DNA from: Paramagnetospirillum marisnigri
Lineage (GTDB): Bacteria; Pseudomonadota; Alphaproteobacteria; Rhodospirillales; Magnetospirillaceae
Assembly (NCBI RefSeq): GCF_001650715.1
Contig: NZ_LWQT01000077.1
Span: forward strand, 186,001 to 250,000
Direction: 5' to 3'
Length of the DNA stretch: 64,000 nucleotides
Below, in pieces: positions 1-64,000 of this stretch (positions are counted from its first letter, which is position 1; every line of letters begins with the position of its first letter). A program made the position numbers and the translations under genes. The notes beneath the pieces are model-generated. The model saw nothing but the letters and a program-made list of their open reading frames with translations. It did not search any database and was not told the DNA's origin.

Positions 1-1491
1 CATGCCCCAGAACGAGCGCGGCAGGCGGGCGGCGCGGCCCCAGGCCTCGGCCGGGGCCTGAATCAGACGCGTGCGGTCGGCCAGATCGACCAGGGTGCCG
101 AGCCCCAGCCACACCGCCAGGGCGAAGCCCGCCCCGGTCCACCAGGGGCCGGATGATCCGCCCTGGAGAAACCACACCAGCATGGCGACGCCCAAGGCCG
201 CCGCGCCGACGAATTTGAGGCGCGACAGCACGCCGGGCAGGTCGCCACGCTTCCAGGCCATCATGGGCCCAATCGCCATCACCACCACCATGGGCGCCAT
301 CAGCGGCAGGAACACGGCGTTGAAGAAGGGCGGCCCCACCGAGACCTTGCCCAGGTTCAAGGCGTCGGCGATCAGGGGATAGAGGGTGCCCAGCAGCACG
401 GTGGCGGCGCCGGTGGCCATCAGCACATTGTTGAGCAGCAGCGAGCCTTCCCGCGAGATGGGCGAGAACAGCCCGCCCATCTTCATGGCCGGCGCCCGCA
501 CGGCGTAGAGGGCGAAGGAGCCGCCCACCGCCAACACCAGCAGCAGCAGGATGAAGACGCCGCGCGCCGGATCGGTGGCGAAGGCGTGCACGCTGGTCAA
601 CACGCCGGAGCGCACCAGGAAGGTGCCCAGCAGCGACAGGCCGAAGGCGACGATGGCCAGCAAGATGGTCCAGCTTTTCAGGGCGTCGCGCTTTTCCACC
701 ACCACGGCGGAATGCAGCAGGGCAGTGCCCGCCAGCCAGGGCATGAACGAGGCGTTTTCCACCGGGTCCCAGTACCACCAGCCGCCCCAGCCCAGGGTGT
801 AATAGGCCCACCACGAGCCCAGGATGATGCCGCCGGTCAGGAAGACCCAGGCGGCCAGGGTCCAGGGCCGCACCCAGCGCGCCCAGGCGGCGTCGACCCG
901 GCCTTCCAGCAGCGCCGCGATGGCGAAGGAGAAGGCCATGGAAAAGCCGACATAGCCGAGATAGAGCATGGGCGGATGGAAGGCCAGCCCAGGGTCCTGC
1001 AGCATGGGGTTGAGGCCGCTGCCGTTGAAGGGCGGCGGCTCGACCCGGGCGAAGGGGTTTGAGGTCAGCAGGATGAACAGCAGGAAGCCCACCGCGATCA
1101 TGGCCTGCACCGCCAGCGCCCGGGCCTTGAGGCCGGGCGGCAGATTGCCGCCGAACAGGGTCACCGCGAAACCGAACAGCGCCAGGATGGTGATCCACAG
1201 CAGCAGCGAGCCCTCGTGATTGCCCCAGACGCCCGCCACCTTGTAGAGCAGCGGCTTGTCGGTATGGCTGTTTTGCGCCACGTTCATCACCGAGAAATCG
1301 CTGGTGACGAAGGCATTGGTCAGGGCGGCGAAGGCCACGGCGATGAACAGGAATTGCAGGGCGGAGGCCGCCCCGGCCACCGCCATCCACGAAGCCCGCC
1401 CGCGGGCGGCGCCGATCAGCGGCACCGTTGCCTGTACCATGGCGACGCACAGCGCCAGCACCAGGGCGAAATGGCCGATCTCGGCGATCAT
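1..1491 (-). CDS. ccmF: Cytochrome c heme lyase subunit CcmF (3' end outside window)
   Basis: CcmF is the large multi-pass inner-membrane subunit of System I cytochrome c maturation, which transfers heme from CcmE to apocytochrome c in the periplasm. The reverse-strand frame opens with MIAEIGHFALVLALC at 1491 and stays open to base 1, giving 497 residues of a family of about 650. It includes the CcmF stretch VWGNHEGSLLLW and many hydrophobic helices. A purine-rich GAGGA lies about 9 nt before the ATG. It is the last visible gene of a ccmC-ccmD-ccmE-ccmF operon and is separated from ccmE by a palindromic repeat. The C-terminus lies beyond the left edge. Confidence 0.95.
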   Translation of the reverse strand, partial: MIAEIGHFALVLALCVAMVQATVPLIGAARGRASWMAVAGAASALQFLFIAVAFAALTNAFVTSDFSVMNVAQNSHTDKPLLYKVAGVWGNHEGSLLLWITILALFGFAVTLFGGNLPPGLKARALAVQAMIAVGFLLFILLTSNPFARVEPPPFNGSGLNPMLQDPGLAFHPPMLYLGYVGFSMAFSFAIAALLEGRVDAAWARWVRPWTLAAWVFLTGGIILGSWWAYYTLGWGGWWYWDPVENASFMPWLAGTALLHSAVVVEKRDALKSWTILLAIVAFGLSLLGTFLVRSGVLTSVHAFATDPARGVFILLLLVLAVGGSFALYAVRAPAMKMGGLFSPISREGSLLLNNVLMATGAATVLLGTLYPLIADALNLGKVSVGPPFFNAVFLPLMAPMVVVMAIGPMMAWKRGDLPGVLSRLKFVGAAALGVAMLVWFLQGGSSGPWWTGAGFALAVWLGLGTLVDLADRTRLIQAPAEAWGRAARLPRSFWGM

Positions 1492-1515
1492 GGGGTCATA
1501 TCCTCTTCCCGATCC

Positions 1516-1576
1516 CGTCATGCACGGGCTTGACCCGTGCATCCATGGATCGCCGGGTCAAGCCCGGCGATGACGG
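1516..1576. repeat. Double-hairpin intergenic repeat, copy A
   Basis: Two adjacent perfect hairpins (arms around GCACGGG/CCCGTGC and CGCCGGG/CCCGGCG) are joined by CCATGGAT and bounded by CGTCA at one end and TGACG at the other. The same architecture recurs at 8408-8469 and, as a single hairpin, at 45086-45121. It lies between ccmE and ccmF inside an operon, so it may act as an RNA structure in the message. Repeats of this CTTGA/CCATGG type are common between genes in alphaproteobacteria; function unknown. Confidence 0.8.
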
Positions 1577-1583
1577 ACAAAAA

Positions 1584-2021
1584 TCACTTCGACTTGCCGT
1601 CGTTCCACTGCCCCGACTTCTTCAGAGCGTCGGCCACTTCCTTGGGCATGTAGTTCTCGTCATGCTTGGCCAGCACCTCGGTGGCGGCGAAGACGCCCTT
1701 GTCCATGCGCCCTTCCACCACCACGCCCTGGCCCTCGCGGAACAGGTCGGGCAGGATGCCGGAATAGACCACGGGCAGCGCGTTGGTGACGTCGGTGACC
1801 GTGAAGGTCACGGTCTTGCCGTCCTTCTTGACGCTGTCGGCCTCCACCAGACCACCGATGCGCATGCGCCGCCCCTCGGGAATGCGCTGCGTCACGATGT
1901 CGGTGGGGGAATAGAAATAGACCAGGCTGTCGGAAATGGCGGTCAGCACCAGCGCCACGGCAGCGCCCAGCGCCAACATGCCGAGAAGGACGAAGTAAAG
2001 CCTGCGTTGCTTGCGGGTCAC
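1584..2021 (-). CDS. ccmE: Periplasmic heme chaperone CcmE
   Basis: CcmE covalently binds heme delivered by CcmABCD and hands it to CcmF/H for cytochrome c assembly. The 145-residue protein has an N-terminal membrane anchor (about residues 8-28), a periplasmic beta-barrel (OB-fold) domain, and the signature LAKHDENY. His120 in that motif is the covalent heme ligand and Tyr124 the axial ligand position. The length is normal for the family. Its ATG overlaps the ccmD stop by 4 nt (ATGA), which fixes the start and implies translational coupling. Confidence 0.97.
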   Translation of the reverse strand: MTRKQRRLYFVLLGMLALGAAVALVLTAISDSLVYFYSPTDIVTQRIPEGRRMRIGGLVEADSVKKDGKTVTFTVTDVTNALPVVYSGILPDLFREGQGVVVEGRMDKGVFAATEVLAKHDENYMPKEVADALKKSGQWNDGKSK

Positions 2022-2209
2022 TCTGTGCTCTCCGTGCCGCGATTCGCCCGGCGGACGCGCTGGATGGCGTCAAGCTCGGCCTCGGCCGAGCGGGCGCCGA
2101 TCACCGATGCCACCAGCACGCCCAACAGCACCAGGATGCTGATGCCATAGGCGGGCCAGACATAACCGCCGTAACCGCCCATATGGGCCAGGGCCGAGAT
2201 GGATTCCAT
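2018..2209 (-). CDS. ccmD: Heme exporter protein CcmD
   Basis: CcmD is a small inner-membrane protein that helps release holo-CcmE from the CcmABC complex. The reading frame from ATG at 2209 gives 63 residues, with a short N-terminal segment MESISALAHMGGYGGYVW, one transmembrane helix (about 19-38) and a charged cytoplasmic tail. This is the standard CcmD plan and length. A longer upstream extension of the frame only shadows ccmC. The start lies 8 nt after the ccmC stop and the end overlaps ccmE by 4 nt. Confidence 0.93.
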   Translation of the reverse strand: MESISALAHMGGYGGYVWPAYGISILVLLGVLVASVIGARSAEAELDAIQRVRRANRGTESTE

Positions 2210-2217
2210 GACGTTGG

Positions 2218-2952
2218 TCACTCCCCTCGGGATGCGGCGTGGATCTGGGCCATGCGGATGACCCGGACCTTCTGGGCGGCGATCTCGGCCCGGCCGCGCA
2301 GGATCAGGATGCTGATCCAATAGGCCTTGAAGCCCAGCGCCATCAGCAGCAGCGGCACCAGCATGGAGGAATCGATGGCGGGACCGCCCATCTTCACCAC
2401 CGAGGCTGGCTGGTGCAGGGTGTTCCACCAGTCCACCGACCACTTGATCACCGGCACATTGACCGCGCCCACCAGGGCCAGGATGGCGGCGGCCTTGTGG
2501 CCGCGCTCGGGATCGTCGAAGGCGTTCACCAGGGCCATATAGCCGAGATAGAGGAACAGCAGGATCAGCATGCTGGTCAGCCGGGCGTCCCAGGCCCACC
2601 AGGTGCCCCACATGGGCTTGCCCCACAAACTGCCGGTCACCAGGCACAGGAAGGTGAAGGCGGCGCCCACCGGAGCGGTGGCCTTGGCCAGCAGATCGGC
2701 CAGGGGATGTTTCCAGATCAGGGCCATGGCCGAGAAGGCCGCCATGGCCACATAGCAGAACATGCCCATCCAGGCGGCGGGGACATGGACATACATGATG
2801 CGGACGCTGTCACCCTGCTGATAATCAGCGGGTGAGGCGGCCAGGGCGAACCACAGGCCGAGGGCAAGGGAAAGCACGGCGACACCCGACGAATACGGCA
2901 GGATCACCTTGGCCAGGCGCAAGAAGCGGGCGGGATTGGCGAAACGATGCAT
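2218..2952 (-). CDS. ccmC: Heme ABC-type complex permease CcmC
   Basis: CcmC presents heme to CcmE at the outer face of the inner membrane. The 244-residue protein has six predicted transmembrane helices, the tryptophan-rich periplasmic WWD motif (WGTWWAWD, residues 115-122) and two flanking histidines, His56 in YVHVP and His180 in NTLHQP, matching the heme-liganding histidines of the family. It is the first gene of the visible ccmCDEF operon. CcmA and CcmB are not upstream in this window and must be elsewhere. Confidence 0.96.
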   Translation of the reverse strand: MHRFANPARFLRLAKVILPYSSGVAVLSLALGLWFALAASPADYQQGDSVRIMYVHVPAAWMGMFCYVAMAAFSAMALIWKHPLADLLAKATAPVGAAFTFLCLVTGSLWGKPMWGTWWAWDARLTSMLILLFLYLGYMALVNAFDDPERGHKAAAILALVGAVNVPVIKWSVDWWNTLHQPASVVKMGGPAIDSSMLVPLLLMALGFKAYWISILILRGRAEIAAQKVRVIRMAQIHAASRGE

Positions 2953-3046
2953 GGGCGCATTTCATACCCCGGATTTCGGCCGGGCTCAAGAAATGGCGAC
3001 GTCGGCGACCCTTACGGTTCGTTCATCATTCCCGCCCGAGAGCGAC

Positions 3047-3238
3047 TCACCCCTTGCGGGTTGGCCCGATCTCGATCAGAGCGTCGGTCGACTGGACCTG
3101 AAGGCTGGGAACGTAACGCTGACGCGGATCGAGCGACCGGGCGCGGGCCTCGGTAGCCATGTAGTCCAACTCGTCATGATCGCGGAGATCGCCGGTACGC
3201 TCGCCAGGGCGATCCCCCATCTCGAAAATGTTCGGCAT
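3047..3238 (-). CDS. Small hypothetical protein (63 aa)
   Basis: Unrecognised. The ATG at 3238 is preceded at good spacing by AGGGAGG, a near-perfect ribosome binding site, which is the main reason to believe the gene and to prefer this start over one 8 codons upstream. The product is soluble, charged and Asp/Arg rich (MPNIFEMGDRPGERTGDLRD at the N-terminus), with no signal peptide, membrane segment or cysteines. It sits alone between ccmC and the molybdenum hydroxylase genes, all on the minus strand. No function can be assigned. Confidence 0.55.
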   Translation of the reverse strand: MPNIFEMGDRPGERTGDLRDHDELDYMATEARARSLDPRQRYVPSLQVQSTDALIEIGPTRKG

Positions 3239-3319
3239 GTCGTCCTCCCTAGTGCCGCCCATGATCGCAGCTTAACACATTCTTCATTTTCCAGTCCCGC
3301 GTTCCACGCGCATCCCCGT

Positions 3320-5461
3320 CTATATTTTTTCACCCAGGGGCAATTTGCGGGCCCGCTTCCCGCTGGCGGCGAACAGGGCATTGGCGACGGCGGGCGCGAT
3401 GGGCGGCACCCCGGGTTCGCCCACCCCGGTGGGGGTGGCGGTGCTGGGAACGATATGGACCTCGACCCGGGGCATCTCGGAGATGCGCAGGCAGCGGTAG
3501 TCGTGGAAGTTGGACTGTTCGGCGGCGCCGTCCTTGATGGTGATCTCGCCGAACAGGGCGGCGGACAGGCCGAAGGCGATGCCGCCCTCCATCTGGGCCT
3601 TGACCACGTCGGGGGTGACGGCGATGCCGCAATCCACGGCGCAGACCACCCGGTCCACGGTGAAACGGCCATCGGCGGCCACCGTGACCTCGGCCACCTG
3701 GGCGACGAAGGAGTGGAAGCTTTCATGCACCGCCAGCCCCCGGCCCCGGCCCGGCGCCATGGGCTCCCCCCATCCGGCCTTGGCCGCCGCCAGGTCCAGC
3801 ACCGCCCGGTGGCGGGGATGGGCGGCCAGCAAGGCCCGGCGCAGGGCCAGAGGGTCCTGCCCCCCGGCATGGGCCATTTCGTCCAGGAAACATTCCGTTG
3901 CGAAGGCGGTATGACTGGAGCCCACCGAGCGCCACCACAGCACCGGCACCGGATTTCGCGGCGAATGCAACTCCACCTGCAGATTGGGAATGGCATAGGG
4001 CAGGTTGGCGGCGCCTTCCACCGATACCGGGTCGATGCCGTCCTTGATCATTCCGGCGAAGGGGCCGCCCTCCATGATGGACTGGCAGCAGACGCGATGA
4101 CGCCAGGCCAGCGGCTGCCCGGCGGCGTCCAGCCCGCCCTCGAAGCCGTGCAGGGTCATGGGCCGGTAATAGCCGCCCCGGATATCGTCCTCGCGGGTCC
4201 AGATCAGCCGCACCGGGGCGCCCACCGCCTTGGCCACCTCGACCGCCTCGACGATATAGTCCGAGGCGGGATTGGCGCGGCGCCCGAAACTGCCCCCCGC
4301 CGGCAGGGTGTGAATCACCACCAGGGCCGGGGTCAGCCCCGCCGCCTTGGCCGCCATGGCCTGGTCGTGGGTCTGGAACTGGCAGCCGGTCCAGATTTCG
4401 CACAGGTCGCGGCCCAACCGGACCACGCAATTGAGCGGCTCCATGGGGGCATGGGCGAGATAGGGCGTCTCGTAGACCGCCGACAGCCGCTTCGCCGCCT
4501 TGCCCAGGGCGGAGTCGCCCTCGCCCTGGCTGCGGGCCGACAGCCCCGGCGTCGCCAGCAGCGCCGTCCAGTCGCGGCGCAAATCCTCGGTGGAGGGACG
4601 CTGTTCGGGCAGGGTCCAGTCCAGCTTCAAGGCGGCGCGGCCACGCTGGGCGGCCCAGAAGTCATTCGCCACCACCGCCACGCCCGAGGAAATGGGCACC
4701 ACCGCCGTCACCCCGGCGATGGACAGGGCGGAACGGCGATCCACCGTCTTCAGCGTGGCGCCGAACACGGCGGGACGAGCCACCAGGGCGGTGACCATGC
4801 CGGGCAGGCGGATGTCGGAACCGAACACCACGCTGCCCTCGGCCTTGGCGCGGCCATCGGTACGCCGCACCCCCGGCCTGCCGATCAGGCGGAACTCGGC
4901 CACCGGCTTCAGCGGCGGATCGGCGGGCGGCGTCAGCCTCGCCGCCTCGGCCACCAGTTCGCCATAGGCCAGCCTGCGCCCGGAAGACCAGTGCACCACC
5001 TCGCCATTGACCGCCATCAGCCCGGAACGATCCACCTTGAGGCGACGGGCGCAGGCCTCCATCAGCATCTCGCGGGCCGCCGCCCCGGCCTTACGCAACT
5101 GCTCCCAGGAATTGGCGGTGGCGGTGGAACCGCCGGTGCCCTGCATGGGGCCCCAGAAGACGTTGTTGTAGCGCTTGGCGTCGGCGGGAGCGTAGTCGAC
5201 CCGGATGGCGGCGGGGTCCACTTCCAATTCCTCGGCCACCAGCACCGGCAGGCCGGTGGCGACCCCCTGCCCCATCTCCAGATGCTTGACCGTCACCGTC
5301 ACCTTGCCATCGGGAGCGATGGTGACGAAGGCGTTGGCGACGAAGTCCCCCGCCTCGGCCGCCGAGGCGCTTCCCGCCGCCAGGGCCAGACCGGCGGCGG
5401 CGCAGACCTTGAAGAAATCGCGGCGATCCAGATTGGCGGCTTCGCGGATCATTCGATTCAT
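3320..5461 (-). CDS. Molybdopterin-binding large subunit of an IorB-type aldehyde/N-heterocycle oxidoreductase
   Basis: Large subunit of the xanthine dehydrogenase superfamily, isoquinoline 1-oxidoreductase beta type, which hydroxylates aldehydes or N-heteroaromatics at a molybdenum centre. The 713-residue product has a Tat signal ([20 protein letters not shown], about 11-30), the Moco-contact motif GGSFGRR, and near the C-terminus GVGEPGVPP, carrying the catalytic glutamate at about residue 682. The ATG at 5461 overlaps the stop of the iron-sulfur subunit (ATGA), which rules out the longer upstream start. No FAD subunit gene is adjacent, as expected for Ior-type enzymes that pass electrons to cytochromes. 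The substrate cannot be read from the sequence. Confidence 0.9.
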
Positions 5462-5940
5462 GACGCGCCTCCCAGCCGCCGGGCGGCAAGATGGATGGCG
5501 GCGCGGATGCGGCCATAGGTGCCGCAGCGGCACAGATTGCCGGTCATGGCGGTGTCGATATCGGCGTCACTGGGACGCGGCGTCTGGCGCAACAGGGCGG
5601 CGGCCGACAGCAGTTGCCCGCCCTGGCAATAGCCGCACTGGGCCACGTCCAGCTCGATCCACGCCGCCTTCAATGCCTTGCCCACCGGCCCGTCCAGGCC
5701 TTGCTGGGTGGTGATCTTGCGTCCGGCCACCTCGCCCACCGGAGTGGAACAGGCCCGCATCGGCGCCCCGTCCACCAGCACGGTACAGGCACCGCACAGG
5801 GACTGGCCGCAGCCGAAGCGGATATCGTTCAAACCCAGATGATCGCGCAGGACCCAGAGCAGCGGCATGTCGGGCGCGGCATCCACCTTGCGCCGCTCGC
5901 CATTCACGTTAAGGGAGATCATGGCCATCGTCCCAATCAT
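5458..5940 (-). CDS. [2Fe-2S] small subunit of the IorAB-type molybdenum hydroxylase
   Basis: Electron-transfer subunit that passes electrons from the Mo centre through two [2Fe-2S] clusters. The 160 residues hold a plant-ferredoxin-like cluster site (Cys44, Cys49, Cys52, Cys64; CGQSLCGAC) and the second cluster site CGYC (102, 105) with CRC (137, 139), spaced as in IorA/CoxS/CutS proteins. It is upstream of and overlaps the large subunit by 4 nt, and has no signal peptide, so it probably rides the Tat pathway with IorB. Starts at Met5 or Met7 are also possible. Confidence 0.92.
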
Positions 5941-5985
5941 TGGAAGCCTTCAAGGGTTACGCCGAACCCCGTGCCGGGGCAAGAC

Positions 5986-7794
5986 CTACCTCCGGCCGAA
6001 CAGCTTCTCGATTTCGGCCAGGCTGAGGCTGACATGGGTGGGGCGGCCGTGATTGCATTGGCCCGACAACGGCGTCGCCTCCATGGCGCGCAGCAGGGCG
6101 TTCATCTCGCCCACCCCCAGCCTGCGCCCCGCCCGCACCGAACCATGGCAGGCCATGGTGGCGCAGACATGCAGCAGCCGGTCCTTGAGGGCGTGGCCCT
6201 GGCCCCATTCCGCCAGTTCGTCGGCGAGGTCGCGCACCAGCCCCTGGACATCGCCGTCGCCCAGCAGGGCGGGAACCTCCCGCACCACCACGGCGCCGGG
6301 GCCGAAGCCTTCCACCACCAGCCCCAGGCGCGCCAGATCATCGGCATGCTCGGCGAGGCGGGCGCAGGCGGCTTCGCCCAGATCCACCACCTCGGGCAGC
6401 AGCAATCCCTGGCGGGCGACGCCGCCCTCCTCCAGCGACCGCTTCAGGCGCTCGAACACCAGCCGCTCATGGGCGGCGTGCTGGTCGACGATCACCATGC
6501 CCGACGCGGTCTGGGCGATGATATAGGTGTCGTGCAACTGCGCCCGCGCCGCCCCCAGGGGATAATCCTGGGCCGGTTCGTCCTCGGCCACCGCTCCCGG
6601 CGGTGCGCTGGGCACGGCCTCGGCCAATCCCAACGGCGCCTGGGCGGAATCGGCCGAGCGCATCAGCGGCAGGCTGGGGCGCGGCGGTGCCTGCCACGAG
6701 AAGCCGGGACGATAAGGAGTGGGCGACGGCGGCTCGCCGAGACTGCCGCCCAGGGCGCCCAGGGCGTGGCCGGTCAGCGTGGTGCTGGCGCGGTGCCCGG
6801 CCCCGGCCAGGGCATGGCGGATGGCGCCGACGATCAGGCCGCGCACATTGCCGGAATCGCGAAAGCGGACCTCGGCCTTGGCGGGGTGGACATTGACGTC
6901 CACCTGCTCGGGATCGAGATCGAGGAACAGCGCCACCACCGGGTGGCGGTCGCGGGCCAGCACATCCTGATAGGCGCCACGCACCGCGCCCACCACCAGC
7001 CGGTCCTTGACCGGGCGGCCATTGACGAACAGGTATTGGGCGGCGGCCGTGGCGCGGTTGTAGGTGGGCAGCCCGGCCCAGCCCGACAGCCGCACCCCGT
7101 CGCGCTCGGCGTCCAGTTCCAGGGCATTGGCCTCGAAATCGCGGCCCACCACCTGGGCGACGCGCGACAGCCGGGCGGCGCGGGGCTCGCCGCGGCGGGC
7201 CGCCAGGTCCAGCAGCTTGCGCGAGCCGTCCGACAGCGAGAAGGCCACCGCCGGATGGGCCATGGCCAGGCGTTCCAGCACATCCACCGCCTGCCCCAAC
7301 TCGGCGCGCACCGATTTGAGGAATTTCAGCCGGGCGGGGGTGGCATAGAACAGGTCGCGCACCTCGACCCTGGTGCCCGCCGACAGCGCCGCCGGAACCG
7401 GCTCGCCCTTGGCGCCGCCTTCCACCATCAGGCTCCAGGCGGTCTCGGCGCCCTTGGGACGGCTGGTCAGGGACAGGCGCGCCACCGAGCCGATGGAGGG
7501 CAGCGCCTCGCCCCGGAAGCCGAGGAAGCGGATGCGCACCAGATCGTCGTCGGGCAGCTTGGAGGTGGCGTGGCGCTCCACCGCCAGACTCATCTCGTCG
7601 GGCGCCATGCCGCAGCCGTCATCGGCCACCGAGATCAGCGCCTGCCCGCCCTCCACCAGCACCACCTCGATACGGGTGGCCCCGGCGTCGAGGGCGTTTT
7701 CCACCAGTTCCTTGACGGCGGAGGCCGGGCGTTCGACCACCTCGCCAGCGGCGATCTGGTTGACCAGGGTGGGGGGAAGCAGGCGGACGGTCAT
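5986..7794 (-). CDS. mutL: DNA mismatch repair protein MutL
   Basis: MutL couples MutS mismatch recognition to strand incision and excision. The N-terminal GHKL ATPase has [10 protein letters not shown] (29-38), DDGCGM (58-63) and [10 protein letters not shown] (92-101). A proline-rich linker (about 350-410) follows. The C-terminal domain carries the endonuclease motif [12 protein letters not shown] (437-448), plus ACHGSVRAG and CNHGRPTH. So this is a nicking MutL, as expected in bacteria that lack MutH. At 602 residues the length is typical. It stands 45 nt downstream of the IorA-like gene start and is divergent to a cupin gene. Confidence 0.97.
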
Positions 7795-7893
7795 GGTGAG
7801 GGCAGTGTAGCGGGTCGGCGCGCCTGCGACAAACCCCGTCCCGACCTGGAGGATTCCCGGCTATGCTGGCCCCCGCGAAAGGAGGACACCGCC

Positions 7894-8373
7894 ATGACCG
7901 ATACCCCCCGTCCCAACGCCCTGGAGGCCCTCGCCGTGGCGCCCCGGGCCAGGCCCTCCATCTATCCCCCCCAATTCGCCCAGCGGGTGGCGGGGCGCGA
8001 GAAGCGCGCCCTGGGCGATCCCTTCGGGCTGAAAAATTTCGGGGTCAACCTGACCCGACTGCCCCCCGGTTGCCAATCGGCGCTGCGCCACACCCATGCG
8101 ACCCAGGACGAATTCGTCTATGTCCTGGAAGGGACCGCCATCCTGATCACCGACGAGGGCGAGACCGAACTGCGCCCGGGGATGTGCGCCGGCTTTCCGG
8201 CAGGCACCGGTAACGGCCACCATCTGGTCAACCGGGGGGCCGAGGCGGTGCTCTATCTGGAAGTGGGCGACCGGACCCCCGGCGACACGGTCATCTATCC
8301 CGACGAGGACCTGATGGCGGTGCTGGGGCCGGACGGCTGGGCCATGCTGCACAAGGACGGCACGCCGTATTAG
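7894..8373 (+). CDS. Cupin-domain protein
   Basis: A 159-residue single-domain cupin. The first cupin motif is visible as HTHATQDEFVYVLEG (66-80), giving metal-ligand candidates His66, His68 and Glu73. The second motif region runs through about 100-125 (GFPAGTGNGHHLVNRG). The start is set by an excellent ribosome binding site (AAAGGAGG) ending 8 nt before the ATG. The family includes sugar epimerases, dioxygenases and small-molecule binding proteins, so no reaction can be assigned. It is divergent from mutL and followed by repeat copy B. Confidence 0.85.
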   Translation: MTDTPRPNALEALAVAPRARPSIYPPQFAQRVAGREKRALGDPFGLKNFGVNLTRLPPGCQSALRHTHATQDEFVYVLEGTAILITDEGETELRPGMCAGFPAGTGNGHHLVNRGAEAVLYLEVGDRTPGDTVIYPDEDLMAVLGPDGWAMLHKDGTPY

Positions 8374-8407
8374 ACTGTCAGAGTTTGGCGAAACCGGCCT
8401 TCCCTGT

Positions 8408-8469
8408 CGTCACCCCCGGACTTGATCCGGGGGTCCATGGATGGCCGGGTCGAGCCCGGCCATGACGGG
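8408..8469. repeat. Double-hairpin intergenic repeat, copy B
   Basis: Same plan as copy A at 1516-1576: a CGTCA end, hairpin CCCCCGGA/TCCGGGGG, the conserved linker CCATGGAT, hairpin GGCCGGG/CCCGGCC, then a TGACG end. It lies between the convergent cupin and small membrane-protein genes, where it could serve as a bidirectional transcript end. The rest of 8374-8522 shows no gene. Confidence 0.8.
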
Positions 8470-8522
8470 TAGAGAGTACGCTTCCACCTAAACCGGACAA
8501 ACTCTCTGAATGTCGATACAGC

Positions 8523-8825
8523 CTAATCCTTGGAACTCGCCTCCAGGAATTCCCGGGAATCCCGCAACTGCTGCTGTTCGGGGCTGAGGGCGGGTGGAGT
8601 GGGAGGGGGCTTGCCCCGGCCCAGGAAAGCTCCCACGGCCATGACCGCGCCACCCCCCAGGGCGATGACCAGGCCGCCCAGGGCGATGATCCCCATCAGG
8701 GCCTGGATGGAGGCATCGGCATCCACCATCAGCGCGGCGCCGCCCAGGGCCAGACCACCCAGGACAATAGCCAGACCCACCAGCCTCAACAGGGCGGATG
8801 AACCGGATCGGAGTGTGGTGCTCAT
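8523..8825 (-). CDS. Small membrane protein, unknown (100 aa)
   Basis: Unrecognised. The start at 8825 (MSTTLRSGSSALL) follows an AGGA about 5 nt upstream; a longer start 19 codons earlier is less likely. The protein has two predicted transmembrane helices (about 14-34 and 42-64, rich in Gly, Ala, Leu) and a cytoplasmic tail rich in proline, ending in a charged helix. It is immediately downstream of the diguanylate cyclase gene (gap about 87 nt) but nothing links them functionally. Confidence 0.6.
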   Translation of the reverse strand: MSTTLRSGSSALLRLVGLAIVLGGLALGGAALMVDADASIQALMGIIALGGLVIALGGGAVMAVGAFLGRGKPPPTPPALSPEQQQLRDSREFLEASSKD

Positions 8826-8912
8826 GGGGTCCTGGCGCGCTGAAACGAGTTTCCCCGCCAGCTTATCCCGGTTTCCGAGCAAACGAAAGACGGCGCGGCA
8901 TCTTGGGGACGG

Positions 8913-10649
8913 CTAAGCCGCCACCACCCGATTGCGACCGCTGTTCTTGGCGGTATACAGCGCGGCATCGGCCCGCGACAGCAGCGCCTCGGCCGAGACA
9001 TCCGCCTCGATCAGTTGGGCGACGCCGATGCTGGCGGTAAAGACCACGTCGCCGATCCCGGTATTGATGCAGATGCGGCTGACGGCCACTCGGATGCGCT
9101 CGGCCACCATCATGGCGGCTTCCAGATCGGTGTCGGGCAGCAGGATGGCGAATTCCTCGCCGCCCAACCGGCCCAGGGCATCGACGGTACGGATGGCATC
9201 GGTGCAGGCATCGGCCATGGCCTTGATGGCCTTGTCGCCCACCGGATGGCCGAAAGTGTCGTTGATGCGCTTGAAATGGTCGATATCGAGCATCAGGGCC
9301 GACAGCGGCCGGGGATGGCGATGCACCCGTTCGACCTCGGTGCCCAGCGTGGTCATGAAATAGCGGCGATTGAACACGCCGGTCAGGGCGTCGGTGGTGG
9401 CGAGGCGGCGCAATTCGGCTTCCATGGCCTTGCGCTCGGTGATGTCCATCATGACGCCGATCACCCCTTCGGGCTGGTCGGCACGGGACCGCCAGGCGAT
9501 CTTGCTGACCACCACGTCGTGGGCGAGGCCGTCGGCCAGGGTCAGGCGCCCCTCGAACTGCACCCGCTTGTCGGCGCCCAGGGCCTGGAGGTCGGCGGCA
9601 TGGGAGGTCTTGACGAAGTCCGGGTCCAGCAACTCGCCCATGGTCCGCCCGATCCATTCCTCGGCGCCGATGGCATGCATCTCGCGGAAGGCGCGGTTAT
9701 AGCCGCGATACTGGCCGTCGATCCCTTTCCACCACAGCGGGTTGGGCACCGCCTCCAGCAGGCTTTCCACGAACAGGCGGGCTTCCACTGCCTTGGAACG
9801 CTCTTCCGCCAGTTCGCGGGTGCGTTCCGCCACCTGATGTTCCAGCGTCTCGTTCATGTGGCGCAGCGCCGCCACCGCGCGCAGATGGTCGGAAATGTCG
9901 CGGGCCTCGATCATGTATTCCGGCACCGAGCCCACCGATGGCAGCGGCGTCACCAGAATCTGGGCGTCGAAGGCGTCACCGTCGCGATCGGCCATGCGCA
10001 CCGGCATCATGCCTTCCTCGGACAGCAGCATGGTCAGATCGGAGGCGAAGATTTCCCGGTAATCGCCATGGAACATGTCGGCCACCGCCATGCCCTGCAG
10101 CTCGGCGGCACGCAGGGCGCCCAGCATGGCGGCTCCGGCATCGTTGATATAGACCACCCGACCGCCATGGCACTGGGCGATCAGATGCATGGACTTCTCC
10201 ACCAGCACCCGGAAACGGTCCTCGCTGGCCCGGGCGGTGCGGGCCAGATGGCCCTGACGGCTGATGTCGCGGGCGATCACCACCGCATGCCCCGCCCCCA
10301 GTTCGCGGGCGGGGTGAATCTGCAATTCCACGTCCAAGGTGGCGCCGTTCAGGCCGCGCACCGCCACCGGGATGGCCTGGCTTTCGATTTCGTTGAGCAG
10401 CAGCAGCTCTTCCAGCACCTGGACATAGTCGCCGCCGACCAGGTCGCAGAAGGTCCGCCCCACCAGGGCGGAGCTGTCCTTGGCCGCCAGCAGGTCGATA
10501 CCGGCGCTATTGATGTCGAGAATGATGCCATCCTCGCATAGGCATACCAAGTCACGCGAGACTTCCAGCACCGCCATGAAATTCGAGCCGAAGCGCGGCC
10601 CCCGGCGCCGACGTTCGGCCGCCGCGCCATGAGTATCGATAACCGTCAT
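8913..10649 (-). CDS. PAS-PAS-PAS-GGDEF diguanylate cyclase
   Basis: Makes cyclic di-GMP from GTP under control of sensory domains. The 578-residue protein has three PAS-like regions (about 25-140, 150-265 and 295-405, with a short coiled region before the third) and a C-terminal GGDEF domain from about 410. The active-site motif is GGEEF (496-500), so it should be catalytic, and RTVD five residues upstream is a canonical RxxD product-inhibition I-site. There are no membrane segments, so the signals are cytoplasmic. The ATG at 10649 with AGGTGG upstream is preferred over a start 21 codons earlier. Confidence 0.92.
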   Translation of the reverse strand: MTVIDTHGAAAERRRRGPRFGSNFMAVLEVSRDLVCLCEDGIILDINSAGIDLLAAKDSSALVGRTFCDLVGGDYVQVLEELLLLNEIESQAIPVAVRGLNGATLDVELQIHPARELGAGHAVVIARDISRQGHLARTARASEDRFRVLVEKSMHLIAQCHGGRVVYINDAGAAMLGALRAAELQGMAVADMFHGDYREIFASDLTMLLSEEGMMPVRMADRDGDAFDAQILVTPLPSVGSVPEYMIEARDISDHLRAVAALRHMNETLEHQVAERTRELAEERSKAVEARLFVESLLEAVPNPLWWKGIDGQYRGYNRAFREMHAIGAEEWIGRTMGELLDPDFVKTSHAADLQALGADKRVQFEGRLTLADGLAHDVVVSKIAWRSRADQPEGVIGVMMDITERKAMEAELRRLATTDALTGVFNRRYFMTTLGTEVERVHRHPRPLSALMLDIDHFKRINDTFGHPVGDKAIKAMADACTDAIRTVDALGRLGGEEFAILLPDTDLEAAMMVAERIRVAVSRICINTGIGDVVFTASIGVAQLIEADVSAEALLSRADAALYTAKNSGRNRVVAA

Positions 10650-10796
10650 GCCCAATCCACCTGCCCCAAGTCCGCCCGGCCGTTTCCCCCAGCAAGACGG
10701 ATCACCCTTCACGTCTAGGTATAATCCGAAAGCCTCATGACTTACAGGGTTTCTCAGGGCGAATTGAAACGAATTGTGACCGCGGCGTCTATTTAG

Positions 10797-12443
10797 TTAG
10801 TGATTACTCCGCCAGTCGCGGATTTTCTCGATCAACCCGGCGGTGGAGCCGTCATGCCCCGTCACTGGCTTTGCCCCCGACAGTTCGGCAAGGATGGTCT
10901 TGGCCAGTACCTTGCCCAGTTCCACCCCCCACTGGTCGAAGCTATGGACGTCCCAGATCACGCCCTGGACGAAGACCTTGTGCTCGTAGAGCGCGATCAG
11001 CATGCCCAGCGTGCGGGGATCCAGTTGGCGATACAGCAGGGTATTGGTGGGACGGTTGCCGGAAAACACCCGGTGCGGCGCCTGGATGGCAATCTCGGCC
11101 TCGCCCATCCCGGCGGCGGCCAGTTCGGCCCTGACCTCGGCCTCGGACTTGCCGCGCATCAGCGCTTCCGGCTGGGCCAGGAAGTTGGACAACAGCATCA
11201 GATGGTGCTCGCCCAGCGGATTATGGGTTTCGGCGGCGGCCAGGAAGTCGCAGGGGATCAGCTTGGTGCCCTGGTGGATCAACTGGTAGAAGGCGTGCTG
11301 GCCATTGGTGCCGGGCTCACCGAACACGATGGGGCCGGTCTGCCAGATGGCGGGACTGCCGTCCTTGGCGGTGCCCTTGCCGTTGCTCTCCATGTCCAAC
11401 TGCTGCAGATAGGCGGGCAGCCGGTGCAGATACTGGTCATAGGGCAGCACGGCATAGGCCTGGGCGCCGAGGAAATTGCCGTACCACACGCCGAGCAGGG
11501 CCAGGATCACCGGCATATTGGCGGCCAGCGGCGCGGTGCGGAAATGCTCGTCCATACTGAACCCGCCGTCCAGCAACTCCTCGAACCGCTCGAAACCGAT
11601 GGCGACGGCGATGGACAGGCCGATGGCCGACCACAGGGAATAGCGCCCGCCGACCCAGTCCCAGAACTCGAACATATTGGCGGTGTCGATGCCGAATTCC
11701 GCCACCGCCTTGCCATTGGTGGACAGGGCGACGAAATGCCGGGGAATGGCCGCCTCGCCCAGCTTGCCCACCAGCCAGTCGCGGCAGGTCCGGGCATTGG
11801 CGATGGTTTCCTGGGTGGTGAAGGTCTTGGAGGCGACGATGAACAAGGTGGTCTCGGGGTCGCAGGCCTTCAGCACCTCGGCGGCATGGCTGCCGTCCAC
11901 ATTGGAGATGAAGCGCACCGCCAGGTCGGGGCGCTGATAAGGCTTCAAGGCCTCGGTCACCATCACCGGCCCCAGGTCGGAACCGCCGATGCCGATATTG
12001 ACCACGGTGCGCATGGGCTTGGCCGTGGCGCCCAGCCATTCGCCCGAACGCACCCGCTCGGTGAAGCCCTTCATCTTGTCCAGCACGGCGCGGATCTGGG
12101 GCATCACATCGACGCCGTCCACCGGCATTGGCCGCGCCGAGCGGTTCCTGAGCGCCACATGCAGCACCGAACGATGCTCGGTGGCATTGATGCGCTCGCC
12201 GCTGAACATGGCGTCGCGGGCAGCTTCCACCCCGGCCTCGCGGGCCAGGGCTTCCAGCAGCCCCATAGTGTCGCCGTCGACCCGGTTCTTGGAATAGTCC
12301 AACAGCAGATCGCCCAGGCTTACCGAGAAGGAGCGGAAGCGGTCGGGATCGGCGGCGAACATCTCGCGCATGGGGCGCTCGCCCACCGTGCGGGCGCGCG
12401 CTTCCAGGGCGCCCCAGGCGGGAAGCCGGGTTGGATTGGTCAT
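10797..12443 (-). CDS. pgi: Glucose-6-phosphate isomerase
   Basis: Interconverts glucose 6-phosphate and fructose 6-phosphate, feeding sugar-nucleotide synthesis and gluconeogenesis. The 548 residues match the enterobacterial-type enzyme along the full length. The phosphate-binding [12 protein letters not shown], the SIS-domain stretch [13 protein letters not shown], the family signature [12 protein letters not shown] and the C-terminal [17 protein letters not shown], which holds the catalytic lysine, are all present. Its neighbours are a glycosyltransferase gene and the diguanylate cyclase, both on the same strand; the gaps are 47 nt and 147 nt, so it may have its own promoter. Confidence 0.97.
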
Positions 12444-12490
12444 GGAGTCATCCCCCGTTGCCGGACTAAGACCCTGAGTCTAGTCCCCGA

Positions 12491-13552
12491 TCAGGCCGCC
12501 GACAAGCGCCGAGCCGGACGCCCGGGGGCGGGAAAGGTCTCGAACGGCGCCAGATTGTCCACGAACTGGCGCGCCGCCGCCCCCCACGAGAATTCCAGGG
12601 CATGGGCGCGGCACAGGGCCGGGTCGATGACCAGGGCCGCCCGAGCCGCCTTGCCCAGGTCCTCGTCCAGCACTCCGGCCGGATGGCTGCCGATGACATC
12701 GTTGGGACCGGGCACCGGATAGGCCGCCACCGGCAGGCCCGAGGCCAGCGCCTCCAGCAGCACCAGGCCGAAAGTGTCGGTGCGCGACGGGAAGACGAAG
12801 ACATCGCCCGCCGCGTAATGCACCGCCAGTTCCTCGCCGAACTTGGCGCCGGTGAAATGCACCTCGGGATGCTTGCGCTTCATCTCGTCCAGTTGGGGGC
12901 CGTCGCCCACCACCACCTTGGTGCCGGGCAGGTCGATGGCGAGGAAGGCCTTGATGTTCTTCTCCACCGCCACCCGGCCCACATAGAGGAAGATGGGACC
13001 GGGCAGACCGGCGAAGGGGCCGGTCTCGCCCTTGGCCTCGGGGCGCGGCCGGAACAGCTCGGTATCGACGCCGCGCGACCAGCGGCTGATCCTGGCGAAG
13101 CCACGCCGGGCCAGTTCGGTCTCGATGCCCTGGGTCGCCACCATCACCGACGACGACGCGCCGTGGAAGCGGCGCATCACCGCGTAGGACAGCCGCAGCG
13201 GCAGGCGGAAGCGGGCCTGGATGTATTCGGGAAAGCGGGTGTGGTAGGCGGTGGTGAAGGGGATGCCCCGGCGGATGCAATAGCGTCGCGCCGCCCAGCC
13301 CAGCGGGCCTTCGGTGGCGATGTGGATGGCGCAGGGCTGCGCCTCCTCGATCATGCGGGCCACTTTGGGGCCGGGACGCAGCGCTAGGCGGATTTCCGGA
13401 TAGGTCGGACAGGGAATGCTGCGGAAGCGGTCCGGCGTCACCATCACCACGTCGTGGCCGGTGCGTTCCAGCTCGGTCTTCAGCGTGTCGAGGGTGCGGA
13501 CGACACCATTGACCTGAGGACGCCAAGCATCCGAGACGACGAGTATGCGCAT
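12491..13552 (-). CDS. GT4-family glycosyltransferase (MgtA/PimB-like)
   Basis: GT-B fold retaining glycosyltransferase, 353 residues. The N-terminal Rossmann domain starts with MRILVVSDAWRPQVNGVVRT, the acceptor-side pattern of the mannosyl- or glucosyltransferases that modify membrane lipids. The C-terminal nucleotide-sugar domain contains the motif SRTDTFGLVLLEAL. The gene starts inside the 3' end of the upstream phosphoesterase gene (73-nt overlap in another frame), so the two are co-transcribed. This pairing with an LpxH-like phosphoesterase suggests a membrane glycolipid role; donor and acceptor are unknown. Confidence 0.88.
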   Translation of the reverse strand: MRILVVSDAWRPQVNGVVRTLDTLKTELERTGHDVVMVTPDRFRSIPCPTYPEIRLALRPGPKVARMIEEAQPCAIHIATEGPLGWAARRYCIRRGIPFTTAYHTRFPEYIQARFRLPLRLSYAVMRRFHGASSSVMVATQGIETELARRGFARISRWSRGVDTELFRPRPEAKGETGPFAGLPGPIFLYVGRVAVEKNIKAFLAIDLPGTKVVVGDGPQLDEMKRKHPEVHFTGAKFGEELAVHYAAGDVFVFPSRTDTFGLVLLEALASGLPVAAYPVPGPNDVIGSHPAGVLDEDLGKAARAALVIDPALCRAHALEFSWGAAARQFVDNLAPFETFPAPGRPARRLSAA

Positions 13553-14346
13553 TCCTGCTCCTTACGCTCTTCGCTGATGGTGGAAACGCCGGGACGGCCG
13601 AGCCAGTGGACGATTTCCAGATGGCCGTCGAAATCCTCCACCAGGGCGGTGCAGCTTTCGACCCAGTCGCCGTCGTTGCAGTAGAGCACGCCGCCGTGGT
13701 CGCGGATTTCCGCATGGTGGATATGGCCGCAGACCACGCCGTCGGCGCCGTGGCGCCGTGCTTCCTCGGCCATGGCCTGCTCGAAATTGGCCATGAACTG
13801 CACCGCGTTCTTGACCTTGTGCTTGAGATAGGCCGACAACGACCAATAGGGAAAGCCCAGGCGGCGGCGCACCACATTGAACCAGTGGTTGGCGGCCAGG
13901 GCCAGGGTATAGGCGCCGTCGCCCAGATGGGCCAGCCACTTGGCGTGCTTGACCACCCCGTCGAAGGCGTCGCCGTGCAGCACCAGCAGTGTGCGGCCAT
14001 CGGCGGTCTGGTGGAGGGCGGTGGTCTCGACCCGGATATCGCCAAACAGCAGGCCGTGATATTCGCGGGCGAATTCGTCGTGATTGCCGGGAATGAACAG
14101 GACGCTGGTGCCCTTGCGCGCTTTTCGCAGGATCTTCTGCACCACGTCGTTATGGGCCTGGGGCCAGTACCACGAGCGGCGCAGGCGCCAGCCGTCGACG
14201 ATGTCGCCCACCAGATACAAGGTGTCGGACTCGGTGTTCTTCAGGAAATCCAGCAGATCATCGGCCTTGCAGCCACGTGTCCCGAGATGGATATCGGAAA
14301 TCCAAATGGTCCGGTAACGCCGCTTTGTCTCTGGACTGGCATTCAT
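13480..14346 (-). CDS. LpxH-like metallophosphoesterase (UDP-2,3-diacylglucosamine diphosphatase family)
   Basis: Calcineurin-type phosphoesterase of 288 residues. The di-metal motifs are all present: SDIHLG (Asp18, His20), GDIVDGW (Asp48), GNHD (88-90), HGDAFD and GHIHH. Proteins of this COG2908 group resemble LpxH, which hydrolyses UDP-diacylglucosamine in lipid A synthesis, but many alphaproteobacterial members sit beside a GT4 gene as here, so a different lipid-linked or nucleotide substrate is possible. The last 24 residues are encoded in the 73-nt overlap with the glycosyltransferase gene and are not conserved-looking. Confidence 0.85.
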   Translation of the reverse strand: MNASPETKRRYRTIWISDIHLGTRGCKADDLLDFLKNTESDTLYLVGDIVDGWRLRRSWYWPQAHNDVVQKILRKARKGTSVLFIPGNHDEFAREYHGLLFGDIRVETTALHQTADGRTLLVLHGDAFDGVVKHAKWLAHLGDGAYTLALAANHWFNVVRRRLGFPYWSLSAYLKHKVKNAVQFMANFEQAMAEEARRHGADGVVCGHIHHAEIRDHGGVLYCNDGDWVESCTALVEDFDGHLEIVHWLGRPGVSTISEERKEQECAYSSSRMLGVLRSMVSSAPSTR

Positions 14347-14519
14347 GATGAAGCGTCCAACCTTAATTTCCGGTAACGTTTCTCCGTGACTTTTAGTATC
14401 CCTAGGGGTGACAAGTACATATATTTTGATTCTCGGCCATTACATTTAATGTTTCAGCCTCATATCTGTAACATTTATTTAATGCTGATGCGGCGGCGCG
14501 CCGATATATACACGGCCTC
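14347..14519. promoter_or_regulatory. AT-rich divergent promoter region
   Basis: 173 bp, much richer in A+T than the surrounding genes, between the minus-strand phosphoesterase/glycosyltransferase pair and the plus-strand lipid-kinase-like gene. It holds two similar direct units, ACATTTAATG at 14442-14451 and ACATTTATTTAATG at 14471-14484. TATATA at 14505-14510 could be a -10 box so close to the ATG at 14520 that the transcript would be leaderless. This agrees with the lack of any ribosome binding site there. The -35 box is unclear. Confidence 0.4.
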
Positions 14520-15446
14520 ATGTCCATTTCCTGCGCCCCGACCGCCATCGCCGAACCGACCGCCGCGCCGCGCCGGGTGCTGGTCATTCACAATCCCACC
14601 GCCGGGCGCCACAAGCGCAAGCGCCTGCAAGACGTGATCGACCGGCTGGAGCGCCTGGGCGCCGCCGTGGTCTGCCGCGAAACCCGCATGCGGGGCGACG
14701 CCGAGGACTTCGCTGCCCTGGCATCGCCCGATACCTGCGACGCCGTGGTGGCGGCGGGGGGCGACGGCACCGTCAACGAGGTCCTGAACGGATTGGGCCG
14801 GGGGCCGGGCGGAGTCGCCCTGGGGGTCATCCCCCTGGGCACCGCCAATGTCCTGGCCTGCGAGATCGGCCTCGACCCCAAGGATTGCGACCAGATCGCA
14901 CGGACCATCGCTTTCGGCCATGCCCGCCACGTCCATGTGGGCGTTGCCAATCGCCGCCGCTTCCTGCTGATGGCGGGCGCCGGTCTCGACGCCCATGTGG
15001 TGGCCGGGGTCAACATCGCCCTGAAGCGCCGCACCGGCAAGCTGGCCTATGTGGTGGAAAGCCTGAAACAGGCGGTGGGCTACGATTTCCCGGTGCTGGG
15101 CATCCGCGCCGATGGCGTCGAATACGAGGGCCGCATGGTGGTGGCCTGCAAGGGACGCTTCTATGGCGGTCCCTTTGTCGCCGCCCCCGATGCCAGCCTG
15201 GAAGCCCCCAAGCTGGATGTCTGCATCCTGCCCAATTCAGGCATCGGCGGCGTGGTGCGCTATGGCCTGGCCCTGCCCATGGGGCGGCTGTCGGAACTGC
15301 CCGAGGTCCAGGTGGTCTCGGCGCGCTCCATCCTGATCACCGGGCCGCGCGGCGCGCCGGTCCAGGGCGACGGCGACATCGTCGCCCGCCTGCCCGCCGA
15401 GATTTCGGTGGGCGACGACACTGTGGAACTGATCTGCCCGGACTAA
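14520..15446 (+). CDS. Diacylglycerol/lipid kinase family protein
   Basis: ATP-dependent lipid kinase of the DAGK/YegS/sphingosine kinase family, 308 residues. The N-terminal part has the nucleotide-binding NPTAGR (25-30) and the family hallmark GGDGTVNEVLNGL (80-92), followed by GVIPLGTANVLA. The C-terminal beta-rich domain is full length. In this family the substrate may be diacylglycerol, ceramide, phosphatidylglycerol or a polyprenol. It is divergent from the phosphoesterase/GT4 pair, which would fit membrane lipid remodelling, but that link is inferred from position only. Confidence 0.9.
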   Translation: MSISCAPTAIAEPTAAPRRVLVIHNPTAGRHKRKRLQDVIDRLERLGAAVVCRETRMRGDAEDFAALASPDTCDAVVAAGGDGTVNEVLNGLGRGPGGVALGVIPLGTANVLACEIGLDPKDCDQIARTIAFGHARHVHVGVANRRRFLLMAGAGLDAHVVAGVNIALKRRTGKLAYVVESLKQAVGYDFPVLGIRADGVEYEGRMVVACKGRFYGGPFVAAPDASLEAPKLDVCILPNSGIGGVVRYGLALPMGRLSELPEVQVVSARSILITGPRGAPVQGDGDIVARLPAEISVGDDTVELICPD

Positions 15447-15450
15447 CCCG

Positions 15451-17649
15451 TCAGGCTTCCAAGGCGCGCAATTCGGCGTTGGTGTAGCGTAGCCGACCGG
15501 CCAGGATGCTGGCGAGGCCCTCCATCAGCACCAGGCCGACCTTCTTGTGGCTGTCGGCGAAGCCGTCGAAATTCCGGCGTGACAGCACGAACAGGTGAAC
15601 GTCGGTGAAGGCGATGGCGTCGGCCGAGCGGGTCTCGCCGTCCAGGAAGGCCATCTCGCCGAAGAACGAGCCGCGCCCGAAGGTGGCGAGGTGGCGCACC
15701 TGACCGTCGGCCAGGGGCAGCACGATGCGCACCGCTCCCTTGCGGATCAGGAACAACTCGTCGCCCTGGTTGCCCACCGAGAAGATCTTCTCGCCCGCCG
15801 GAACCACCCGGGCCTCCATATGGCCTTCCAGCTCGGTCAGGGTTTCCTTCTTGCGGCCCTTGAACAGCTCGATCTCGGCCAGTTCCAGGGGGCTTTCCTC
15901 GGGCGCCACCAGGGCCGCCTCGGCGATGATGTGGTCCTCGGCCCATTCCACCGCCTCGTCCACCTCGCCGAACACCTTGACCGGATGGCCCGAGCGCACC
16001 AGCCCCAACTGGTCGAAATAGTGCTGCATGTCGCGGCCGCTGGGCAGCGAGCGCGGAATATGGCTGAAAATCAGCATGCCGCCGCGTTCGCCCAGCATGT
16101 CCTTGATCTGGTCCAGCATATGGGCGGCGGTGATGTCCACCGACTGCACCCGGCGCATGTCCAGGATCAGGTAGCGCCGCAGCTTGAGATCGGCTTCCAG
16201 GGAATGGAACAATTGGCTGGTGGTGCCGAAGAACAGGCTGCCCTGCAACTCGGCCACCGCGAACTGACCGCCCTTTTCCGCCAGGATGTCCATTTCCTCG
16301 TGGACCCGGACCCGCTTGGAATGGGTGACCTCGCCGCTGGTGACGCGGCGCACCACCGAGCCGTGAACCTGTTCGCGCAGGAACAGCAGCACCGCCAGCA
16401 GCACCCCCACCCCCGACGCCACGATCAGGCTGACCGACAAGGCGCAGGCCACCACCGCGGCGATGACGCAGAAATCCAGCACGGTGGAGCGCGACTTCAG
16501 GAAGGCGAGGCTGCTCCAGTTGATCATGCGCACGCCGATCACCAGCAAGATGCCCGACAACGACGCCACCGGCACCCACGAGATCAGCGGCGCCAGCAGC
16601 ACGAAGGCGATCAGGGCGGCGATGCCTTCCACCATGCCCGACAGCCGGGTGGCGGCGCCGCTGGACATGTTGACCAGGGTGGCGCCCATGGTCCCCGCGC
16701 CGGGCACGCCCCCCAGGGCGGCGGCGGCCAGATTCCCGATGCCCTGGCCCATCAGCTCACGATTGGAATCGTGGCGGGTGCGCGTCAGGGCATCGAGCAC
16801 CACGCAGGTCTTCAGGGTGTCGATGGACAGCAGCACCGCCAGGGTCAGGGCCGGCACCAGCAGATCGCGCAGCACGCCGAAACCCAACTGGCCCAGCGAG
16901 GCGCCGCGCGCCGCCAGGGCGTCGAGCACGCTACCCTCGCCGCCGCCCAGTGTCCCCACCACGAAACTGTTGCCCGCCAGGGTCAGCAGGGCGGGGTCCA
17001 TCAATCCCAGGCCGAGATAGGTCAGGATGCCCGCCGCCAGGCCCAGCACCGGGGCGGGGACCTTCTTGGTCACCCTGGGGGCCAGCAGCATGACGGCAAT
17101 GGTGGCGCCGCCCACCGCCATGCCCTGCCAGCGCCACAGATTGGGCGAGGCCAGCGCGTTCCAGAAGCTGGTGCCCTTGGGGGTTCCCAGGAAGCGGGGC
17201 AACTGGCTGGCGATGATGATCATGCCGACACCGGACAGATAGCCGCTGACCACCGGATAGGGCATGTATTTGATCAGGCGGCCCAGCTTGAGCGCCCCCA
17301 TCAGCACCTGGAGGCCGCCCGCCATCAGCCCGAGCAGGGCCAGCAACAGCAGGCCGAGGCGGGGATCGCCGCCCCGGGCCATGTGGTCGATGGCGAAGGC
17401 CGACAGCACGGCGGCCGCCGGGGCGCAAGGCGCGCTGATCAGCCGATTGGTGCCGCCGAACAGCGGCGCCAGCAGCCCCATGGCCACGGTGCCGAGAATG
17501 CCCGCCACCGCCCCTTGGGCGCCGTATTGGCTGCCCAGGGCGGCGAAGATGGTGACGCCGAAGGCGATGGCCGAGGGCAGCGCCACCAGCATGGCGGCGG
17601 TGCCGCCCCAGATATCACCCACCAGGGTTTCGGACCGCGAAGTCTTCAT
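15451..17649 (-). CDS. SulP-family anion transporter fused to STAS and cyclic-nucleotide-binding domains
   Basis: Inner-membrane transporter, 732 residues. The N-terminal SulP core (about 10-410, 10 or more helices) resembles sulfate or bicarbonate permeases. A STAS domain follows (about 440-560; LILDMRRVQSVDITAAHML). A C-terminal Crp-like cNMP-binding domain (about 585-715) includes the loop GRGSFFGEMAFLDGETRSA, which carries the phosphate-binding-cassette Glu and Arg expected for cyclic-nucleotide binding. The three-domain arrangement suggests transport gated by cAMP or cGMP. It is convergent with the lipid-kinase gene, with only 4 nt between stops. The transported anion is unknown. Confidence 0.92.
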   Translation of the reverse strand: MKTSRSETLVGDIWGGTAAMLVALPSAIAFGVTIFAALGSQYGAQGAVAGILGTVAMGLLAPLFGGTNRLISAPCAPAAAVLSAFAIDHMARGGDPRLGLLLLALLGLMAGGLQVLMGALKLGRLIKYMPYPVVSGYLSGVGMIIIASQLPRFLGTPKGTSFWNALASPNLWRWQGMAVGGATIAVMLLAPRVTKKVPAPVLGLAAGILTYLGLGLMDPALLTLAGNSFVVGTLGGGEGSVLDALAARGASLGQLGFGVLRDLLVPALTLAVLLSIDTLKTCVVLDALTRTRHDSNRELMGQGIGNLAAAALGGVPGAGTMGATLVNMSSGAATRLSGMVEGIAALIAFVLLAPLISWVPVASLSGILLVIGVRMINWSSLAFLKSRSTVLDFCVIAAVVACALSVSLIVASGVGVLLAVLLFLREQVHGSVVRRVTSGEVTHSKRVRVHEEMDILAEKGGQFAVAELQGSLFFGTTSQLFHSLEADLKLRRYLILDMRRVQSVDITAAHMLDQIKDMLGERGGMLIFSHIPRSLPSGRDMQHYFDQLGLVRSGHPVKVFGEVDEAVEWAEDHIIAEAALVAPEESPLELAEIELFKGRKKETLTELEGHMEARVVPAGEKIFSVGNQGDELFLIRKGAVRIVLPLADGQVRHLATFGRGSFFGEMAFLDGETRSADAIAFTDVHLFVLSRRNFDGFADSHKKVGLVLMEGLASILAGRLRYTNAELRALEA

Positions 17650-17733
17650 GGCGCTTCCCCTCGCCCAACCATGCCTTTGGTTTAGGCTACACCCGAAGGC
17701 GGGAAAGCGATATCGCCATTTGACACCGAACCG

Positions 17734-18051
17734 TCACGAGCCGCCGGGCGGCCGGTTGCAGCACTGATGTTCGATGCGGGACTGGTCGCGGCGGTTGTCG
17801 TCCTGGAAACCGGCCCAGGCCAGCCACCAGCGGGCCAGCAGGCCCGATCGCGGCGCCAGCCCGGCGGCTTCCAGCCGCTGGACCACCTGGGCGAGGGTGA
17901 CGCGGTCCAGATCGTAGGTGAGCCGCAGCCGCCGCCCGTCCGATACAGGTTCCAGCGCCACGATGCCCTCGCCCAGCAGCGCCGCCAGACGCTCGGCCTC
18001 GGCCGGACGGGCGAGGCGCAAGGTGCGATGGCGAAGCAGCGGCGCGGCCAT
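17734..18051 (-). CDS. HMA-like small protein lacking the CxxC metal motif
   Basis: 105 residues from the ATG at 18051, which has GAGG 6 nt upstream; a TTG overlapping the previous stop at 18063 is the alternative. The first 70 residues (LRHRTLRLARPAEAERLAAL and the following strand-helix pattern) look like a heavy-metal-associated beta-alpha-beta fold with no CxxC. The tail is cysteine- and histidine-containing (IEHQCCNRPP). It is 8 nt downstream of the DUF411 copper-type gene, so a metal-related role is plausible but unproven. The HMA resemblance is my reading of the pattern only. Confidence 0.6.
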   Translation of the reverse strand: MAAPLLRHRTLRLARPAEAERLAALLGEGIVALEPVSDGRRLRLTYDLDRVTLAQVVQRLEAAGLAPRSGLLARWWLAWAGFQDDNRRDQSRIEHQCCNRPPGGS

Positions 18052-18059
18052 GATCGGCC

Positions 18060-18488
18060 TCAATAGGTGGCGAAGACGGAACCGGGATTGGCGCCGCCGA
18101 TGACCCGCACCACATTGTCCTCCTTCGGTCCCTCCATGCCGGGAGAGCCCGAGGGCATGCCGGGCGAGGCCAAGCCGCCCACCTTGGGTTTTTCCTTCAG
18201 CAGACGGTCCACCGCCTCGGCCGGGACATGGCCTTCCACCACATAGCCACCCACCTTGGCGGTGTGGCAGGAGGCCAGGGCCGGGGGCACGCCCAGGCCC
18301 TTCTTGATACGGTCGATATCATCCACGTCCACGGATTTCACCCGATAGCCGTTCTTCTCCATATGGGCTGCCCAGCCGCCGCAGCAGCCGCAGCTGGGCG
18401 ACTTCCACATGGTGACGTCCTTGTCCCCGGCCAAAGCCGGGACGGCGGTCAGCAGGGCGAGGGCACAGGCGGCAAGAAGGGGCTTCAT
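18060..18488 (-). CDS. DUF411 metal-binding periplasmic protein
   Basis: 142 residues with a signal peptide (cleavage likely after VPALA, residue 20) and the DUF411 core: MWKSPSCGCCGGW with Cys33, Cys35 and Cys36, then SCHTAKVGGYVVEGHVPAEA. DUF411 proteins are found beside copper-resistance genes and are thought to bind copper in the periplasm. Here there is no copper ATPase or oxidase next to it, only an HMA-like small protein downstream. The C-terminal tail is Gly/Pro/Met rich (GMPSGSPGMEGP), which could add soft-metal ligands. Confidence 0.88.
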   Translation of the reverse strand: MKPLLAACALALLTAVPALAGDKDVTMWKSPSCGCCGGWAAHMEKNGYRVKSVDVDDIDRIKKGLGVPPALASCHTAKVGGYVVEGHVPAEAVDRLLKEKPKVGGLASPGMPSGSPGMEGPKEDNVVRVIGGANPGSVFATY

Positions 18489-18524
18489 GGCGAAACATCC
18501 ATACTGGGGGAAGCTTATGCGAGA

Positions 18525-18809
18525 TTACCCCTCGGCAAGCTCCTGGTACAAGGCCCGGGCTTCCGGGGCGGGGCGTCGGGCCTCCCCCAGGGCGAGGACG
18601 CGGACGCGGCGCCGCCTCGGCCCGGTGGGGAACACCAGTTCGTCACCCACCCTGACCGGCTGCGACGCCTTGGCCACCACCCTTCCGTTGACCAGGGTCT
18701 CGCCGGATTCGGCCACCGCGGCCGCCAGGGAACGGGACTTGAAGAAGCGGGCGAAGAACAGCCACTTGTCGATACGCAGTGTGGAATCAGGCGCCGCTAC
18801 AGCCGCCAC
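18525..18809 (-). CDS. S4-domain RNA-binding protein (Hsp15-like)
   Basis: About 94 residues with an S4 fold: LRIDKWLFFARFFKSRSLAA, then ETLVNGRVVAKASQPVRVGD, and a basic tail (PRRRRVRVLALGEARR). E. coli Hsp15 of this family binds stalled 50S subunits that carry peptidyl-tRNA. The start is uncertain. There is no ATG; GTG at 18809 overlaps the upstream dehydrogenase by 13 nt and has GAGGG before it, while GTG at 18845 would add 12 residues. It follows the sugar dehydrogenase so closely that it is probably on the same transcript. Confidence 0.85.
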   Translation of the reverse strand: MAAVAAPDSTLRIDKWLFFARFFKSRSLAAAVAESGETLVNGRVVAKASQPVRVGDELVFPTGPRRRRVRVLALGEARRPAPEARALYQELAEG

Positions 18810-20062
18810 AGCCGAAGGCCCTCGGGCACGTCCATGGCCCGCCACATGCCCTTGACGTCGGCCACCAGACCGCCCGGCCGCACCAGAACCGAGAAGGTCT
18901 CGTCGGTGAAGCCGAGATAGGGGGCATGGGGAACCGCCCCGATCAGGCAGTCATAGCCGCCCGCGCCGTCCAGGGACGGCATCAGGGTCTCGTCGTATTC
19001 ATGGGCGGCCTCGGCCGGGTCGGCCAGGGGATCGTGAACCTCCACCGCATGGCCGAGATCGCGCAGCGTGCGGATCACGTCCACCACCTTGGAATTGCGC
19101 AGGTCGGGCACGTTTTCCTTGAAGGTCAGGCCCAGCACCAGGATGCGCGAGGCGGGGGGCAACTGGGCGGAAATCTGCCCGGCGATCCAGGGACCCATGC
19201 CGTCATTGATGCGCCGCCCCGCCAGGATGATTTCCGGATTGAGACCGTGATCCTGGGCGCAGCGGGCCAGATAGAACGGATCGACGCCGATGCAGTGGCC
19301 GCCCACCAGACCGGGCATGAATTTCAGGAAATTCCACTTGGTGGCCGAGGCGTCCAGCACGTCATAGATGGAAATGCCCAGCTTCTGGAATATCTGGGTG
19401 ATTTCATTGATGAAGGCGATATTGATGTCGCGCTGGGAGTTCTCGATCACCTTGGCGGCCTCGGCCACCTTGATGGAAGCGGCCTTGAACACGCCGCCGG
19501 TAGTGACGGCACCATAGACCTTGGCCAGCAAAGCAGTGACCTCGGGGGTCTGGCCCGCGATCACCTTGGTGATGCGGTCCACCGTATGCTCGCGGTCGCC
19601 GGGATTGATGCGCTCGGGCGAATAGCCCAGGAAGAAGTCGACGCCGCATTCAAGGCCCGAGATGCGCTCCAGCTCGGGGCCACAGATATCCTCGGTGACG
19701 CCGGGATAGACGGTGGATTCGAACACCACCACCGCGCCCTTGGCCAGGACGCGCCCCACCGTGCCGCTGGCGGCCAGCACCGGGCGCAGGTCGGGCTCGT
19801 TCTTCTCGTCCACCGGGGTGGGCACCGTGACGATATAGACGTCGGCGCCCTTGATGGCGGCGGCATCGGCGGTCAGCTTCAAGGTGCTGGCGCGCAATTT
19901 GGCCGGCTCCACCTCGTCGGTGCGGTCGAAGCCCTTGTGCAGCTCCTTGATGCGATCGGTGGAAATGTCGAAGCCGGTGGTGGGGAAATGCCGCGCCAGC
20001 GCCACGGCGAGCGGCAGGCCCACATAGCCCAATCCGATGACGACGATCCTGGTGGAATTCAT
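18797..20062 (-). CDS. UDP-glucose/UDP-HexNAc 6-dehydrogenase (TviB/WbpO type)
   Basis: NAD-dependent dehydrogenase that oxidises a UDP-sugar at C6 to the uronic acid for polysaccharide synthesis. The 421 residues show the Rossmann motif GLGYVGLPLA (10-19), the middle-domain stretch GYSPERINPGD, and GGHCIGVDP with the catalytic Cys257. The C-terminal domain has LGLTFKENVPDLRNSK. The spacing and wording of these motifs fit the VipA/TviB/WbpO UDP-GlcNAc/GalNAc branch better than plain UDP-glucose dehydrogenase. It closes the glycosyltransferase run at 18.8-27.9 kb. Confidence 0.93.
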   Translation of the reverse strand: MNSTRIVVIGLGYVGLPLAVALARHFPTTGFDISTDRIKELHKGFDRTDEVEPAKLRASTLKLTADAAAIKGADVYIVTVPTPVDEKNEPDLRPVLAASGTVGRVLAKGAVVVFESTVYPGVTEDICGPELERISGLECGVDFFLGYSPERINPGDREHTVDRITKVIAGQTPEVTALLAKVYGAVTTGGVFKAASIKVAEAAKVIENSQRDINIAFINEITQIFQKLGISIYDVLDASATKWNFLKFMPGLVGGHCIGVDPFYLARCAQDHGLNPEIILAGRRINDGMGPWIAGQISAQLPPASRILVLGLTFKENVPDLRNSKVVDVIRTLRDLGHAVEVHDPLADPAEAAHEYDETLMPSLDGAGGYDCLIGAVPHAPYLGFTDETFSVLVRPGGLVADVKGMWRAMDVPEGLRLWRL

Positions 20063-20078
20063 GGCGCGACCCGATTCT

Positions 20079-21056
20079 TCAAAAAAGTCCCGGAGATGTA
20101 GCGCAGCCTTGGCGCCGAATCCACAGGCTTTCGGCGGCGGCGATCACCCGCTCGGGAAGAAGGTCGCGCATCATGCAGTCCTGGCTGCGGTAATCGTAGT
20201 CGGGCGCGTGGCAGATATCCTCGAACGAGCGCGGGCCGCGCACGCTGGCGCAATGGCGGCCGAAGGGGCCGTAGAACACCTCCGACGACGGGCCGAACAG
20301 GCCCAAAGTGGGAATGCCCGAGGCGGCGGCCATGTGCATCAGCCCGGAATCATTGCCGAGATAGAAGGAACATCGTTCCAGGCAGGCAAAGGCGGTGGGC
20401 AGGTCCACCCCGCCCGCTAGGTCGATCAGCCGTTCGGGCGGTACCGAGTCCAGCACCGCTTGCGCCTTGGCGCGCTCGTCGGCGGAGGCGAAGACCGCCA
20501 GCATTGCGCCGGGCAGTATGGCCCCTGGCGCGGTAAGGGCCTGGATCACCTGGGCGAAGCTCTCGCCCGGCCATTGCTTGGCGCCCCAATTGGCGGTGGG
20601 GCCGATGGCGAGGACCGGGCCGCCCGGGGGGATCAACTCGGCGGCTCGCGCCCGCTGCTCCGCCGTCGCCCATAGGCGCGGCGCCAGGGGCCGGTCCAGC
20701 CCCAGCACCGAGGACAGATGTTCCAGCCGGTGCTTGGGTTCCCACGAGGATTTCAGCACCCGGCGGCTCAAGGCGGGCACCAGCCAGCCGATGGCCGAGC
20801 CGCGCAAATCCACCACCAGCCGCCACGGCCGCGTCACCGTGCGCGTCCACAGGTCGAGCCAGTGCCCGGCCCGCTTGCGCTTGACCATGGGGATGACCTC
20901 GTCCACGAAGGGCGCGGCTTTGAACAGCGGCGCCGCCGGGGCGCCGCAGGCGACGGTGAAGCGGTCCTGGGGGTAGCGTTCCGCCAGATGGGCCAGCAGG
21001 CCGGAAGACAGCACGGCGTCGCCGATGCGGCTGGCGGTGACGAACAGAATCCGCAT
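20079..21056 (-). CDS. GT9-family glycosyltransferase (ADP-heptose:LPS heptosyltransferase-like)
   Basis: GT-B enzyme of 325 residues in the heptosyltransferase family. The N-terminus has MRILFVTASRIGDAVLSSG and the C-terminal half has GPTANWGAKQWP and the donor-site run YLGNDSGLMHMAAASGIPTLGLFGP, all typical of RfaC/RfaF-like proteins. It probably adds a heptose or a related sugar to the LPS core. Its ATG overlaps the stop of the upstream GT4 gene by 1 nt (TGATG), so translation is coupled. Confidence 0.9.
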   Translation of the reverse strand: MRILFVTASRIGDAVLSSGLLAHLAERYPQDRFTVACGAPAAPLFKAAPFVDEVIPMVKRKRAGHWLDLWTRTVTRPWRLVVDLRGSAIGWLVPALSRRVLKSSWEPKHRLEHLSSVLGLDRPLAPRLWATAEQRARAAELIPPGGPVLAIGPTANWGAKQWPGESFAQVIQALTAPGAILPGAMLAVFASADERAKAQAVLDSVPPERLIDLAGGVDLPTAFACLERCSFYLGNDSGLMHMAAASGIPTLGLFGPSSEVFYGPFGRHCASVRGPRSFEDICHAPDYDYRSQDCMMRDLLPERVIAAAESLWIRRQGCATSPGLF

Positions 21057-22096
21057 CAGGCCAGACCGCCGATGCGCTCGAACTCCGCCGCCGCGTGATC
21101 CCAGCGCCAGGAGCGCTGCTTGTCCAGGCAGGCACGATGGAAGCGGCGCCAGACTTGATCATCGGTCAGCAGCGGCAGCGCCGCCTCGACGAAGGCGTCG
21201 TCGCCCTTGACGCACCAGCCGGTCTCGCCCTGGACCACCCGCTCGTTCATGCAGGCGATATCGCCCAGCACGGCGGGCACGCCCATGGCCTGGGCCTCGG
21301 CCACGGCGGAACAGAAGGTCTCGCCGATATCGCCGCGATAGAGCAGGGTGCGGGCCTGGGCCAGTTCCTCCACCAGTTGGGTCTTGGGGACGGGGCCGCG
21401 CAGGATGACCCCCGCATCGCCCAGGGTGGCGGCACGCTCCAGCACCGGCCCCATGCGTCCGGCCTTGGCTGCCCCGGCCGCGCCATAGGTGGCGATTCCG
21501 GCGAAGATATGCAGCTCGGCCGTTGGCACCGCCGGGCGGATGCGGGCCTCCCACAGGTCCAGCAGCCAGTCCAGCGAGCGCATGGGGTTCGAGGTGAACA
21601 CCACCCGGGGGGGCGGCGGCTCGGCCCGCTCGACGGCATGGCAGAAGATGTCGGTCAGGCCGTAGGGCACGGTTTCCCGCCCACCGGCGAAGCCCCAGCC
21701 GGGATAGGTGGAGGCGTGGCTGGCCCCCGAGAACACGATCACCGGACGGCGCAACGCCAGCTTCCATTGATAGCGCCACTTCATCAGGTATCCGGCCGGA
21801 TTGTGAATCCAGAAGATGGTCTTTTTCGCGGCGGGACACAGCCGGATCAGCTTGTCGCCGCGATTGGGGATGTAGAGGTCGGCGGTGTCGGGCACGCCTT
21901 GGGCGATGGGCCGCCAGGTGACGCCGCGATGGGTCTTCTCCGCCTCGCATTTGTTACAGACCAGCACATCGTGACCGCGCGCCGCCAGGGCATTGGCCAT
22001 CTCGATGAACGAGGTCTCGGCACCGCCCAGCGGGCGCTCCTCCAGGGTGGCGCCGTCGAAGCTGATGCCGTCGTCGGTCATGACGATGCGGGCCAT
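21056..22096 (-). CDS. GT4-like glycosyltransferase
   Basis: 346 residues. The opening MARIVMTDDGISFDGATLEE and PLGGAETSFIEMANALAARGH are typical of one class of alphaproteobacterial GT4 proteins. The C-terminal donor domain has YRGDIGETFCSAVAEAQAMGVP, in which the acidic EX7E-type signature can be read (ETFCSAVAE). It starts 3 nt after the stop of the RelE-like toxin gene, with AAGGA of its ribosome binding site inside the toxin gene, and overlaps the GT9 gene by 1 nt. Acceptor and donor are unknown. Confidence 0.85.
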   Translation of the reverse strand: MARIVMTDDGISFDGATLEERPLGGAETSFIEMANALAARGHDVLVCNKCEAEKTHRGVTWRPIAQGVPDTADLYIPNRGDKLIRLCPAAKKTIFWIHNPAGYLMKWRYQWKLALRRPVIVFSGASHASTYPGWGFAGGRETVPYGLTDIFCHAVERAEPPPPRVVFTSNPMRSLDWLLDLWEARIRPAVPTAELHIFAGIATYGAAGAAKAGRMGPVLERAATLGDAGVILRGPVPKTQLVEELAQARTLLYRGDIGETFCSAVAEAQAMGVPAVLGDIACMNERVVQGETGWCVKGDDAFVEAALPLLTDDQVWRRFHRACLDKQRSWRWDHAAAEFERIGGLA

Positions 22097-22099
22097 GCC

Positions 22100-22390
22100 T
22101 TATTCCTTGCTCTTGTCGGTCTGGCGACCGTGGCGGATATGGATGGTTTCGGTTTCTCCCCGGCGCAGGCGCACGGTCAGAACATAGGGGCCGACCACCA
22201 TCCGCCGCGTCCCCGGAGAACGGCCCGGCGGCCCAATCTTGGGATAGTCGGCCAGGGTCTGGCGGGCGGCGCGGATCATGCGGGAAATCTTGGCGGCGGC
22301 ATCGGGATTGCGCTCGGAAATATAGGCGATCTCGGCCAGATACCACGCCTGAGCGGCAGGCGACATCCTGGCCAAACGGGTAGGAGTCAT
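22100..22390 (-). CDS. RelE/ParE-family toxin
   Basis: 96-residue basic protein with the RelE/ParE superfamily pattern: an N-terminal helical hairpin (AQAWYLAEIAYISERNPDAA), then IGPPGRSPGTRRMVVGPYVL and a C-terminal strand ending IHIRHGRQ. Such toxins block mRNA translation (RelE) or DNA gyrase (ParE); which applies here cannot be told. The ATG overlaps the antitoxin stop by 4 nt, the standard antitoxin-first order. The pair lies inside a glycosyltransferase operon, an unusual site. Confidence 0.85.
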   Translation of the reverse strand: MTPTRLARMSPAAQAWYLAEIAYISERNPDAAAKISRMIRAARQTLADYPKIGPPGRSPGTRRMVVGPYVLTVRLRRGETETIHIRHGRQTDKSKE

Positions 22391-22671
22391 CCGGCCTTCC
22401 TGGCCAGCCGGGCCTCGGCGGCGGCGATGATGGCGTCGGCCTCATCCATCACCGTGTCGAAATCGACCCCTTCACCCCGGTCCAGGGCGGCGATGCCCTC
22501 TGCCTCGGCCAGGGTGTCCGACCCCTCCTCGCTTTCCAGATACTGCTTCAGGGCGCGCAGCATCATCCAGCTGCGGTCACGCTCCATAGCCTTGGCCATG
22601 GTGTCGTAGGCCTCCACCAGATCGGCGGGAACGCGCAGCGACACTTGAATCTTGGCGGCGGGCTCGTCCAT
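22387..22671 (-). CDS. Ribbon-helix-helix antitoxin (CopG/RHH family)
   Basis: 94-residue acidic protein. The N-terminal 50 residues read as a ribbon-helix-helix DNA-binding domain: a strand (KIQVSLRVPADLV) and two helices (EAYDTMAKAMERDRSWMMLR and onwards). The acidic C-terminal half (about 50-90) would neutralise the toxin encoded next. Antitoxins of this type repress their own promoter. A promoter would be expected in the 56-nt gap before it (22672-22727), but no clear operator was picked out there by eye. Confidence 0.82.
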   Translation of the reverse strand: MDEPAAKIQVSLRVPADLVEAYDTMAKAMERDRSWMMLRALKQYLESEEGSDTLAEAEGIAALDRGEGVDFDTVMDEADAIIAAAEARLARKAG

Positions 22672-22727
22672 GGCGGTATCTCCTGGGATGCGGCGTCATA
22701 CATGGTATCACGACGCAAACCAGCGTC

Positions 22728-23489
22728 CTACTCCTTCTCGTGCTTGGCTTTCAGGTGCGACAGCATCGGGTAGAGCGCGGCGCAGGTGGCGATGATGAAG
22801 CCGTAGCCGCCTTCCTTCCAGCCGCCGCGCCGGACATAGCACTTGAAGAAGCGCGACGCCATGCGCCGCACATTGGACGCGGTGCCGCCCCAGGTCTCGC
22901 CCCGTTCGCGCAGATCTTTCGCCCGGGCGGTGGAGTAGGAATCCAGCCTGCGGATCATGTCCGAGATGTTCTTGTCCACGTAGTGCAGCAGGCGATTCTC
23001 CAGCATCGGCCCCTTGGTGCCGCGCCAGACCAGCGAGGGATGCACCCGGTCGTTGCCCCAGGTCTTGGCCTCCTTGCGGAACAGGCCGGGATAGGCGGCC
23101 TTGCCATAGCTGGCGCCCCAACCGTGGCGCACCAGCTTTTCACCGATGAAATTGTCCACCGGGATTTCGTGCCAGGCGAAAGTGGAACCGGCGATGACGC
23201 GGCGGATTTCCTCGGCCAGGGCGGGCGGCACATGCTCGTCGGCGTCCACCTCCAGCACCCAGTCGGTGCGACACGCCGCGATGCCGGTATTGCGCCGCTC
23301 GCCTTCCCGGTCCCAACTTCCCTCGACGATGCGGGCGCCGAATTCCAGCGCGATCTCCTTGGAGCGGTCGGTGCATTTGTCCAGCACCACCACCAACTCG
23401 TCGACGAAGCCCAGCTTCTCCAGGCAAGACGGCAGCCGCTTCTCCTCGTTATAGACCACCACCAGGGCGCTCAGTGTAACCCCGCTCAT
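22728..23489 (-). CDS. GT2-family glycosyltransferase (WaaE/KdtX-like)
   Basis: GT-A fold, 253 residues. It opens with TLSALVVVYNEEKRLPSCLE, carries the acid pair VVVLDKCTDRS and the metal-binding DXD-like LEVDADEHV, and shows conserved tryptophan-rich segments further on. The length and the C-terminal half (RLDSYSTARAKDLRERG) resemble LPS-core glucosyltransferases of the WaaE/KdtX group. The start overlaps the upstream GT4 stop by 4 nt. Sugar and acceptor are inferred from family only. Confidence 0.87.
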   Translation of the reverse strand: MSGVTLSALVVVYNEEKRLPSCLEKLGFVDELVVVLDKCTDRSKEIALEFGARIVEGSWDREGERRNTGIAACRTDWVLEVDADEHVPPALAEEIRRVIAGSTFAWHEIPVDNFIGEKLVRHGWGASYGKAAYPGLFRKEAKTWGNDRVHPSLVWRGTKGPMLENRLLHYVDKNISDMIRRLDSYSTARAKDLRERGETWGGTASNVRRMASRFFKCYVRRGGWKEGGYGFIIATCAALYPMLSHLKAKHEKE

Positions 23490-24637
23490 GGTCCGATCCC
23501 CTTGAACCGGGGCAGTTTGCGGGTGCGGGCATGGGCCATGGCGGTGCGATAGGTCTCCAGGGTCTGGGCCATGCGGTGGTCGAAACGCATGGTCTCTTCC
23601 GCCATCTTGCGGGCATTGGCCGCCATGCGGGCGGTGCCCTCGCCATCGGTCATCACCTGGGCCATGGCATCGGCCAAGGCCTGGGGGTCGGCGGGCGGGA
23701 CCAGACGGCCGGTCTTCCCATCGAAGACGATCTCCGGCACGCCGCCCACCGCCGAGGCCACCACCGGCTTGCCCACGGCGAAGGCCTGCACCGCGACGCG
23801 GGGCTGGGCCTCGGTCAGCGACGGGATCACCACCGCGTCGGCCATCTGCATCAGCTCCGAGACGTCGTCGCGATAGCCGGTGAACACCACCCGCCCCGAC
23901 AAGCCCAGGGACTCGGCCTGGCGATACAGGCCGGATTCATAGTCGGCGCATTCCTCGGTGGCCGAGCCCACCACCACCAGCGAGGGCTCCAGCCCTCGCT
24001 GCCGCAGCAGCGCCAGGGCGTTCAGCAGATGGTCCTGGCCCTTGTCGGGCCGGATCATGCCGACACAGACCCAGGCATAGGCCGACTCGGGCAGCGTCAG
24101 TTCGGCCCGCAGCCGGGCACGGGTGGCGATGGGGTCGGGCAGGTCGAAGAAGCGCTCGTCGGCCCAGCCGCCGATGGAGACCGAGCGTTTGGGATCGGCC
24201 AGTCCGATCTCCATCAGGTGGCTCCGGGTGCATTCGGCCACGGTGATGATGTGGTCCGCCCCCAGCCGCCACTGGGCGCGGCGGATCAGCGAGGGCTTGA
24301 GCGGCTGGTTGACATGGCGCGAGCGCACCACGGCGCAGAGGTCGAGACAGGCGCTGGCGGCCTTGGCGTCGCGGGTGACATGGGTGTCGATCACCTCGGG
24401 CCGCAGCTGGCGCACCAGCTTGCGGAAGGCGCGCACCGTGGCGGGCTTCCAGGGGCGGTCGAAGTCGAAATCCACCACTGGCAACCCGGCGGCCTCGGCC
24501 TTCTTGTAGGACTGGCCATCGGCGGGCGAGGCCAGCCAGACCTCGTGGCCATGGGATGTCAGCCAGCGCACCTGCTCGATGGTGCGATGTTCCATGCCGC
24601 CCCAGTTGCGACCGGGTATGGTGTGCAGGATGCGCAA
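23486..24637 (-). CDS. GT4-family glycosyltransferase
   Basis: 383 residues with the GT4 layout: N-terminus MRILHTIPGRNWGGMEHR, a central GMIRPDKGQDHLLNALALL, and the donor-binding EX7E region PSLTEAQPRVAVQAFAVGKP. It initiates at TTG (24637), supported by AAGGAG exactly 8 nt upstream and by the lack of a usable ATG. This is a firm case of a non-ATG start. It is 13 nt downstream of the deacetylase gene and overlaps the GT2 gene by 4 nt. It likely extends LPS core or a capsule repeat. Confidence 0.9.
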   Translation of the reverse strand: MRILHTIPGRNWGGMEHRTIEQVRWLTSHGHEVWLASPADGQSYKKAEAAGLPVVDFDFDRPWKPATVRAFRKLVRQLRPEVIDTHVTRDAKAASACLDLCAVVRSRHVNQPLKPSLIRRAQWRLGADHIITVAECTRSHLMEIGLADPKRSVSIGGWADERFFDLPDPIATRARLRAELTLPESAYAWVCVGMIRPDKGQDHLLNALALLRQRGLEPSLVVVGSATEECADYESGLYRQAESLGLSGRVVFTGYRDDVSELMQMADAVVIPSLTEAQPRVAVQAFAVGKPVVASAVGGVPEIVFDGKTGRLVPPADPQALADAMAQVMTDGEGTARMAANARKMAEETMRFDHRMAQTLETYRTAMAHARTRKLPRFKGIGP

Positions 24638-24650
24638 GCGGTCGACTCCT

Positions 24651-25382
24651 TCAGACCAGGGCGAAGCGCCGCCACCAGGCTTGCGGCGGTGGCGGCGGCA
24701 GGACGACGGATTTGAGCCCCCGGGCGGTCAGGCCTTCCAGCAGCAGCCGCATCAGGGTGACGGTGACGGCGGGCTTGAATGGACCGCCGGGACGCTCGTT
24801 GATGGGCTGGTCATGCATCAGCAGGATGCCGCCGGGCAGGCGGGGATCGTTCAGCATGCGCTCCACCTCGCGGCGGCACTGGGGCTCCACATCCTCGGGC
24901 CGCTCAATGCGGGTGGGGATCAGGTGGTCCTCGGTGCTGGGTCCCCAATGGACCACGGCGCAGCCGGGCCGCCAGCGCGCCAGCGTCCGATGAACCGAGG
25001 CGTTGCGCCAGCCGCCGTTATAGGGCAGCCGCACCAGATAGGGGCTGGGCGTCGGGCGGTGGCGGGCCAGCAGCGCCTCGCAGCGCTCCATATCCTCCAT
25101 CAACCGCGCCGGACTTTCTCGGTCGAGCCGGACATGGTCCCAGCCATGGGCGTAGACGGCATGGCCGCGCCGCACCGTCTCGGCCACCAGCGCATCGGCA
25201 TGGACGGCGCGGCAGCCGCTCATGAAGAAGGTGGCCTTGGCGCCAAAACGGTCCAGCAGGTCGAGCATTTCCGGCATGGTGTCGGGCATGGGGGCGTCGT
25301 CCACCGTCAATGCCACCGATGTCGGATCGTCCAGGTGCCGCAGCACCGGCCGCCAATGGCCCAGGGACCAGGATATGCGCAA
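24651..25382 (-). CDS. Polysaccharide deacetylase (NodB-homology, CE4-like)
   Basis: 243 residues of a NodB-type deacetylase. Motif 1 is VALTVDDAPMPDT (the family norm is TFDDG; the two aspartates are kept). Motif 2 is HGWDH, giving the HxxxH metal pair. Motif 3 is RLPYNGG, and the C-terminal part has LLMHDQPINERPGG. Members deacetylate N-acetyl sugars in surface polysaccharides. The initiation codon appears to be TTG at 25382 with only a weak ribosome binding site, so the N-terminus is less certain than the rest. Confidence 0.85.
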   Translation of the reverse strand: MRISWSLGHWRPVLRHLDDPTSVALTVDDAPMPDTMPEMLDLLDRFGAKATFFMSGCRAVHADALVAETVRRGHAVYAHGWDHVRLDRESPARLMEDMERCEALLARHRPTPSPYLVRLPYNGGWRNASVHRTLARWRPGCAVVHWGPSTEDHLIPTRIERPEDVEPQCRREVERMLNDPRLPGGILLMHDQPINERPGGPFKPAVTVTLMRLLLEGLTARGLKSVVLPPPPPQAWWRRFALV

Positions 25383-25533
25383 GGTATTCAGTGCCCCTCA
25401 ATCGCCGGGCGGGCGCTCGCGCGCCTTTGGCTCCTCCGCTAAAGCTCCGGGTCGCTCAACGCTCCCGCGCTTCGGCTTCGCCTCGCTCGGCCTTTAAAAT
25501 TCGGCGGCATGGTGCCACGCCCCAGGACCGGGT
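25383..25533. repeat. Intergenic gap with imperfect GCTC/GCTT units
   Basis: A 151-nt gap within an otherwise tightly packed minus-strand operon. From about 25415 to 25488 it holds at least eight GCTC or GCTT tetramers (25415, 25430, 25444, 25454, 25461, 25469, 25475, 25485), read as GAGC/AAGC on the transcribed strand. The stretch ends in CCTTTAAAATTC. I see no gene here. It could be an RNA structure, a remnant of a deleted gene, or a repeat element. Confidence 0.4.
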
Positions 25534-26652
25534 TCAACGTCCGGCCGCTTGCCGCAGCACCTCGGCCACCCGATCGGCGGTCCGCTCCCACGAGAATTCC
25601 GCCGCCCGCGCCAGTCCCTTGGCCGAGACCTCCGCCCACAGGGCAGGGTCGTCCAGCAGGCGGCGGATCTGTTCCGCCATATGGACATGGTCGCGGGGCC
25701 GCGCCAGCAGGGCGGCGCCGCCCGTCACCTCGGGCAGGGCGGCGGCGTCCGAGCACACCACCGGAATGCCCGACGCCATGGCCTCCACCAGGGGATTGCC
25801 GAAGGTCTCCACCAGCGAGGGGAAGACAAAGACAGCGGCGCGGCGGTAGAGCGCGGCCACCTGGGCCGGGCCTTGGCCGCCCAGGAAATGAACCCGCTCG
25901 CCGATCATCCGCTTGTCGCACAGCGCGCGCAGGGTCGCGGCATAACCAGGGTCCAGCTCGCGCCCGGCGATGTCCAGCTCCAGATGGGGATAGTCCGGCG
26001 CCAGCAGCGCCATGGCCCGCAGCAGGGTCTCGAAATTCTTCTGCACATAGATGTCGGACACCGCCAGCAGGCGCTGGGGAATGCGAGCCTCGCCCTCGGC
26101 CGGAGGATGGAAGGCGGCGCCGACCCCGTGATGCACCACCGACAGGCGGGGATCGTCGGCCAGCCCGAACACCCTGAGGAAGGTCCGCCCGGCATGCTCG
26201 GACACCACCATGGCGCGGCGGCAGGTCTTGAAGCAGGCCCAGGTGAGCGCCTTGACCGCCGCCCAATAGACCCGCTTGGCGAGGCGCGCCTCCAGATCGG
26301 TGACCTCGAAGGCATTGCGCAACAGGATCACCGTGGGCGGGCCGAGGATGGGGCCGTAATTGGCGGGCGAGAACACCACTTGCGCCCCGATCCGCCGCGC
26401 CAGCAACGGCACCGTCACCTGTTCCTGCACCAGCACGGTGGCCAGCTTACCCCAGGTCGGCAGGACGTGAAGCACTGCCCCCGCCTCGGCGCAGACCGGG
26501 CCGAGATCGGCCTGCTGGTCGGCCTGGATCGCCACATGCACATCCCAGTCGCGGGCCAGCAAGGGCAGTACGTTGCGCAGATAGGTCAATCCGCCGCCGC
26601 TCTTGGAATGGACGGCATTGACCAGCACGCGCGGGGGCGTCACGTCGGTCAT
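25534..26652 (-). CDS. GT4-family glycosyltransferase
   Basis: 372 residues from ATG at 26652, which overlaps the stop of the upstream DUF2478 fusion gene by 4 nt (ATGA); the frame is open far upstream of this but that part only shadows the upstream gene. The N-terminus is VLVNAVHSKSGGGLTYLRNV, the acceptor-domain signature of a GT4 subgroup. The donor domain has AVSDIYVQKNFETLLRAMAL and FPSLVETFGNPLVEAMASGI with the EX7E pair. It is the first transferase of the polysaccharide run. Confidence 0.9.
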   Translation of the reverse strand: MTDVTPPRVLVNAVHSKSGGGLTYLRNVLPLLARDWDVHVAIQADQQADLGPVCAEAGAVLHVLPTWGKLATVLVQEQVTVPLLARRIGAQVVFSPANYGPILGPPTVILLRNAFEVTDLEARLAKRVYWAAVKALTWACFKTCRRAMVVSEHAGRTFLRVFGLADDPRLSVVHHGVGAAFHPPAEGEARIPQRLLAVSDIYVQKNFETLLRAMALLAPDYPHLELDIAGRELDPGYAATLRALCDKRMIGERVHFLGGQGPAQVAALYRRAAVFVFPSLVETFGNPLVEAMASGIPVVCSDAAALPEVTGGAALLARPRDHVHMAEQIRRLLDDPALWAEVSAKGLARAAEFSWERTADRVAEVLRQAAGR

Positions 26653-27878
26653 GGGATAGGGGCGCGCAAGGTGGCCGGGCGACAGAAGCGCTTCAGGTCC
26701 TTGGCGCCGCCACCTTCGGCCACCACCCGGGCAAGCCCGTCCATATCCTCGGCGATCAGGCCGGACAGCACCTCGATGCCGTAGGAGAACAGCCGGGGCG
26801 TCAGCGGCGCCCCCGGCCCCACCAGGGCGACGCGGGAATCGCGGGCCAGGGTCAGCAGGCGCGGCAGCGAGCGGTTGGCCAGGGTGGCCGAGGTGATGAT
26901 CACCGTTTCGGCCGCCGGAAGCAGGGTTTCCGCCGCCTCTTCCGGATACTGGCCGGGACCGGGGCGGCGGTCGATGACCTTGATGCCGGGCAGGCGCTGT
27001 TCCACCGATGGAAAGGCGCCGATCACCACCGCCTCGCCCTCGGGACGGCCAAAGCTGTCGAGGCCGTTGTCGCGCTCGGCCTCCAGGTCGAAACGGTTGT
27101 AATGGGCGTTGCAGGCGGCGACGCCCAGGGCCACGTCGAAGGGATTGTTGGAGCGCACCAGGGCCGCCAGTTCCGACAGTGCTCCGCCCGCCCGGTCCCC
27201 CGCCTGGGGGGCGGCGAGACAGGCGGGTGTCCCCCGTTCCGGCGTCTGGGCCAGGCCGACGCCATCCTCCGTTTCCACCATGGTCCAGTTGAGCCCCACG
27301 ACCACCCGCTTCACCTTGGCCTCGCCCACGCCCTGGGCCATGTCGGCATAAAGGTGCTTCGGCCCCCACCAGCGCCACAGCGCCGCCCAGGTGGGCGGCA
27401 GCAGGTCGGTGCGCCCGCCGGTGAAGTCCACCCATTCACCGATCAGCACGCCGGGCACTGCGGTCAGCACCGGCAGGCCTTCCGCCACGGCGGCCAGCAT
27501 GTCGGAGGCCAGCCCCTGGCCCTCGCATTCCGACTTGGAGAATTTGTTGACGAAGACCAGGTCGGCGCGGCCTTCCACGGCGCGACGCATGGCGCCCGAG
27601 GCCTCGGCCAGCGCCTGGCTGTCCAGGATGCAGGCCTTGGAGGCCTTGCCCAGGCTCTGGCCGATGGAGAGCGTGCGGCCGGTATCCAGTTCGGTCACCG
27701 TCATGTCGGTCTTGCGGCCATCCTCGGCCCGCTGGGTGTGCTGGATCAGCCCGCCCACCTTGAAGCCGCGCGCCAGCAGATCGGCGGCGAAATCGGCCAG
27801 CAGCCGTTCGGGCGGGTTGCCTGGGGCGTATATGACGGCGCCGATGGGGGGCACACCGGGTTGGGCGGTGACGGTCAT
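26649..27878 (-). CDS. Fusion of DUF2478 (P-loop NTPase-like) and DUF4213/DUF364 (metal-chelation-like) domains
   Basis: 409 residues. The N-terminal part (about 10-160: [47 protein letters not shown]) fits DUF2478, a MobB-related family seen near nitrogenase and molybdenum genes. The C-terminal part (about 165-400: [51 protein letters not shown]) fits DUF4213 plus DUF364, called a putative heavy-metal chelation domain. The two are normally separate proteins. ATG at 27878 has AAGGA 7 nt upstream and is preferred over a start 8 codons earlier. It is divergent to moaA (94 nt) and overlaps a glycosyltransferase gene. A molybdenum-handling role is an inference. Confidence 0.8.
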
Positions 27879-27972
27879 GGGCGGGTCCTTGATCAAAGCC
27901 ATTCCTGTTCTTCACAAGGCTTCCTATATATCATCTCGGCAAGCCCCCGCCGAGGGGCATGGAGGAACCGTC

Positions 27973-28959
27973 ATGATCGATCCGTTCGGACGCCGCGTCA
28001 CCTATCTGCGCGTCTCGGTCACCGACCGCTGTGACCTGCGCTGCGTCTATTGCATGGGCGAGGATATGCACTTCCTGCCCAAGGCGGACATCCTGTCACT
28101 GGAAGAGCTGGAGCGTCTGTGCGGCGCCTTCGTGCGGGCCGGTGTGCGCAAGATCCGCCTGACCGGCGGCGAGCCCCTGGTCCGGCGCGGCATCATGAGC
28201 CTGGTGGACAATCTGGGCGGACTGGTGAAATCGGGCGATCTCGACGAACTGACGCTGACCACCAACGCCACCCAGCTGGCGAAATACGCCGATGGACTGG
28301 CCCAGGCCGGGGTCAAGCGCATCAACATCTCGCTGGACAGCCTGGACCCCGAGCGGTTCCAGGCCATCACCCGCTGGGGCAAGCTCGATCAGGTGATCGA
28401 GGGCATCATGGCGGCCAAGGCGGCCGGGCTGGCGGTCAAGATCAACACCGTCGCCCTCAAGGACGGCAACGAGGACGAGCACGACCATCTGGTGGACTGG
28501 TGCGGCAGCCATGGCTTCGACCTCACCTTCATCGAAACCATGCCCATGGGTGAGATCCATGCCGACCGCACCGAGCAGTATCTGCCGCTGTCGCTGGTGC
28601 GTTCCCGCCTGGAAAGCCGCTGGACCCTGACCGACATCGACTATCGTACCGGCGGCCCCGCCACCTATGTGCGGGTGGAGGAGACCGGGCGGCGTATCGG
28701 CTTCATCACCCCACTGACCCATAATTTCTGCGAAAGCTGCAACCGGGTCCGCGTCACCTGCACCGGCACGCTTTACATGTGCCTGGGCCAGAACGACGCC
28801 GCCGATCTGCGCGCCCCCCTGCGGGCCAGCGAATCCGACCATCTGCTGGAAGCCGCCATCGCCGAGGCCATCACCCGCAAGCCCAAGGGCCACGACTTCA
28901 TCATCGATCGCAACGCCCATCCGGCGGTCAGCCGCCACATGAGCGTGACCGGCGGCTGA
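27973..28959 (+). CDS. moaA: GTP 3',8-cyclase MoaA
   Basis: Radical-SAM enzyme for the first step of molybdenum cofactor synthesis, GTP to 3',8-cyclo-GTP. The 328 residues hold the N-terminal cluster motif CDLRCVYC (Cys20, Cys24, Cys27), the SAM-site TGGEP (64-68), the C-terminal cluster [13 protein letters not shown] with Cys253, Cys256 and Cys270, and the conserved C-terminal GG. The start follows GGAGGA by about 7 nt. Its product would be needed by the molybdenum hydroxylase at 3.3-5.9 kb. No other moa/moe gene is next to it. Confidence 0.97.
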
Positions 28960-29004
28960 TAAAGGCTGTATACTCGCCTTTCGCTTCCCGCCTTCGAGGC
29001 TGTC

Positions 29005-29772
29005 ATGAATTTCTCCTCCATCGCCTTCGTCGGCGCCGAGACCGAGGCCGCCAAGGCGGCGCTGGGTCGGCTGAAGGACCGCTATCCCCATGTGGCGCCC
29101 GAGGAGGCCGACCTGATCGTCGCCCTGGGGGGCGATGGTTTCATGCTGGAAACCCTGCACCGCTTCATCGCCCGCAAGGTTCCCATCTACGGAATCAACC
29201 GGGGATCGGTGGGCTTCCTGATGAATGCCTTCCGCGAGCACGGCCTGATCGAGCGGCTGTCCAAGGCCCAGACCGTCACCCTGCATCCCTTGCGCATGAA
29301 GGCCAGGACCGGCGCGGGCGAGGTGGTGGAAGCCCTGGCCATGAACGAGGTATCGCTGCTGCGCGAAACCCGCCAGGCCGCCAAGCTGCGCATTCGCGTC
29401 GATCACAAGGTGCGCCTCGACGAGTTGATCTGCGACGGCATCCTGCTGTCGACCCCGGCGGGCAGCACCGCCTACAACCTGTCGGCCCATGGCCCCATCA
29501 TCCCGCTGGGGGCGGGCATCACCGCGCTGACCCCCATCAGCCCGTTCAGACCCCGGCGCTGGCGCGGCGCCCTGCTGCCCCATACCGCCAAGGTGCTGTT
29601 CGAGATCCAGGAAGCGGGAAAGCGGCCGGTCAGCGCCGTGGCCGACTATACCGAGGTGCGCGACGTGGTCGAGGTGGAGGTCAGCGAGGACCGCTCCTCG
29701 CACCTGACCCTGCTGTTCGATCCCGAGCATAACCTGGAAGAGCGCATCATCGCCGAGCAGTTCCTGCCGTGA
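29005..29772 (+). CDS. nadK: NAD kinase
   Basis: Phosphorylates NAD to NADP. The 255 residues carry LGGDGFML (41-48) with the catalytic Asp44 region, [10 protein letters not shown], and [20 protein letters not shown], the NAD-binding core. The length is normal for the short alphaproteobacterial form. A GAGG lies 6 nt before the ATG. The stop overlaps the start of the following membrane-protein gene by 1 nt (TGATG), so the two are co-translated. Confidence 0.95.
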
Positions 29773-30818
29773 TGGCCGCCCCTTGGCGGCAATGGCTGCT
29801 GGGGCTCGGCCTCGGCGGCGCGGGCGGAGCGCTGTTCGCCGCCCTCGACCTGCCGCTGCCCTGGATGCTGGGCGCGCTCGCCGTCACCACCGCCGCCTCG
29901 CTGTCGGGCCTGGGACCGGCGGTGCCCCCGCCGCTGCGCGCCACCATGATCGGGGTGCTGGGCCTGATGCTGGGCAGCGCCTTCACCCCCGACCTGCCCG
30001 AGCGGGCGGCACGCTGGAGCACCAGCCTGGTCGTCCTGTTCCTTGCCATGGTGGCCACCACCGCCCTGGTGGTGGCCTATCTGCGCCGCGCCGCCGCCAT
30101 GGACCCGGTCACCGCCTATTTTTCCGGAGCCCCCGGCGGCATCAACGAGATGGTGATCACCGGCACCGCTCTGGGCGGCGATGAACGCACCATCGCCTTG
30201 TCCCATTCCCTGCGCATTCTGCTGATCGTGTTCACCGTGCCGTTCGGCTATCGCCTGATCGCCCATGTCCAATCCATCCCCATGGCGCAAAGCATGGGAA
30301 GCCTGGCCGATCTGGCGGGCACCGACGCCCTGGCGCTGCTGGCCAGCGCCATCTCGGGCGCCCTGATCGCGAAGCTGATCCGACTGCCCGCCTGGCCGCT
30401 GACCGGCCCCATGCTCATGAGCGCCGGGCTGCATCTGGCCGCCCTCAGCGCCGCCAGACCCCCGGCGGAACTGGTGATCGTCGCCCAGGTGGTGACCGGC
30501 GCCTCCATCGGCGCGCGCTTTCGCGGCCTGGGATGGTCCGAGGTGGCGGCGATGGTTCGCCCGGCACTGGGGGCCACCGCAGTGATGCTGGTAGTGTCGG
30601 CGGCGGCGGCGGCCGGGCTGGCGGCGGTGTCCGACCTGCCCTTTCCCGCCCTGCTGCTGGCCTTCGTGCCCGGCGGCATCGCCGAGATGTGCCTGGTGGC
30701 CCTGGCGCTGGGCCAGGACGTGGCCTTCGTCTCCACCCATCACATGATCCGGGTGGTGCTGGTGATCATGCTGGCGCCACCCGCCTTCCACCTGCTGCAG
30801 CGGATGGGGGGAAAATAA
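29772..30818 (+). CDS. AbrB-family integral membrane protein
   Basis: 348 residues, about ten hydrophobic helices, with the internal duplication of the AbrB (PF05145) membrane family: paired glycine-rich segments such as LPLPWMLGALAVTTAASLSG and LPAWPLTGPMLMSAGLHLAA, and the repeated loop FSGAPGGINEMVI and FVPGGIAEMCLV. The family was once annotated as putative ammonia monooxygenase; its transport or regulatory role is unsettled. ATG at 29772 is favoured over the GTG one codon earlier. No binding protein or ATPase is associated. Confidence 0.85.
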   Translation: MAAPWRQWLLGLGLGGAGGALFAALDLPLPWMLGALAVTTAASLSGLGPAVPPPLRATMIGVLGLMLGSAFTPDLPERAARWSTSLVVLFLAMVATTALVVAYLRRAAAMDPVTAYFSGAPGGINEMVITGTALGGDERTIALSHSLRILLIVFTVPFGYRLIAHVQSIPMAQSMGSLADLAGTDALALLASAISGALIAKLIRLPAWPLTGPMLMSAGLHLAALSAARPPAELVIVAQVVTGASIGARFRGLGWSEVAAMVRPALGATAVMLVVSAAAAAGLAAVSDLPFPALLLAFVPGGIAEMCLVALALGQDVAFVSTHHMIRVVLVIMLAPPAFHLLQRMGGK

Positions 30819-30846
30819 AATGGCCGCCCCGTTACCGGGGCGGCCA
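30812..30846 (-). terminator. Rho-independent terminator of the phasin gene
   Basis: An 11-bp perfect stem, TGGCCGCCCCG/CGGGGCGGCCA (30821-30831 and 30836-30846), with loop TTAC. On the minus strand it is followed by a T-rich tract (complement of AAAATAAAA, 30812-30820). It lies 30 nt past the phasin stop and between convergent genes, so it may also slow plus-strand transcripts, though that side lacks a T tract. Confidence 0.85.
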
Positions 30847-30875
30847 TCCGTTCGTTCACCGGAAAGCGGCGAAGA

Positions 30876-31313
30876 TTACTTCTTGCCGGCCTTCACGAAC
30901 ACCTCACGGGCCTCGTCGAGGCTCTGGGTGAAGCGCTTGTTCAGCAGGTCGAAGGCCTCGGAATTGGCCTTGGCGATCATCTCGGCCAGCTCGCGGGCAT
31001 TGCCCAGGGCGCGCTCGAAGGCGTCCTTGGCGAACTCGGCCTGCTTGGCGGCCTTGTCCTGGGGGGTGCCGGGCTCGGCGAAATCCTTGGAAACCTGGGC
31101 CACTTCGTCCATGGTCTGGCGCAGGATCTCGACCTGACGCTTCACCACGTTCTGCAGGCCCTCGAAGGCCAGCTTGTTGGCCTGGGTCAGCGCTTCGATG
31201 TTCTTGCGCTGATTGGCAACGATGGTCTCGACATCCACGCCGGGGACCTTGAAGTCACCCAGGTACTTGCTGACGTCGAAATCGAAAAACTGTTCAGTCT
31301 GCTTGGCGGCCAT
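30876..31313 (-). CDS. Phasin-family protein
   Basis: 145-residue, all-helical protein with the phasin domain (TIVANQRKNIEALTQANKLA, then FEGLQNVVKRQVEILRQTMD and a C-terminal amphipathic helix). Phasins coat polyhydroxybutyrate granules. The start at MAAKQTEQFFDFD is chosen because GGAG lies about 8 nt upstream; the frame extends 15 codons further but without support. It has its own terminator and a 122-nt upstream gap, so it is a single-gene unit. PHB storage is typical of Magnetospirillum. Confidence 0.9.
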   Translation of the reverse strand: MAAKQTEQFFDFDVSKYLGDFKVPGVDVETIVANQRKNIEALTQANKLAFEGLQNVVKRQVEILRQTMDEVAQVSKDFAEPGTPQDKAAKQAEFAKDAFERALGNARELAEMIAKANSEAFDLLNKRFTQSLDEAREVFVKAGKK

Positions 31314-31435
31314 TGTGGCGTCTCCAACCGAGAGGGTTTTGTGCGGTGCAGCGAACATAATCTCGCAGGTGCGAAAGAGTCAATCAGACTCAACCGCTTT
31401 GTGACGAAATATACTAAGGATGCATATTTATACTG

Positions 31436-32224
31436 TCATCCGGCAAGTTCCCGCCCTCGCCGGACGGCAGCCTCCACCGCTTGATTCATCAGGCCGGGCA
31501 GGCCGTTACTGTCGGCCATCAGCACCCCCAGGGCGGCAGCGGTCGTACCACCCGGGCTGGTGACATTCTGGCGAAGCTGCGCAGCGCTTTCCGATGATTG
31601 CCGCAGCAACTCGCCCGATCCCGCCACGGTGGCACGGGCCAGACGCACCGCCAGATCCTCGGGCAGGCCCTGGGCCACCCCCGCTTGGGCCATGACCTCG
31701 GCCAGCAGGAACAGGTAGGCCGGGCCGGACCCCGAAACGGCGGTGACCGCGTCCATCAGGCTCTCGTCCTCGATCCAGCCGACCTCGCCCACGGCCGAGA
31801 GCAGCGTTTCGGCCAAGAGGCGCTGGGCGTCGCCGATGCCGGAACCGGCACAACAGACGGTGATGCCGCGCCGCACCGCCGCCGGAGTATTGGGCATGGC
31901 GCGGATAATGGCGGCCGACGGGCCGAGATGGGTCCGGAAGAAGTCGATGGGCTTGCCCGCCGCGATGGACAGGAACACCGCGCCCTGGAAGCGCGCATAG
32001 GGGGGCAGGACCTGGGCCATGACCTGGGGCTTGACCGCCAGCACCACCACATCGGGATTGAACCCGGCCGGAATGGCGGCCTGGTCGGCCATCACGGCGA
32101 CGCCGAGCGCGGGCAGGGCGGGTTCCACCACCACCATGTCGGCGGCGGCGATGCCCTGGTCCAGCCAGCCCGACAGCAGGGCCGAGCCCATCTTGCCGCA
32201 GCCCACCAGCAGAATCTTGGTCAT
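31436..32224 (-). CDS. proC: Pyrroline-5-carboxylate reductase
   Basis: Last step of proline synthesis, NAD(P)H-dependent reduction of pyrroline-5-carboxylate. The 262 residues start with the Rossmann motif ILLVGCGKMGSALLSGW (4-20), have VKPQVMAQVLPP, MPNTPAAVRRGITV, and the family signature around AVSGSGPAYLFLLAEVMAQA. The C-terminal LRQNVTSPGGTTAAAL is complete. It is 16 nt from the upstream YbjN gene, so they probably form an operon with ubiK upstream. Confidence 0.95.
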   Translation of the reverse strand: MTKILLVGCGKMGSALLSGWLDQGIAAADMVVVEPALPALGVAVMADQAAIPAGFNPDVVVLAVKPQVMAQVLPPYARFQGAVFLSIAAGKPIDFFRTHLGPSAAIIRAMPNTPAAVRRGITVCCAGSGIGDAQRLLAETLLSAVGEVGWIEDESLMDAVTAVSGSGPAYLFLLAEVMAQAGVAQGLPEDLAVRLARATVAGSGELLRQSSESAAQLRQNVTSPGGTTAAALGVLMADSNGLPGLMNQAVEAAVRRGRELAG

Positions 32225-32240
32225 GTCGAAAACTCCGGGA

Positions 32241-32747
32241 TCACGCCTCGCCGGCGGTTTCCAGCAGCGAGGCGGCGACCGCCTCGCGGGCGGACTTGCC
32301 GCCCCAGATCACGAACTGGAAGGCGGGATAGAACCGCTCGCACTCGGCGACGGCCAGATCCATCAGATCCTCCACCTGTTCCGGCGACAGGCCGGCACCA
32401 CCGGCCAGCAGCGAGGTATGGCGGAACATGGGCACGCAGTCCTCGTCCCATAGACCGAAATGGCCCAGCCACAGCTTCTCGTTGATCAGGGCCAGCAATT
32501 CGCAGATGGCGGTGCGCTTGGGCGTGGGCACCTTCATGTCGAAGGCGCAGGTGAAGTGCATGGCCCCCATATCCTCGCGCCAGGCGAAGTATAGGGAGTA
32601 ATTGCACCACTGGCCGGGAACCTCGGCGGCCAGTTCTTCATCGCTGCGGCGATCGAAAGCCCAGTCATTGGCGGAAACGATCCGTTCGACCATATCGACG
32701 GGATTGGCAGCCGGGTCGTCGTCCCCATAAGCGGCGGTTAAGGTCAT
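32241..32747 (-). CDS. YbjN-domain protein
   Basis: 168 residues from ATG at 32747, which has GGAGG 8 nt upstream; a longer frame start 23 codons earlier has no such site. The sequence (ERIVSANDWAFDRRSDEELA, YFAWREDMGAMHFTCAFDMK, FGLWDEDCVPMFRHTSLLAG) fits the alphaproteobacterial YbjN family, which resembles type III secretion chaperones in fold. E. coli YbjN affects motility and stress response, but the molecular role is unknown. It lies between ubiK and proC. Confidence 0.82.
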   Translation of the reverse strand: MTLTAAYGDDDPAANPVDMVERIVSANDWAFDRRSDEELAAEVPGQWCNYSLYFAWREDMGAMHFTCAFDMKVPTPKRTAICELLALINEKLWLGHFGLWDEDCVPMFRHTSLLAGGAGLSPEQVEDLMDLAVAECERFYPAFQFVIWGGKSAREAVAASLLETAGEA

Positions 32748-32908
32748 GCCTGAGCCCTCCTTGGCATGGCTACCGTCCGGTGCCGGACCTGAATCAAACC
32801 CTTGTGTTTGGTTCACAAGCGTTCACACAAGGGCTAGCCAACCACACGCCCCGATTCGGCGCAAGGCATTATTGAGTCTGTATTTGTGAATTTTTGTGGA
32901 TAACCAGA

Positions 32909-33217
32909 TCAGGTCTTTGGCTTGGGCGGTGCCTTGGCCTTGGGCGCCGTCCCCTTGGGCGCGGCGGCGGCTTCGGCCAACAGGGCCTCCAGCGCCGCGA
33001 CCCGCGCCTCCAAAGCCTCCTGCTCCTCGCGCGCCTTGGCGGCCATGGCGCGGACCACCTCGAACTCCTCGCGGGTCACCAGATCCAGGCTGGCGGTGAC
33101 ACGCTCGAACTGCTGGCGGACCATGGCTTCCATTTCGGCCTTGAGGCCGGACAGGGCGCCCATGGCGCCGCCAGCCACCCGGGCCAGGTCGTCGAAGAAG
33201 GGGTTTTGGCTTTGCAT
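32909..33217 (-). CDS. ubiK: UbiK-type accessory factor (BMFP domain)
   Basis: 102 residues. The N-terminal amphipathic helix (NPFFDDLARVAGGAMGALSG) and the central coiled coil (FERVTASLDLVTREEFEVVR onwards, about 35-80) are the BMFP/DUF526 pattern. The tail is Ala/Lys/Pro rich. UbiK in E. coli binds UbiJ and lipids and supports the ubiquinone biosynthesis complex under oxygen. Start at 33217 is set by GAGG 5 nt upstream. It precedes ybjN and proC on the same strand, after a 161-nt gap. Confidence 0.85.
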   Translation of the reverse strand: MQSQNPFFDDLARVAGGAMGALSGLKAEMEAMVRQQFERVTASLDLVTREEFEVVRAMAAKAREEQEALEARVAALEALLAEAAAAPKGTAPKAKAPPKPKT

Positions 33218-33271
33218 GTCGGCCTCGCGTCTGATGGTCGGCATCCATTATGGCCGCCGTCCCCGGCTTTG

Positions 33272-34291
33272 TCACTTTTCTCCGGCGTCGCTGACCCCGG
33301 CCTCGGCGAAGGTGGCCATGCCGGTGTGGCAGGCCACCGCCGCCCGCACCAGCCCCACCGCCACCGCCGCGCCCGAGCCCTCGCCCAGGCGCATGCCCAG
33401 GTCCAGCAGCGCCGCCTTGCCCAGCCGCTCGATCAGGCGGCGATGGCCGGGCTCCACCGAGACATGCCCCACCATGCAATGATCGAGCGCCCCTGGGCGT
33501 TCCACCGCCAGGGCCGCCACCGCCGCCGTGGTGACATAGCCGTCCAGCAGCACCGGCACCCGCCGCAGCCGCGCCGCCAGAACGGCCCCCGCCATGGCCG
33601 CCAGTTCACGGCCGCCGAGGCAGCGCAGGATGTCCAGCGCCGACTGCCCGCCATGGCGGGCGACGCCCTCGGCCACCACCTGGATCTTGCGCGCCAGGGC
33701 GCCGCCCTCGACACCGGTGCCGCGCCCGGTCCAGTCCGCCGCCTCGCCGCCGAACAGGGCGCAGGACACCGCCGCCGCCGGGGTGGTGTTGCCGATGCCC
33801 ATCTCGCCGATCACCAACAGGTCGGCATCGGCGGGAACCGAGTCCATGCCCGCCTGGACCGCCGCCACGAACTCGGCCTCGTCCATGGCCGGTGCTTGTG
33901 TGAAGTCGGCGGTGGGGCGGTCGAGATCGAGGGACAGCACCTCCAACTGCACGCCGAAAGCGCCGCACAACTGGTTGATGGCGGCGCCGCCGCGCTGGAA
34001 ATTGGCGACCATCTGCACCGTCACCTCGGCGGGAAAGGCCGAAACCCCCAGCGCCGCCACGCCGTGATTCCCGGCATAGACGCGGGCGACCGGCCGCTCA
34101 AGGCGGGGCGGGTGGCACCCCTGCCAGGCGCACAGCCAGGAGGATAACTCTTCCAATCGTCCCAGCGAGCCGCCGGGCTTGGTCAGTTGCGGCTCGCGCG
34201 CCGCCCACAGAGCCTGGGCGGCGGCATCGGGTCCGGGCAGGTCGGCCAGGACGGTCCGCAAGGACGATACGCTAGAAATAGATAAATTCAA
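33272..34291 (-). CDS. cobT: Nicotinate-nucleotide:dimethylbenzimidazole phosphoribosyltransferase CobT
   Basis: Activates the lower ligand of cobalamin as alpha-ribazole phosphate. The 339 residues include YAGNHGVAALGVSAFPAEVT, FQRGGAAINQL, GEMGIGNTTPAAAV and RLGEGSGAAVA, with the catalytic Glu304. The initiator is TTG at 34291, supported by GGAG 7 nt upstream. It is divergent from cobS by only 53 bp, so the two arms of lower-loop assembly share a regulatory gap. No cobalamin riboswitch fits in that space. Confidence 0.95.
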   Translation of the reverse strand: MNLSISSVSSLRTVLADLPGPDAAAQALWAAREPQLTKPGGSLGRLEELSSWLCAWQGCHPPRLERPVARVYAGNHGVAALGVSAFPAEVTVQMVANFQRGGAAINQLCGAFGVQLEVLSLDLDRPTADFTQAPAMDEAEFVAAVQAGMDSVPADADLLVIGEMGIGNTTPAAAVSCALFGGEAADWTGRGTGVEGGALARKIQVVAEGVARHGGQSALDILRCLGGRELAAMAGAVLAARLRRVPVLLDGYVTTAAVAALAVERPGALDHCMVGHVSVEPGHRRLIERLGKAALLDLGMRLGEGSGAAVAVGLVRAAVACHTGMATFAEAGVSDAGEK

Positions 34292-34344
34292 GGGAGCGCT
34301 CCACCAGATATTGCGTCACCGTCAGGCTCGTCCTATAAACCAGG

Positions 34345-35145
34345 ATGATGAGCGAGTCACCTGTCAACATCTCTTCGCCACCGCCGCCGCCCCCTGGGAA
34401 CTGGCTGGCCGAGCTTCATCTCGCCGCCAGTTTCATGACCCGGCTGCCCCTGCCCGATCCCGGCTATGTCCCGGGCGGCCTGGCGCCCGCCATGCGGACC
34501 TTCCCGCTGGTGGGAGCCGGAGTGGGGCTGGCCGCCGGACTGGTGGGGGCGGCGTCGGCCGCGCTGTTGCCACCCCTGGCCGCCGCCCTGCTGGCGGTGC
34601 TGGCCGGGGTCCTGATCACCGGAGCGCTGCACGAGGACGGATTGGCCGATCTGGCCGATGGGCTAGGCGCGCGAGGCGACACCCAGCGCCGCCTGGAGGT
34701 CATGCGCGATTCCCGCACCGGCGCCTATGGCGTGCTGGCCCTGCTGTTCTCGGTGGGGCTGCGCGCCGCCGCCCTGGCCGCCCTGGGTGGCGGCTGGGCC
34801 ATGGCAACCGCGCTGGTGGCCTCCGCCGCCCTGTCGCGGGCGATGATTCCGGCGGCCATGCAGATTCTGCCGCCCGCCCGGCCCGATGGACTGGGCGCCG
34901 GAGCGGGATCGCCCGATGCCACGGTTGCCGCCACGGCGGCCGCCATCGGCCTCGGCCTTTGTATCCTCTGTCTCGGGTTGGGCGGCGCCTTGGCGGCGGC
35001 ACTGGCGGCGGTGCTGGGCAGTCTGGCGGTGGTCCAGGTGGCGCGACGCGCCATCGGCGGATATACCGGCGACGTGCTGGGCGCGGTGCAGCAGGTGGCG
35101 GAACTCTCCATCCTGCTGGCCGTGGCCGGGATGGTGCGGCCGTGA
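34345..35145 (+). CDS. cobS: Adenosylcobinamide-GDP ribazoletransferase CobS
   Basis: Membrane enzyme joining adenosylcobinamide-GDP and alpha-ribazole (phosphate) to make cobalamin. The 266 residues have several transmembrane helices and the signature HEDGLADLADGLGARGD with its acidic cluster, followed by MRDSRTGAYGVLALL. The start is ATG at 34345 or the adjacent ATG at 34348. The stop overlaps the GTG of the phosphatase gene (GTGA), giving translational coupling with cobC. Confidence 0.94.
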   Translation: MMSESPVNISSPPPPPPGNWLAELHLAASFMTRLPLPDPGYVPGGLAPAMRTFPLVGAGVGLAAGLVGAASAALLPPLAAALLAVLAGVLITGALHEDGLADLADGLGARGDTQRRLEVMRDSRTGAYGVLALLFSVGLRAAALAALGGGWAMATALVASAALSRAMIPAAMQILPPARPDGLGAGAGSPDATVAATAAAIGLGLCILCLGLGGALAAALAAVLGSLAVVQVARRAIGGYTGDVLGAVQQVAELSILLAVAGMVRP

Positions 35146-35750
35146 CCCAGACCGCGACCCGCTGGTGGCTGCTGCGGCACGCGCCGGTCCCTTGCCCATT
35201 CGGCCGCATCCACGGTCGGCTGGACGTGGCCTGCGACACGTCGGAGGACGAGGTCTTTCGCGCCCTCGCCCGCATCCTTCCCATCAACCCGGTCTTGGTG
35301 GAAAGCGGCCTGATCCGCTGCCGCCAGACGGCGGGCGCCCTTGAAGCCGCCGGCCTGCTGCTGCCGCCGCCCATCGTCGAGCCCGATCTGGCCGAGCAGG
35401 ATTTCGGCCGCTGGCAGGGCCGCAGCTGGAGCGACCTGGAGGCCGCCAAGGACCCGGACCTTGCCGCCTTCTGGCGCGACCCGGCCACCGCGACCCCGCC
35501 CGGGGGAGAGAGCTTCGCCGCCGTGATCGAGCGGGTGACGCCGGCGCTTCTGGGCCTCTCCGCCGCCCATCCCGGCCGCGACCTGCTGGCCATCGTCCAT
35601 GCCGGGACCATCCGTGCCGCCCTGGCCCAGGCCCTGGAGCTGTCCGCCGCCCAAGCCCTGCGCTTTTCGGTCCACCCCCTCTCCCTGACCCGGCTGGATT
35701 TCACCGGTGAGGGGTGGCGGGTCGAATGCGTCAACGCCTCGTCTCAATGA
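35142..35750 (+). CDS. cobC: Histidine phosphatase, probable alpha-ribazole phosphatase CobC
   Basis: 202-residue phosphoglycerate-mutase-like phosphatase. The catalytic loop is LLRHAP (a variant of RHG), with the second histidine in [11 protein letters not shown]. Arg and Glu pocket residues are visible in [15 protein letters not shown] and [10 protein letters not shown]. Its place immediately after cobS, overlapping by 4 nt and starting with GTG, points to dephosphorylation of alpha-ribazole phosphate or cobalamin phosphate. The family is broad, so the substrate is inferred from context. Confidence 0.85.
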
Positions 35751-35769
35751 CAGGCCTATTCCTTCGCAT

Positions 35770-35785
35770 TGGCACATGCGTCGCA
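35770..35785 (+). promoter_or_regulatory. Sigma-54-like promoter upstream of the NIT chemoreceptor
   Basis: TGGCACATGCGTCGCA fits the sigma-54 consensus TGGCACG-N4-TTGCW at all but two positions and keeps the GG-to-GC spacing of 10 nt. It is about 128 nt upstream of the chemoreceptor ATG, leaving room for a leader. The gap 35751-35913 has no gene. A sigma-54 promoter fits nitrogen or flagellar control. Confidence 0.5.
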
Positions 35786-35913
35786 GGGTGGGGAAATTTC
35801 GGATTTCGCTACTTCTAAAGAGGTATGCGCAAAGCCTCTTTTTGACTTGCGCCAAGACTTCGATCGCGGGACAAATACAAAACAACTTGGCCGTCTGCGA
35901 TACGGGGTCCACG

Positions 35914-37971
35914 ATGCATTCTCTTCTAAGAAATCTTCGTCTCAGCTCGCGGATTGGACTGGCGATCTTATTGCCAGTTCTGGGCATGCTGGTCTTTTCC
36001 GGCATCGGCCTGACCGAAAAGATCGGCTTCGCCCAGAAGATGGAGCAGTTGGAGGACCTGGCCGCCCTTGGCCCCACCATTGGCACCCTGGTCCATGAAC
36101 TGCAGAAGGAACGCGGCATGTCGGTGGGCTTCGTCGGCAGCAAGGGCGCCAAGTTCGGCGACCGGCTGCCCGGCCAGCGCAAGGAATCCGATCTCCGCCT
36201 CGGCGCCTTGACCTCGGCCCTGCGCAAGTTCGATTCGCCGGAAACCGGTGCCGGGCTGAAGGCGGCCATCACCGCCGCCACGGCCGGACTGGAAACTCTG
36301 GCCGCCCGGCGCTCGGCGGTGGATGGACTGGGCCTCTCCCAGGCCGAAACCGCCGCCTACTACACCGCCACCATCGGCAAGCTGCTGGCGGTGGTCGAGC
36401 AGATGGCGGTGATGGGATCGGATGTGCGGCTGTCCAAGGCCATCACCGCCTATACCCAGCTGTTGCACGGCAAGGAGCGGGCGGGCCAGGAGCGCGCCAC
36501 CGCCTCGGGCGGCTTCGGCGGCAAGAAGTTCGAAGCCGCCATCCATCGCCGCTTCACCCAGTTGATCGCCCAGCAGGACACCTATTTTGCCACCTATGCC
36601 ATCTATGCCAATGATGACCAGCGCCAGGCCCTGACCACCGCCCTGGCCGACCCCATCACCAAGGAGGTGGACCGCATGCGGACCATCGCCATGGACAGCC
36701 CGTTCACCGGCTCCACCGGCGAGGTCGAAGCCCCGGTCTGGTTCGATACCATCACCAAGAAGATCGATCTGCTCAAGGCGGTCGAAGACAAGGTGGCCTC
36801 CGAGCTGATCGCCCTGGCGGGCTCCATCCGCGCCGAGACCGAACGGGCGCTGACCACCTATCTGATCGCCACGGTGGTGCTGCTGGCCGCCGGTATTGGT
36901 ATCGCCTGGATGATCGCCGCCGATATCTCGGGGCCGCTCAGCAAGATCATCACGGGCATGAAAATCCTCTCCAAGGGCGATCTCGACCATGAGATCGAGG
37001 GGGGGGACCGCCATGACGAAATCGGCGACATGGCCCGGGCGGTGGAAACCTTCCGCCAGGGACTGCTGCGCGCCGAGGACCTGACCCGCCAACAGAAGGC
37101 CGAGCAGGAGGCCAAGGACCGCCGCGCCAAAGTGATCGACGGCATCCTGGGCCAGTTCAACTTCGAGGTCGCCGAGGTCCTGGAAACCATGGCCGCCTCG
37201 GCCACCGAGCTGGAGGCCACCTCGCAGACCATGTCGGCCACCGCCGAGGAAACCTCCAACCAGGCGACCGTGGTGGCCGCCGCGGTCGAGGAGATGGCGG
37301 TCAACATGCGCACCGTCGCCTCGGCCGCCGATCATCTGTCGGCCTCGGTTGAAGCCATCAACCATCGGGTCGCCGATTCGGTCCATATCGCCGAAAGCGC
37401 CCGTCATCGCGCCCAGGAGACCAATGTCTCGGTGCGCGGCTTGTCCCATGCGGTGACCAAGATCGGCGAGGTGGTGACCCTGATCAACGACATCGCCGCC
37501 CAGACCAATCTGCTGGCATTGAACGCCACAATCGAGGCCGCGCGGGCGGGGGATGCCGGCAAGGGCTTCGCCGTGGTCGCCAACGAGGTCAAGAACCTGG
37601 CCAACCAGACGGCGCGGGCCACCGACGAGATCACCGCCCAGATCAATTCGGTTCAGAACGAAACCCGCGCGGCGGTGAACGCCATCACCGAGATCACCGG
37701 CATCATCGAGCAGATGAGCGAGCTGTCATCGGGTATTTCCTCATCGGTTTCCGAACAGGATGCCGCCACGTCGGAAATCGCCAACAATGTGTCGCAGGTC
37801 TCCCAGGGCGTCGACGAAGTCAGTTCCAACGTGGTCGGGGTCAACCAGGCGGCGGGCGAGACCGGCCATGCCGCCTCGGACGTGCTGGAAGCGGCGCGGA
37901 CGGTCGCGGAACGGGCCACCACCCTGCGCCAGCAGGTGGATACCTTCCTATCAAATATTCGCGCCGCCTGA
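35914..37971 (+). CDS. Methyl-accepting chemotaxis protein with NIT (nitrate/nitrite-sensing) domain
   Basis: 685-residue transmembrane chemoreceptor. One helix (about 12-32) is followed by a periplasmic all-helical NIT domain (about 40-305) with the family motif [16 protein letters not shown] second helix (about 315-338), a HAMP domain (to about 395), then the signalling region follow; the hairpin tip is [23 protein letters not shown] domains are known nitrate/nitrite sensors in other proteins, so this may steer denitrifying cells. The start was placed at ATG 35914; the frame is open upstream but without signal. STAS and ATPase genes follow. Confidence 0.93.
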
Positions 37972-38032
37972 CCCTTCGGGGGATCGACCGGATCGACCGG
38001 ATGCGCTAAGACTTCGTGGGGAGATTCGTCAG

Positions 38033-38332
38033 ATGCAATACACCACCAAACGCAATGGCAGCCAGATCCAGGCCTCCCTGTCGGGGCGACTGACCTTTGC
38101 CGATGCCGCCCAGTTTCCGCAATTCGTCGATCAGGTCGCCAAGGGCGCCACGGTGTGCGAACTCGACCTGGCCGGCCTGACCTTCATCGACTCCACCGGT
38201 ATGAGCCTGTTCGTCCACGTCTACGATGCCGCCCAGGAGTCCGGCCTGAAGGTGGTGGTTCGCAATGCCCAGGGCATGGTGGCCGATACCTTGCGGCGCG
38301 CCAGCTTCGACACCTTGTTCGAGTTCAAGTGA
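38033..38332 (+). CDS. STAS-domain anti-sigma factor antagonist-like protein
   Basis: 99 residues, a stand-alone STAS fold of the SpoIIAA/RsbV type. The phosphorylation site is intact: TFIDSTGMSLF with Ser54. The gene starts 61 nt after the chemoreceptor stop, with GGGGAG upstream of the ATG, and overlaps the next gene by 4 nt. A direct duplication GATCGACCG-GATCGACCG lies in the preceding gap (about 37982-38000). Partner switching with the ATPase encoded next is the obvious hypothesis. Confidence 0.9.
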   Translation: MQYTTKRNGSQIQASLSGRLTFADAAQFPQFVDQVAKGATVCELDLAGLTFIDSTGMSLFVHVYDAAQESGLKVVVRNAQGMVADTLRRASFDTLFEFK

Positions 38333-39033
38333 GCGGCCTCGACTTCCTCAATCTAGGCGTGGCCGAGGCGGAATTCGACCGAATCCGCCGCCGTATGCTC
38401 GATCTCAACCGCAGCCTCTCCGGCCGCCGCATGGTGGCGGTGTTCGATGGCCGCGCCCCCGGCGGCCCCGCCGCCAGCCTGACGCAGACCGCCGATATCT
38501 TCATCGACGCCTCTTGCGACGGCCATGCCGCATTCGAACTTCCCACCCCGGCCGATCTGGTGATCCGGGTCTCCACCCTGACCGCCATCGATACCGATCT
38601 GTCCGACGCCCTGGTGGCGGCGGTCAATGCCCGTGGCGACCAACGCCTGCACAGCACCGACATGGACATCCGCTGCGCCGTGCAGGAAGCCATCGGCAAT
38701 GCGGTCATCCACGGCAATCTTGGCCTGGACGGGTCCATGCGGGCCGATCTGGCGGGACTGCGGATTTTCGCCGAGGCCATGGAGAAACGCCGCGGTGATC
38801 CGGCACGGGCCTGCCTGCCGGTCACCATCATCACCCGCACGCGCGGGACCGAGTTGGAGGTTTCCATCGAGGACCGGGGCCGGGGCTTCAGCCCCCCGCT
38901 GACCCGTCCCACCCGACCACCGCCGGTAGCGGCGGGCGGCTTGGGCCTGGTGATCATTCACCGTTGCTGCAGCAAGGTCGGCTTCGGCCTGGGCGGGCGG
39001 CGCATCACCATGACCTTCTCCGCCGCCCCCTGA
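38329..39033 (+). CDS. RsbW-like HATPase (anti-sigma/serine kinase type)
   Basis: 234 residues, starting at GTG (38329) that overlaps the STAS stop (GTGA). The C-terminal half (about 105-234) is a GHKL ATPase: the N-box QEAIGNAVIHGN with Glu120 and Asn124, the G1 box EDRGRGFSP and the G2 box GGLGLVIIHRCC. The N-terminal ~100 residues are not recognised. RsbW/SpoIIAB proteins bind a sigma factor or a response regulator and phosphorylate the STAS partner. No sigma factor gene is adjacent. Confidence 0.85.
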   Translation: MSGLDFLNLGVAEAEFDRIRRRMLDLNRSLSGRRMVAVFDGRAPGGPAASLTQTADIFIDASCDGHAAFELPTPADLVIRVSTLTAIDTDLSDALVAAVNARGDQRLHSTDMDIRCAVQEAIGNAVIHGNLGLDGSMRADLAGLRIFAEAMEKRRGDPARACLPVTIITRTRGTELEVSIEDRGRGFSPPLTRPTRPPPVAAGGLGLVIIHRCCSKVGFGLGGRRITMTFSAAP

Positions 39034-39116
39034 CCCCGACCCGGGCGACGGATCGGCCTTTTTCCCGCCCGATTCCCGGTGCACCATGATGCCCCATCCC
39101 TTCCGGTGAGGCCGCC

Positions 39117-40499
39117 ATGCGCATCCTGCCCGTTGTTGCCATTTGCCTTGTCCTGCCCCTGGGCGTCCATGCCGCCGAGATGGCCCCCTCGCCCGGGTCC
39201 ATCGTCCTGACCGTGTCCCAGAACGGCAGCGCCCTGGTCCAGGACCGCCGCCCTATCACGGCAGAACGAGGAGCCGGCACGCTGGTCTTCGAGGCGGTGG
39301 CGCGCGATGCCCTTGCCAGCAGCGCCATGCTGACCGGCACCGGCCTCCGGGTCCTGGAGCAGGGCTTCGACCTGGACGGACTTTCCCCCGAACGGCTGCT
39401 GGCCGCGTCGGTGGGACGCGAGGTCACCCTGGTCTGGCAGGATGGCGGCGGAGCGGAGCGGAATGAACGGGCCAAGGTCCTGGCGGCCCGGCCGCAACCG
39501 CTGTTCCTGGTGGCGGGCAAGGTGGTCAGCGGCACCCCGGCCCGCATCCTGTTCGACGCCCTGCCCGCCGGGCTGCGCCCCGGCCCAGCCTTCCGTGCCG
39601 CCATCGAAGCGGAAGCGGCGGGACCACGAGAGGTGGAGCTGACCTATCGCACCACCGGCCTGGGCTGGAGCAGCGACGCCAGCGCCGAACTGTCCGCAGA
39701 CCGCATGACCCTGACCCTGTGGGCCAGCATTACCAATGCCAGCGGCGCCGATTACACCGACGCCCGGTTGCGGCTGCTGGCCGGCAGCCCCAACCAGGCC
39801 CCCGAGCCCGACCGCGCCCAGCCCAAGGTGATGCGCGCCATGGCCATGACCGCCGCTCCAGCGGCCGAACCGGTCCGCGAGGCGGTGGGGCCCTATCACC
39901 TCTATACCGTAGAGCGACCGCTGACCCTGAGAGACGGCGAGACCCGGCAGGTGCCGCTGCTGAGCGCCCGCTCGGTGCCCATCACGCGGGAACTGGTGCT
40001 GGAGCCCCAGCCGGTCCCGGTCCATCAGGCGCGCCAGTCCGACAGCCGCGACCTTCACCCGGTGCAGGTGATCGAATTCGCCAATACCTCCGCCAATGGC
40101 TTGGGCAAGCCCTTGCCGGGCGGCGTCATCCGGGTGGGCGAGCGCGGCCGCGATGGCCGTCTGGTGCCGCTAGGCGAGGACCTTTTGCCCCCGCTGCCCG
40201 AGGGGCGCAACGGCCGCATCTCCCTGGGGCAAGCCTTCGATGTCACCGCGCGCCGGGTGCAGACCGATTTCCAGCGCCTGTCCCCCGACAGCACCGAAAC
40301 CGCCCAGGAAGTCCGCCTCGCCAATGGCGGCGACCATGCCGCCCCGGTGACGGTCATCGAGGCGCTGCGCGCCGACTGGACGATCCTTGAGGAAAGCCAG
40401 AAGCATTCCCGCGACTCCGCCGCCACCGTCCGTTGGCGGGTGGACGTGCCCGCCAAGGGCGAGGCGGTGCTGCGCTACCGGGTGCGGACCAAGGGATAA
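39117..40499 (+). CDS. DUF4139-domain secreted protein
   Basis: 460 residues with a signal peptide (MRILPVVAICLVLPLGVHAA; cleavage near 20). The body has the DUF4139 hallmark TYRTTGLGWSSDASAELSAD and the later beta-rich domain with PVTVIEALRADW. No enzyme motif is visible and the family has no assigned function. It starts with GAGG 7 nt upstream, 83 nt after the ATPase gene, and ends 2 nt before the stop of the convergent hydrolase gene. Confidence 0.85.
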   Translation: MRILPVVAICLVLPLGVHAAEMAPSPGSIVLTVSQNGSALVQDRRPITAERGAGTLVFEAVARDALASSAMLTGTGLRVLEQGFDLDGLSPERLLAASVGREVTLVWQDGGGAERNERAKVLAARPQPLFLVAGKVVSGTPARILFDALPAGLRPGPAFRAAIEAEAAGPREVELTYRTTGLGWSSDASAELSADRMTLTLWASITNASGADYTDARLRLLAGSPNQAPEPDRAQPKVMRAMAMTAAPAAEPVREAVGPYHLYTVERPLTLRDGETRQVPLLSARSVPITRELVLEPQPVPVHQARQSDSRDLHPVQVIEFANTSANGLGKPLPGGVIRVGERGRDGRLVPLGEDLLPPLPEGRNGRISLGQAFDVTARRVQTDFQRLSPDSTETAQEVRLANGGDHAAPVTVIEALRADWTILEESQKHSRDSAATVRWRVDVPAKGEAVLRYRVRTKG

Positions 40500-40501
40500 C
40501 C

Positions 40502-41320
40502 CTACTGGCCTCGGCGGGCGATGAAGTCGATGACCTTCTCGCCCGCGCCGTGGTCCCACAGGTCATTGTGATGGGCGGTCGGAATAAACAGGCCTTCCTT
40601 CGCCTCGGTGGATGTCGCGGCCAGCAGTCGGCGCGCCATCTCCACCGGCACGGTCTCGTCGCGCTCGCCATGGACGATGAGCAGCGGCACCCTGAGCCCC
40701 GCCATCTTGGACAGATTGTCGAAGCGGTCGGAGATCAGCAGATGCGGCAGCGGCGGCACCACGTAAGGAGGCGCCAGATCGGGAATGGAGGTGAAGGGGC
40801 ATTCCAGCACCACCAGCATGGGGTCCATCAGCCCGGCCATCTCCATGGCCACCCCGGCCCCCAGGGATTCTCCGTAAAGCACGATCTTCGAGGCGGGCAC
40901 GCCGCGCGACAGCAGCCACTGGACCACGGCGCGGCCATCGGCATAGAGCCCCTTCTCGCTGGGCCGCCCCGGCATGCCGCCATAGCCGCGATACTCGGCC
41001 AGGAAGACCCCAAACCCGGCATCCAGCAGGGAGCGGGCCTTGAAGGCGCGCGACGCGATGGTTCCGGAATTTCCGTGGAAGAACACCACCGTGGGATTGC
41101 CCGACTGCTTGGGCGGCGCATACCAGCCGCCGACCGGCCAGCCATCCTCGGCCTTCAAGGGCACCGGCACCATCTCCGGGACATCGGCCTCGGCCGGGTC
41201 GGAACGGGTCTGCTCCGGATGGTAGATCATGCCACGCTGGTTGAGCGCGAGCAAAAGGACGAACAGCAGGTACAGCCCGCCGAATGCCGCGAAAGCCAGA
41301 AGGATGATCTTGAAGGCCAT
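40502..41320 (-). CDS. Membrane-anchored alpha/beta hydrolase (BEM46-like)
   Basis: 272 residues from ATG at 41320. An N-terminal anchor helix (about 4-24) is followed by an alpha/beta hydrolase with oxyanion HGNSG, nucleophile elbow GESLGAG, acid in HGERDETVP and histidine in AHHNDLWDHG. The catalytic triad is therefore complete. Substrate unknown; relatives are esterases or acyl-transfer enzymes. The start used has GGGGA upstream, while an upstream in-frame codon would add 14 residues over the acs terminator. Confidence 0.85.
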   Translation of the reverse strand: MAFKIILLAFAAFGGLYLLFVLLLALNQRGMIYHPEQTRSDPAEADVPEMVPVPLKAEDGWPVGGWYAPPKQSGNPTVVFFHGNSGTIASRAFKARSLLDAGFGVFLAEYRGYGGMPGRPSEKGLYADGRAVVQWLLSRGVPASKIVLYGESLGAGVAMEMAGLMDPMLVVLECPFTSIPDLAPPYVVPPLPHLLISDRFDNLSKMAGLRVPLLIVHGERDETVPVEMARRLLAATSTEAKEGLFIPTAHHNDLWDHGAGEKVIDFIARRGQ

Positions 41321-41329
41321 ACTGTCCCC

Positions 41330-41369
41330 ATCAAAGAGAAAGGGGCCCGCGGATCGCTCCACGGGCCCC
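41330..41369 (-). terminator. Rho-independent terminator after acs
   Basis: Stem GGGGCCCG/CGGGCCCC (41342-41349 and 41362-41369) extended by GGA/TCC around a TCGC loop. On the minus strand it is followed by TTTCTCTTT. It lies 20 nt past the acs stop and upstream of the hydrolase gene. Confidence 0.75.
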
Positions 41370-41388
41370 CTGAGCCTCTACACGCCGA

Positions 41389-43323
<1,935 letters not shown>

Positions 43324-43476
43324 TTCGGGGGTGTCTCCCTTTTCTGATTTGACCCAAGCTCGGCGGCGGCCGGCACGGGGTGTTCCCCATTACTGCGGGT
43401 GACGATTATGTTCGACTCGGGCGAGGGACACAAGCCCGCTCGAATGGGTAGGAGGTACGCTGTCACGGAATGATCA

Positions 43477-43806
43477 TCAACCCAGGGTCCTGATCTCGCC
43501 GTCCACCACCTCGAGCGGAACCGCCTCCAGCCTGCGGCCGTTGCAGGGACCGCGCACGCACAGCCCCGTCTCGATTTCGAACAGGGCGAAATGATTGGCG
43601 CACAGGATCGAGGTCTTGAAGATGTCGAGGAAGGCGTCGTCCTCGATGTTCAGCGGCGCCCCCACATGGGGACAGGAATTGACATAGCCGAACACCTCGT
43701 CTCCCTGGCGGACCACGAAGATCCGCCGCTTCTCGCCGCCGAGCATGACCTTGAATTCGCGGGCGCCGGGATCGGGAATGGAATCCAGGGGACAGAGGGT
43801 CTTCAA
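43477..43806 (-). CDS. Rieske-type [2Fe-2S] ferredoxin
   Basis: 109 residues with a Rieske cluster site: CPH (Cys45, His47) and CANH (Cys69, His72), with PLNIEDDAF between them, the pattern of soluble Rieske ferredoxins and nitrite-reductase small subunits. The start is TTG at 43806, overlapping the EVE gene stop (TTGA); no ATG precedes the first cluster strand. No oxygenase gene is adjacent, so the partner is unknown. Confidence in the cluster type is high and in the start moderate. Confidence 0.87.
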   Translation of the reverse strand: MKTLCPLDSIPDPGAREFKVMLGGEKRRIFVVRQGDEVFGYVNSCPHVGAPLNIEDDAFLDIFKTSILCANHFALFEIETGLCVRGPCNGRRLEAVPLEVVDGEIRTLG

Positions 43807-44216
43807 GCCTCGACCCCCGCCAGGCCGCAGATGATCCGCCACGACTCCTCGTCCACCGGCGTCACCGACAGGCGCGACTGGCGCACCAGCGCCAGATGGT
43901 CCAGCCGGGGATCGCCCTTGATCTGGGCCAGGGTGACCGGTGTCTTCACAGGCATCAGCGCCTTGAAATCCACCACCACCCATTTGCCCTCGGGATCGGT
44001 GGGATCGGGGTAGGATTCTCCCACCACCTCCACCACCCCGACGATGCGCTTTTCTTCCACCGAGTGATAGAAGAAGGCGCGGTCGCCCCGGCGCATGGCC
44101 TTCAAATTGGCCGCCGCCTGATGATTGCGCACCCCGTCCCAGTACTGGACACCCTTCTTGACGTGATCATCCCAGGACCATGCGGTGGGCTCGGACTTGA
44201 CCAGCCAGAAGGCCAT
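43803..44216 (-). CDS. EVE-domain protein
   Basis: 137 residues, an EVE (PUA-like) domain: MAFWLVKSEPTAWSWDDHVK, YWDGVRNHQAAANLKAMRRG, DRAFFYHS and VGVVEVVGESYPDPTDPEGK. EVE domains bind modified bases and are thought to act in RNA or modified-DNA recognition. Its start overlaps the YciI-like gene stop by 1 nt and its stop overlaps the Rieske gene, so the three are one operon. The conserved pairing with YciI is seen in other proteobacteria. Confidence 0.92.
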   Translation of the reverse strand: MAFWLVKSEPTAWSWDDHVKKGVQYWDGVRNHQAAANLKAMRRGDRAFFYHSVEEKRIVGVVEVVGESYPDPTDPEGKWVVVDFKALMPVKTPVTLAQIKGDPRLDHLALVRQSRLSVTPVDEESWRIICGLAGVEA

Positions 44217-44491
44217 CAGGGGAAGACCTTCTTAAACGGCGTGATGGTGACGCTTTCGAACAGTCCGGCCTTGGCATAGGGGTCGGCGGCCAGGAAGGCG
44301 TCGAGGCTGGCGCGGTCGGGGAAGTCGATCACCAGCAGGCTGCCGACCATGCCCTGGCGATCCTCGGTCTGCAGCGGCCCGGCCAGCACCACCTTGTCGA
44401 TATGGGCCTTGATGAACTCAAGATGGGCGGCGCGGTTGTCCAGGCGGACCTGAAGGTGGCCGGGCTTGTCCTTGCAGTGAACGGCGAACAT
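44216..44491 (-). CDS. YciI-family protein
   Basis: 91 residues with the YciI dimeric alpha/beta-barrel pattern: MFAVHCKDKPGHLQVRLDNR, AHLEFIKAHIDKVVLAGPL, and ASLDAFLAADPYAKAGLFES. The conserved histidine (AHLEF) and Asp-Pro (ADPYAKAG) are there. Some relatives are chloromuconolactone-like enzymes, but no reaction is known for this type. ATG 44491 has AAGGA upstream; the frame upstream of it is not credible. First gene of the YciI-EVE-Rieske operon. Confidence 0.9.
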   Translation of the reverse strand: MFAVHCKDKPGHLQVRLDNRAAHLEFIKAHIDKVVLAGPLQTEDRQGMVGSLLVIDFPDRASLDAFLAADPYAKAGLFESVTITPFKKVFP

Positions 44492-44618
44492 GCGATCTGT
44501 TTCCTTGGGCTGGAATTGACCGGGCAAGCGTAGCGGAAAATCGCCCGGGCAGGGAAGCATGCATCCACCGTTTCCCCGGCGGCCGTCCTCGGGTAAGCTC
44601 GCGGGTGGGAGGAGTAGG

Positions 44619-45026
44619 ATGTCTATCGCCTGGGATGAGTCTCTCGCACTCGGCGACCCGGTCATCGATGACGACCACCGCCGCATGATCGGCCTGATCG
44701 CCCTGCTGGAAGCGGCGGCGCGGGGCGAGCTCGGTCTGGACGCCACCGGCCGGGTGCTGGACGACTTGACCGAACTCTGCCGCGAGCATTTCGCCCGCGA
44801 GGAAGATCTTCAGCGCCGCATCGGCTTTCCCGAACTGGACAGCCATAGGATTGCCCATGCCATGCTGCAGCAGCGGCTGGAATCGACCCTGGGCCATTAT
44901 CGCGACGGCGACGACGAGGTCAGGGCGGGCATCGTCCGCACCCTGGGCGATTCCCTGGCCACCTGGCTGCTCGGTCACATCACCGGCAGCGACATGGAAT
45001 TCCTGCCCTTCATGGGGCGGCGATAG
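44619..45026 (+). CDS. Bacteriohemerythrin
   Basis: 135-residue oxygen-binding protein with a di-iron site in a four-helix bundle. All seven ligands can be placed: His20, His57, Glu61, His76, His80, His120 and Asp125 (in DDDHRRM, REHFAREE, DSHRIAHAM and GHITGSD). The start is fixed by GGGAGGAG just upstream of the ATG. Single-domain hemerythrins are unusually numerous in magnetotactic bacteria and may carry or sense oxygen. Divergent to the YciI operon. Confidence 0.94.
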   Translation: MSIAWDESLALGDPVIDDDHRRMIGLIALLEAAARGELGLDATGRVLDDLTELCREHFAREEDLQRRIGFPELDSHRIAHAMLQQRLESTLGHYRDGDDEVRAGIVRTLGDSLATWLLGHITGSDMEFLPFMGRR

Positions 45027-45085
45027 AATTCATCTGGATTTGGTCGAATCGAAGCCCCGTTTTGGGCTTGATCCGGCCACTCTTT

Positions 45086-45121
45086 CGTCATGGCCGGGCC
45101 TTGTCCCGGCCACCCACGCGG
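45086..45121. repeat. Single-hairpin repeat, copy C (half element)
   Basis: CGTCATGGCCGGGCC-TTGT-CCCGGCC followed by ACCCACGCGG. It is the CGTCA end and first hairpin of the family seen at 1516-1576 and 8408-8469, without the second hairpin. It ends 2 nt from the stop of the IalB-like gene, between convergent genes. The rest of 45027-45122 shows nothing else. Confidence 0.65.
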
Positions 45122-45122
45122 A

Positions 45123-45653
45123 TCAGCGCTTGACGCCGCAGGCCTTGTCGGCGGCGGCCAGGGCATCGGAGAACCCGGCCAGCGGGAAGGTGGCGGTGAT
45201 ATCGGCCCCCTTGACGGGAGTGGCATGCATCACCGCTTCCTTGCCCCCCTTCAGCGAGGCGACGATCGCCTTGTCGGCCTTGGCGTCCTCGCCCCAGGCG
45301 CGGTCGCCCTTGGTGAACAGGCTGTGCGGCTTGGTGCCCACCCGCAATTCCACCTTGGTGTCCTTCTTGAAGCCATAGGCGCCGCTGATGCTGACCTCGT
45401 CGGTGCTCTTGCCGCCCGAACGATGGGTCACGGTCAGGAAGGTGGCGGTCTTGGCCCCCTTCTCGCCGCCCTGGACCTTGGCGGCCGGCGCGGCGAGATA
45501 GCAGGTCAAAGCTTTGCCATCGGCGAAGGTCAGGACGTCCCAGGTACCATGGGTGCCGATGCGCTTGGTGGTATCCGCGGCCATTGCCGCCCCGGCGACG
45601 GGAAGAAGGGAGACGACAATCGCCGCCGTGACGATCCGAAGGGCCTGTTTCAT
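45123..45653 (-). CDS. IalB-like secreted protein
   Basis: 176 residues with a signal peptide (about 1-25, ending GAAMA-AD). The body has GTWDVLTFADGKALTCYLAA, with one cysteine there, and ends in LAGFSDALAAADKACGVKR with another, the disulfide pair and C-terminal pattern of the invasion-associated locus B family. The family name comes from Bartonella; in free-living alphaproteobacteria the function is unknown. The start at 45653 has GAGG 5 nt upstream. It is 28 nt downstream of ppk2. Confidence 0.75.
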   Translation of the reverse strand: MKQALRIVTAAIVVSLLPVAGAAMAADTTKRIGTHGTWDVLTFADGKALTCYLAAPAAKVQGGEKGAKTATFLTVTHRSGGKSTDEVSISGAYGFKKDTKVELRVGTKPHSLFTKGDRAWGEDAKADKAIVASLKGGKEAVMHATPVKGADITATFPLAGFSDALAAADKACGVKR

Positions 45654-45681
45654 TCCATCCTCTATGTTGCGGGCGCCCCTT

Positions 45682-46710
45682 CTACAGGGTGCCACCCAGG
45701 ATATGCTCGCTCTTATGCACCACATGGGCGCCCTTGCCGACGATCAGCGGGTCGGGGGCGTGCACCAGGGAGCGGTCCTTGCCGGGATAATCCACCGAGT
45801 TGAGAAAGTGAAGCATGCAGTTCAGCCGCGCCCGCTTCTTGTCGTCGGACTTGATGATGGTCCACGGCGCGTCGGCGGTGTCGGTGTAGAAGAACATGGC
45901 CTCCTTGGCCTCGGTGTATTCCGCCCACTTGCCCAGCGACGCCTTGTCGATGGGCGACAGCTTCCATTGCTTCAGCGGGTCGTTCTCGCGCGACTTGAAG
46001 CGGCGGCGCTGCTCGTCCTGGGTGACCGAGAACCAGTATTTGTAGAGCTTGATGCCCGAGCGCACCAGCATGCGCTCCATCTCGGGGGTCTGGCGCATGA
46101 ATTCCAGATATTCCGCTGGACTACAGAATCCCATCACCCGCTCGACCCCGGCGCGGTTGTACCAGGAGCGGTCGAACAGCACCATCTCGCCCGCGGTGGG
46201 CAGGTGCTGGATGTAGCGCTGGAAGAACCATTGGCCGCGCTCGACCTCGCTGGGCTTTTCCAGCGCCACCACGCGGGCGCCGCGCGGATTGAGGTGTTCG
46301 GTAAAGCGCTTGATGGTGCCGCCCTTGCCCGCCGCGTCGCGGCCCTCGAACAGCAGCACGAATTTCTGGCCGCTTTCCTTGGCCCACAACTGCACCTTCA
46401 GCAGTTCGGCCTGCAGCGCCGCCTTCTTCTCCTCGTATTCCGCCCGGCCCATCCTGGACTTGTAGGGATAGGCGCCGGTTTCGAAGGCGTGGCGAATGGC
46501 CTCGGGGTCATGGCGCATCTCGGCCAGTTCGTGCAGCGCCTGGGCGGTGGGAGTGGACGGCGCGGCGGGGGGCTTGGCCCGCGGCGTCGGCTTGGTCGTC
46601 TTGGTGGCGGCTTTCGGGGCGGCGGGCTTGGGCGCGGGCGCCGTTTCCTGGGCCGAAGCCTCGACGACGGCGGCAGCGGCGGACTTGGTCTCGTCTTCCG
46701 GATGGATCAT
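45682..46710 (-). CDS. ppk2: Polyphosphate kinase 2
   Basis: Uses polyphosphate to phosphorylate nucleoside diphosphates, or the reverse. The 342 residues have an Ala/Pro/Lys-rich N-terminal extension (about 1-55), then the PPK2 domain with Walker A GRDAAGKGG (123-131), Walker B LFDRSWYNRAGVERVMGF (from Asp180), and a lid with RRRFKSRENDPLKQWKL. It is a single-domain class I enzyme. It lies 40 nt downstream of asnB. Magnetospirillum stores polyphosphate, so a storage role fits. Confidence 0.94.
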   Translation of the reverse strand: MIHPEDETKSAAAAVVEASAQETAPAPKPAAPKAATKTTKPTPRAKPPAAPSTPTAQALHELAEMRHDPEAIRHAFETGAYPYKSRMGRAEYEEKKAALQAELLKVQLWAKESGQKFVLLFEGRDAAGKGGTIKRFTEHLNPRGARVVALEKPSEVERGQWFFQRYIQHLPTAGEMVLFDRSWYNRAGVERVMGFCSPAEYLEFMRQTPEMERMLVRSGIKLYKYWFSVTQDEQRRRFKSRENDPLKQWKLSPIDKASLGKWAEYTEAKEAMFFYTDTADAPWTIIKSDDKKRARLNCMLHFLNSVDYPGKDRSLVHAPDPLIVGKGAHVVHKSEHILGGTL

Positions 46711-46750
46711 GATTTCCCCCAGCGATCTTATATGCTTGGGCTCAAGTCTA

Positions 46751-48670
46751 TCAGGCCCGGCGCCCCTGCTCCAGCCAGGCCTGAAGCATGAGGACCTGCC
46801 AGATTTCGCTTTGCCAGTTCTTGGCGCCCGAGCGCTGCTCGCTCCAGCAGCGCGCCACCAGCGACGCGTTCAGCCAACCCTGGCGGCGCAGCCGGTCCTC
46901 GGCCAGCAGGTCGTCGGCCCAGTCCTTCAGCCGCCCGCCTAGCCAGCGGCGCAGCGGCACCTCGAAGCCCATCTTGGGCCGGTCGACCAGGGCGCGGGGA
47001 ACATGGCGATACAGAACCCGCCGCAGCACTGCCTTGCCGGTGCCGCCGTCGATCTTGAGGCCGGTGGGCAGGCTCCAGGCCAATTCGGCCACGGCGGGGT
47101 CAAGGAAGGGCAGCCGCGCCTCCAGCGAGGCGGCCATGGTGGCGCGGTCGGTCTTGACGCACAGATCGTCGGGCAGATAGCCCAGCACGTCGAGCAGCAT
47201 GGTGGCCAGGGCGGGGTCCGTCACCGCCGGGGTCGGCGCGTCGAACAGGCAGGGCTTGGCGCCAGCGCTTGGCACCAGGTCGGGCATGCCGCGCCAGCGG
47301 GAATAATGCAGCCCCAGCAGCTTGGCTAGGCTGTCGGCCCCCAGCCGCTCGGCGGCGCGGCCCAGGCGGTAGCCGGGATGGCTGCGTCGCTTGGACAAGG
47401 GCGCGGCCAGGGCGGCAAGCCCCTCGGCCGGGGCCGCCAGCCATCGCGCCCCCAGCGCCCCCAGGCGCCGCAGCGGCCGGGGGGTGGCGGCCAGCCCGCG
47501 CCAGTCCCTGGGGATGGAACGGTAAATGCCGTAGCCGCCGAACAATTCGTCGGCGCCATCGCCCGACAGCGCCACCGTCACCTGCCGCCGGGTGACCTGG
47601 GCCAGCAGGGCGGTGGGCAGGGCGGCTTGGTCGGCGAAGGGCTCGTCATACATCCAGGCCAGGCGCGGCACCTGCTCCAACGCTTCGGCATCGGTGATGC
47701 GCACTTCGGTATGAAGGGTGCCGAGATGGTCGGCCACGGCGCGGGCATGGCGGCTTTCGTCCAGCCCGTCCTGGTCGAAGCCGATGGTGAAGCTGTGCAC
47801 CGGCGCGCCGGACAGCTGACGCATCAGGGCGGCGGTGATGGACGAATCGATGCCGCCCGACAGGAACAGCCCCACCGGCACATCGGCCTGCATGCGCAAG
47901 CCCACCGAGGCCCGCAGCAACTCCTCCAGCCGGTCGGCGGCCTGATCCGCCGTGCCGGTGAAGCGGCCCTCCACCGCCCGCGCCGTCGCCACCGCCGACC
48001 AATAGGGCGCAAGCGACGCCTCGCCGCCCCGCACCGTCATCACCGTGCCGGGTTCCAGCTTGCGGGCCTGGGCGTAGATGGTGTGCGGCGCCGGAATCCA
48101 GCCCAGCCGCAGATACAGCCCCATTGTGTCGCGGTCCAGGGTGCCGTCCCAGGCGGGATGGGCGGCCAGGGCCTTCAACTCGGAACCGAACAGCAGGCTG
48201 CCGCCGCACCGCGCCCAATACAGCGGCTTCTCGCCGAAACGGTCGCGGGCCAGATACAGCACCCGGTCGCGGCGGTCCCACAGGGCGAAGGCGAACATGC
48301 CGTCGAAGGCGGCCACCGCCGCCTCCACCCCCCAGGCGGAAACCGCTTCCAGCAGCACCTCGGTGTCGGAATGGCCGCGCCAGGCGATGGCGGGGTCGAG
48401 CCGCGCCTTCAGCGCCGCGTGATTGTAGATTTCGCCGTTGAAGCTGATGACCCAGCGGCCATCATGGGAGTCCATGGGCTGATGCCCCTGGGGGCTGAGA
48501 TCAAGGATGGCGAGGCGGCGGAAACCCAGCGCCAACCCGGCTTGCTCATCCACCCAGGCGCCGTCGTCATCGGGGCCGCGATGGATCAGGGTGGCGGCCA
48601 TGGCCGCCACCACCCGCGCCCGCTCGGGGGTTGTTCCGGTGATGTCGAGGAATCCGGCGAAGCCGCACAT
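46751..48670 (-). CDS. asnB: Glutamine-hydrolysing asparagine synthase (AsnB family)
   Basis: 639 residues. The N-terminal nucleophile Cys2 in MCGFAGFLD starts a class II glutamine amidotransferase domain (to about 215; ISFNGEIYNHAAL). The C-terminal synthetase domain has the PP-loop LFLSGGIDSSI and VALSGDGADELFGGYGIYRS. Such proteins make asparagine, but those in glycan loci (AsnB/WbpS-like) often transfer ammonia to sugar carboxylates. It begins 12 nt after maf, so it belongs to the flagellin-modification operon, and an amidating role there is an inference. Confidence 0.9.
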   Translation of the reverse strand: MCGFAGFLDITGTTPERARVVAAMAATLIHRGPDDDGAWVDEQAGLALGFRRLAILDLSPQGHQPMDSHDGRWVISFNGEIYNHAALKARLDPAIAWRGHSDTEVLLEAVSAWGVEAAVAAFDGMFAFALWDRRDRVLYLARDRFGEKPLYWARCGGSLLFGSELKALAAHPAWDGTLDRDTMGLYLRLGWIPAPHTIYAQARKLEPGTVMTVRGGEASLAPYWSAVATARAVEGRFTGTADQAADRLEELLRASVGLRMQADVPVGLFLSGGIDSSITAALMRQLSGAPVHSFTIGFDQDGLDESRHARAVADHLGTLHTEVRITDAEALEQVPRLAWMYDEPFADQAALPTALLAQVTRRQVTVALSGDGADELFGGYGIYRSIPRDWRGLAATPRPLRRLGALGARWLAAPAEGLAALAAPLSKRRSHPGYRLGRAAERLGADSLAKLLGLHYSRWRGMPDLVPSAGAKPCLFDAPTPAVTDPALATMLLDVLGYLPDDLCVKTDRATMAASLEARLPFLDPAVAELAWSLPTGLKIDGGTGKAVLRRVLYRHVPRALVDRPKMGFEVPLRRWLGGRLKDWADDLLAEDRLRRQGWLNASLVARCWSEQRSGAKNWQSEIWQVLMLQAWLEQGRRA

Positions 48671-48682
48671 GGAAGGACCCGG

Positions 48683-50704
48683 TCAGAAGGTGTAGCCGGG
48701 CGTGGTCTGCAACCCCTTGGCCCATTGCGGCTCCGGCCCGCCGTCGATCCAGGCCTTGCCCTCCTGGAAGATGGCGCGGGTTTCGTCGACCATTTCCTTG
48801 AGCAAGGCGTGGTAGGTGGCCAGGAAATCGGCGAACACCGCCGCCAGTTCGTCCGGATCCTCGATGCGGTTGAGGAAGACGCAGCCGCACTTGGCCATGC
48901 CGATGGTCGGGCCGACGAACATGGCATAGACATGGGAATAGGGACTGGTCACCCAGTTCCGGTTGATCTCGGTCAGCCGATGCAGCATCCAGCGGAAGTC
49001 GTGGCCTTCGCGCTGGATGGCGGCGTACAGTCCGTCAATAGCTGCCTCGAAGGCGTCGATCTCGGCGATATAGGCCGGAAAGTCGAAGCGGGGCAGATAG
49101 CTGCCCTTGGCCAGGAAGGTGGCATCCTTGCGGACCCGGGCATAGATGGCCTCGCGGTCCAACGGCTGGCCTTCGAATTCCAGCGCCTCGGACAGCTTGG
49201 GCACGGTGCCCTTGATGAAGCCGCCATCGCTGCAATTGAAGGCGCGCAGGCCGAACTTGGTGACCTTGCCTTCCAGCATGTCACGGGTCCAGGACAGCAC
49301 CAGGTTGGACTGGATGGTGCCGCCGAAATTGCCGGGAAAGCTGTAATCCCCAACCATCTTGCCGGTCTTGAAGGTCTTCGAGGTGTAATAGGCGGTGTTC
49401 TTGGAGTGATGGGACTCGCCGTCGCGCCAGCCGCAATCCATGCCGAACAGATAGACGTGGCGGAACCCCATGCGCGCCGCCACCGCCACGATGGTGTTGG
49501 CCACGTTGGGGCCGATGGCGGTCATTTCGGGGAAGTCGCCCTTGAAGCAGCGGGTCGAGACCACGCTGTCGCGGAAGAAGTAGTAGGACTCGTCGAACAG
49601 GGCGGAAATGCGGGGATTGACCGTCGCCGAGGCCACCAGCTTGATGCCGGTGAAGCGCCGCTCGGGGAAGCGCTCGGCATTCAGGTCCAGCATGTGCTCG
49701 AAAAAGTCCCAGACCTGGACCACGTTTTCCAGTTCCACGTGGTAGTCGGGCACGATGCCATGGGCCAGCAGGATCTGCAGTGACGATCCGCCCGAGAAGA
49801 TCACCGCGTGATCGCGCCACTTCTTGATGTATTCGATGTCGTTGTCCACCGACGGTCCCGAGGTGATCAGGAAGGCGGGCGCGCTGATGGGAAGCTGAAA
49901 GTCTCCCGACAGCATATGACAGTCGTATTTCTGCAGATTGGCTATGGTGTTCCACAGCATCTTGCGCTCGTCCTCGAAATATCCGCGCTGGATCATCTTC
50001 AGCGGAACATTGTTGACGAGATCCTCGAAGGCCTTGTCCAACGCCCAGGACGGGTAATGGCGATAGTAGTACGAGCCGTCGATGCCCAGATCGCCCTGCT
50101 CCTCCACCAACACCGCCAGATCGCGCACCAGCTGGACCGGCAACTCGCCCAGGACGAAGGACAGCTTGGTCCCGGTCTGATCGCAGCGGTCGGCAATGGC
50201 ACTCCAGTCGATGGTCGCCAGGGAATGCAGAACGAATTCGTCGATGGCTTCCACCACCACCACCCAATCCACCGTCAGGCTCTCCACCAGGGTGGGCAGG
50301 TGATGGCCAAGACCGAGGCCGAAGACGAACAGGAAACCGGCCCGGCAGACCGGCGCCCCGGTCAGGACGGTGGCCTTATGGCGGACGACACTGTCGAGCA
50401 TGCTGTTGAACAGCCGAGCCGAACTGGGGCTGTCGCCGGACATGGCGTTGACGACCTGATAGCCCACCCGGCGCGGGGTCTCGATGAAGTCCCGCGCCTG
50501 TGCCAGCGCCAGTTCGCGGCCGTCGCACTTATAGAGCCGACCGCTGCCCAGGTCGATATCCACCGGCACGCCTTGGTCGCGGATGATGCTGCTGAGCGGC
50601 GTCCGGATGGCCGTCAGCCGCTCATGCACCTCGGGAAACCGACGCCGGAACAGTTCCAGGTTACGTTCGAACAGTCCCGGCGATCCGTCGGCGGCCTCGG
50701 TCAT
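48683..50704 (-). CDS. maf: Motility-associated factor glycosyltransferase Maf (DUF115)
   Basis: 673 residues of the Maf flagellin glycosyltransferase family. The central DUF115 domain (about 215-430) includes FLITSGPSVDNDIEYIKKWR, IVPDYHVELENVVQVWDF and GMDCGWRDGESHHSKN, flanked by N- and C-terminal alpha-helical regions. From memory, a Maf of Magnetospirillum AMB-1, needed for flagellin glycosylation and flagellum formation, has been structurally studied, and this protein is likely that one or a near relative. ATG at 50704 overlaps the upstream stop by 1 nt; a GTG one codon earlier is also open. Confidence 0.92.
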   Translation of the reverse strand: MTEAADGSPGLFERNLELFRRRFPEVHERLTAIRTPLSSIIRDQGVPVDIDLGSGRLYKCDGRELALAQARDFIETPRRVGYQVVNAMSGDSPSSARLFNSMLDSVVRHKATVLTGAPVCRAGFLFVFGLGLGHHLPTLVESLTVDWVVVVEAIDEFVLHSLATIDWSAIADRCDQTGTKLSFVLGELPVQLVRDLAVLVEEQGDLGIDGSYYYRHYPSWALDKAFEDLVNNVPLKMIQRGYFEDERKMLWNTIANLQKYDCHMLSGDFQLPISAPAFLITSGPSVDNDIEYIKKWRDHAVIFSGGSSLQILLAHGIVPDYHVELENVVQVWDFFEHMLDLNAERFPERRFTGIKLVASATVNPRISALFDESYYFFRDSVVSTRCFKGDFPEMTAIGPNVANTIVAVAARMGFRHVYLFGMDCGWRDGESHHSKNTAYYTSKTFKTGKMVGDYSFPGNFGGTIQSNLVLSWTRDMLEGKVTKFGLRAFNCSDGGFIKGTVPKLSEALEFEGQPLDREAIYARVRKDATFLAKGSYLPRFDFPAYIAEIDAFEAAIDGLYAAIQREGHDFRWMLHRLTEINRNWVTSPYSHVYAMFVGPTIGMAKCGCVFLNRIEDPDELAAVFADFLATYHALLKEMVDETRAIFQEGKAWIDGGPEPQWAKGLQTTPGYTF

Positions 50705-52617
50705 CACGCCTGCAGGCGTCCAAGGGCCTGGGTCACCGCGTCCTCGATCATGGCGGCGAAGCCCTTGGGCGAGAAGGCCGGAACCGCGGCAAGCCGCTCG
50801 GGCAACGCCGCCCGCATGGCCGACAGCGCCGCCACATTCCCCGCCAGGGCGCTCGCCGCCGCCACATAGGCGGCCACATCGGACGCCACCAGGCTCTCGC
50901 CCAAACCGGCCGCGGCCAGGAAGGCCCCCATATCGGCGCCGACGCCCTCGCTGGCCAGGGCAATCACCGGAGCGCCACCGCGGAGGAACTCGCCAAAGGC
51001 AAGGTTATCGGCGGAGGGGAACGGCATCAGGGCCACATCGATGCTGGCGGCGAATTCGGCGCGGCTGCCACCCCGGACCACGTCGATACGGTGGGAGACA
51101 CCGGCATTGCCGAACAGGGCCACCACCTCGTCCACCATCGGCGGGTCCTGGAACAGGCCGGTATCACGGAACAACAGGGTCGAGCCCGGAACCGCCTGCA
51201 GGATACGCCCCCAGACCATGGCCAGTCGCGGGGTGAGTTCCGCCCGGGACAGTTCGGTCCCGAAGGTGATGGTTCCCGCCTCGACGGCGGGAGCAGGCGT
51301 CGCCACCGGCGCCGCCCCCAAGGGGTCACCCAGGCAATAGCGACCCGAGGCGAGCGCGATCTCGCCCTCGCCCGCTTCACGACCCACGACACAGGCCAGG
51401 TAATTGCCGGGCGCGCGCCCGGCCACCGGGAGATGCAGCCAATTGATCTGCAAGGGCGCGGTATTGCGCTGGAACAGCCCACTCTTGGCGGGGGCCAACA
51501 GACCATCGGCGTCGATCACCACATGCACGCCCTCGCCACGGATCAGGGCACCCATGGTGGTGACGTCCAGGGCGGATACGTCACGCCACAGCTCGAAGGC
51601 GCCACGGGTCCAATAATTGGCGGGACTGTCGGCTTCGCCCTTGCCGAAGCCGATGACATTGACCTTGGAGCGGTCATGGGCCTTGGCGACGGCGCCAACC
51701 ATGGCCCGCAGTTCGGGGGTGTCGAGGGAGGAGCAGAGATAGCAGATGCGGATGGGCGAGGCCCCGGCATATTTGGGCGCCGGGCGCACCGTCTTCGGCG
51801 CGGCGGCGGCCAGTTGCGCCGCCCAAGCCTCGGCGATACCGGTCGCCTTGATCTCGGCACCGTCGAAATAGCGGAAATCGGCCATGGCCGCGCCAAGAAT
51901 GGCGGCCGAGGTCGGGGCGCGGGCGATGGCTTCCTGATGGCAGGCCAGACCCTCGCGGGCCGTGCCGGACTTGATCAGGCAATGGGCGAGGCGGCTGAGC
52001 AGGGTGGCGCTGGGACCCGCCAGGGTGGCGATGGAGCGCAGCATGCCGATGGCTTCGGCGGTATCACCCCGCAGCAACTGGATCTGGGCATAGGTGTCCA
52101 GGGCTTCCACATCATTGGAGGTGACGCTGAGATGCTGCTCCACATGGAATTTGGCCTGTTCCAGATCCCCCATGTTCATGGCGGCGATGCCACGGGCCAG
52201 CAAGGGCTTGGCGGTGATCTGCGTCAGGATTTCGGTGAACTTGGGGAAGTCCGGCCCGAAATAGGGAGTTACTTCATTGGCGGCCTCTTCGGTGGTGGCC
52301 AGCTTGGCATAGTAGATGGCGTCGGCCAGGCAACCGGCCAGACCGTAGAGCACCGCCAGGATTTCCGGCACCTCCGCCGGATAGGACACGCTGTCCACCT
52401 GGGACCGCAGCAGCTTGATGGCATAACCGATGCCACCGGCACGGTAATAGATGGCGGCCAGGGCGCAGGTGACGTCGGCGACCAAACCCGGCTCGGAAAT
52501 TGAGGTCTCGGCGAGAGCCAGAGCCGCCTTGTCGTCCCCGGCTCGGACCAGCTCCATCATCTTGCTGCGGAAATCTTGGACGGCCCCGGCCGCCGCCTGG
52601 CTGTTGGAATTGGACAC
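50704..52617 (-). CDS. TPR protein with GT41-like (O-GlcNAc-transferase-type) C-terminal domain
   Basis: 637 residues, GTG start at 52617 behind a G-rich ribosome binding site. The N-terminal half (about 15-260) is a set of degenerate tetratricopeptide helices (e.g. DLEQAKFHVEQHLSVTSNDV). The C-terminal half (about 275-620) resembles SPINDLY/OGT catalytic domains: RICYLCSSLDTPE, PLQINWLHLPVAGRAPGNYL, ITFGTELSRAELTP and DVALMPFPSADNLAFGEFL. TPR-GT41 proteins such as Caulobacter FlmG modify flagellin. Its position between flaF and maf argues for flagellin as substrate. The catalytic lysine usual in GT41 could not be placed. Confidence 0.82.
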   Translation of the reverse strand: MSNSNSQAAAGAVQDFRSKMMELVRAGDDKAALALAETSISEPGLVADVTCALAAIYYRAGGIGYAIKLLRSQVDSVSYPAEVPEILAVLYGLAGCLADAIYYAKLATTEEAANEVTPYFGPDFPKFTEILTQITAKPLLARGIAAMNMGDLEQAKFHVEQHLSVTSNDVEALDTYAQIQLLRGDTAEAIGMLRSIATLAGPSATLLSRLAHCLIKSGTAREGLACHQEAIARAPTSAAILGAAMADFRYFDGAEIKATGIAEAWAAQLAAAAPKTVRPAPKYAGASPIRICYLCSSLDTPELRAMVGAVAKAHDRSKVNVIGFGKGEADSPANYWTRGAFELWRDVSALDVTTMGALIRGEGVHVVIDADGLLAPAKSGLFQRNTAPLQINWLHLPVAGRAPGNYLACVVGREAGEGEIALASGRYCLGDPLGAAPVATPAPAVEAGTITFGTELSRAELTPRLAMVWGRILQAVPGSTLLFRDTGLFQDPPMVDEVVALFGNAGVSHRIDVVRGGSRAEFAASIDVALMPFPSADNLAFGEFLRGGAPVIALASEGVGADMGAFLAAAGLGESLVASDVAAYVAAASALAGNVAALSAMRAALPERLAAVPAFSPKGFAAMIEDAVTQALGRLQA

Positions 52618-52660
52618 GGATCACCCCCTGGTCTTGCGTCCCGACGATAAATACCGCCGA

Positions 52661-53089
52661 TCAGATCACTTCATTGGTGGTTAGATTGGCCTGGGGCTGT
52701 GGCTCCGTCCCTTCCTTGGGGGGGATGACCGTGAACAGGCCACCAGCCAACTGCCGGTTGATATTGATCAGGACGTCGGCCTTGCTGCGTTCGCGGGTGG
52801 CGATGATATCGACCGTGCGCTTATCGACGAAATTGGATAGCGACAGCCAGTTCTGGCGCAACTCCAGCGGCAGGTCGCATTCGGGTGAAGACAGCTCCGA
52901 CTGATAGATCGTCCACAGCTTCCAGTTGAGACGCACAGCCCCCAGGAAATCCTCGATATCCACCGATTCCGATTGCCCTTCCGACATGCGCCGTGCCGTC
53001 TCGGTCAGCGCCCAGGCCTCGGTCTCACGCGGGTTTCCCCCGGCAGGAATAGACCGATAGCGGCCTTGATCGGTTTTGGGATAGGCCAT
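52661..53089 (-). CDS. flaF: Flagellar biosynthesis regulator FlaF
   Basis: 142 residues with the FlaF pattern: an N-terminal YPKTDQGRYRSIPAGGNPRETEAWALTE-like lead, then a helical core with LGAVRLNWKLWTIYQSELSS and NWLSLSNFVDKRTVDIIATR. FlaF is needed for flagellin translation or export and acts with FlbT in Caulobacter, where FlbT binds the flagellin mRNA leader. FlbT is not seen here. The C-terminal 35 residues are unlike the family. It is downstream of flagellin after the terminator. Confidence 0.87.
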   Translation of the reverse strand: MAYPKTDQGRYRSIPAGGNPRETEAWALTETARRMSEGQSESVDIEDFLGAVRLNWKLWTIYQSELSSPECDLPLELRQNWLSLSNFVDKRTVDIIATRERSKADVLININRQLAGGLFTVIPPKEGTEPQPQANLTTNEVI

Positions 53090-53189
53090 TTGAGCGAACC
53101 TCCGGCTTCACAGGCGATGATCCCGTAACAATGAGCCTGGATTGGTTAAGTTTGGGTTGATGGCTCACCAAAAGCCAGTCGCGCGTCAC

Positions 53190-53225
53190 GAAAGAAAAAG
53201 CGGACGGCGATAAACGCCGTCCGCT
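53190..53225 (-). terminator. Rho-independent terminator of the flagellin gene
   Basis: An 11-bp perfect stem AGCGGACGGCG/CGCCGTCCGCT (53199-53209, 53215-53225) with loop ATAAA. On the minus strand it is followed by TTTTTCTTTC. It lies 31 nt past the flagellin stop, so flaF and the glycosyltransferases depend on read-through or their own promoter. Confidence 0.85.
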
Positions 53226-53256
53226 CAATTCTACCAAGCTCTAACGAGCCCGCGAC

Positions 53257-54150
53257 TTACCGGAAGAGCGACAGAACGCCCTGCTCGGCCTGGGCGGCCC
53301 CGGAGAGCGCCTGAATGCCGAGCTGCTGACGTGTCTGCAGCGACACCAGGTTGGCGCCTTCTTCGTTCAGATCGGTCAGCACCAGCTTGTCGCCGCCGAT
53401 CTTCAGGGTATTGATGTATTCCTTGGTGAAGTCCAGACGGGTCTGGAGCAGAGCCACGTTGGCACCCAGGGTCTTCGCAGTGGTACGAACCGAGGTGATG
53501 CCCGATTCGAACATGGCGATGTAGGCGTCGAACACCGACACCGACGAGGACACCGAGGAGAAGCCGGCGAACATCGACACACCGGCGATACGGGAGATAC
53601 CGGCCGAGGTAGCGATGACGGAGGCGCCCAGGGTGAAGGCGGTCATGACCAGGCCACCGGACACTGTGACGTTGGCGCCGTCCACCTGCAGAACGTTGGC
53701 GGTCTTTTCCGAGAACTGCACCTTGATGTTCGAAGCGGTCGCGTTGATCAGGTTCAGGCCCTGATAGGACGCGTCGTTCGCAAGGTAGTTCATCTGAGAG
53801 GCCAGGGTATTCAGCTGGTCGCCGAGGGTCTTACGGTCCGCTTCGGACGCAGACTTGGCGGAGAGCACGATACCTTTCATCTGGACCATCAGGTTTTCAA
53901 CCTTCGTCACCGCATTAAGAGCGGTCGACAGATTGCTGATACCCTGATCGATTTCGGACTTGCGGGTCGACATGTCGCCCGCGCGATCCTTCAGGGACTT
54001 GTCCTGGAAGAACGCAACCGCGTCGTCGATGGCGGAGCTGACGTTCTTGCCGGTGGACAGGCGGGTATTGGTACGAGCAACGAGGTCGCCGGTATTTTGC
54101 AGCGACAGCAGGTTGTTGCGGATCGTGGCAGAGAGTGTGACGTCGGCCAT
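53257..54150 (-). CDS. fliC: Flagellin
   Basis: 297 residues, a short flagellin with D0/D1 domains. The N-terminal part (MADVTLSATIRNNLLSLQNT, then RLSTGKNVSSAIDDAVAFFQ) and the C-terminal coil (LQTRLDFTKEYINTLKIGGD and onwards to QQLGIQALSGAAQAEQGVLS) are conserved. The small central domain (about 165-215) is rich in Ser, Thr, Ala and Gly (SMFAGFSSVSSSVSV), giving many O-glycosylation candidates. AAGGA lies 7 nt before the ATG. It has a 5' leader hairpin and its own terminator. Codon use looks normal for the window. Confidence 0.96.
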   Translation of the reverse strand: MADVTLSATIRNNLLSLQNTGDLVARTNTRLSTGKNVSSAIDDAVAFFQDKSLKDRAGDMSTRKSEIDQGISNLSTALNAVTKVENLMVQMKGIVLSAKSASEADRKTLGDQLNTLASQMNYLANDASYQGLNLINATASNIKVQFSEKTANVLQVDGANVTVSGGLVMTAFTLGASVIATSAGISRIAGVSMFAGFSSVSSSVSVFDAYIAMFESGITSVRTTAKTLGANVALLQTRLDFTKEYINTLKIGGDKLVLTDLNEEGANLVSLQTRQQLGIQALSGAAQAEQGVLSLFR

Positions 54151-54189
54151 GGCGATATCCTTTCTGGATTAAGCCGTTTGACAATCGCA

Positions 54190-54229
54190 GGCCTTTGAGG
54201 CTGCGCCAATTCTAGCGGCCTCAACGGCC
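54190..54229 (-). promoter_or_regulatory. Hairpin in the flagellin 5' leader
   Basis: On the minus strand GGCC-G-TTGAGGC pairs with GCCTCAA-A-GGCC around a 16-nt loop: a 7-bp plus 4-bp stem with one mismatch. It lies 40-79 nt before the flagellin start codon and so is in the mRNA leader if the promoter is at 54282-54297. In Caulobacter the flagellin leader is the site of FlbT control, and FlaF is encoded just downstream here. Confidence 0.55.
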
Positions 54230-54281
54230 TGGGCAAGGACCAGATTTCGATCCCTACTGACTGTAGCCTAGGAGATATTCC

Positions 54282-54297
54282 AGCGAAATGCAAGCCC
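54282..54297 (-). promoter_or_regulatory. Weak sigma-54-like promoter for flagellin
   Basis: On the minus strand GGGCTTGCATTTCGCT has the GG-N10-GC spacing of sigma-54 promoters and shares the TCGCW form of the -12 element with the match at 35770-35785. The -24 element is only partial. If used, the leader would be about 120 nt. The 256-bp gap 54151-54406 has no gene and must also hold the plus-strand thioesterase promoter. Confidence 0.3.
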
Positions 54298-54406
54298 TTT
54301 GACGGATTAGGGGATTCAGCCGAGACGCGGCGGCATTGACCCTCCCTCCGCCAGCGCTTAGCCTGCCAGTCAGCCGCCCCAGGACAGAGCGTCAGGATAC
54401 ACCGTC

Positions 54407-54835
54407 ATGCCGCGGGTCACCATCGAGATACCCCCAGATTTCCAGTTTGCCACCGAGATTACCATCTGCATCGGCCAGATCAATTACGGCCACCACCTGG
54501 ATAACGCGGCCTTGCTGTCGCTGGTCTCAGAGGCCCGGGTCCGCTTCCTCAAATCGCTGGGCTATGGGGAACTGGACGTGGAGGGATTGGGCATCATCGT
54601 GGCCGATGCCGCCATCCGCTATCGCTCCGAGGCCTTCCACGGCGAGATCCTGGTGTTCGAGATGGCCGCCGCCGACCTCAACAAATACGGCTGCGATCTG
54701 GTCTGGCGCGCCCGCGCCAAGGAGGACGGCCGCGAGGTCGCCCAGGGCAAGACCGGCATCCTGTTCTTCGATTACGCCGCCCGCAAACCCGCTCCCGCGC
54801 CGCCCGAATTCCTCCGCAAGACCGGCCTGGCCTGA
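54407..54835 (+). CDS. 4HBT-superfamily thioesterase
   Basis: 142 residues with a hot-dog fold pattern: CIGQINYGHHLDNAALLSLV (the NYGHHLDN segment is the 4HBT active-site region), GLGIIVADAAIRYRSEAFHG, and GKTGILFFDYAARKPAP. It would hydrolyse an acyl-CoA; chain length cannot be read. The divergent gap with flagellin is shared, but no link to motility is evident. The lipoprotein gene follows 29 nt downstream. Confidence 0.85.
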   Translation: MPRVTIEIPPDFQFATEITICIGQINYGHHLDNAALLSLVSEARVRFLKSLGYGELDVEGLGIIVADAAIRYRSEAFHGEILVFEMAAADLNKYGCDLVWRARAKEDGREVAQGKTGILFFDYAARKPAPAPPEFLRKTGLA

Positions 54836-54864
54836 CCTTCGCCCCCTCCCCGGACACAACGCCC

Positions 54865-55398
54865 ATGATCAAGCGCTTCCTCTCGCTCGGCGCCGCCGCT
54901 TTGGCCACCCTGGTCAGCGGCTGCGGCGACGGCCCCTCCACGGTTCCCGGCACCTATCGCAGTCCGGCGACCTGGAGTTCGTTCATCTACGCCACCTCGT
55001 CAGGGCCGCTGCTGCTGGATCTGCGCGGCGACCCGTTCGGCGGCGGAGCCGCGACCCTGGCTCGGGCCGTGTCCACGGCGGTCGCCGGGGCCGTTCCCGG
55101 CCGCCCCTTCCAGGTCACCCTCGACCCCGCCTCCGCCGCCCAAGCCAAATACCGCATCGTGATGATCCTGGGCGCCGCCGCCGGGGCCGACGAGCGAGCC
55201 GCCTGCGCCGGCGGCGCCAAGGGCGGGTCCGCCCCGGTGGGCCAGGGACGATTGGAGGTGGTGGCCTCGTTTTGCGAGGGCGACGCGCCGCTGTCCTCGT
55301 CACGCGGCTGGGTCGCCCGGCTGGACGGCCCCGATGACCGCCGGTTCGGCCTGCTGATCGGCCAGCTTGCCCGCGACCTGATCGGCCAGCCTCCGTGA
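54865..55398 (+). CDS. Predicted lipoprotein, unknown
   Basis: 177 residues. The N-terminus MIKRFLSLGAAALATLVSGC ends in a lipobox (LVSGC), so Cys20 would be lipidated and the protein anchored in a membrane. The rest is beta-rich, with two further cysteines (about 113 and 138), and is not recognised. It is in the same direction as the thioesterase gene with a 29-nt gap. Confidence 0.75.
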   Translation: MIKRFLSLGAAALATLVSGCGDGPSTVPGTYRSPATWSSFIYATSSGPLLLDLRGDPFGGGAATLARAVSTAVAGAVPGRPFQVTLDPASAAQAKYRIVMILGAAAGADERAACAGGAKGGSAPVGQGRLEVVASFCEGDAPLSSSRGWVARLDGPDDRRFGLLIGQLARDLIGQPP

Positions 55399-55486
55399 GA
55401 CGGCGGCACGGCGAATCCAGTTCGTGACATTTGCTAAAGAATGAGTTAACGTTGGCTTACTTATGTTCAGCCAGAAAGGCAGGACC

Positions 55487-55720
55487 ATGGACGTATCATC
55501 CGTCGGCGTCGCGAACTCGGCGCAATACCTGCAAAAGGCCGCTACCGGCCAGCAGGCTCCGCTGAGCGCTATCAAGCAGGAAGAGCAGGCCGCCCAGGCC
55601 ATCGCGCTGAGCCTGTCGCAAAGCGCGCAACAGCTTCAACAACAGCAGCAGCCCCAGGCCGCGAAGCCCTCCGATGTGGGCAAGTCGGCGGTGGGTCAGC
55701 TTCTGGACGTCCAGGCCTAG
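55487..55720 (+). CDS. Small Gln/Ala-rich protein, possibly YjfB-like motility protein
   Basis: 77 residues from ATG 55487, with AAAGGCAGG upstream; a start 8 codons earlier is possible. It opens MDVSSVGVANSAQYLQKAAT and has a helical core and a glutamine run (AQQLQQQQQPQAA). The opening and helix pattern resemble the small putative motility protein family YjfB, so I offer that as a tentative call. It is about 1.3 kb from the flagellin gene and ends in a hairpin. Confidence 0.6.
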   Translation: MDVSSVGVANSAQYLQKAATGQQAPLSAIKQEEQAAQAIALSLSQSAQQLQQQQQPQAAKPSDVGKSAVGQLLDVQA

Positions 55721-55734
55721 ACAGCGGTCCGATT

Positions 55735-55760
55735 CTGACGCTTAGATCCCTAAGCGTCAG
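55735..55760 (+). terminator. Hairpin downstream of the small YjfB-like gene
   Basis: A 10-bp perfect stem CTGACGCTTA/TAAGCGTCAG with loop GATCCC, 15 nt past the stop codon. No T tract follows, so it may protect the 3' end rather than terminate. The rest of the 217-bp gap 55721-55937 holds a shorter hairpin (GTGCCC/GGGCAC, 55868-55885) and no gene. Confidence 0.45.
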
Positions 55761-55937
55761 GTGAATCGACACACCGACTGATTGAAACGCGGAAACAAAT
55801 CCAAAATTTGCGAGTGATGCAAATGTTGGTTTTTTCCCGCTAGGCCTGCGTCGCCACCCGGCATGGGGTGCCCTTTAACGGGCACGCCATCCATCATCTC
55901 CCGCTCGCCCGCCGCCCCGCGTGGCGGATGGGCTTTG

Positions 55938-56228
55938 TCATGTCGCGGCCCCTTCCATGATGCGGGCCAGCGCGATGTCGCGTTCCGTCACGCCCCCCGC
56001 GTCATGGGTTGTCAGGGTGACATCCACCCGATTCCACACATTGGCCCATTCGGGGTGGTGATTCATCCGCTCGGCCGCCAGGGCTACCTTGGTCATGAAG
56101 GCGAAGGCCTCGACAAAATCCTTGAAGCGGAAACTCCGGGTGATGGCGTCGCGCCCCTCGCATTCCAGCCATTCCGGCAATTCGGCAAGGGCGGCGGCGC
56201 GCAGGGGACCGGTGAGAGCGGCGGACAT
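55938..56228 (-). CDS. phhB: 4a-hydroxytetrahydrobiopterin dehydratase
   Basis: Recycles pterin cofactor after aromatic hydroxylation (PCD/DCoH). The 96 residues show the family pattern: [20 protein letters not shown], then [20 protein letters not shown] with the catalytic His57 and His58, and a final DIALARIM. The start is set by GAGG 8 nt upstream; the frame is open far beyond that but is not coding. No phenylalanine hydroxylase gene is nearby. Alternatively it serves a molybdopterin-related pathway, as proposed for some bacterial members. Confidence 0.93.
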
Positions 56229-56318
56229 GGCGGTATCCTCGGATTGTTTCTGCGGCCCCCCTTCCCCAAATGGGCTTCTCTGGCGCCCGCGACAAGGACA
56301 GGCTAAATTCAATCCATC

Positions 56319-56726
56319 ATGAGCAGAGTCATCCCGCACCACAGCACGCCACCCAGCTGCGCCGACCTGGAAACCATCGCCGCCGCCGCTTTCGCCGATA
56401 TCCCGGAGGAATTGCGCCGCTACGCCGCCGACGTGGTCATTCGCGTCGAGGACTTCCCCGACGAGGAGGTCGAGCGCGAGATGGATCTGGAAAGCCCGTT
56501 CGACCTGCTGGGGCTGTATCGCGGCACCGCCCAGGACATCATGGCCTTTGGTGGCGCGCCCTCCTCGGTGGACATGATCTTTCTCTACCGTCGGCCGATC
56601 CTGGATTACTGGTGCGAAACCGGCGAGGATCTGTCCTCGGTGGTCAAGCATGTGCTGATCCATGAGATCGGACACCATTTCGGCCTGTCGGACGACGACA
56701 TGGAGCGAATCGAGGACGAGGCGTGA
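56319..56726 (+). CDS. Zincin-like metallopeptidase family protein (COG3824)
   Basis: 135 residues. The zinc site [11 protein letters not shown] (115-125) has the two His and the Glu of HExxH, and Asp125 as third ligand. The segment [20 protein letters not shown] and [13 protein letters not shown] are characteristic of the compact COG3824 zincin family. The substrate is unknown and proteolysis is not proven. The stop overlaps the start of the binding-protein gene by 1 nt. Confidence 0.92.
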
Positions 56727-57844
56727 TGCCCTCCTCGGCGCCCCGCCGCTGGCAACCACGGTCCGCAGGCGTGGCCATGGCCATCCTGGCCCTGATCATT
56801 GCCCTCGCACCCTGCCCGTCCCTGGCGGCGGGCGACTTGCGGGTCCTGGCCAGGGCGAGGACCATCGCCCCCGAGGTGCTGACCAAGTTCGAACGCGAGA
56901 CCGGCATCCGCGCCATCGGGGAAGAGGTGGGCGATTCCGGCGAAATGGTGGCCCGCCTCAAGGGCGGGCAATCAGGATTCGACATCGCCTTCCCCCCCGA
57001 TCATCACGTGGCAGACCTGATCGAGGCCGGATTGCTGGAGCGGGTCTGGGCCGACCGCCTGCCCGGTTTCTGGAATATCGAGGATCCCTGGCGGTCGCGC
57101 TCCTTCGACCCCCGCAACGAATACACCATCCCCAACCAGTGGGGCACCACCTCCTTCGCCGTGGATACCTCCATCCACAAGGGCGACATCGACACCTTGC
57201 GCCTGTTGTTCGACCCGCCACCAGAAGTGGCGGGCCGGGTCGGCATACTGGACGGCGCCGATATCGTGCAATTGGCTTTGCTTTATCTCGGAGAAGCCCG
57301 CTGCACCCCCGATACCGGCCGCCTGGACAAGGCCTTGAAGGAAGTGCACCCCCTGCTGGCCCGGGCCCGGCTGGTCCGCCCCGCCGACATGGTCCAGTCC
57401 CTGGGAGGAGGCGATCTGGCCCTGGCGGTGGTTCGCAGCGGCGATGCCATGCGGGCTCGCGACAGCCGCCCCAGCCTGGCTTACGCCTATCCGCGCGAGG
57501 GCAATCTGGTGTGGACCGACGTGATCGCGGTGCCGCGCAATCCTCCCAACCGCGCCAATGCCCTGAAGTTCCTGACCTTCATGCTGAAGCCGGAGAACGC
57601 GGCCCTGCAGTCCAATTTCAACCGCTCGGCCAATATGATCCGGGGCAGTGAAGCCCATATGCTGGCGCCGGTTCTCGCGGCGCCGGAACTGGTGGCGCCA
57701 TGGCCGGCCAAGGTGGGATTCCTGGTGTCGTGCGGCGCCAAGGTGCAGCGCCGCCACGAAGAGGTCTGGGAACAGGCCAAGCGCCAGGCCCTGAAAAGCT
57801 CCGTCAGCCCTGAGGATGCAGCGGCGTCCCGACCGGCACCTTGA
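56726..57844 (+). CDS. PotD/PotF-like periplasmic binding protein
   Basis: 372 residues with a signal peptide (cleavage near 33-35, APCPSLAA) and a polyamine-type periplasmic binding fold: [57 protein letters not shown], and [23 protein letters not shown] 56726 overlaps the metallopeptidase stop (TGATG). No permease or ATPase gene is adjacent, so it is an orphan that may serve a remote ABC transporter or a sensor. The 3' end overlaps the convergent gene by 41 nt. Confidence 0.87.
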
Positions 57845-58328
57845 TCCGCAGACCCGGCGTGGGGATCAAGGCGATGAAGCGGCCCTCGATGGCGCGTCCG
57901 CGCGCCTGCATCAAGGCGCCGTGGGACAGGATCAAGGCGAGAGCGTCGAGAGCGAACAGCCCCATGGTCAGGCGCATCACCGTCTCGCCCAGGGGCGCCA
58001 TCAGCGGAATGGCGAACAGTACCGGCAGCAAGGCGTAGAGGAAGGTATCGCGCCAGCGCCGCGCCCGCACCACCGACCCCGCCAGATAGGCCACCGGCGA
58101 CGCCAGGACCAGGTTCACCTTGGCGCGGGCGACGACCTGGGTGGCGATGGCGGCGGCCGGACCGGGCAGCCCCTCGAAGCTGGCCTGCAGCGACAGGCCA
58201 TCGGGCGCGACCATGAAGGTGGCGCGCAGGGCATCCATCGGCCATTGCCCCCGGGGAATGGCCGGACGGATTTCGGTATAGACCGCCCGGGAAAATGAGG
58301 AATCGGGGGGAAGAATTTCGGCAATCAT
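57804..58328 (-). CDS. Predicted membrane protein, unknown
   Basis: 174 residues from ATG 58328. The first ~100 residues include a beta-rich soluble part (EIRPAIPRGQWPMDALRATF); one or two hydrophobic helices follow at about 95-135 (FLYALLPVLFAIPLMAPLGE), and the tail is basic. It is not recognised. A start 11 codons earlier is possible. It is the last gene of a three-gene minus-strand set headed by the operator region at 58.9-59.05 kb. Confidence 0.6.
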   Translation of the reverse strand: MIAEILPPDSSFSRAVYTEIRPAIPRGQWPMDALRATFMVAPDGLSLQASFEGLPGPAAAIATQVVARAKVNLVLASPVAYLAGSVVRARRWRDTFLYALLPVLFAIPLMAPLGETVMRLTMGLFALDALALILSHGALMQARGRAIEGRFIALIPTPGLRIKVPVGTPLHPQG

Positions 58329-58423
58329 CGTGCCATGATCTCCAACCGGGGAGATGGGCACTGTGCCACGTCCCGGCCTTCAGGCCAAGGACACAGACTC
58401 GGCAGGGTGCGGTCCCGGCGGTC

Positions 58424-58681
58424 TCAGGCGACCCGGGATGCCTCGGCGGCTTCCAGTTCCTCGCGAATTTCGTCCAGGCGAAGAACCAGGGCGACAATAC
58501 CCAGTTCCTCCTCGACCCGGGAACGCTCCGCCATCAGCTCTTGCCGGGCGGCGGGGTCGGCGGTCTGCCAGCGGATGTTCATGCCTTCCTCGTATTCGGC
58601 AAAGGTATGCAGCGCCTCGTCCAATTGGGCATCGAGGCGCTTCTTTTCCTCCCTGAGGGCGGCAATCAAGGACTGGACCAT
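58424..58681 (-). CDS. Small coiled-coil protein, unknown
   Basis: 85 residues, nearly all helical and charged, with heptad-like runs (LIAALREEKKRLDAQLDEAL, then RSRVEEELGIVALVLRLDEI). ATG 58681 is chosen; a GTG 10 codons upstream would overlap the preceding gene. No cysteines, no signal peptide. It lies 10 nt after the 68-residue gene, so the two are likely co-transcribed. Confidence 0.65.
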   Translation of the reverse strand: MVQSLIAALREEKKRLDAQLDEALHTFAEYEEGMNIRWQTADPAARQELMAERSRVEEELGIVALVLRLDEIREELEAAEASRVA

Positions 58682-58691
58682 GGCGCCGCTT

Positions 58692-58898
58692 TCAGGCCGC
58701 GAGACGGGCACGCGGATTGACGTGCTCCACCTCGGCTCGGGCGGCGGCGTCCTCCACCCCGGTTACAGCCGCCAGCAACATGGCCGCTGCGGCGAGTCCC
58801 TCGGTATGGGCGATATCGTCGGGACGCCCCCCGGCCAGGGCGTCCTGGACGGTTTCGTCATAGGCGGTCAAAACCATCTCAAGCGTCGCGGCGTCCAT
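58692..58898 (-). CDS. Small acidic protein, unknown (68 aa)
   Basis: 68 residues, helical and Ala/Asp/Glu rich (MDAATLEMVLTAYDETVQDA). The ATG at 58898 has GGAGGG 8 nt upstream, a strong start. It is the first gene after a promoter with TATACT and a double operator at 59007-59051. No recognised motif. The operator is the best hint of regulated expression. Confidence 0.65.
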   Translation of the reverse strand: MDAATLEMVLTAYDETVQDALAGGRPDDIAHTEGLAAAAMLLAAVTGVEDAAARAEVEHVNPRARLAA

Positions 58899-58966
58899 GC
58901 GGTTCCCTCCGGGCCATCCTTCCGTCCAAACGCCCCTCCCCAAACCCGAGGCTTATCCATGACGAT

Positions 58967-59051
58967 AGTATACCCCGGCAAAATCGGGCCGCAAGGCAAT
59001 AGTTCCCACAATACATTTGTGACTATTAGAACAGCGTCACAAAATATTGTG
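58967..59051 (-). promoter_or_regulatory. Promoter with two phased CACAA/TTGTG operator dyads
   Basis: On the minus strand TTGCGG (58989-58994) and TATACT (58967-58972) are 16 nt apart, a good housekeeping-type promoter. Just upstream are two perfect dyads, CACAA-N5-TTGTG at 59007-59021 and CACAA-N4-TTGTG at 59038-59051, with centres about 30.5 bp apart (three helical turns). Together they also form a larger inverted repeat with near-identical 16-17 nt arms. The A+T content is high. The regulator is unknown; the position upstream of -35 suits an activator or a repressor loop. Confidence 0.65.
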
Positions 59052-59087
59052 AAAACCAAGTCAACCTTATATGAATAGAATGTAACG

Positions 59088-59306
59088 CTAGACTGCGGAC
59101 TTCCTGCTCGCATAGGCGTCCAGCATGATGGCCTTCACGGCCGACGGCGATGCTGTTGGGAAGTGCTCGGCCAACAGATCCCAGACTTTTCCATTGTGCA
59201 GAAAGTTCTGAGCGAATGCATCCATGGTGGCGGCATTGTCCTCGTCCATGGACGCCACCATGAAATCGAACAGCCGTTTGCGATCCTCTTCGGCGAAGAC
59301 TGCCAT
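59088..59306 (-). CDS. Small hypothetical protein (72 aa)
   Basis: 72 residues from ATG 59306, with GGGAGAGGGG just upstream. The sequence MAVFAEEDRKRLFDFMVASM and MDAFAQNFLHNGKVWDLLAE is helical with a hydrophobic face; no family recognised. It lies between the trxA terminator and the double-dyad operator, all on the minus strand. It probably has its own promoter, because trxA ends in a strong terminator. Confidence 0.65.
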   Translation of the reverse strand: MAVFAEEDRKRLFDFMVASMDEDNAATMDAFAQNFLHNGKVWDLLAEHFPTASPSAVKAIMLDAYASRKSAV

Positions 59307-59324
59307 GCCCCTCTCCCGGTTCAC

Positions 59325-59358
59325 AAAAACGACGAGCCCCGCACACCGGCGGGGCTCG
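59325..59358 (-). terminator. Rho-independent terminator of trxA
   Basis: A 10-bp perfect stem CGAGCCCCGC/GCGGGGCTCG (59333-59342, 59349-59358) with loop ACACCG. On the minus strand the T-rich tract GTTTTTGTG follows. It is 22 nt after the trxA stop. Confidence 0.85.
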
Positions 59359-59380
59359 CTCCTGACCTTGGATGCTCGGC

Positions 59381-59695
59381 CTAGATGCTGGCCTCGACCC
59401 ACTCGTAGAGCTTGCTCTTGGGCAGGGCCCCGATCTTGGTGGCGGCCACCTGGCCGTCCTTGAAGATCATCAGGGTGGGAATGCCCCGCACGCCGTACTT
59501 GCCGGGGGTGCCGGGATTCTCGTCGATATTGATCTTGGCGACGGTGATCTTGGCCCCCAGTTCCTTGGCCAGTTCCTCCAGCGCCGGAGCGATCTGGCGA
59601 CACGGACCGCACCATTCGGCCCAGAAATCAACCAGAACCGGACCGCTGGCCTTGAGCACATCGGCCTCGAACGAGGAGTCGGTCACGTTCTTCAT
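59381..59695 (-). CDS. trxA: Thioredoxin
   Basis: 104-residue cytoplasmic disulfide reductase with the classical active site [10 protein letters not shown] (Cys29, Cys32), the cis-proline loop [12 protein letters not shown] and the C-terminal helix ending in LYEWVEASI. No signal peptide. It is a single-gene unit, with a strong terminator and a 102-nt gap to the upstream chemoreceptor gene stop. Confidence 0.96.
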
Positions 59696-59797
59696 AGGTA
59701 AGTTCCTTGTCGAATTCGAAAGACGGTTTTGTCCGCCCGCCCGGGTTTCCCCGGGGACAACCTGACCACTGTAGAAACCTGTCGTCCGACCGTCAAG

Positions 59798-61597
59798 TTA
59801 ACTGCCGCCGATGCGGGCAACGAAGCCATCCACCTCGCGGCTGAGGGTTTCCGATTGCAGGGACAATTCCGCCGCGGCCGCCGCGACCTGCCCGGAGGAT
59901 TCGGTCGCCTCGGCCGCCGTCGCCTGGACGGTGACGATGGCCGCCGAGACCGACGCCGCCCCCGAGGCGGCCTCGGCCACGTTGCGGGCGATTTCCAGGG
60001 TGACGGCGTTCTGTTCCTCGACGGCGCCCGCCACCGCCGAGGAGGCCTGCTCGATCTCGGACACGGTGCGGGAGATATCCTGGATGGCCGAGATGGCCTC
60101 GGCGGCCACGCCTTGGATCTGCGCGACCTGATTGGTGATGTCCTCGGTGGCCCTGGCCGTCTGGTTGGCCAGGTTCTTGACCTCGCCCGCCACCACGGCG
60201 AAGCCCTTGCCGGCCTCGCCCGCGCGCGCCGCCTCGATAGTGGCGTTGAGCGCCAGCAGATTGGTCTGGGACGCGATGTCGTTGATCAGGCTGACGATGG
60301 CGCCGATGCGCTGGGCCGCCTCGCTCAGGCCGCGGACGGTGGAATCGGTCCGGGCGGCCACGCCCGCCGCCTCGGACGCCACCACGGCGGCCCGGTTGAC
60401 CTGGGCGCTGATCTCCTGGATCGAGGCGGAGAATTCCTCCACCGCCGAGGCGACGGCCTGAACATTGACCGAGGCCTGTTCGGCGGCGGCAGCCACCGTC
60501 ATGGCCTGCTGGGTGGTATCGGTGGCCTGGGCCGACATGGCGCCGGACGAGGCTTCCAGCTCGGTCGCGGCGGCGGCCACGGCATTGACCACCGGCTTGA
60601 CCTGATCATTGGCGAAGGCGATGAACTCGGCATCGCGGCTTTCCATCAGCTTCAGCGAGCGATTGATGCTCTTGGCGTAGACCAGATAGTCACCCCTGAG
60701 CCCGGTCAGCAGGATGCGGCGGAAATAGCGGCGGCCATTGGCCGATTCCACCGCCGCGAAGGCTTCCTTGCCAAAGGCTTCCGCCACGTCGAGCAGGCGG
60801 TTAATGTTGCGCAGCAACTCGCCGATCTCGTCGTTGCGGCGAATTCCCATGACGCGGGCATTGAGATCACCGGCCGAACTCCGCGCCAGGATCTTGTTGG
60901 CGCCGGACAGATCCTCGGCCACCGCTCCGACGCCGCGGCCAATATAGACCGCGACGCCGACCCCGATCAGCGAGCACAGGGCGGCGACGATCATGAAGAC
61001 GATGGCGGTGCCCCGGCTGCTGCCGAGTGTGGCGGCTTCGTCTTCCTGGCTGCGCTGAATCAGCAGGGCGACGGTCGCGTCGATCTTCTCCAGATCCTTT
61101 TGCAGTTGCTCCGACTTGGCGTCGAATTCCGCCATCCGCTTATTGCCCCCCTCGGGGCCATGGGCGACATAGGCCTCGGCCATGGTCCGCCCGGCGGCGA
61201 CATAGGCGGGAAAATGGCTCTTGGCGGCGGTCAAGGCCCCGGTCAGGTCGGCATTGCCCATCTGCCCGGCCAGTTCCGCCAGACGGGCGGCGTCCTTATC
61301 GAAGCGCTCGGCGAAATCCTTGGCCTTGGCGAAACCGTCATCCAGGCCGTCGAGGCCGCGGGTAGCCGACACGTCGGTCAGCCATTGCTGGACCTGCACC
61401 ACGTCGAAACGCAGATCCTTGGACGCCTGGGCGATGCCGAACACCTGAGTGCGGAAACGGCTGGCCATGTCGGCCACATTGCCGATCCCGACGATTCCAG
61501 CCCAGATCCCGCCCACACCGGCCAGCAGGCAGATGACGGCGGGAATCAGGACGGCGAGCATCACCGCCCGCGCCTCGGAGTGAAGAGTCTTCTGCAT
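59798..61597 (-). CDS. Methyl-accepting chemotaxis protein, partner of an Aer-type PAS protein
   Basis: 599-residue transmembrane chemoreceptor. It has a first helix (about 12-35), a roughly 150-residue helical periplasmic domain, a second helix (about 185-210), HAMP-like region, a linker with [20 protein letters not shown], and a signalling domain whose tip is [23 protein letters not shown] 61597 has GGAG 9 nt upstream; TTG at 61615 overlaps the PAS gene stop and is the alternative. It follows the PAS gene in one operon, so ligand input may come from that protein. Confidence 0.9.
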
Positions 61598-61611
61598 GGG
61601 ACTGGCTCCGC

Positions 61612-62151
61612 TCAACGATCGGGGGTGATGGCGAAAATGAAGCGGTCATAGCTGTCGAACCCGGCATCGGCCACGGCCCGGTTCAGCATGGCCCACGAGG
61701 ATTCCAGCCCGGCCTTGCGATCGGCGTGCCGGCCCTCTTCGCCCAGCAGGTTTGCATAGAGCGGCTTGATGACCGCCAAGGCCTCGGCGTCGGGGACACG
61801 GCGGTTGGAATGAAAGCCGATGATCTGCCCGGCCGAATCGAAACTCGGGGTGACATGGGCGAGGACCCAGTAATTGTCACCATTCTTCGCCATGTTGTTG
61901 ACATAGGCGAACAGCTCCCGCCCCGCCGAGATGGTGTCCCACAGCAACTTGAACACCGCGCGGGGCATATCGGGATGACGGATCAGCGAATGGGGCTGGC
62001 CGATCAGTTCGGGCTCGGTGTAGCCGCTGACCGCCATGAAGACGTCGTTGACATAGGTCAGCCGCCCCTTCGGGTCGGTCTTGCTGACGATCAATTCATG
62101 GGCGGCGAAACTCCGCTCCTTACCCGAAGGGGTAATTCTCTTTTCTGCCAT
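61612..62151 (-). CDS. Aer-type PAS domain protein (FAD/redox sensor-like)
   Basis: 179 residues with one PAS domain (about 15-120) of the Aer class: [40 protein letters not shown] and [18 protein letters not shown]. The conserved Trp in NYWV is the FAD-pocket residue of E. coli Aer, which reports redox state. The C-terminal 50 residues are helical, and no HAMP or signalling domain follows. ATG 62151 has GGGGA upstream. The next gene is a chemoreceptor, so this looks like a soluble sensor half of a split aerotaxis pair. Confidence 0.87.
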
Positions 62152-62399
62152 TATTCGTATTCCCCAGTACCCCATACCTTTGTTGCGACTGTGTCAGCTA
62201 GATGACCCAGACGCAATCAAGAAGCACCCCAAACTGGCTTCTAATACCGACGCTATAGTACTTGCCCCATACTATCAACCTATTTCCCAGTGCCGCCCGT
62301 GACCATGACCGAGCGTCTTTGGCGCATCCCCATGCTGGTGGCGGGGGGACTCCAGCGCCGCTATTCTTGCGTAAGACGCGACGGAGTCCGGAGGGCGAG
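62152..62399. promoter_or_regulatory. Divergent promoter region, A+T-rich
   Basis: 248 bp between the PAS gene (minus) and the glycerate kinase gene (plus). It is lower in G+C than its surroundings and contains a perfect 6-bp inverted repeat ATAGTA/TACTAT (62254-62259 and 62269-62274, 9-nt spacer). No gene is visible. The in-frame extension of the kinase ORF to 62262 lacks coding character. Confidence 0.4.
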
Positions 62400-63761
62400 G
62401 TGACGGCACCAAACGATTTGAAAGCCATCCTTACAGCCGGATTGCAGCGGGTCGATCCGCTGGGGATGATCCTGGACCATGTGAGACTCGCGGGCGATCG
62501 GCTGAGGCTCAGCCGCGACCAGGGCGACGAGGAGATCGACCTGACAGTGTTCGACCGCATCGCGGTGCTGGGCGCGGGCAAGGCCTCGGCCCGCATGGCA
62601 CAGGGTTTGGAACAGGTGCTGGGCGACCGGATTGGTGACGGGCTGGTGGTTGTCAAGACCGGCCATGCCCTGCCCCTGCGGCATATCCGGGTCCTGGAAG
62701 CCTCGCACCCCACGCCCGACGATGCCGGGGTCGAGGCGGCGCGCCAATTGGCGGATTACGCCGGGGGGCTGGACGAACGCTGCCTGGCGATCCTGCTCAT
62801 CTCGGGGGGCGGCTCGGCGCTGCTTCCCGCTCCCCGGCCGCCGCTGAGCCTGGCCGACAAGCAGGCGACCACCGCGGCGCTGCTGGCCTGCGGCGCCGAC
62901 ATTCACGAGGTCAATTGCGTGCGCAAGCATCTGTCGGCCCTGAAGGGCGGCGGGTTGGCCCGGCTTCTGGCCCCCGCCCGCTGCCTGGCGCTAATCCTGT
63001 CCGACGTGGTGGGCGACCGGCTGGACAGCATCTCCTCGGGACTAACCGCCGCCGATCCCACCACCTTCGCCGACGCCCTGGCGGTGATCAGCCGGTACGG
63101 TCTGGACCAAAGCCTGCCCGCCTCGGTGATGGCGCTGCTGCGCCGGGGTGACGAGGGCCACGAGCCCGAAACCGCCAAGCCCGGGGATGCCGCCCTGGCC
63201 CGTGTCACCAATGCCGTGATCGGCAGCAACCGCGCCGCCGTTCTGGCCGCCCGCGACAAGGCCCGATCCCTGGGCTACGACACGCTGGCGCTGACCTCGA
63301 GCCTGACGGGCGAGGCCCGCGAGGTGGCCAAGCTGCTGTTCGCCATAGCGCGGGACTGCCGCGACGGCGGCTTGCTGGCCCCCGCCCCGGCCTGCCTGAT
63401 CGCGGGTGGCGAAAGCGTGGTCACGGTGAGCGGTACCGGCTCCGGCGGCCGCAACCAGGAAATGGCCCTGGCCTTCCTGGCGGAAATGGCGGGGGATCCC
63501 CAAGGCGGGCGCGACATCGCCTTCCTGTCCGCCGCCACCGATGGCGGTGATGGCCCCACCGACGCGGCAGGCGCCTTCGCTACCCCGGAAGTGCTGGTCC
63601 GCGCCCGCGCCCTGGGGCTGTCGCCGACCCATTTCCTTGGCAATAACGATTCCTACGGCTTCTTCGATCGCTTAGGGGGACTGCTGCGAACCGGCCCCAC
63701 CGGAACCAATGTCTGCGACCTCCAGATCATCCTGGTGGGCAGCCCTCACACTTGTACTTGA
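62400..63761 (+). CDS. Glycerate 2-kinase (MOFRL family)
   Basis: Phosphorylates D-glycerate to 2-phosphoglycerate (GckA/TtuD type), linking glyoxylate and tartronate metabolism to glycolysis. The 453 residues have VLGAGKASARMAQGLEQVLG, the ILLISGGGSALLPAPRPPLS segment, IHEVNCVRKHLSALKGGGLA, and the MOFRL C-terminal part with GGRNQEMALAFLAEMAG and the FLSAATDGGDGPTDAAGA run. GTG at 62400 with GGAGG 6 nt upstream is the start, 46 codons inside a longer open frame. Confidence 0.92.
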   Translation: MTAPNDLKAILTAGLQRVDPLGMILDHVRLAGDRLRLSRDQGDEEIDLTVFDRIAVLGAGKASARMAQGLEQVLGDRIGDGLVVVKTGHALPLRHIRVLEASHPTPDDAGVEAARQLADYAGGLDERCLAILLISGGGSALLPAPRPPLSLADKQATTAALLACGADIHEVNCVRKHLSALKGGGLARLLAPARCLALILSDVVGDRLDSISSGLTAADPTTFADALAVISRYGLDQSLPASVMALLRRGDEGHEPETAKPGDAALARVTNAVIGSNRAAVLAARDKARSLGYDTLALTSSLTGEAREVAKLLFAIARDCRDGGLLAPAPACLIAGGESVVTVSGTGSGGRNQEMALAFLAEMAGDPQGGRDIAFLSAATDGGDGPTDAAGAFATPEVLVRARALGLSPTHFLGNNDSYGFFDRLGGLLRTGPTGTNVCDLQIILVGSPHTCT

Positions 63762-63785
63762 CTCTGGCGTCGGGATCAGTATGGT
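63758..63785 (+). promoter_or_regulatory. Promoter of rpmG
   Basis: TTGACT (63758-63763) and TATGGT (63780-63785) with a 16-nt spacer match the housekeeping consensus at 5 and 4 of 6 positions. The start point would fall near 63792, about 40 nt before the rpmG ATG. The -35 overlaps the end of the glycerate kinase gene. Confidence 0.45.
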
Positions 63786-63830
63786 GCGCCCCCTGAGTTT
63801 CGATCACCAACGTTTGTCGGGATTTTCGTC

Positions 63831-63998
63831 ATGGCCAAGCCTGCCACCATTCTCATCAAGCTGCTGAGCACCGCGGGGACGGGCTTCTTCTACGTGGCGA
63901 AGAAGAACCCGCGCAAGACGACTGAAAAGCTGGAATTCCGCAAGTACGACCCTGTCGTGCGCAAGCATGTCCAGTTCAAGGAAGCCAAGATCAAGTAG
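63831..63998 (+). CDS. rpmG: 50S ribosomal protein L33
   Basis: 55 residues, [20 protein letters not shown] at the N-terminus, then the [19 protein letters not shown] tail. This is a full-length L33 of the zinc-free type: none of the four ribbon cysteines is present, as usual in proteobacteria. The stop is 2 nt from the window edge. It is a single gene with its own promoter-like sequence. Confidence 0.96.
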
Positions 63999-64000
63999 TC

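Follow-up and report, generated by a model that had tools for sequence, protein, structure and literature searches.

Does a flagellar locus that encodes both a protein related to glycosyltransferase family GT41 and a Maf enzyme possess two flagellin glycosyltransferases, or one transferase and a helper? According to excerpts of two papers (PMC11339370, PMC12645811), no acceptor sequon is known for Maf enzymes, which raises the question of how they choose flagellin and particular Ser/Thr residues. The preliminary description of this DNA had read the two genes as two active flagellin transferases side by side.

The locus and its genome

The genes concerned are listed below with their coordinates in the window (the whole stretch of DNA that was analysed, 64,000 nucleotides). 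The TPR-GT41-like protein is referred to as the partner.

53257..54150, minus strand: flagellin, 297 amino acids, the presumed acceptor (Flagellin_N PF00669, 55.5 bits; Flagellin_C PF00700, 27 bits; both above cut-off)
52661..53089, minus strand: FlaF, flagellin secretion chaperone/regulator (PF07309, 84.7 bits)
50704..52617, minus strand: partner, TPR-GT41-like protein, 637 amino acids (PF13844, 34.7 bits with a cut-off of 25, and TPR); TPR domain at residues 2-271, GT-B domain from residue 289
48683..50707, minus strand: Maf flagellin glycosyltransferase, 674 amino acids, family motifs intact, with the N-terminal and central domains of the family (PF20157, 206 bits; PF01973, 118 bits)
46751-48670, minus strand: asparagine-synthase-like gene (TIGR01536, 467.6 bits)

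The order of the first four genes on one strand agrees with the preliminary description. Flagellin and flaF are 167 bases apart, flaF and the partner gene 43 bases; the genes of the partner and of Maf do overlap, by 4 bases, provided that Maf starts at GTG. The flagellin, which had been called Ser/Thr-rich, is so only mildly: Ser and Thr make up 19.9% of its residues vs 17.3% in the genome's other flagellin, and 18 of the 74 residues of its central segment. The asparagine-synthase-like gene begins 12 bases past Maf. Of the genus loci only that of the window was seen to have it, as none of the ORFs picked in the other 12 matches; its product could serve sugar amidation or be unrelated to the locus.

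The source genome (G000) is of the Magnetospirillum type (4.62 Mb, 131 contigs) and encodes two flagellins, four Maf-like genes and four NeuB genes. The absence of an adjacent sugar-biosynthesis gene was confirmed for NeuB, which has no match on the window's contig; the four NeuB genes, on other contigs, comprise one PseI equivalog, two NeuB_NnaB equivalogs, each beside NeuC, and one gene below both cut-offs. With PseI and NeuB/NeuC genes on other contigs, it is plausible that a nonulosonic-acid donor for Maf is available in the genome, though none of these genes is adjacent. The three further Maf genes are found on contigs C55 (L132), C66 (L133) and C43 (L134), the last of them near a NeuB gene; no partner was found in the 13-14 kb around each. 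Outside the window, at about 82-134 kb of contig C28 (L063-L065), 14 open frames match PF13844 (GT41) above the cut-off and one below it.

The Maf of the window is a homologue of the solved Maf of Magnetospirillum magneticum AMB-1 (PDB 5mu5), with which it aligns over 635 residues (E 2e-66). The residues G284-P285-S286, E327, R379, G422-x-D424-x-G426 and H434 are kept in all 29 Mafs that are paired with a partner. An excerpt of PMC7591256, citing Sulzenbacher 2018, states that Magnetospirillum magneticum needs its Maf to glycosylate flagellin.

Distribution of the partner and Maf

A match to the window's Maf is present in 13 of the 17 genus genomes, and in all 13 a TPR-GT41 family protein adjoins a Maf. 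The genus loci have either the window's order, flaF - partner - Maf (6/13), or the order long flagellin - Maf - partner (7/13); a flagellin lies within the same gene string in 12 of the 13 and was not found in the G014 stretch. The locus of 5mu5 itself was located in G006, one contig of 4,967,148 bases, whose Maf shows two visible differences from 5mu5 in 666 residues; flagellin comes before this Maf and the partner directly after it. The AMB-1 locus thus differs from that of the window (flagellin - Maf - partner vs flagellin - flaF - partner - Maf), and also in its long flagellin and in its partner, which is about 23% identical to the window's. In five AMB-1-type loci (L055-L058, L060) the genes after the partner encode, in turn, a protein of about 340 amino acids, a FlaF-like protein (opposite strand), a protein of about 284-299 amino acids and another FlaF-like protein.

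Across the class, Maf is found in 21 of 337 genomes. Maf loci were fetched from 19 of the 20 besides G000 (that of G254 was left out; those of the multi-Maf genomes G227, G194 and G122 were fetched in part), and 16 of the 19 contain the partner, four of the 16 as weak matches (42-80 bits). Four loci have the order flagellin - flaF - partner - Maf, and eight have partner - Maf with no flaF between them; in two the arrangement is convergent, and in the other two it is flagellin - Maf - flaF - partner. No partner was found in the Maf loci fetched from G194, G122 and G093, the last on a short contig. Two of these are counter-cases to a strict pairing rule: one Maf of G194 has right beside it a GT41 protein in which the lysine discussed below is retained (L108), and in G122 the partner-module matches and Maf sit on different contigs. 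The recurrence of the four-gene arrangement in related genomes, across genus and class, rules out that it arose by chance or is specific to one strain. The grouping of a GT41-related protein and Maf beside flagellin, correctly noted before, therefore reflects genetic coupling; the view that such pairing is unusual does not hold, as it is the rule in both samples.

In a quick tree with long-branch warnings, the 12 fetched Mafs that have no partner do not form a single group but are spread over several branches, and the three other Mafs of the source genome group together. Partner presence requires 6 label changes on the Maf tree vs 10.5 expected, a value as low as this being reached in 1-2 of 500 shuffles.

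The association was also examined from the partner side, using a profile of the partner TPR module (A4) built from 15 partner sequences, nine of them from genomes in the class census. The profile matches 18 of the 337 class genomes, 17 of which have Maf (Fisher 6e-24); when the nine genomes feeding the profile are set aside, Maf is present in eight of the nine remaining (Fisher 1.4e-12), both values overstating independence because several other counted genomes are relatives of those nine. The only module match without Maf, in G208, is marginal and has internal stops. Four Maf genomes are missed by the profile (G093, G189, G194 and G254), although the G189 locus does hold a weak partner. A named collection contains 11 partner loci, seven of them from genus genomes already counted, and eight have Maf within the flanks; the genomes of the loci with no Maf in the flanks (L201, L202 and L206) and that of L200 all have Maf (4/4 searched). 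Close relatives of the partner gene are carried by, among other named organisms, Paramagnetospirillum kuznetsovii LBB-42 and Magnetospirillum sp. SS-4. Among 398 phylum genomes the module has six matches, two of them strong and both in this class. One genome-by-genome candidate scoring covered just three candidates per genome.

Fold, active site and maintenance of the partner

In its fold (TPR and GT-B, PF13844) the partner matches GT41, as had been suspected. In its AlphaFold2 model (mean pLDDT 85.4, pTM 0.76) Foldseek ranks SPINDLY first (8dti, TMq 0.70) and also finds TtOGT (5djs, TMt 0.84, rmsd 3.4). The relatives of the partner vary, and some score below the PF13844 cut-off or have no match, e.g. 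L098 and L102.

The active-site residues of GT41 are, however, lost. Glu460 of the partner aligns in HMMER with residue 341 of TtOGT (5djs, the title of which gives a K341M mutant) and with K665 of SPINDLY, a position that we take to be the essential catalytic lysine; the His and Thr columns are presumably the active-site histidine and the donor-site threonines. None of these residues is present in the window's partner. The comparison covered 33 partners (29 from Maf loci, with L200, L201, L202 and L206) and unpaired GT41 sequences, 19 and later 18, all but two from flaF loci; five of the unpaired come from G194, a Maf genome, and two of those (L108) are not at a flaF locus. The unpaired total of 37 stands for 36, as L171 is a cut copy of a sequence in L125 and is counted twice (the entropy test omits it). 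The catalytic Lys is kept in one of the 33 partners (L099) vs 37/37 unpaired sequences, the His in 1/33 vs 34/37, and the two donor-site Thr columns in 4/33 and 5/33 vs 36/37 and 30/37. Arg (11/33) and Glu (8/33) are found at the Lys position of the partners, and the structural positions Asp527 (33/33) and Pro550 (32/33) persist.

The seven pocket columns, picked after the loss had been seen, have a mean entropy of 2.82 bits in the partners vs a GT-domain mean of 2.45, a variability that 95% of random column sets do not exceed. In the unpaired sequences the corresponding values are 0.76 vs 2.04, and 1 in 10,000 random sets is as low; columns 373 and 484 are kept in just 10/18 and 6/18 of the second unpaired set. 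Within subclades the pocket is steadier: Glu460 is found in 7/7 of clade A with L200, and Arg in 6/7 of clade B. This local steadiness in two genus subclades, the Arg in 11/33 and the Lys of L099 make altered catalysis possible. With Lys, His and Thr gone and the pocket not conserved family-wide, the sequences compared make it probable that the earlier reading, with two flagellin glycosyltransferases in one locus, is mistaken.

In the flaF loci L116, L119, L123 and L181 of other class genomes, a Lys-keeping GT41 protein comes directly after flagellin-flaF or flaF. Such proteins may be active transferases of flagellin and related to the ancestor of the partner.

In a quick tree with 69 sequences, a single branch separates the 33 partners from the rest (SH-aLRT 99; long-branch warnings). 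Lys105 is found in 33/33 and Leu106 in 30/33, each in 0/19 unpaired GT41 proteins; Asp351 and Thr354 are each found in 32/33 partners and in 5/19 and 1/19 unpaired, respectively. For five partner pairs dN/dS is 0.14-0.28 in the TPR domain and 0.20-0.37 in the GT domain, and these low values in both domains indicate that the protein is maintained. A decaying gene was rejected on the same values and on the open frame in all 33 partners analysed.

Role of the partner and comparison with known systems

We lean slightly towards the view that flagellin receives a nonulosonic acid from a two-component transferase encoded by the locus, with Maf as the catalyst and the partner as a pseudo-GT41 protein that binds flagellin. 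Maf would attach this presumed sugar to Ser/Thr residues of flagellin. The computed fold, the loss of the GT41 active-site residues, the intact Maf motifs, the tight genetic coupling and the maintenance of the partner speak for this reading, and the TPR domain of FlmG and the GlfM factor of Maf-2, both described below, are precedents for it. The partner would descend from an OGT/SPINDLY-type enzyme, keeping the TPR and GT-B scaffold after losing the active site and any catalysis; it would most likely bind flagellin through its TPR domain in the cytoplasm and, in contact with Maf, hand it over prior to export, with the GT-B part as a scaffold. A wider proposal, to which we give a little less than an even chance, is that the partners are pseudo-glycosyltransferases of a single OGT/SPINDLY-derived origin, found almost only in Maf-bearing Alphaproteobacteria (as sampled), which were turned into the acceptor-recognition subunit of Maf.

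Purifying selection on the GT domain and the partner-specific conservation of Asp351 and Thr354 argue against a pseudoenzyme, and an enzyme with new chemistry is the main rival explanation. The partner would then be an active second transferase with a changed donor or chemistry, which places a further sugar either on the nonulosonic acid that Maf has attached or on Ser/Thr residues elsewhere. The two-step route suggested in the preliminary description would be of this kind; the analysis yielded evidence neither for it nor for a two-substrate route, though either may exist. The GT-B fold, intact in the model, is consistent with this, as are the selection on the GT domain, the Arg for Lys in a third of the partners and the locally steady pocket; Fgi-1 of Aeromonas, a separate transferase, offers a precedent by extending flagellin pseudaminic acid, though an excerpt of PMC7874193 describes it as GT-A. 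As the lost Lys, His and Thr positions have not been re-conserved across the family, we consider an active partner rather unlikely. A partner that works as a chaperone or assembly factor, recognising glycosylated flagellin after Maf has acted and having no effect on Maf, is less probable still. Its position beside flaF and flagellin in many loci would suit such a factor, a glycan reader would be expected to couple with Maf, and the FlmG paper, in an excerpt (PMC7591256), speculates on an assembly factor of this kind; its GT ancestry and the fact that its gene directly overlaps maf in the window are no less compatible with participation in the transfer.

The partner could also have been an orthologue of FlmG of Caulobacter, giving two nonulosonic-acid transferases in parallel. 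Both have a TPR N-terminus and a GT-B C-terminus (about 600-640 amino acids) and lie near flaF and flagellin, and FlmG had been described earlier as GT41-type. That label was not upheld: four FlmG-like proteins (L159, L176, L142 and L143), identified as such from layout and neighbours (near flaF and flagellins) and not named FlmG, have strong TPRs and an EQGxGDE-type motif, and no PF13844 match; the excerpts of PMC7591256 say just 'GT-B superfamily'. The ORF next to L159 (597 amino acids) reads like FlbT, judged from its first residues only. The C-terminal domain of the partner is not of the type seen in these FlmG-like proteins and instead matches PF13844 and SPINDLY/OGT; orthology was therefore rejected and is, in our judgement, very improbable.

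With regard to known systems, the partner has the TPR and GT-B fold of SPINDLY and OGT (GT41, e.g. TtOGT, 5djs) at 20-23% identity, and differs from them in lacking the catalytic Lys, the His and the donor-site Thr and in having its own TPR module with Lys105-Leu106. FlmG, according to the same excerpts (PMC7591256), acts on flagellin in the cytoplasm of C. crescentus, which is without Maf, and binds flagellin with its TPR domain and not with its GT domain. Fgi-1 was discarded as a homologue of the partner because of its GT-A assignment. No description of the partner was found in the literature searched, which was mostly free-access; one may exist, e.g. in the AMB-1 Maf paper. If the wider proposal is true, a transferase that has lost its activity directs an active one of a different family, Maf, to flagellin. 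A pseudoenzyme of this kind would be a case of the O-GlcNAc-transferase fold serving for recognition alone; a GT41 label beside flagellin need not imply a second glycosyltransferase. The choice of acceptor by Maf would also become testable, as the conserved partner is present in the cultured AMB-1, whose Maf is solved. The closest parallel in function would be GlfM, which is likewise encoded beside its Maf and aids its action on flagellin: the co-encoded GlfM is necessary for Maf-2 to enter a ternary complex that includes flagellin (Unay 2024, as cited in an excerpt of PMC13317340). The likeness is one of description only; by analogy, the role of the partner would match that of GlfM in the Maf-2 system, and the pseudo-GT41 protein would take its place as a likely accessory among the systems of Maf plus accessory factor.
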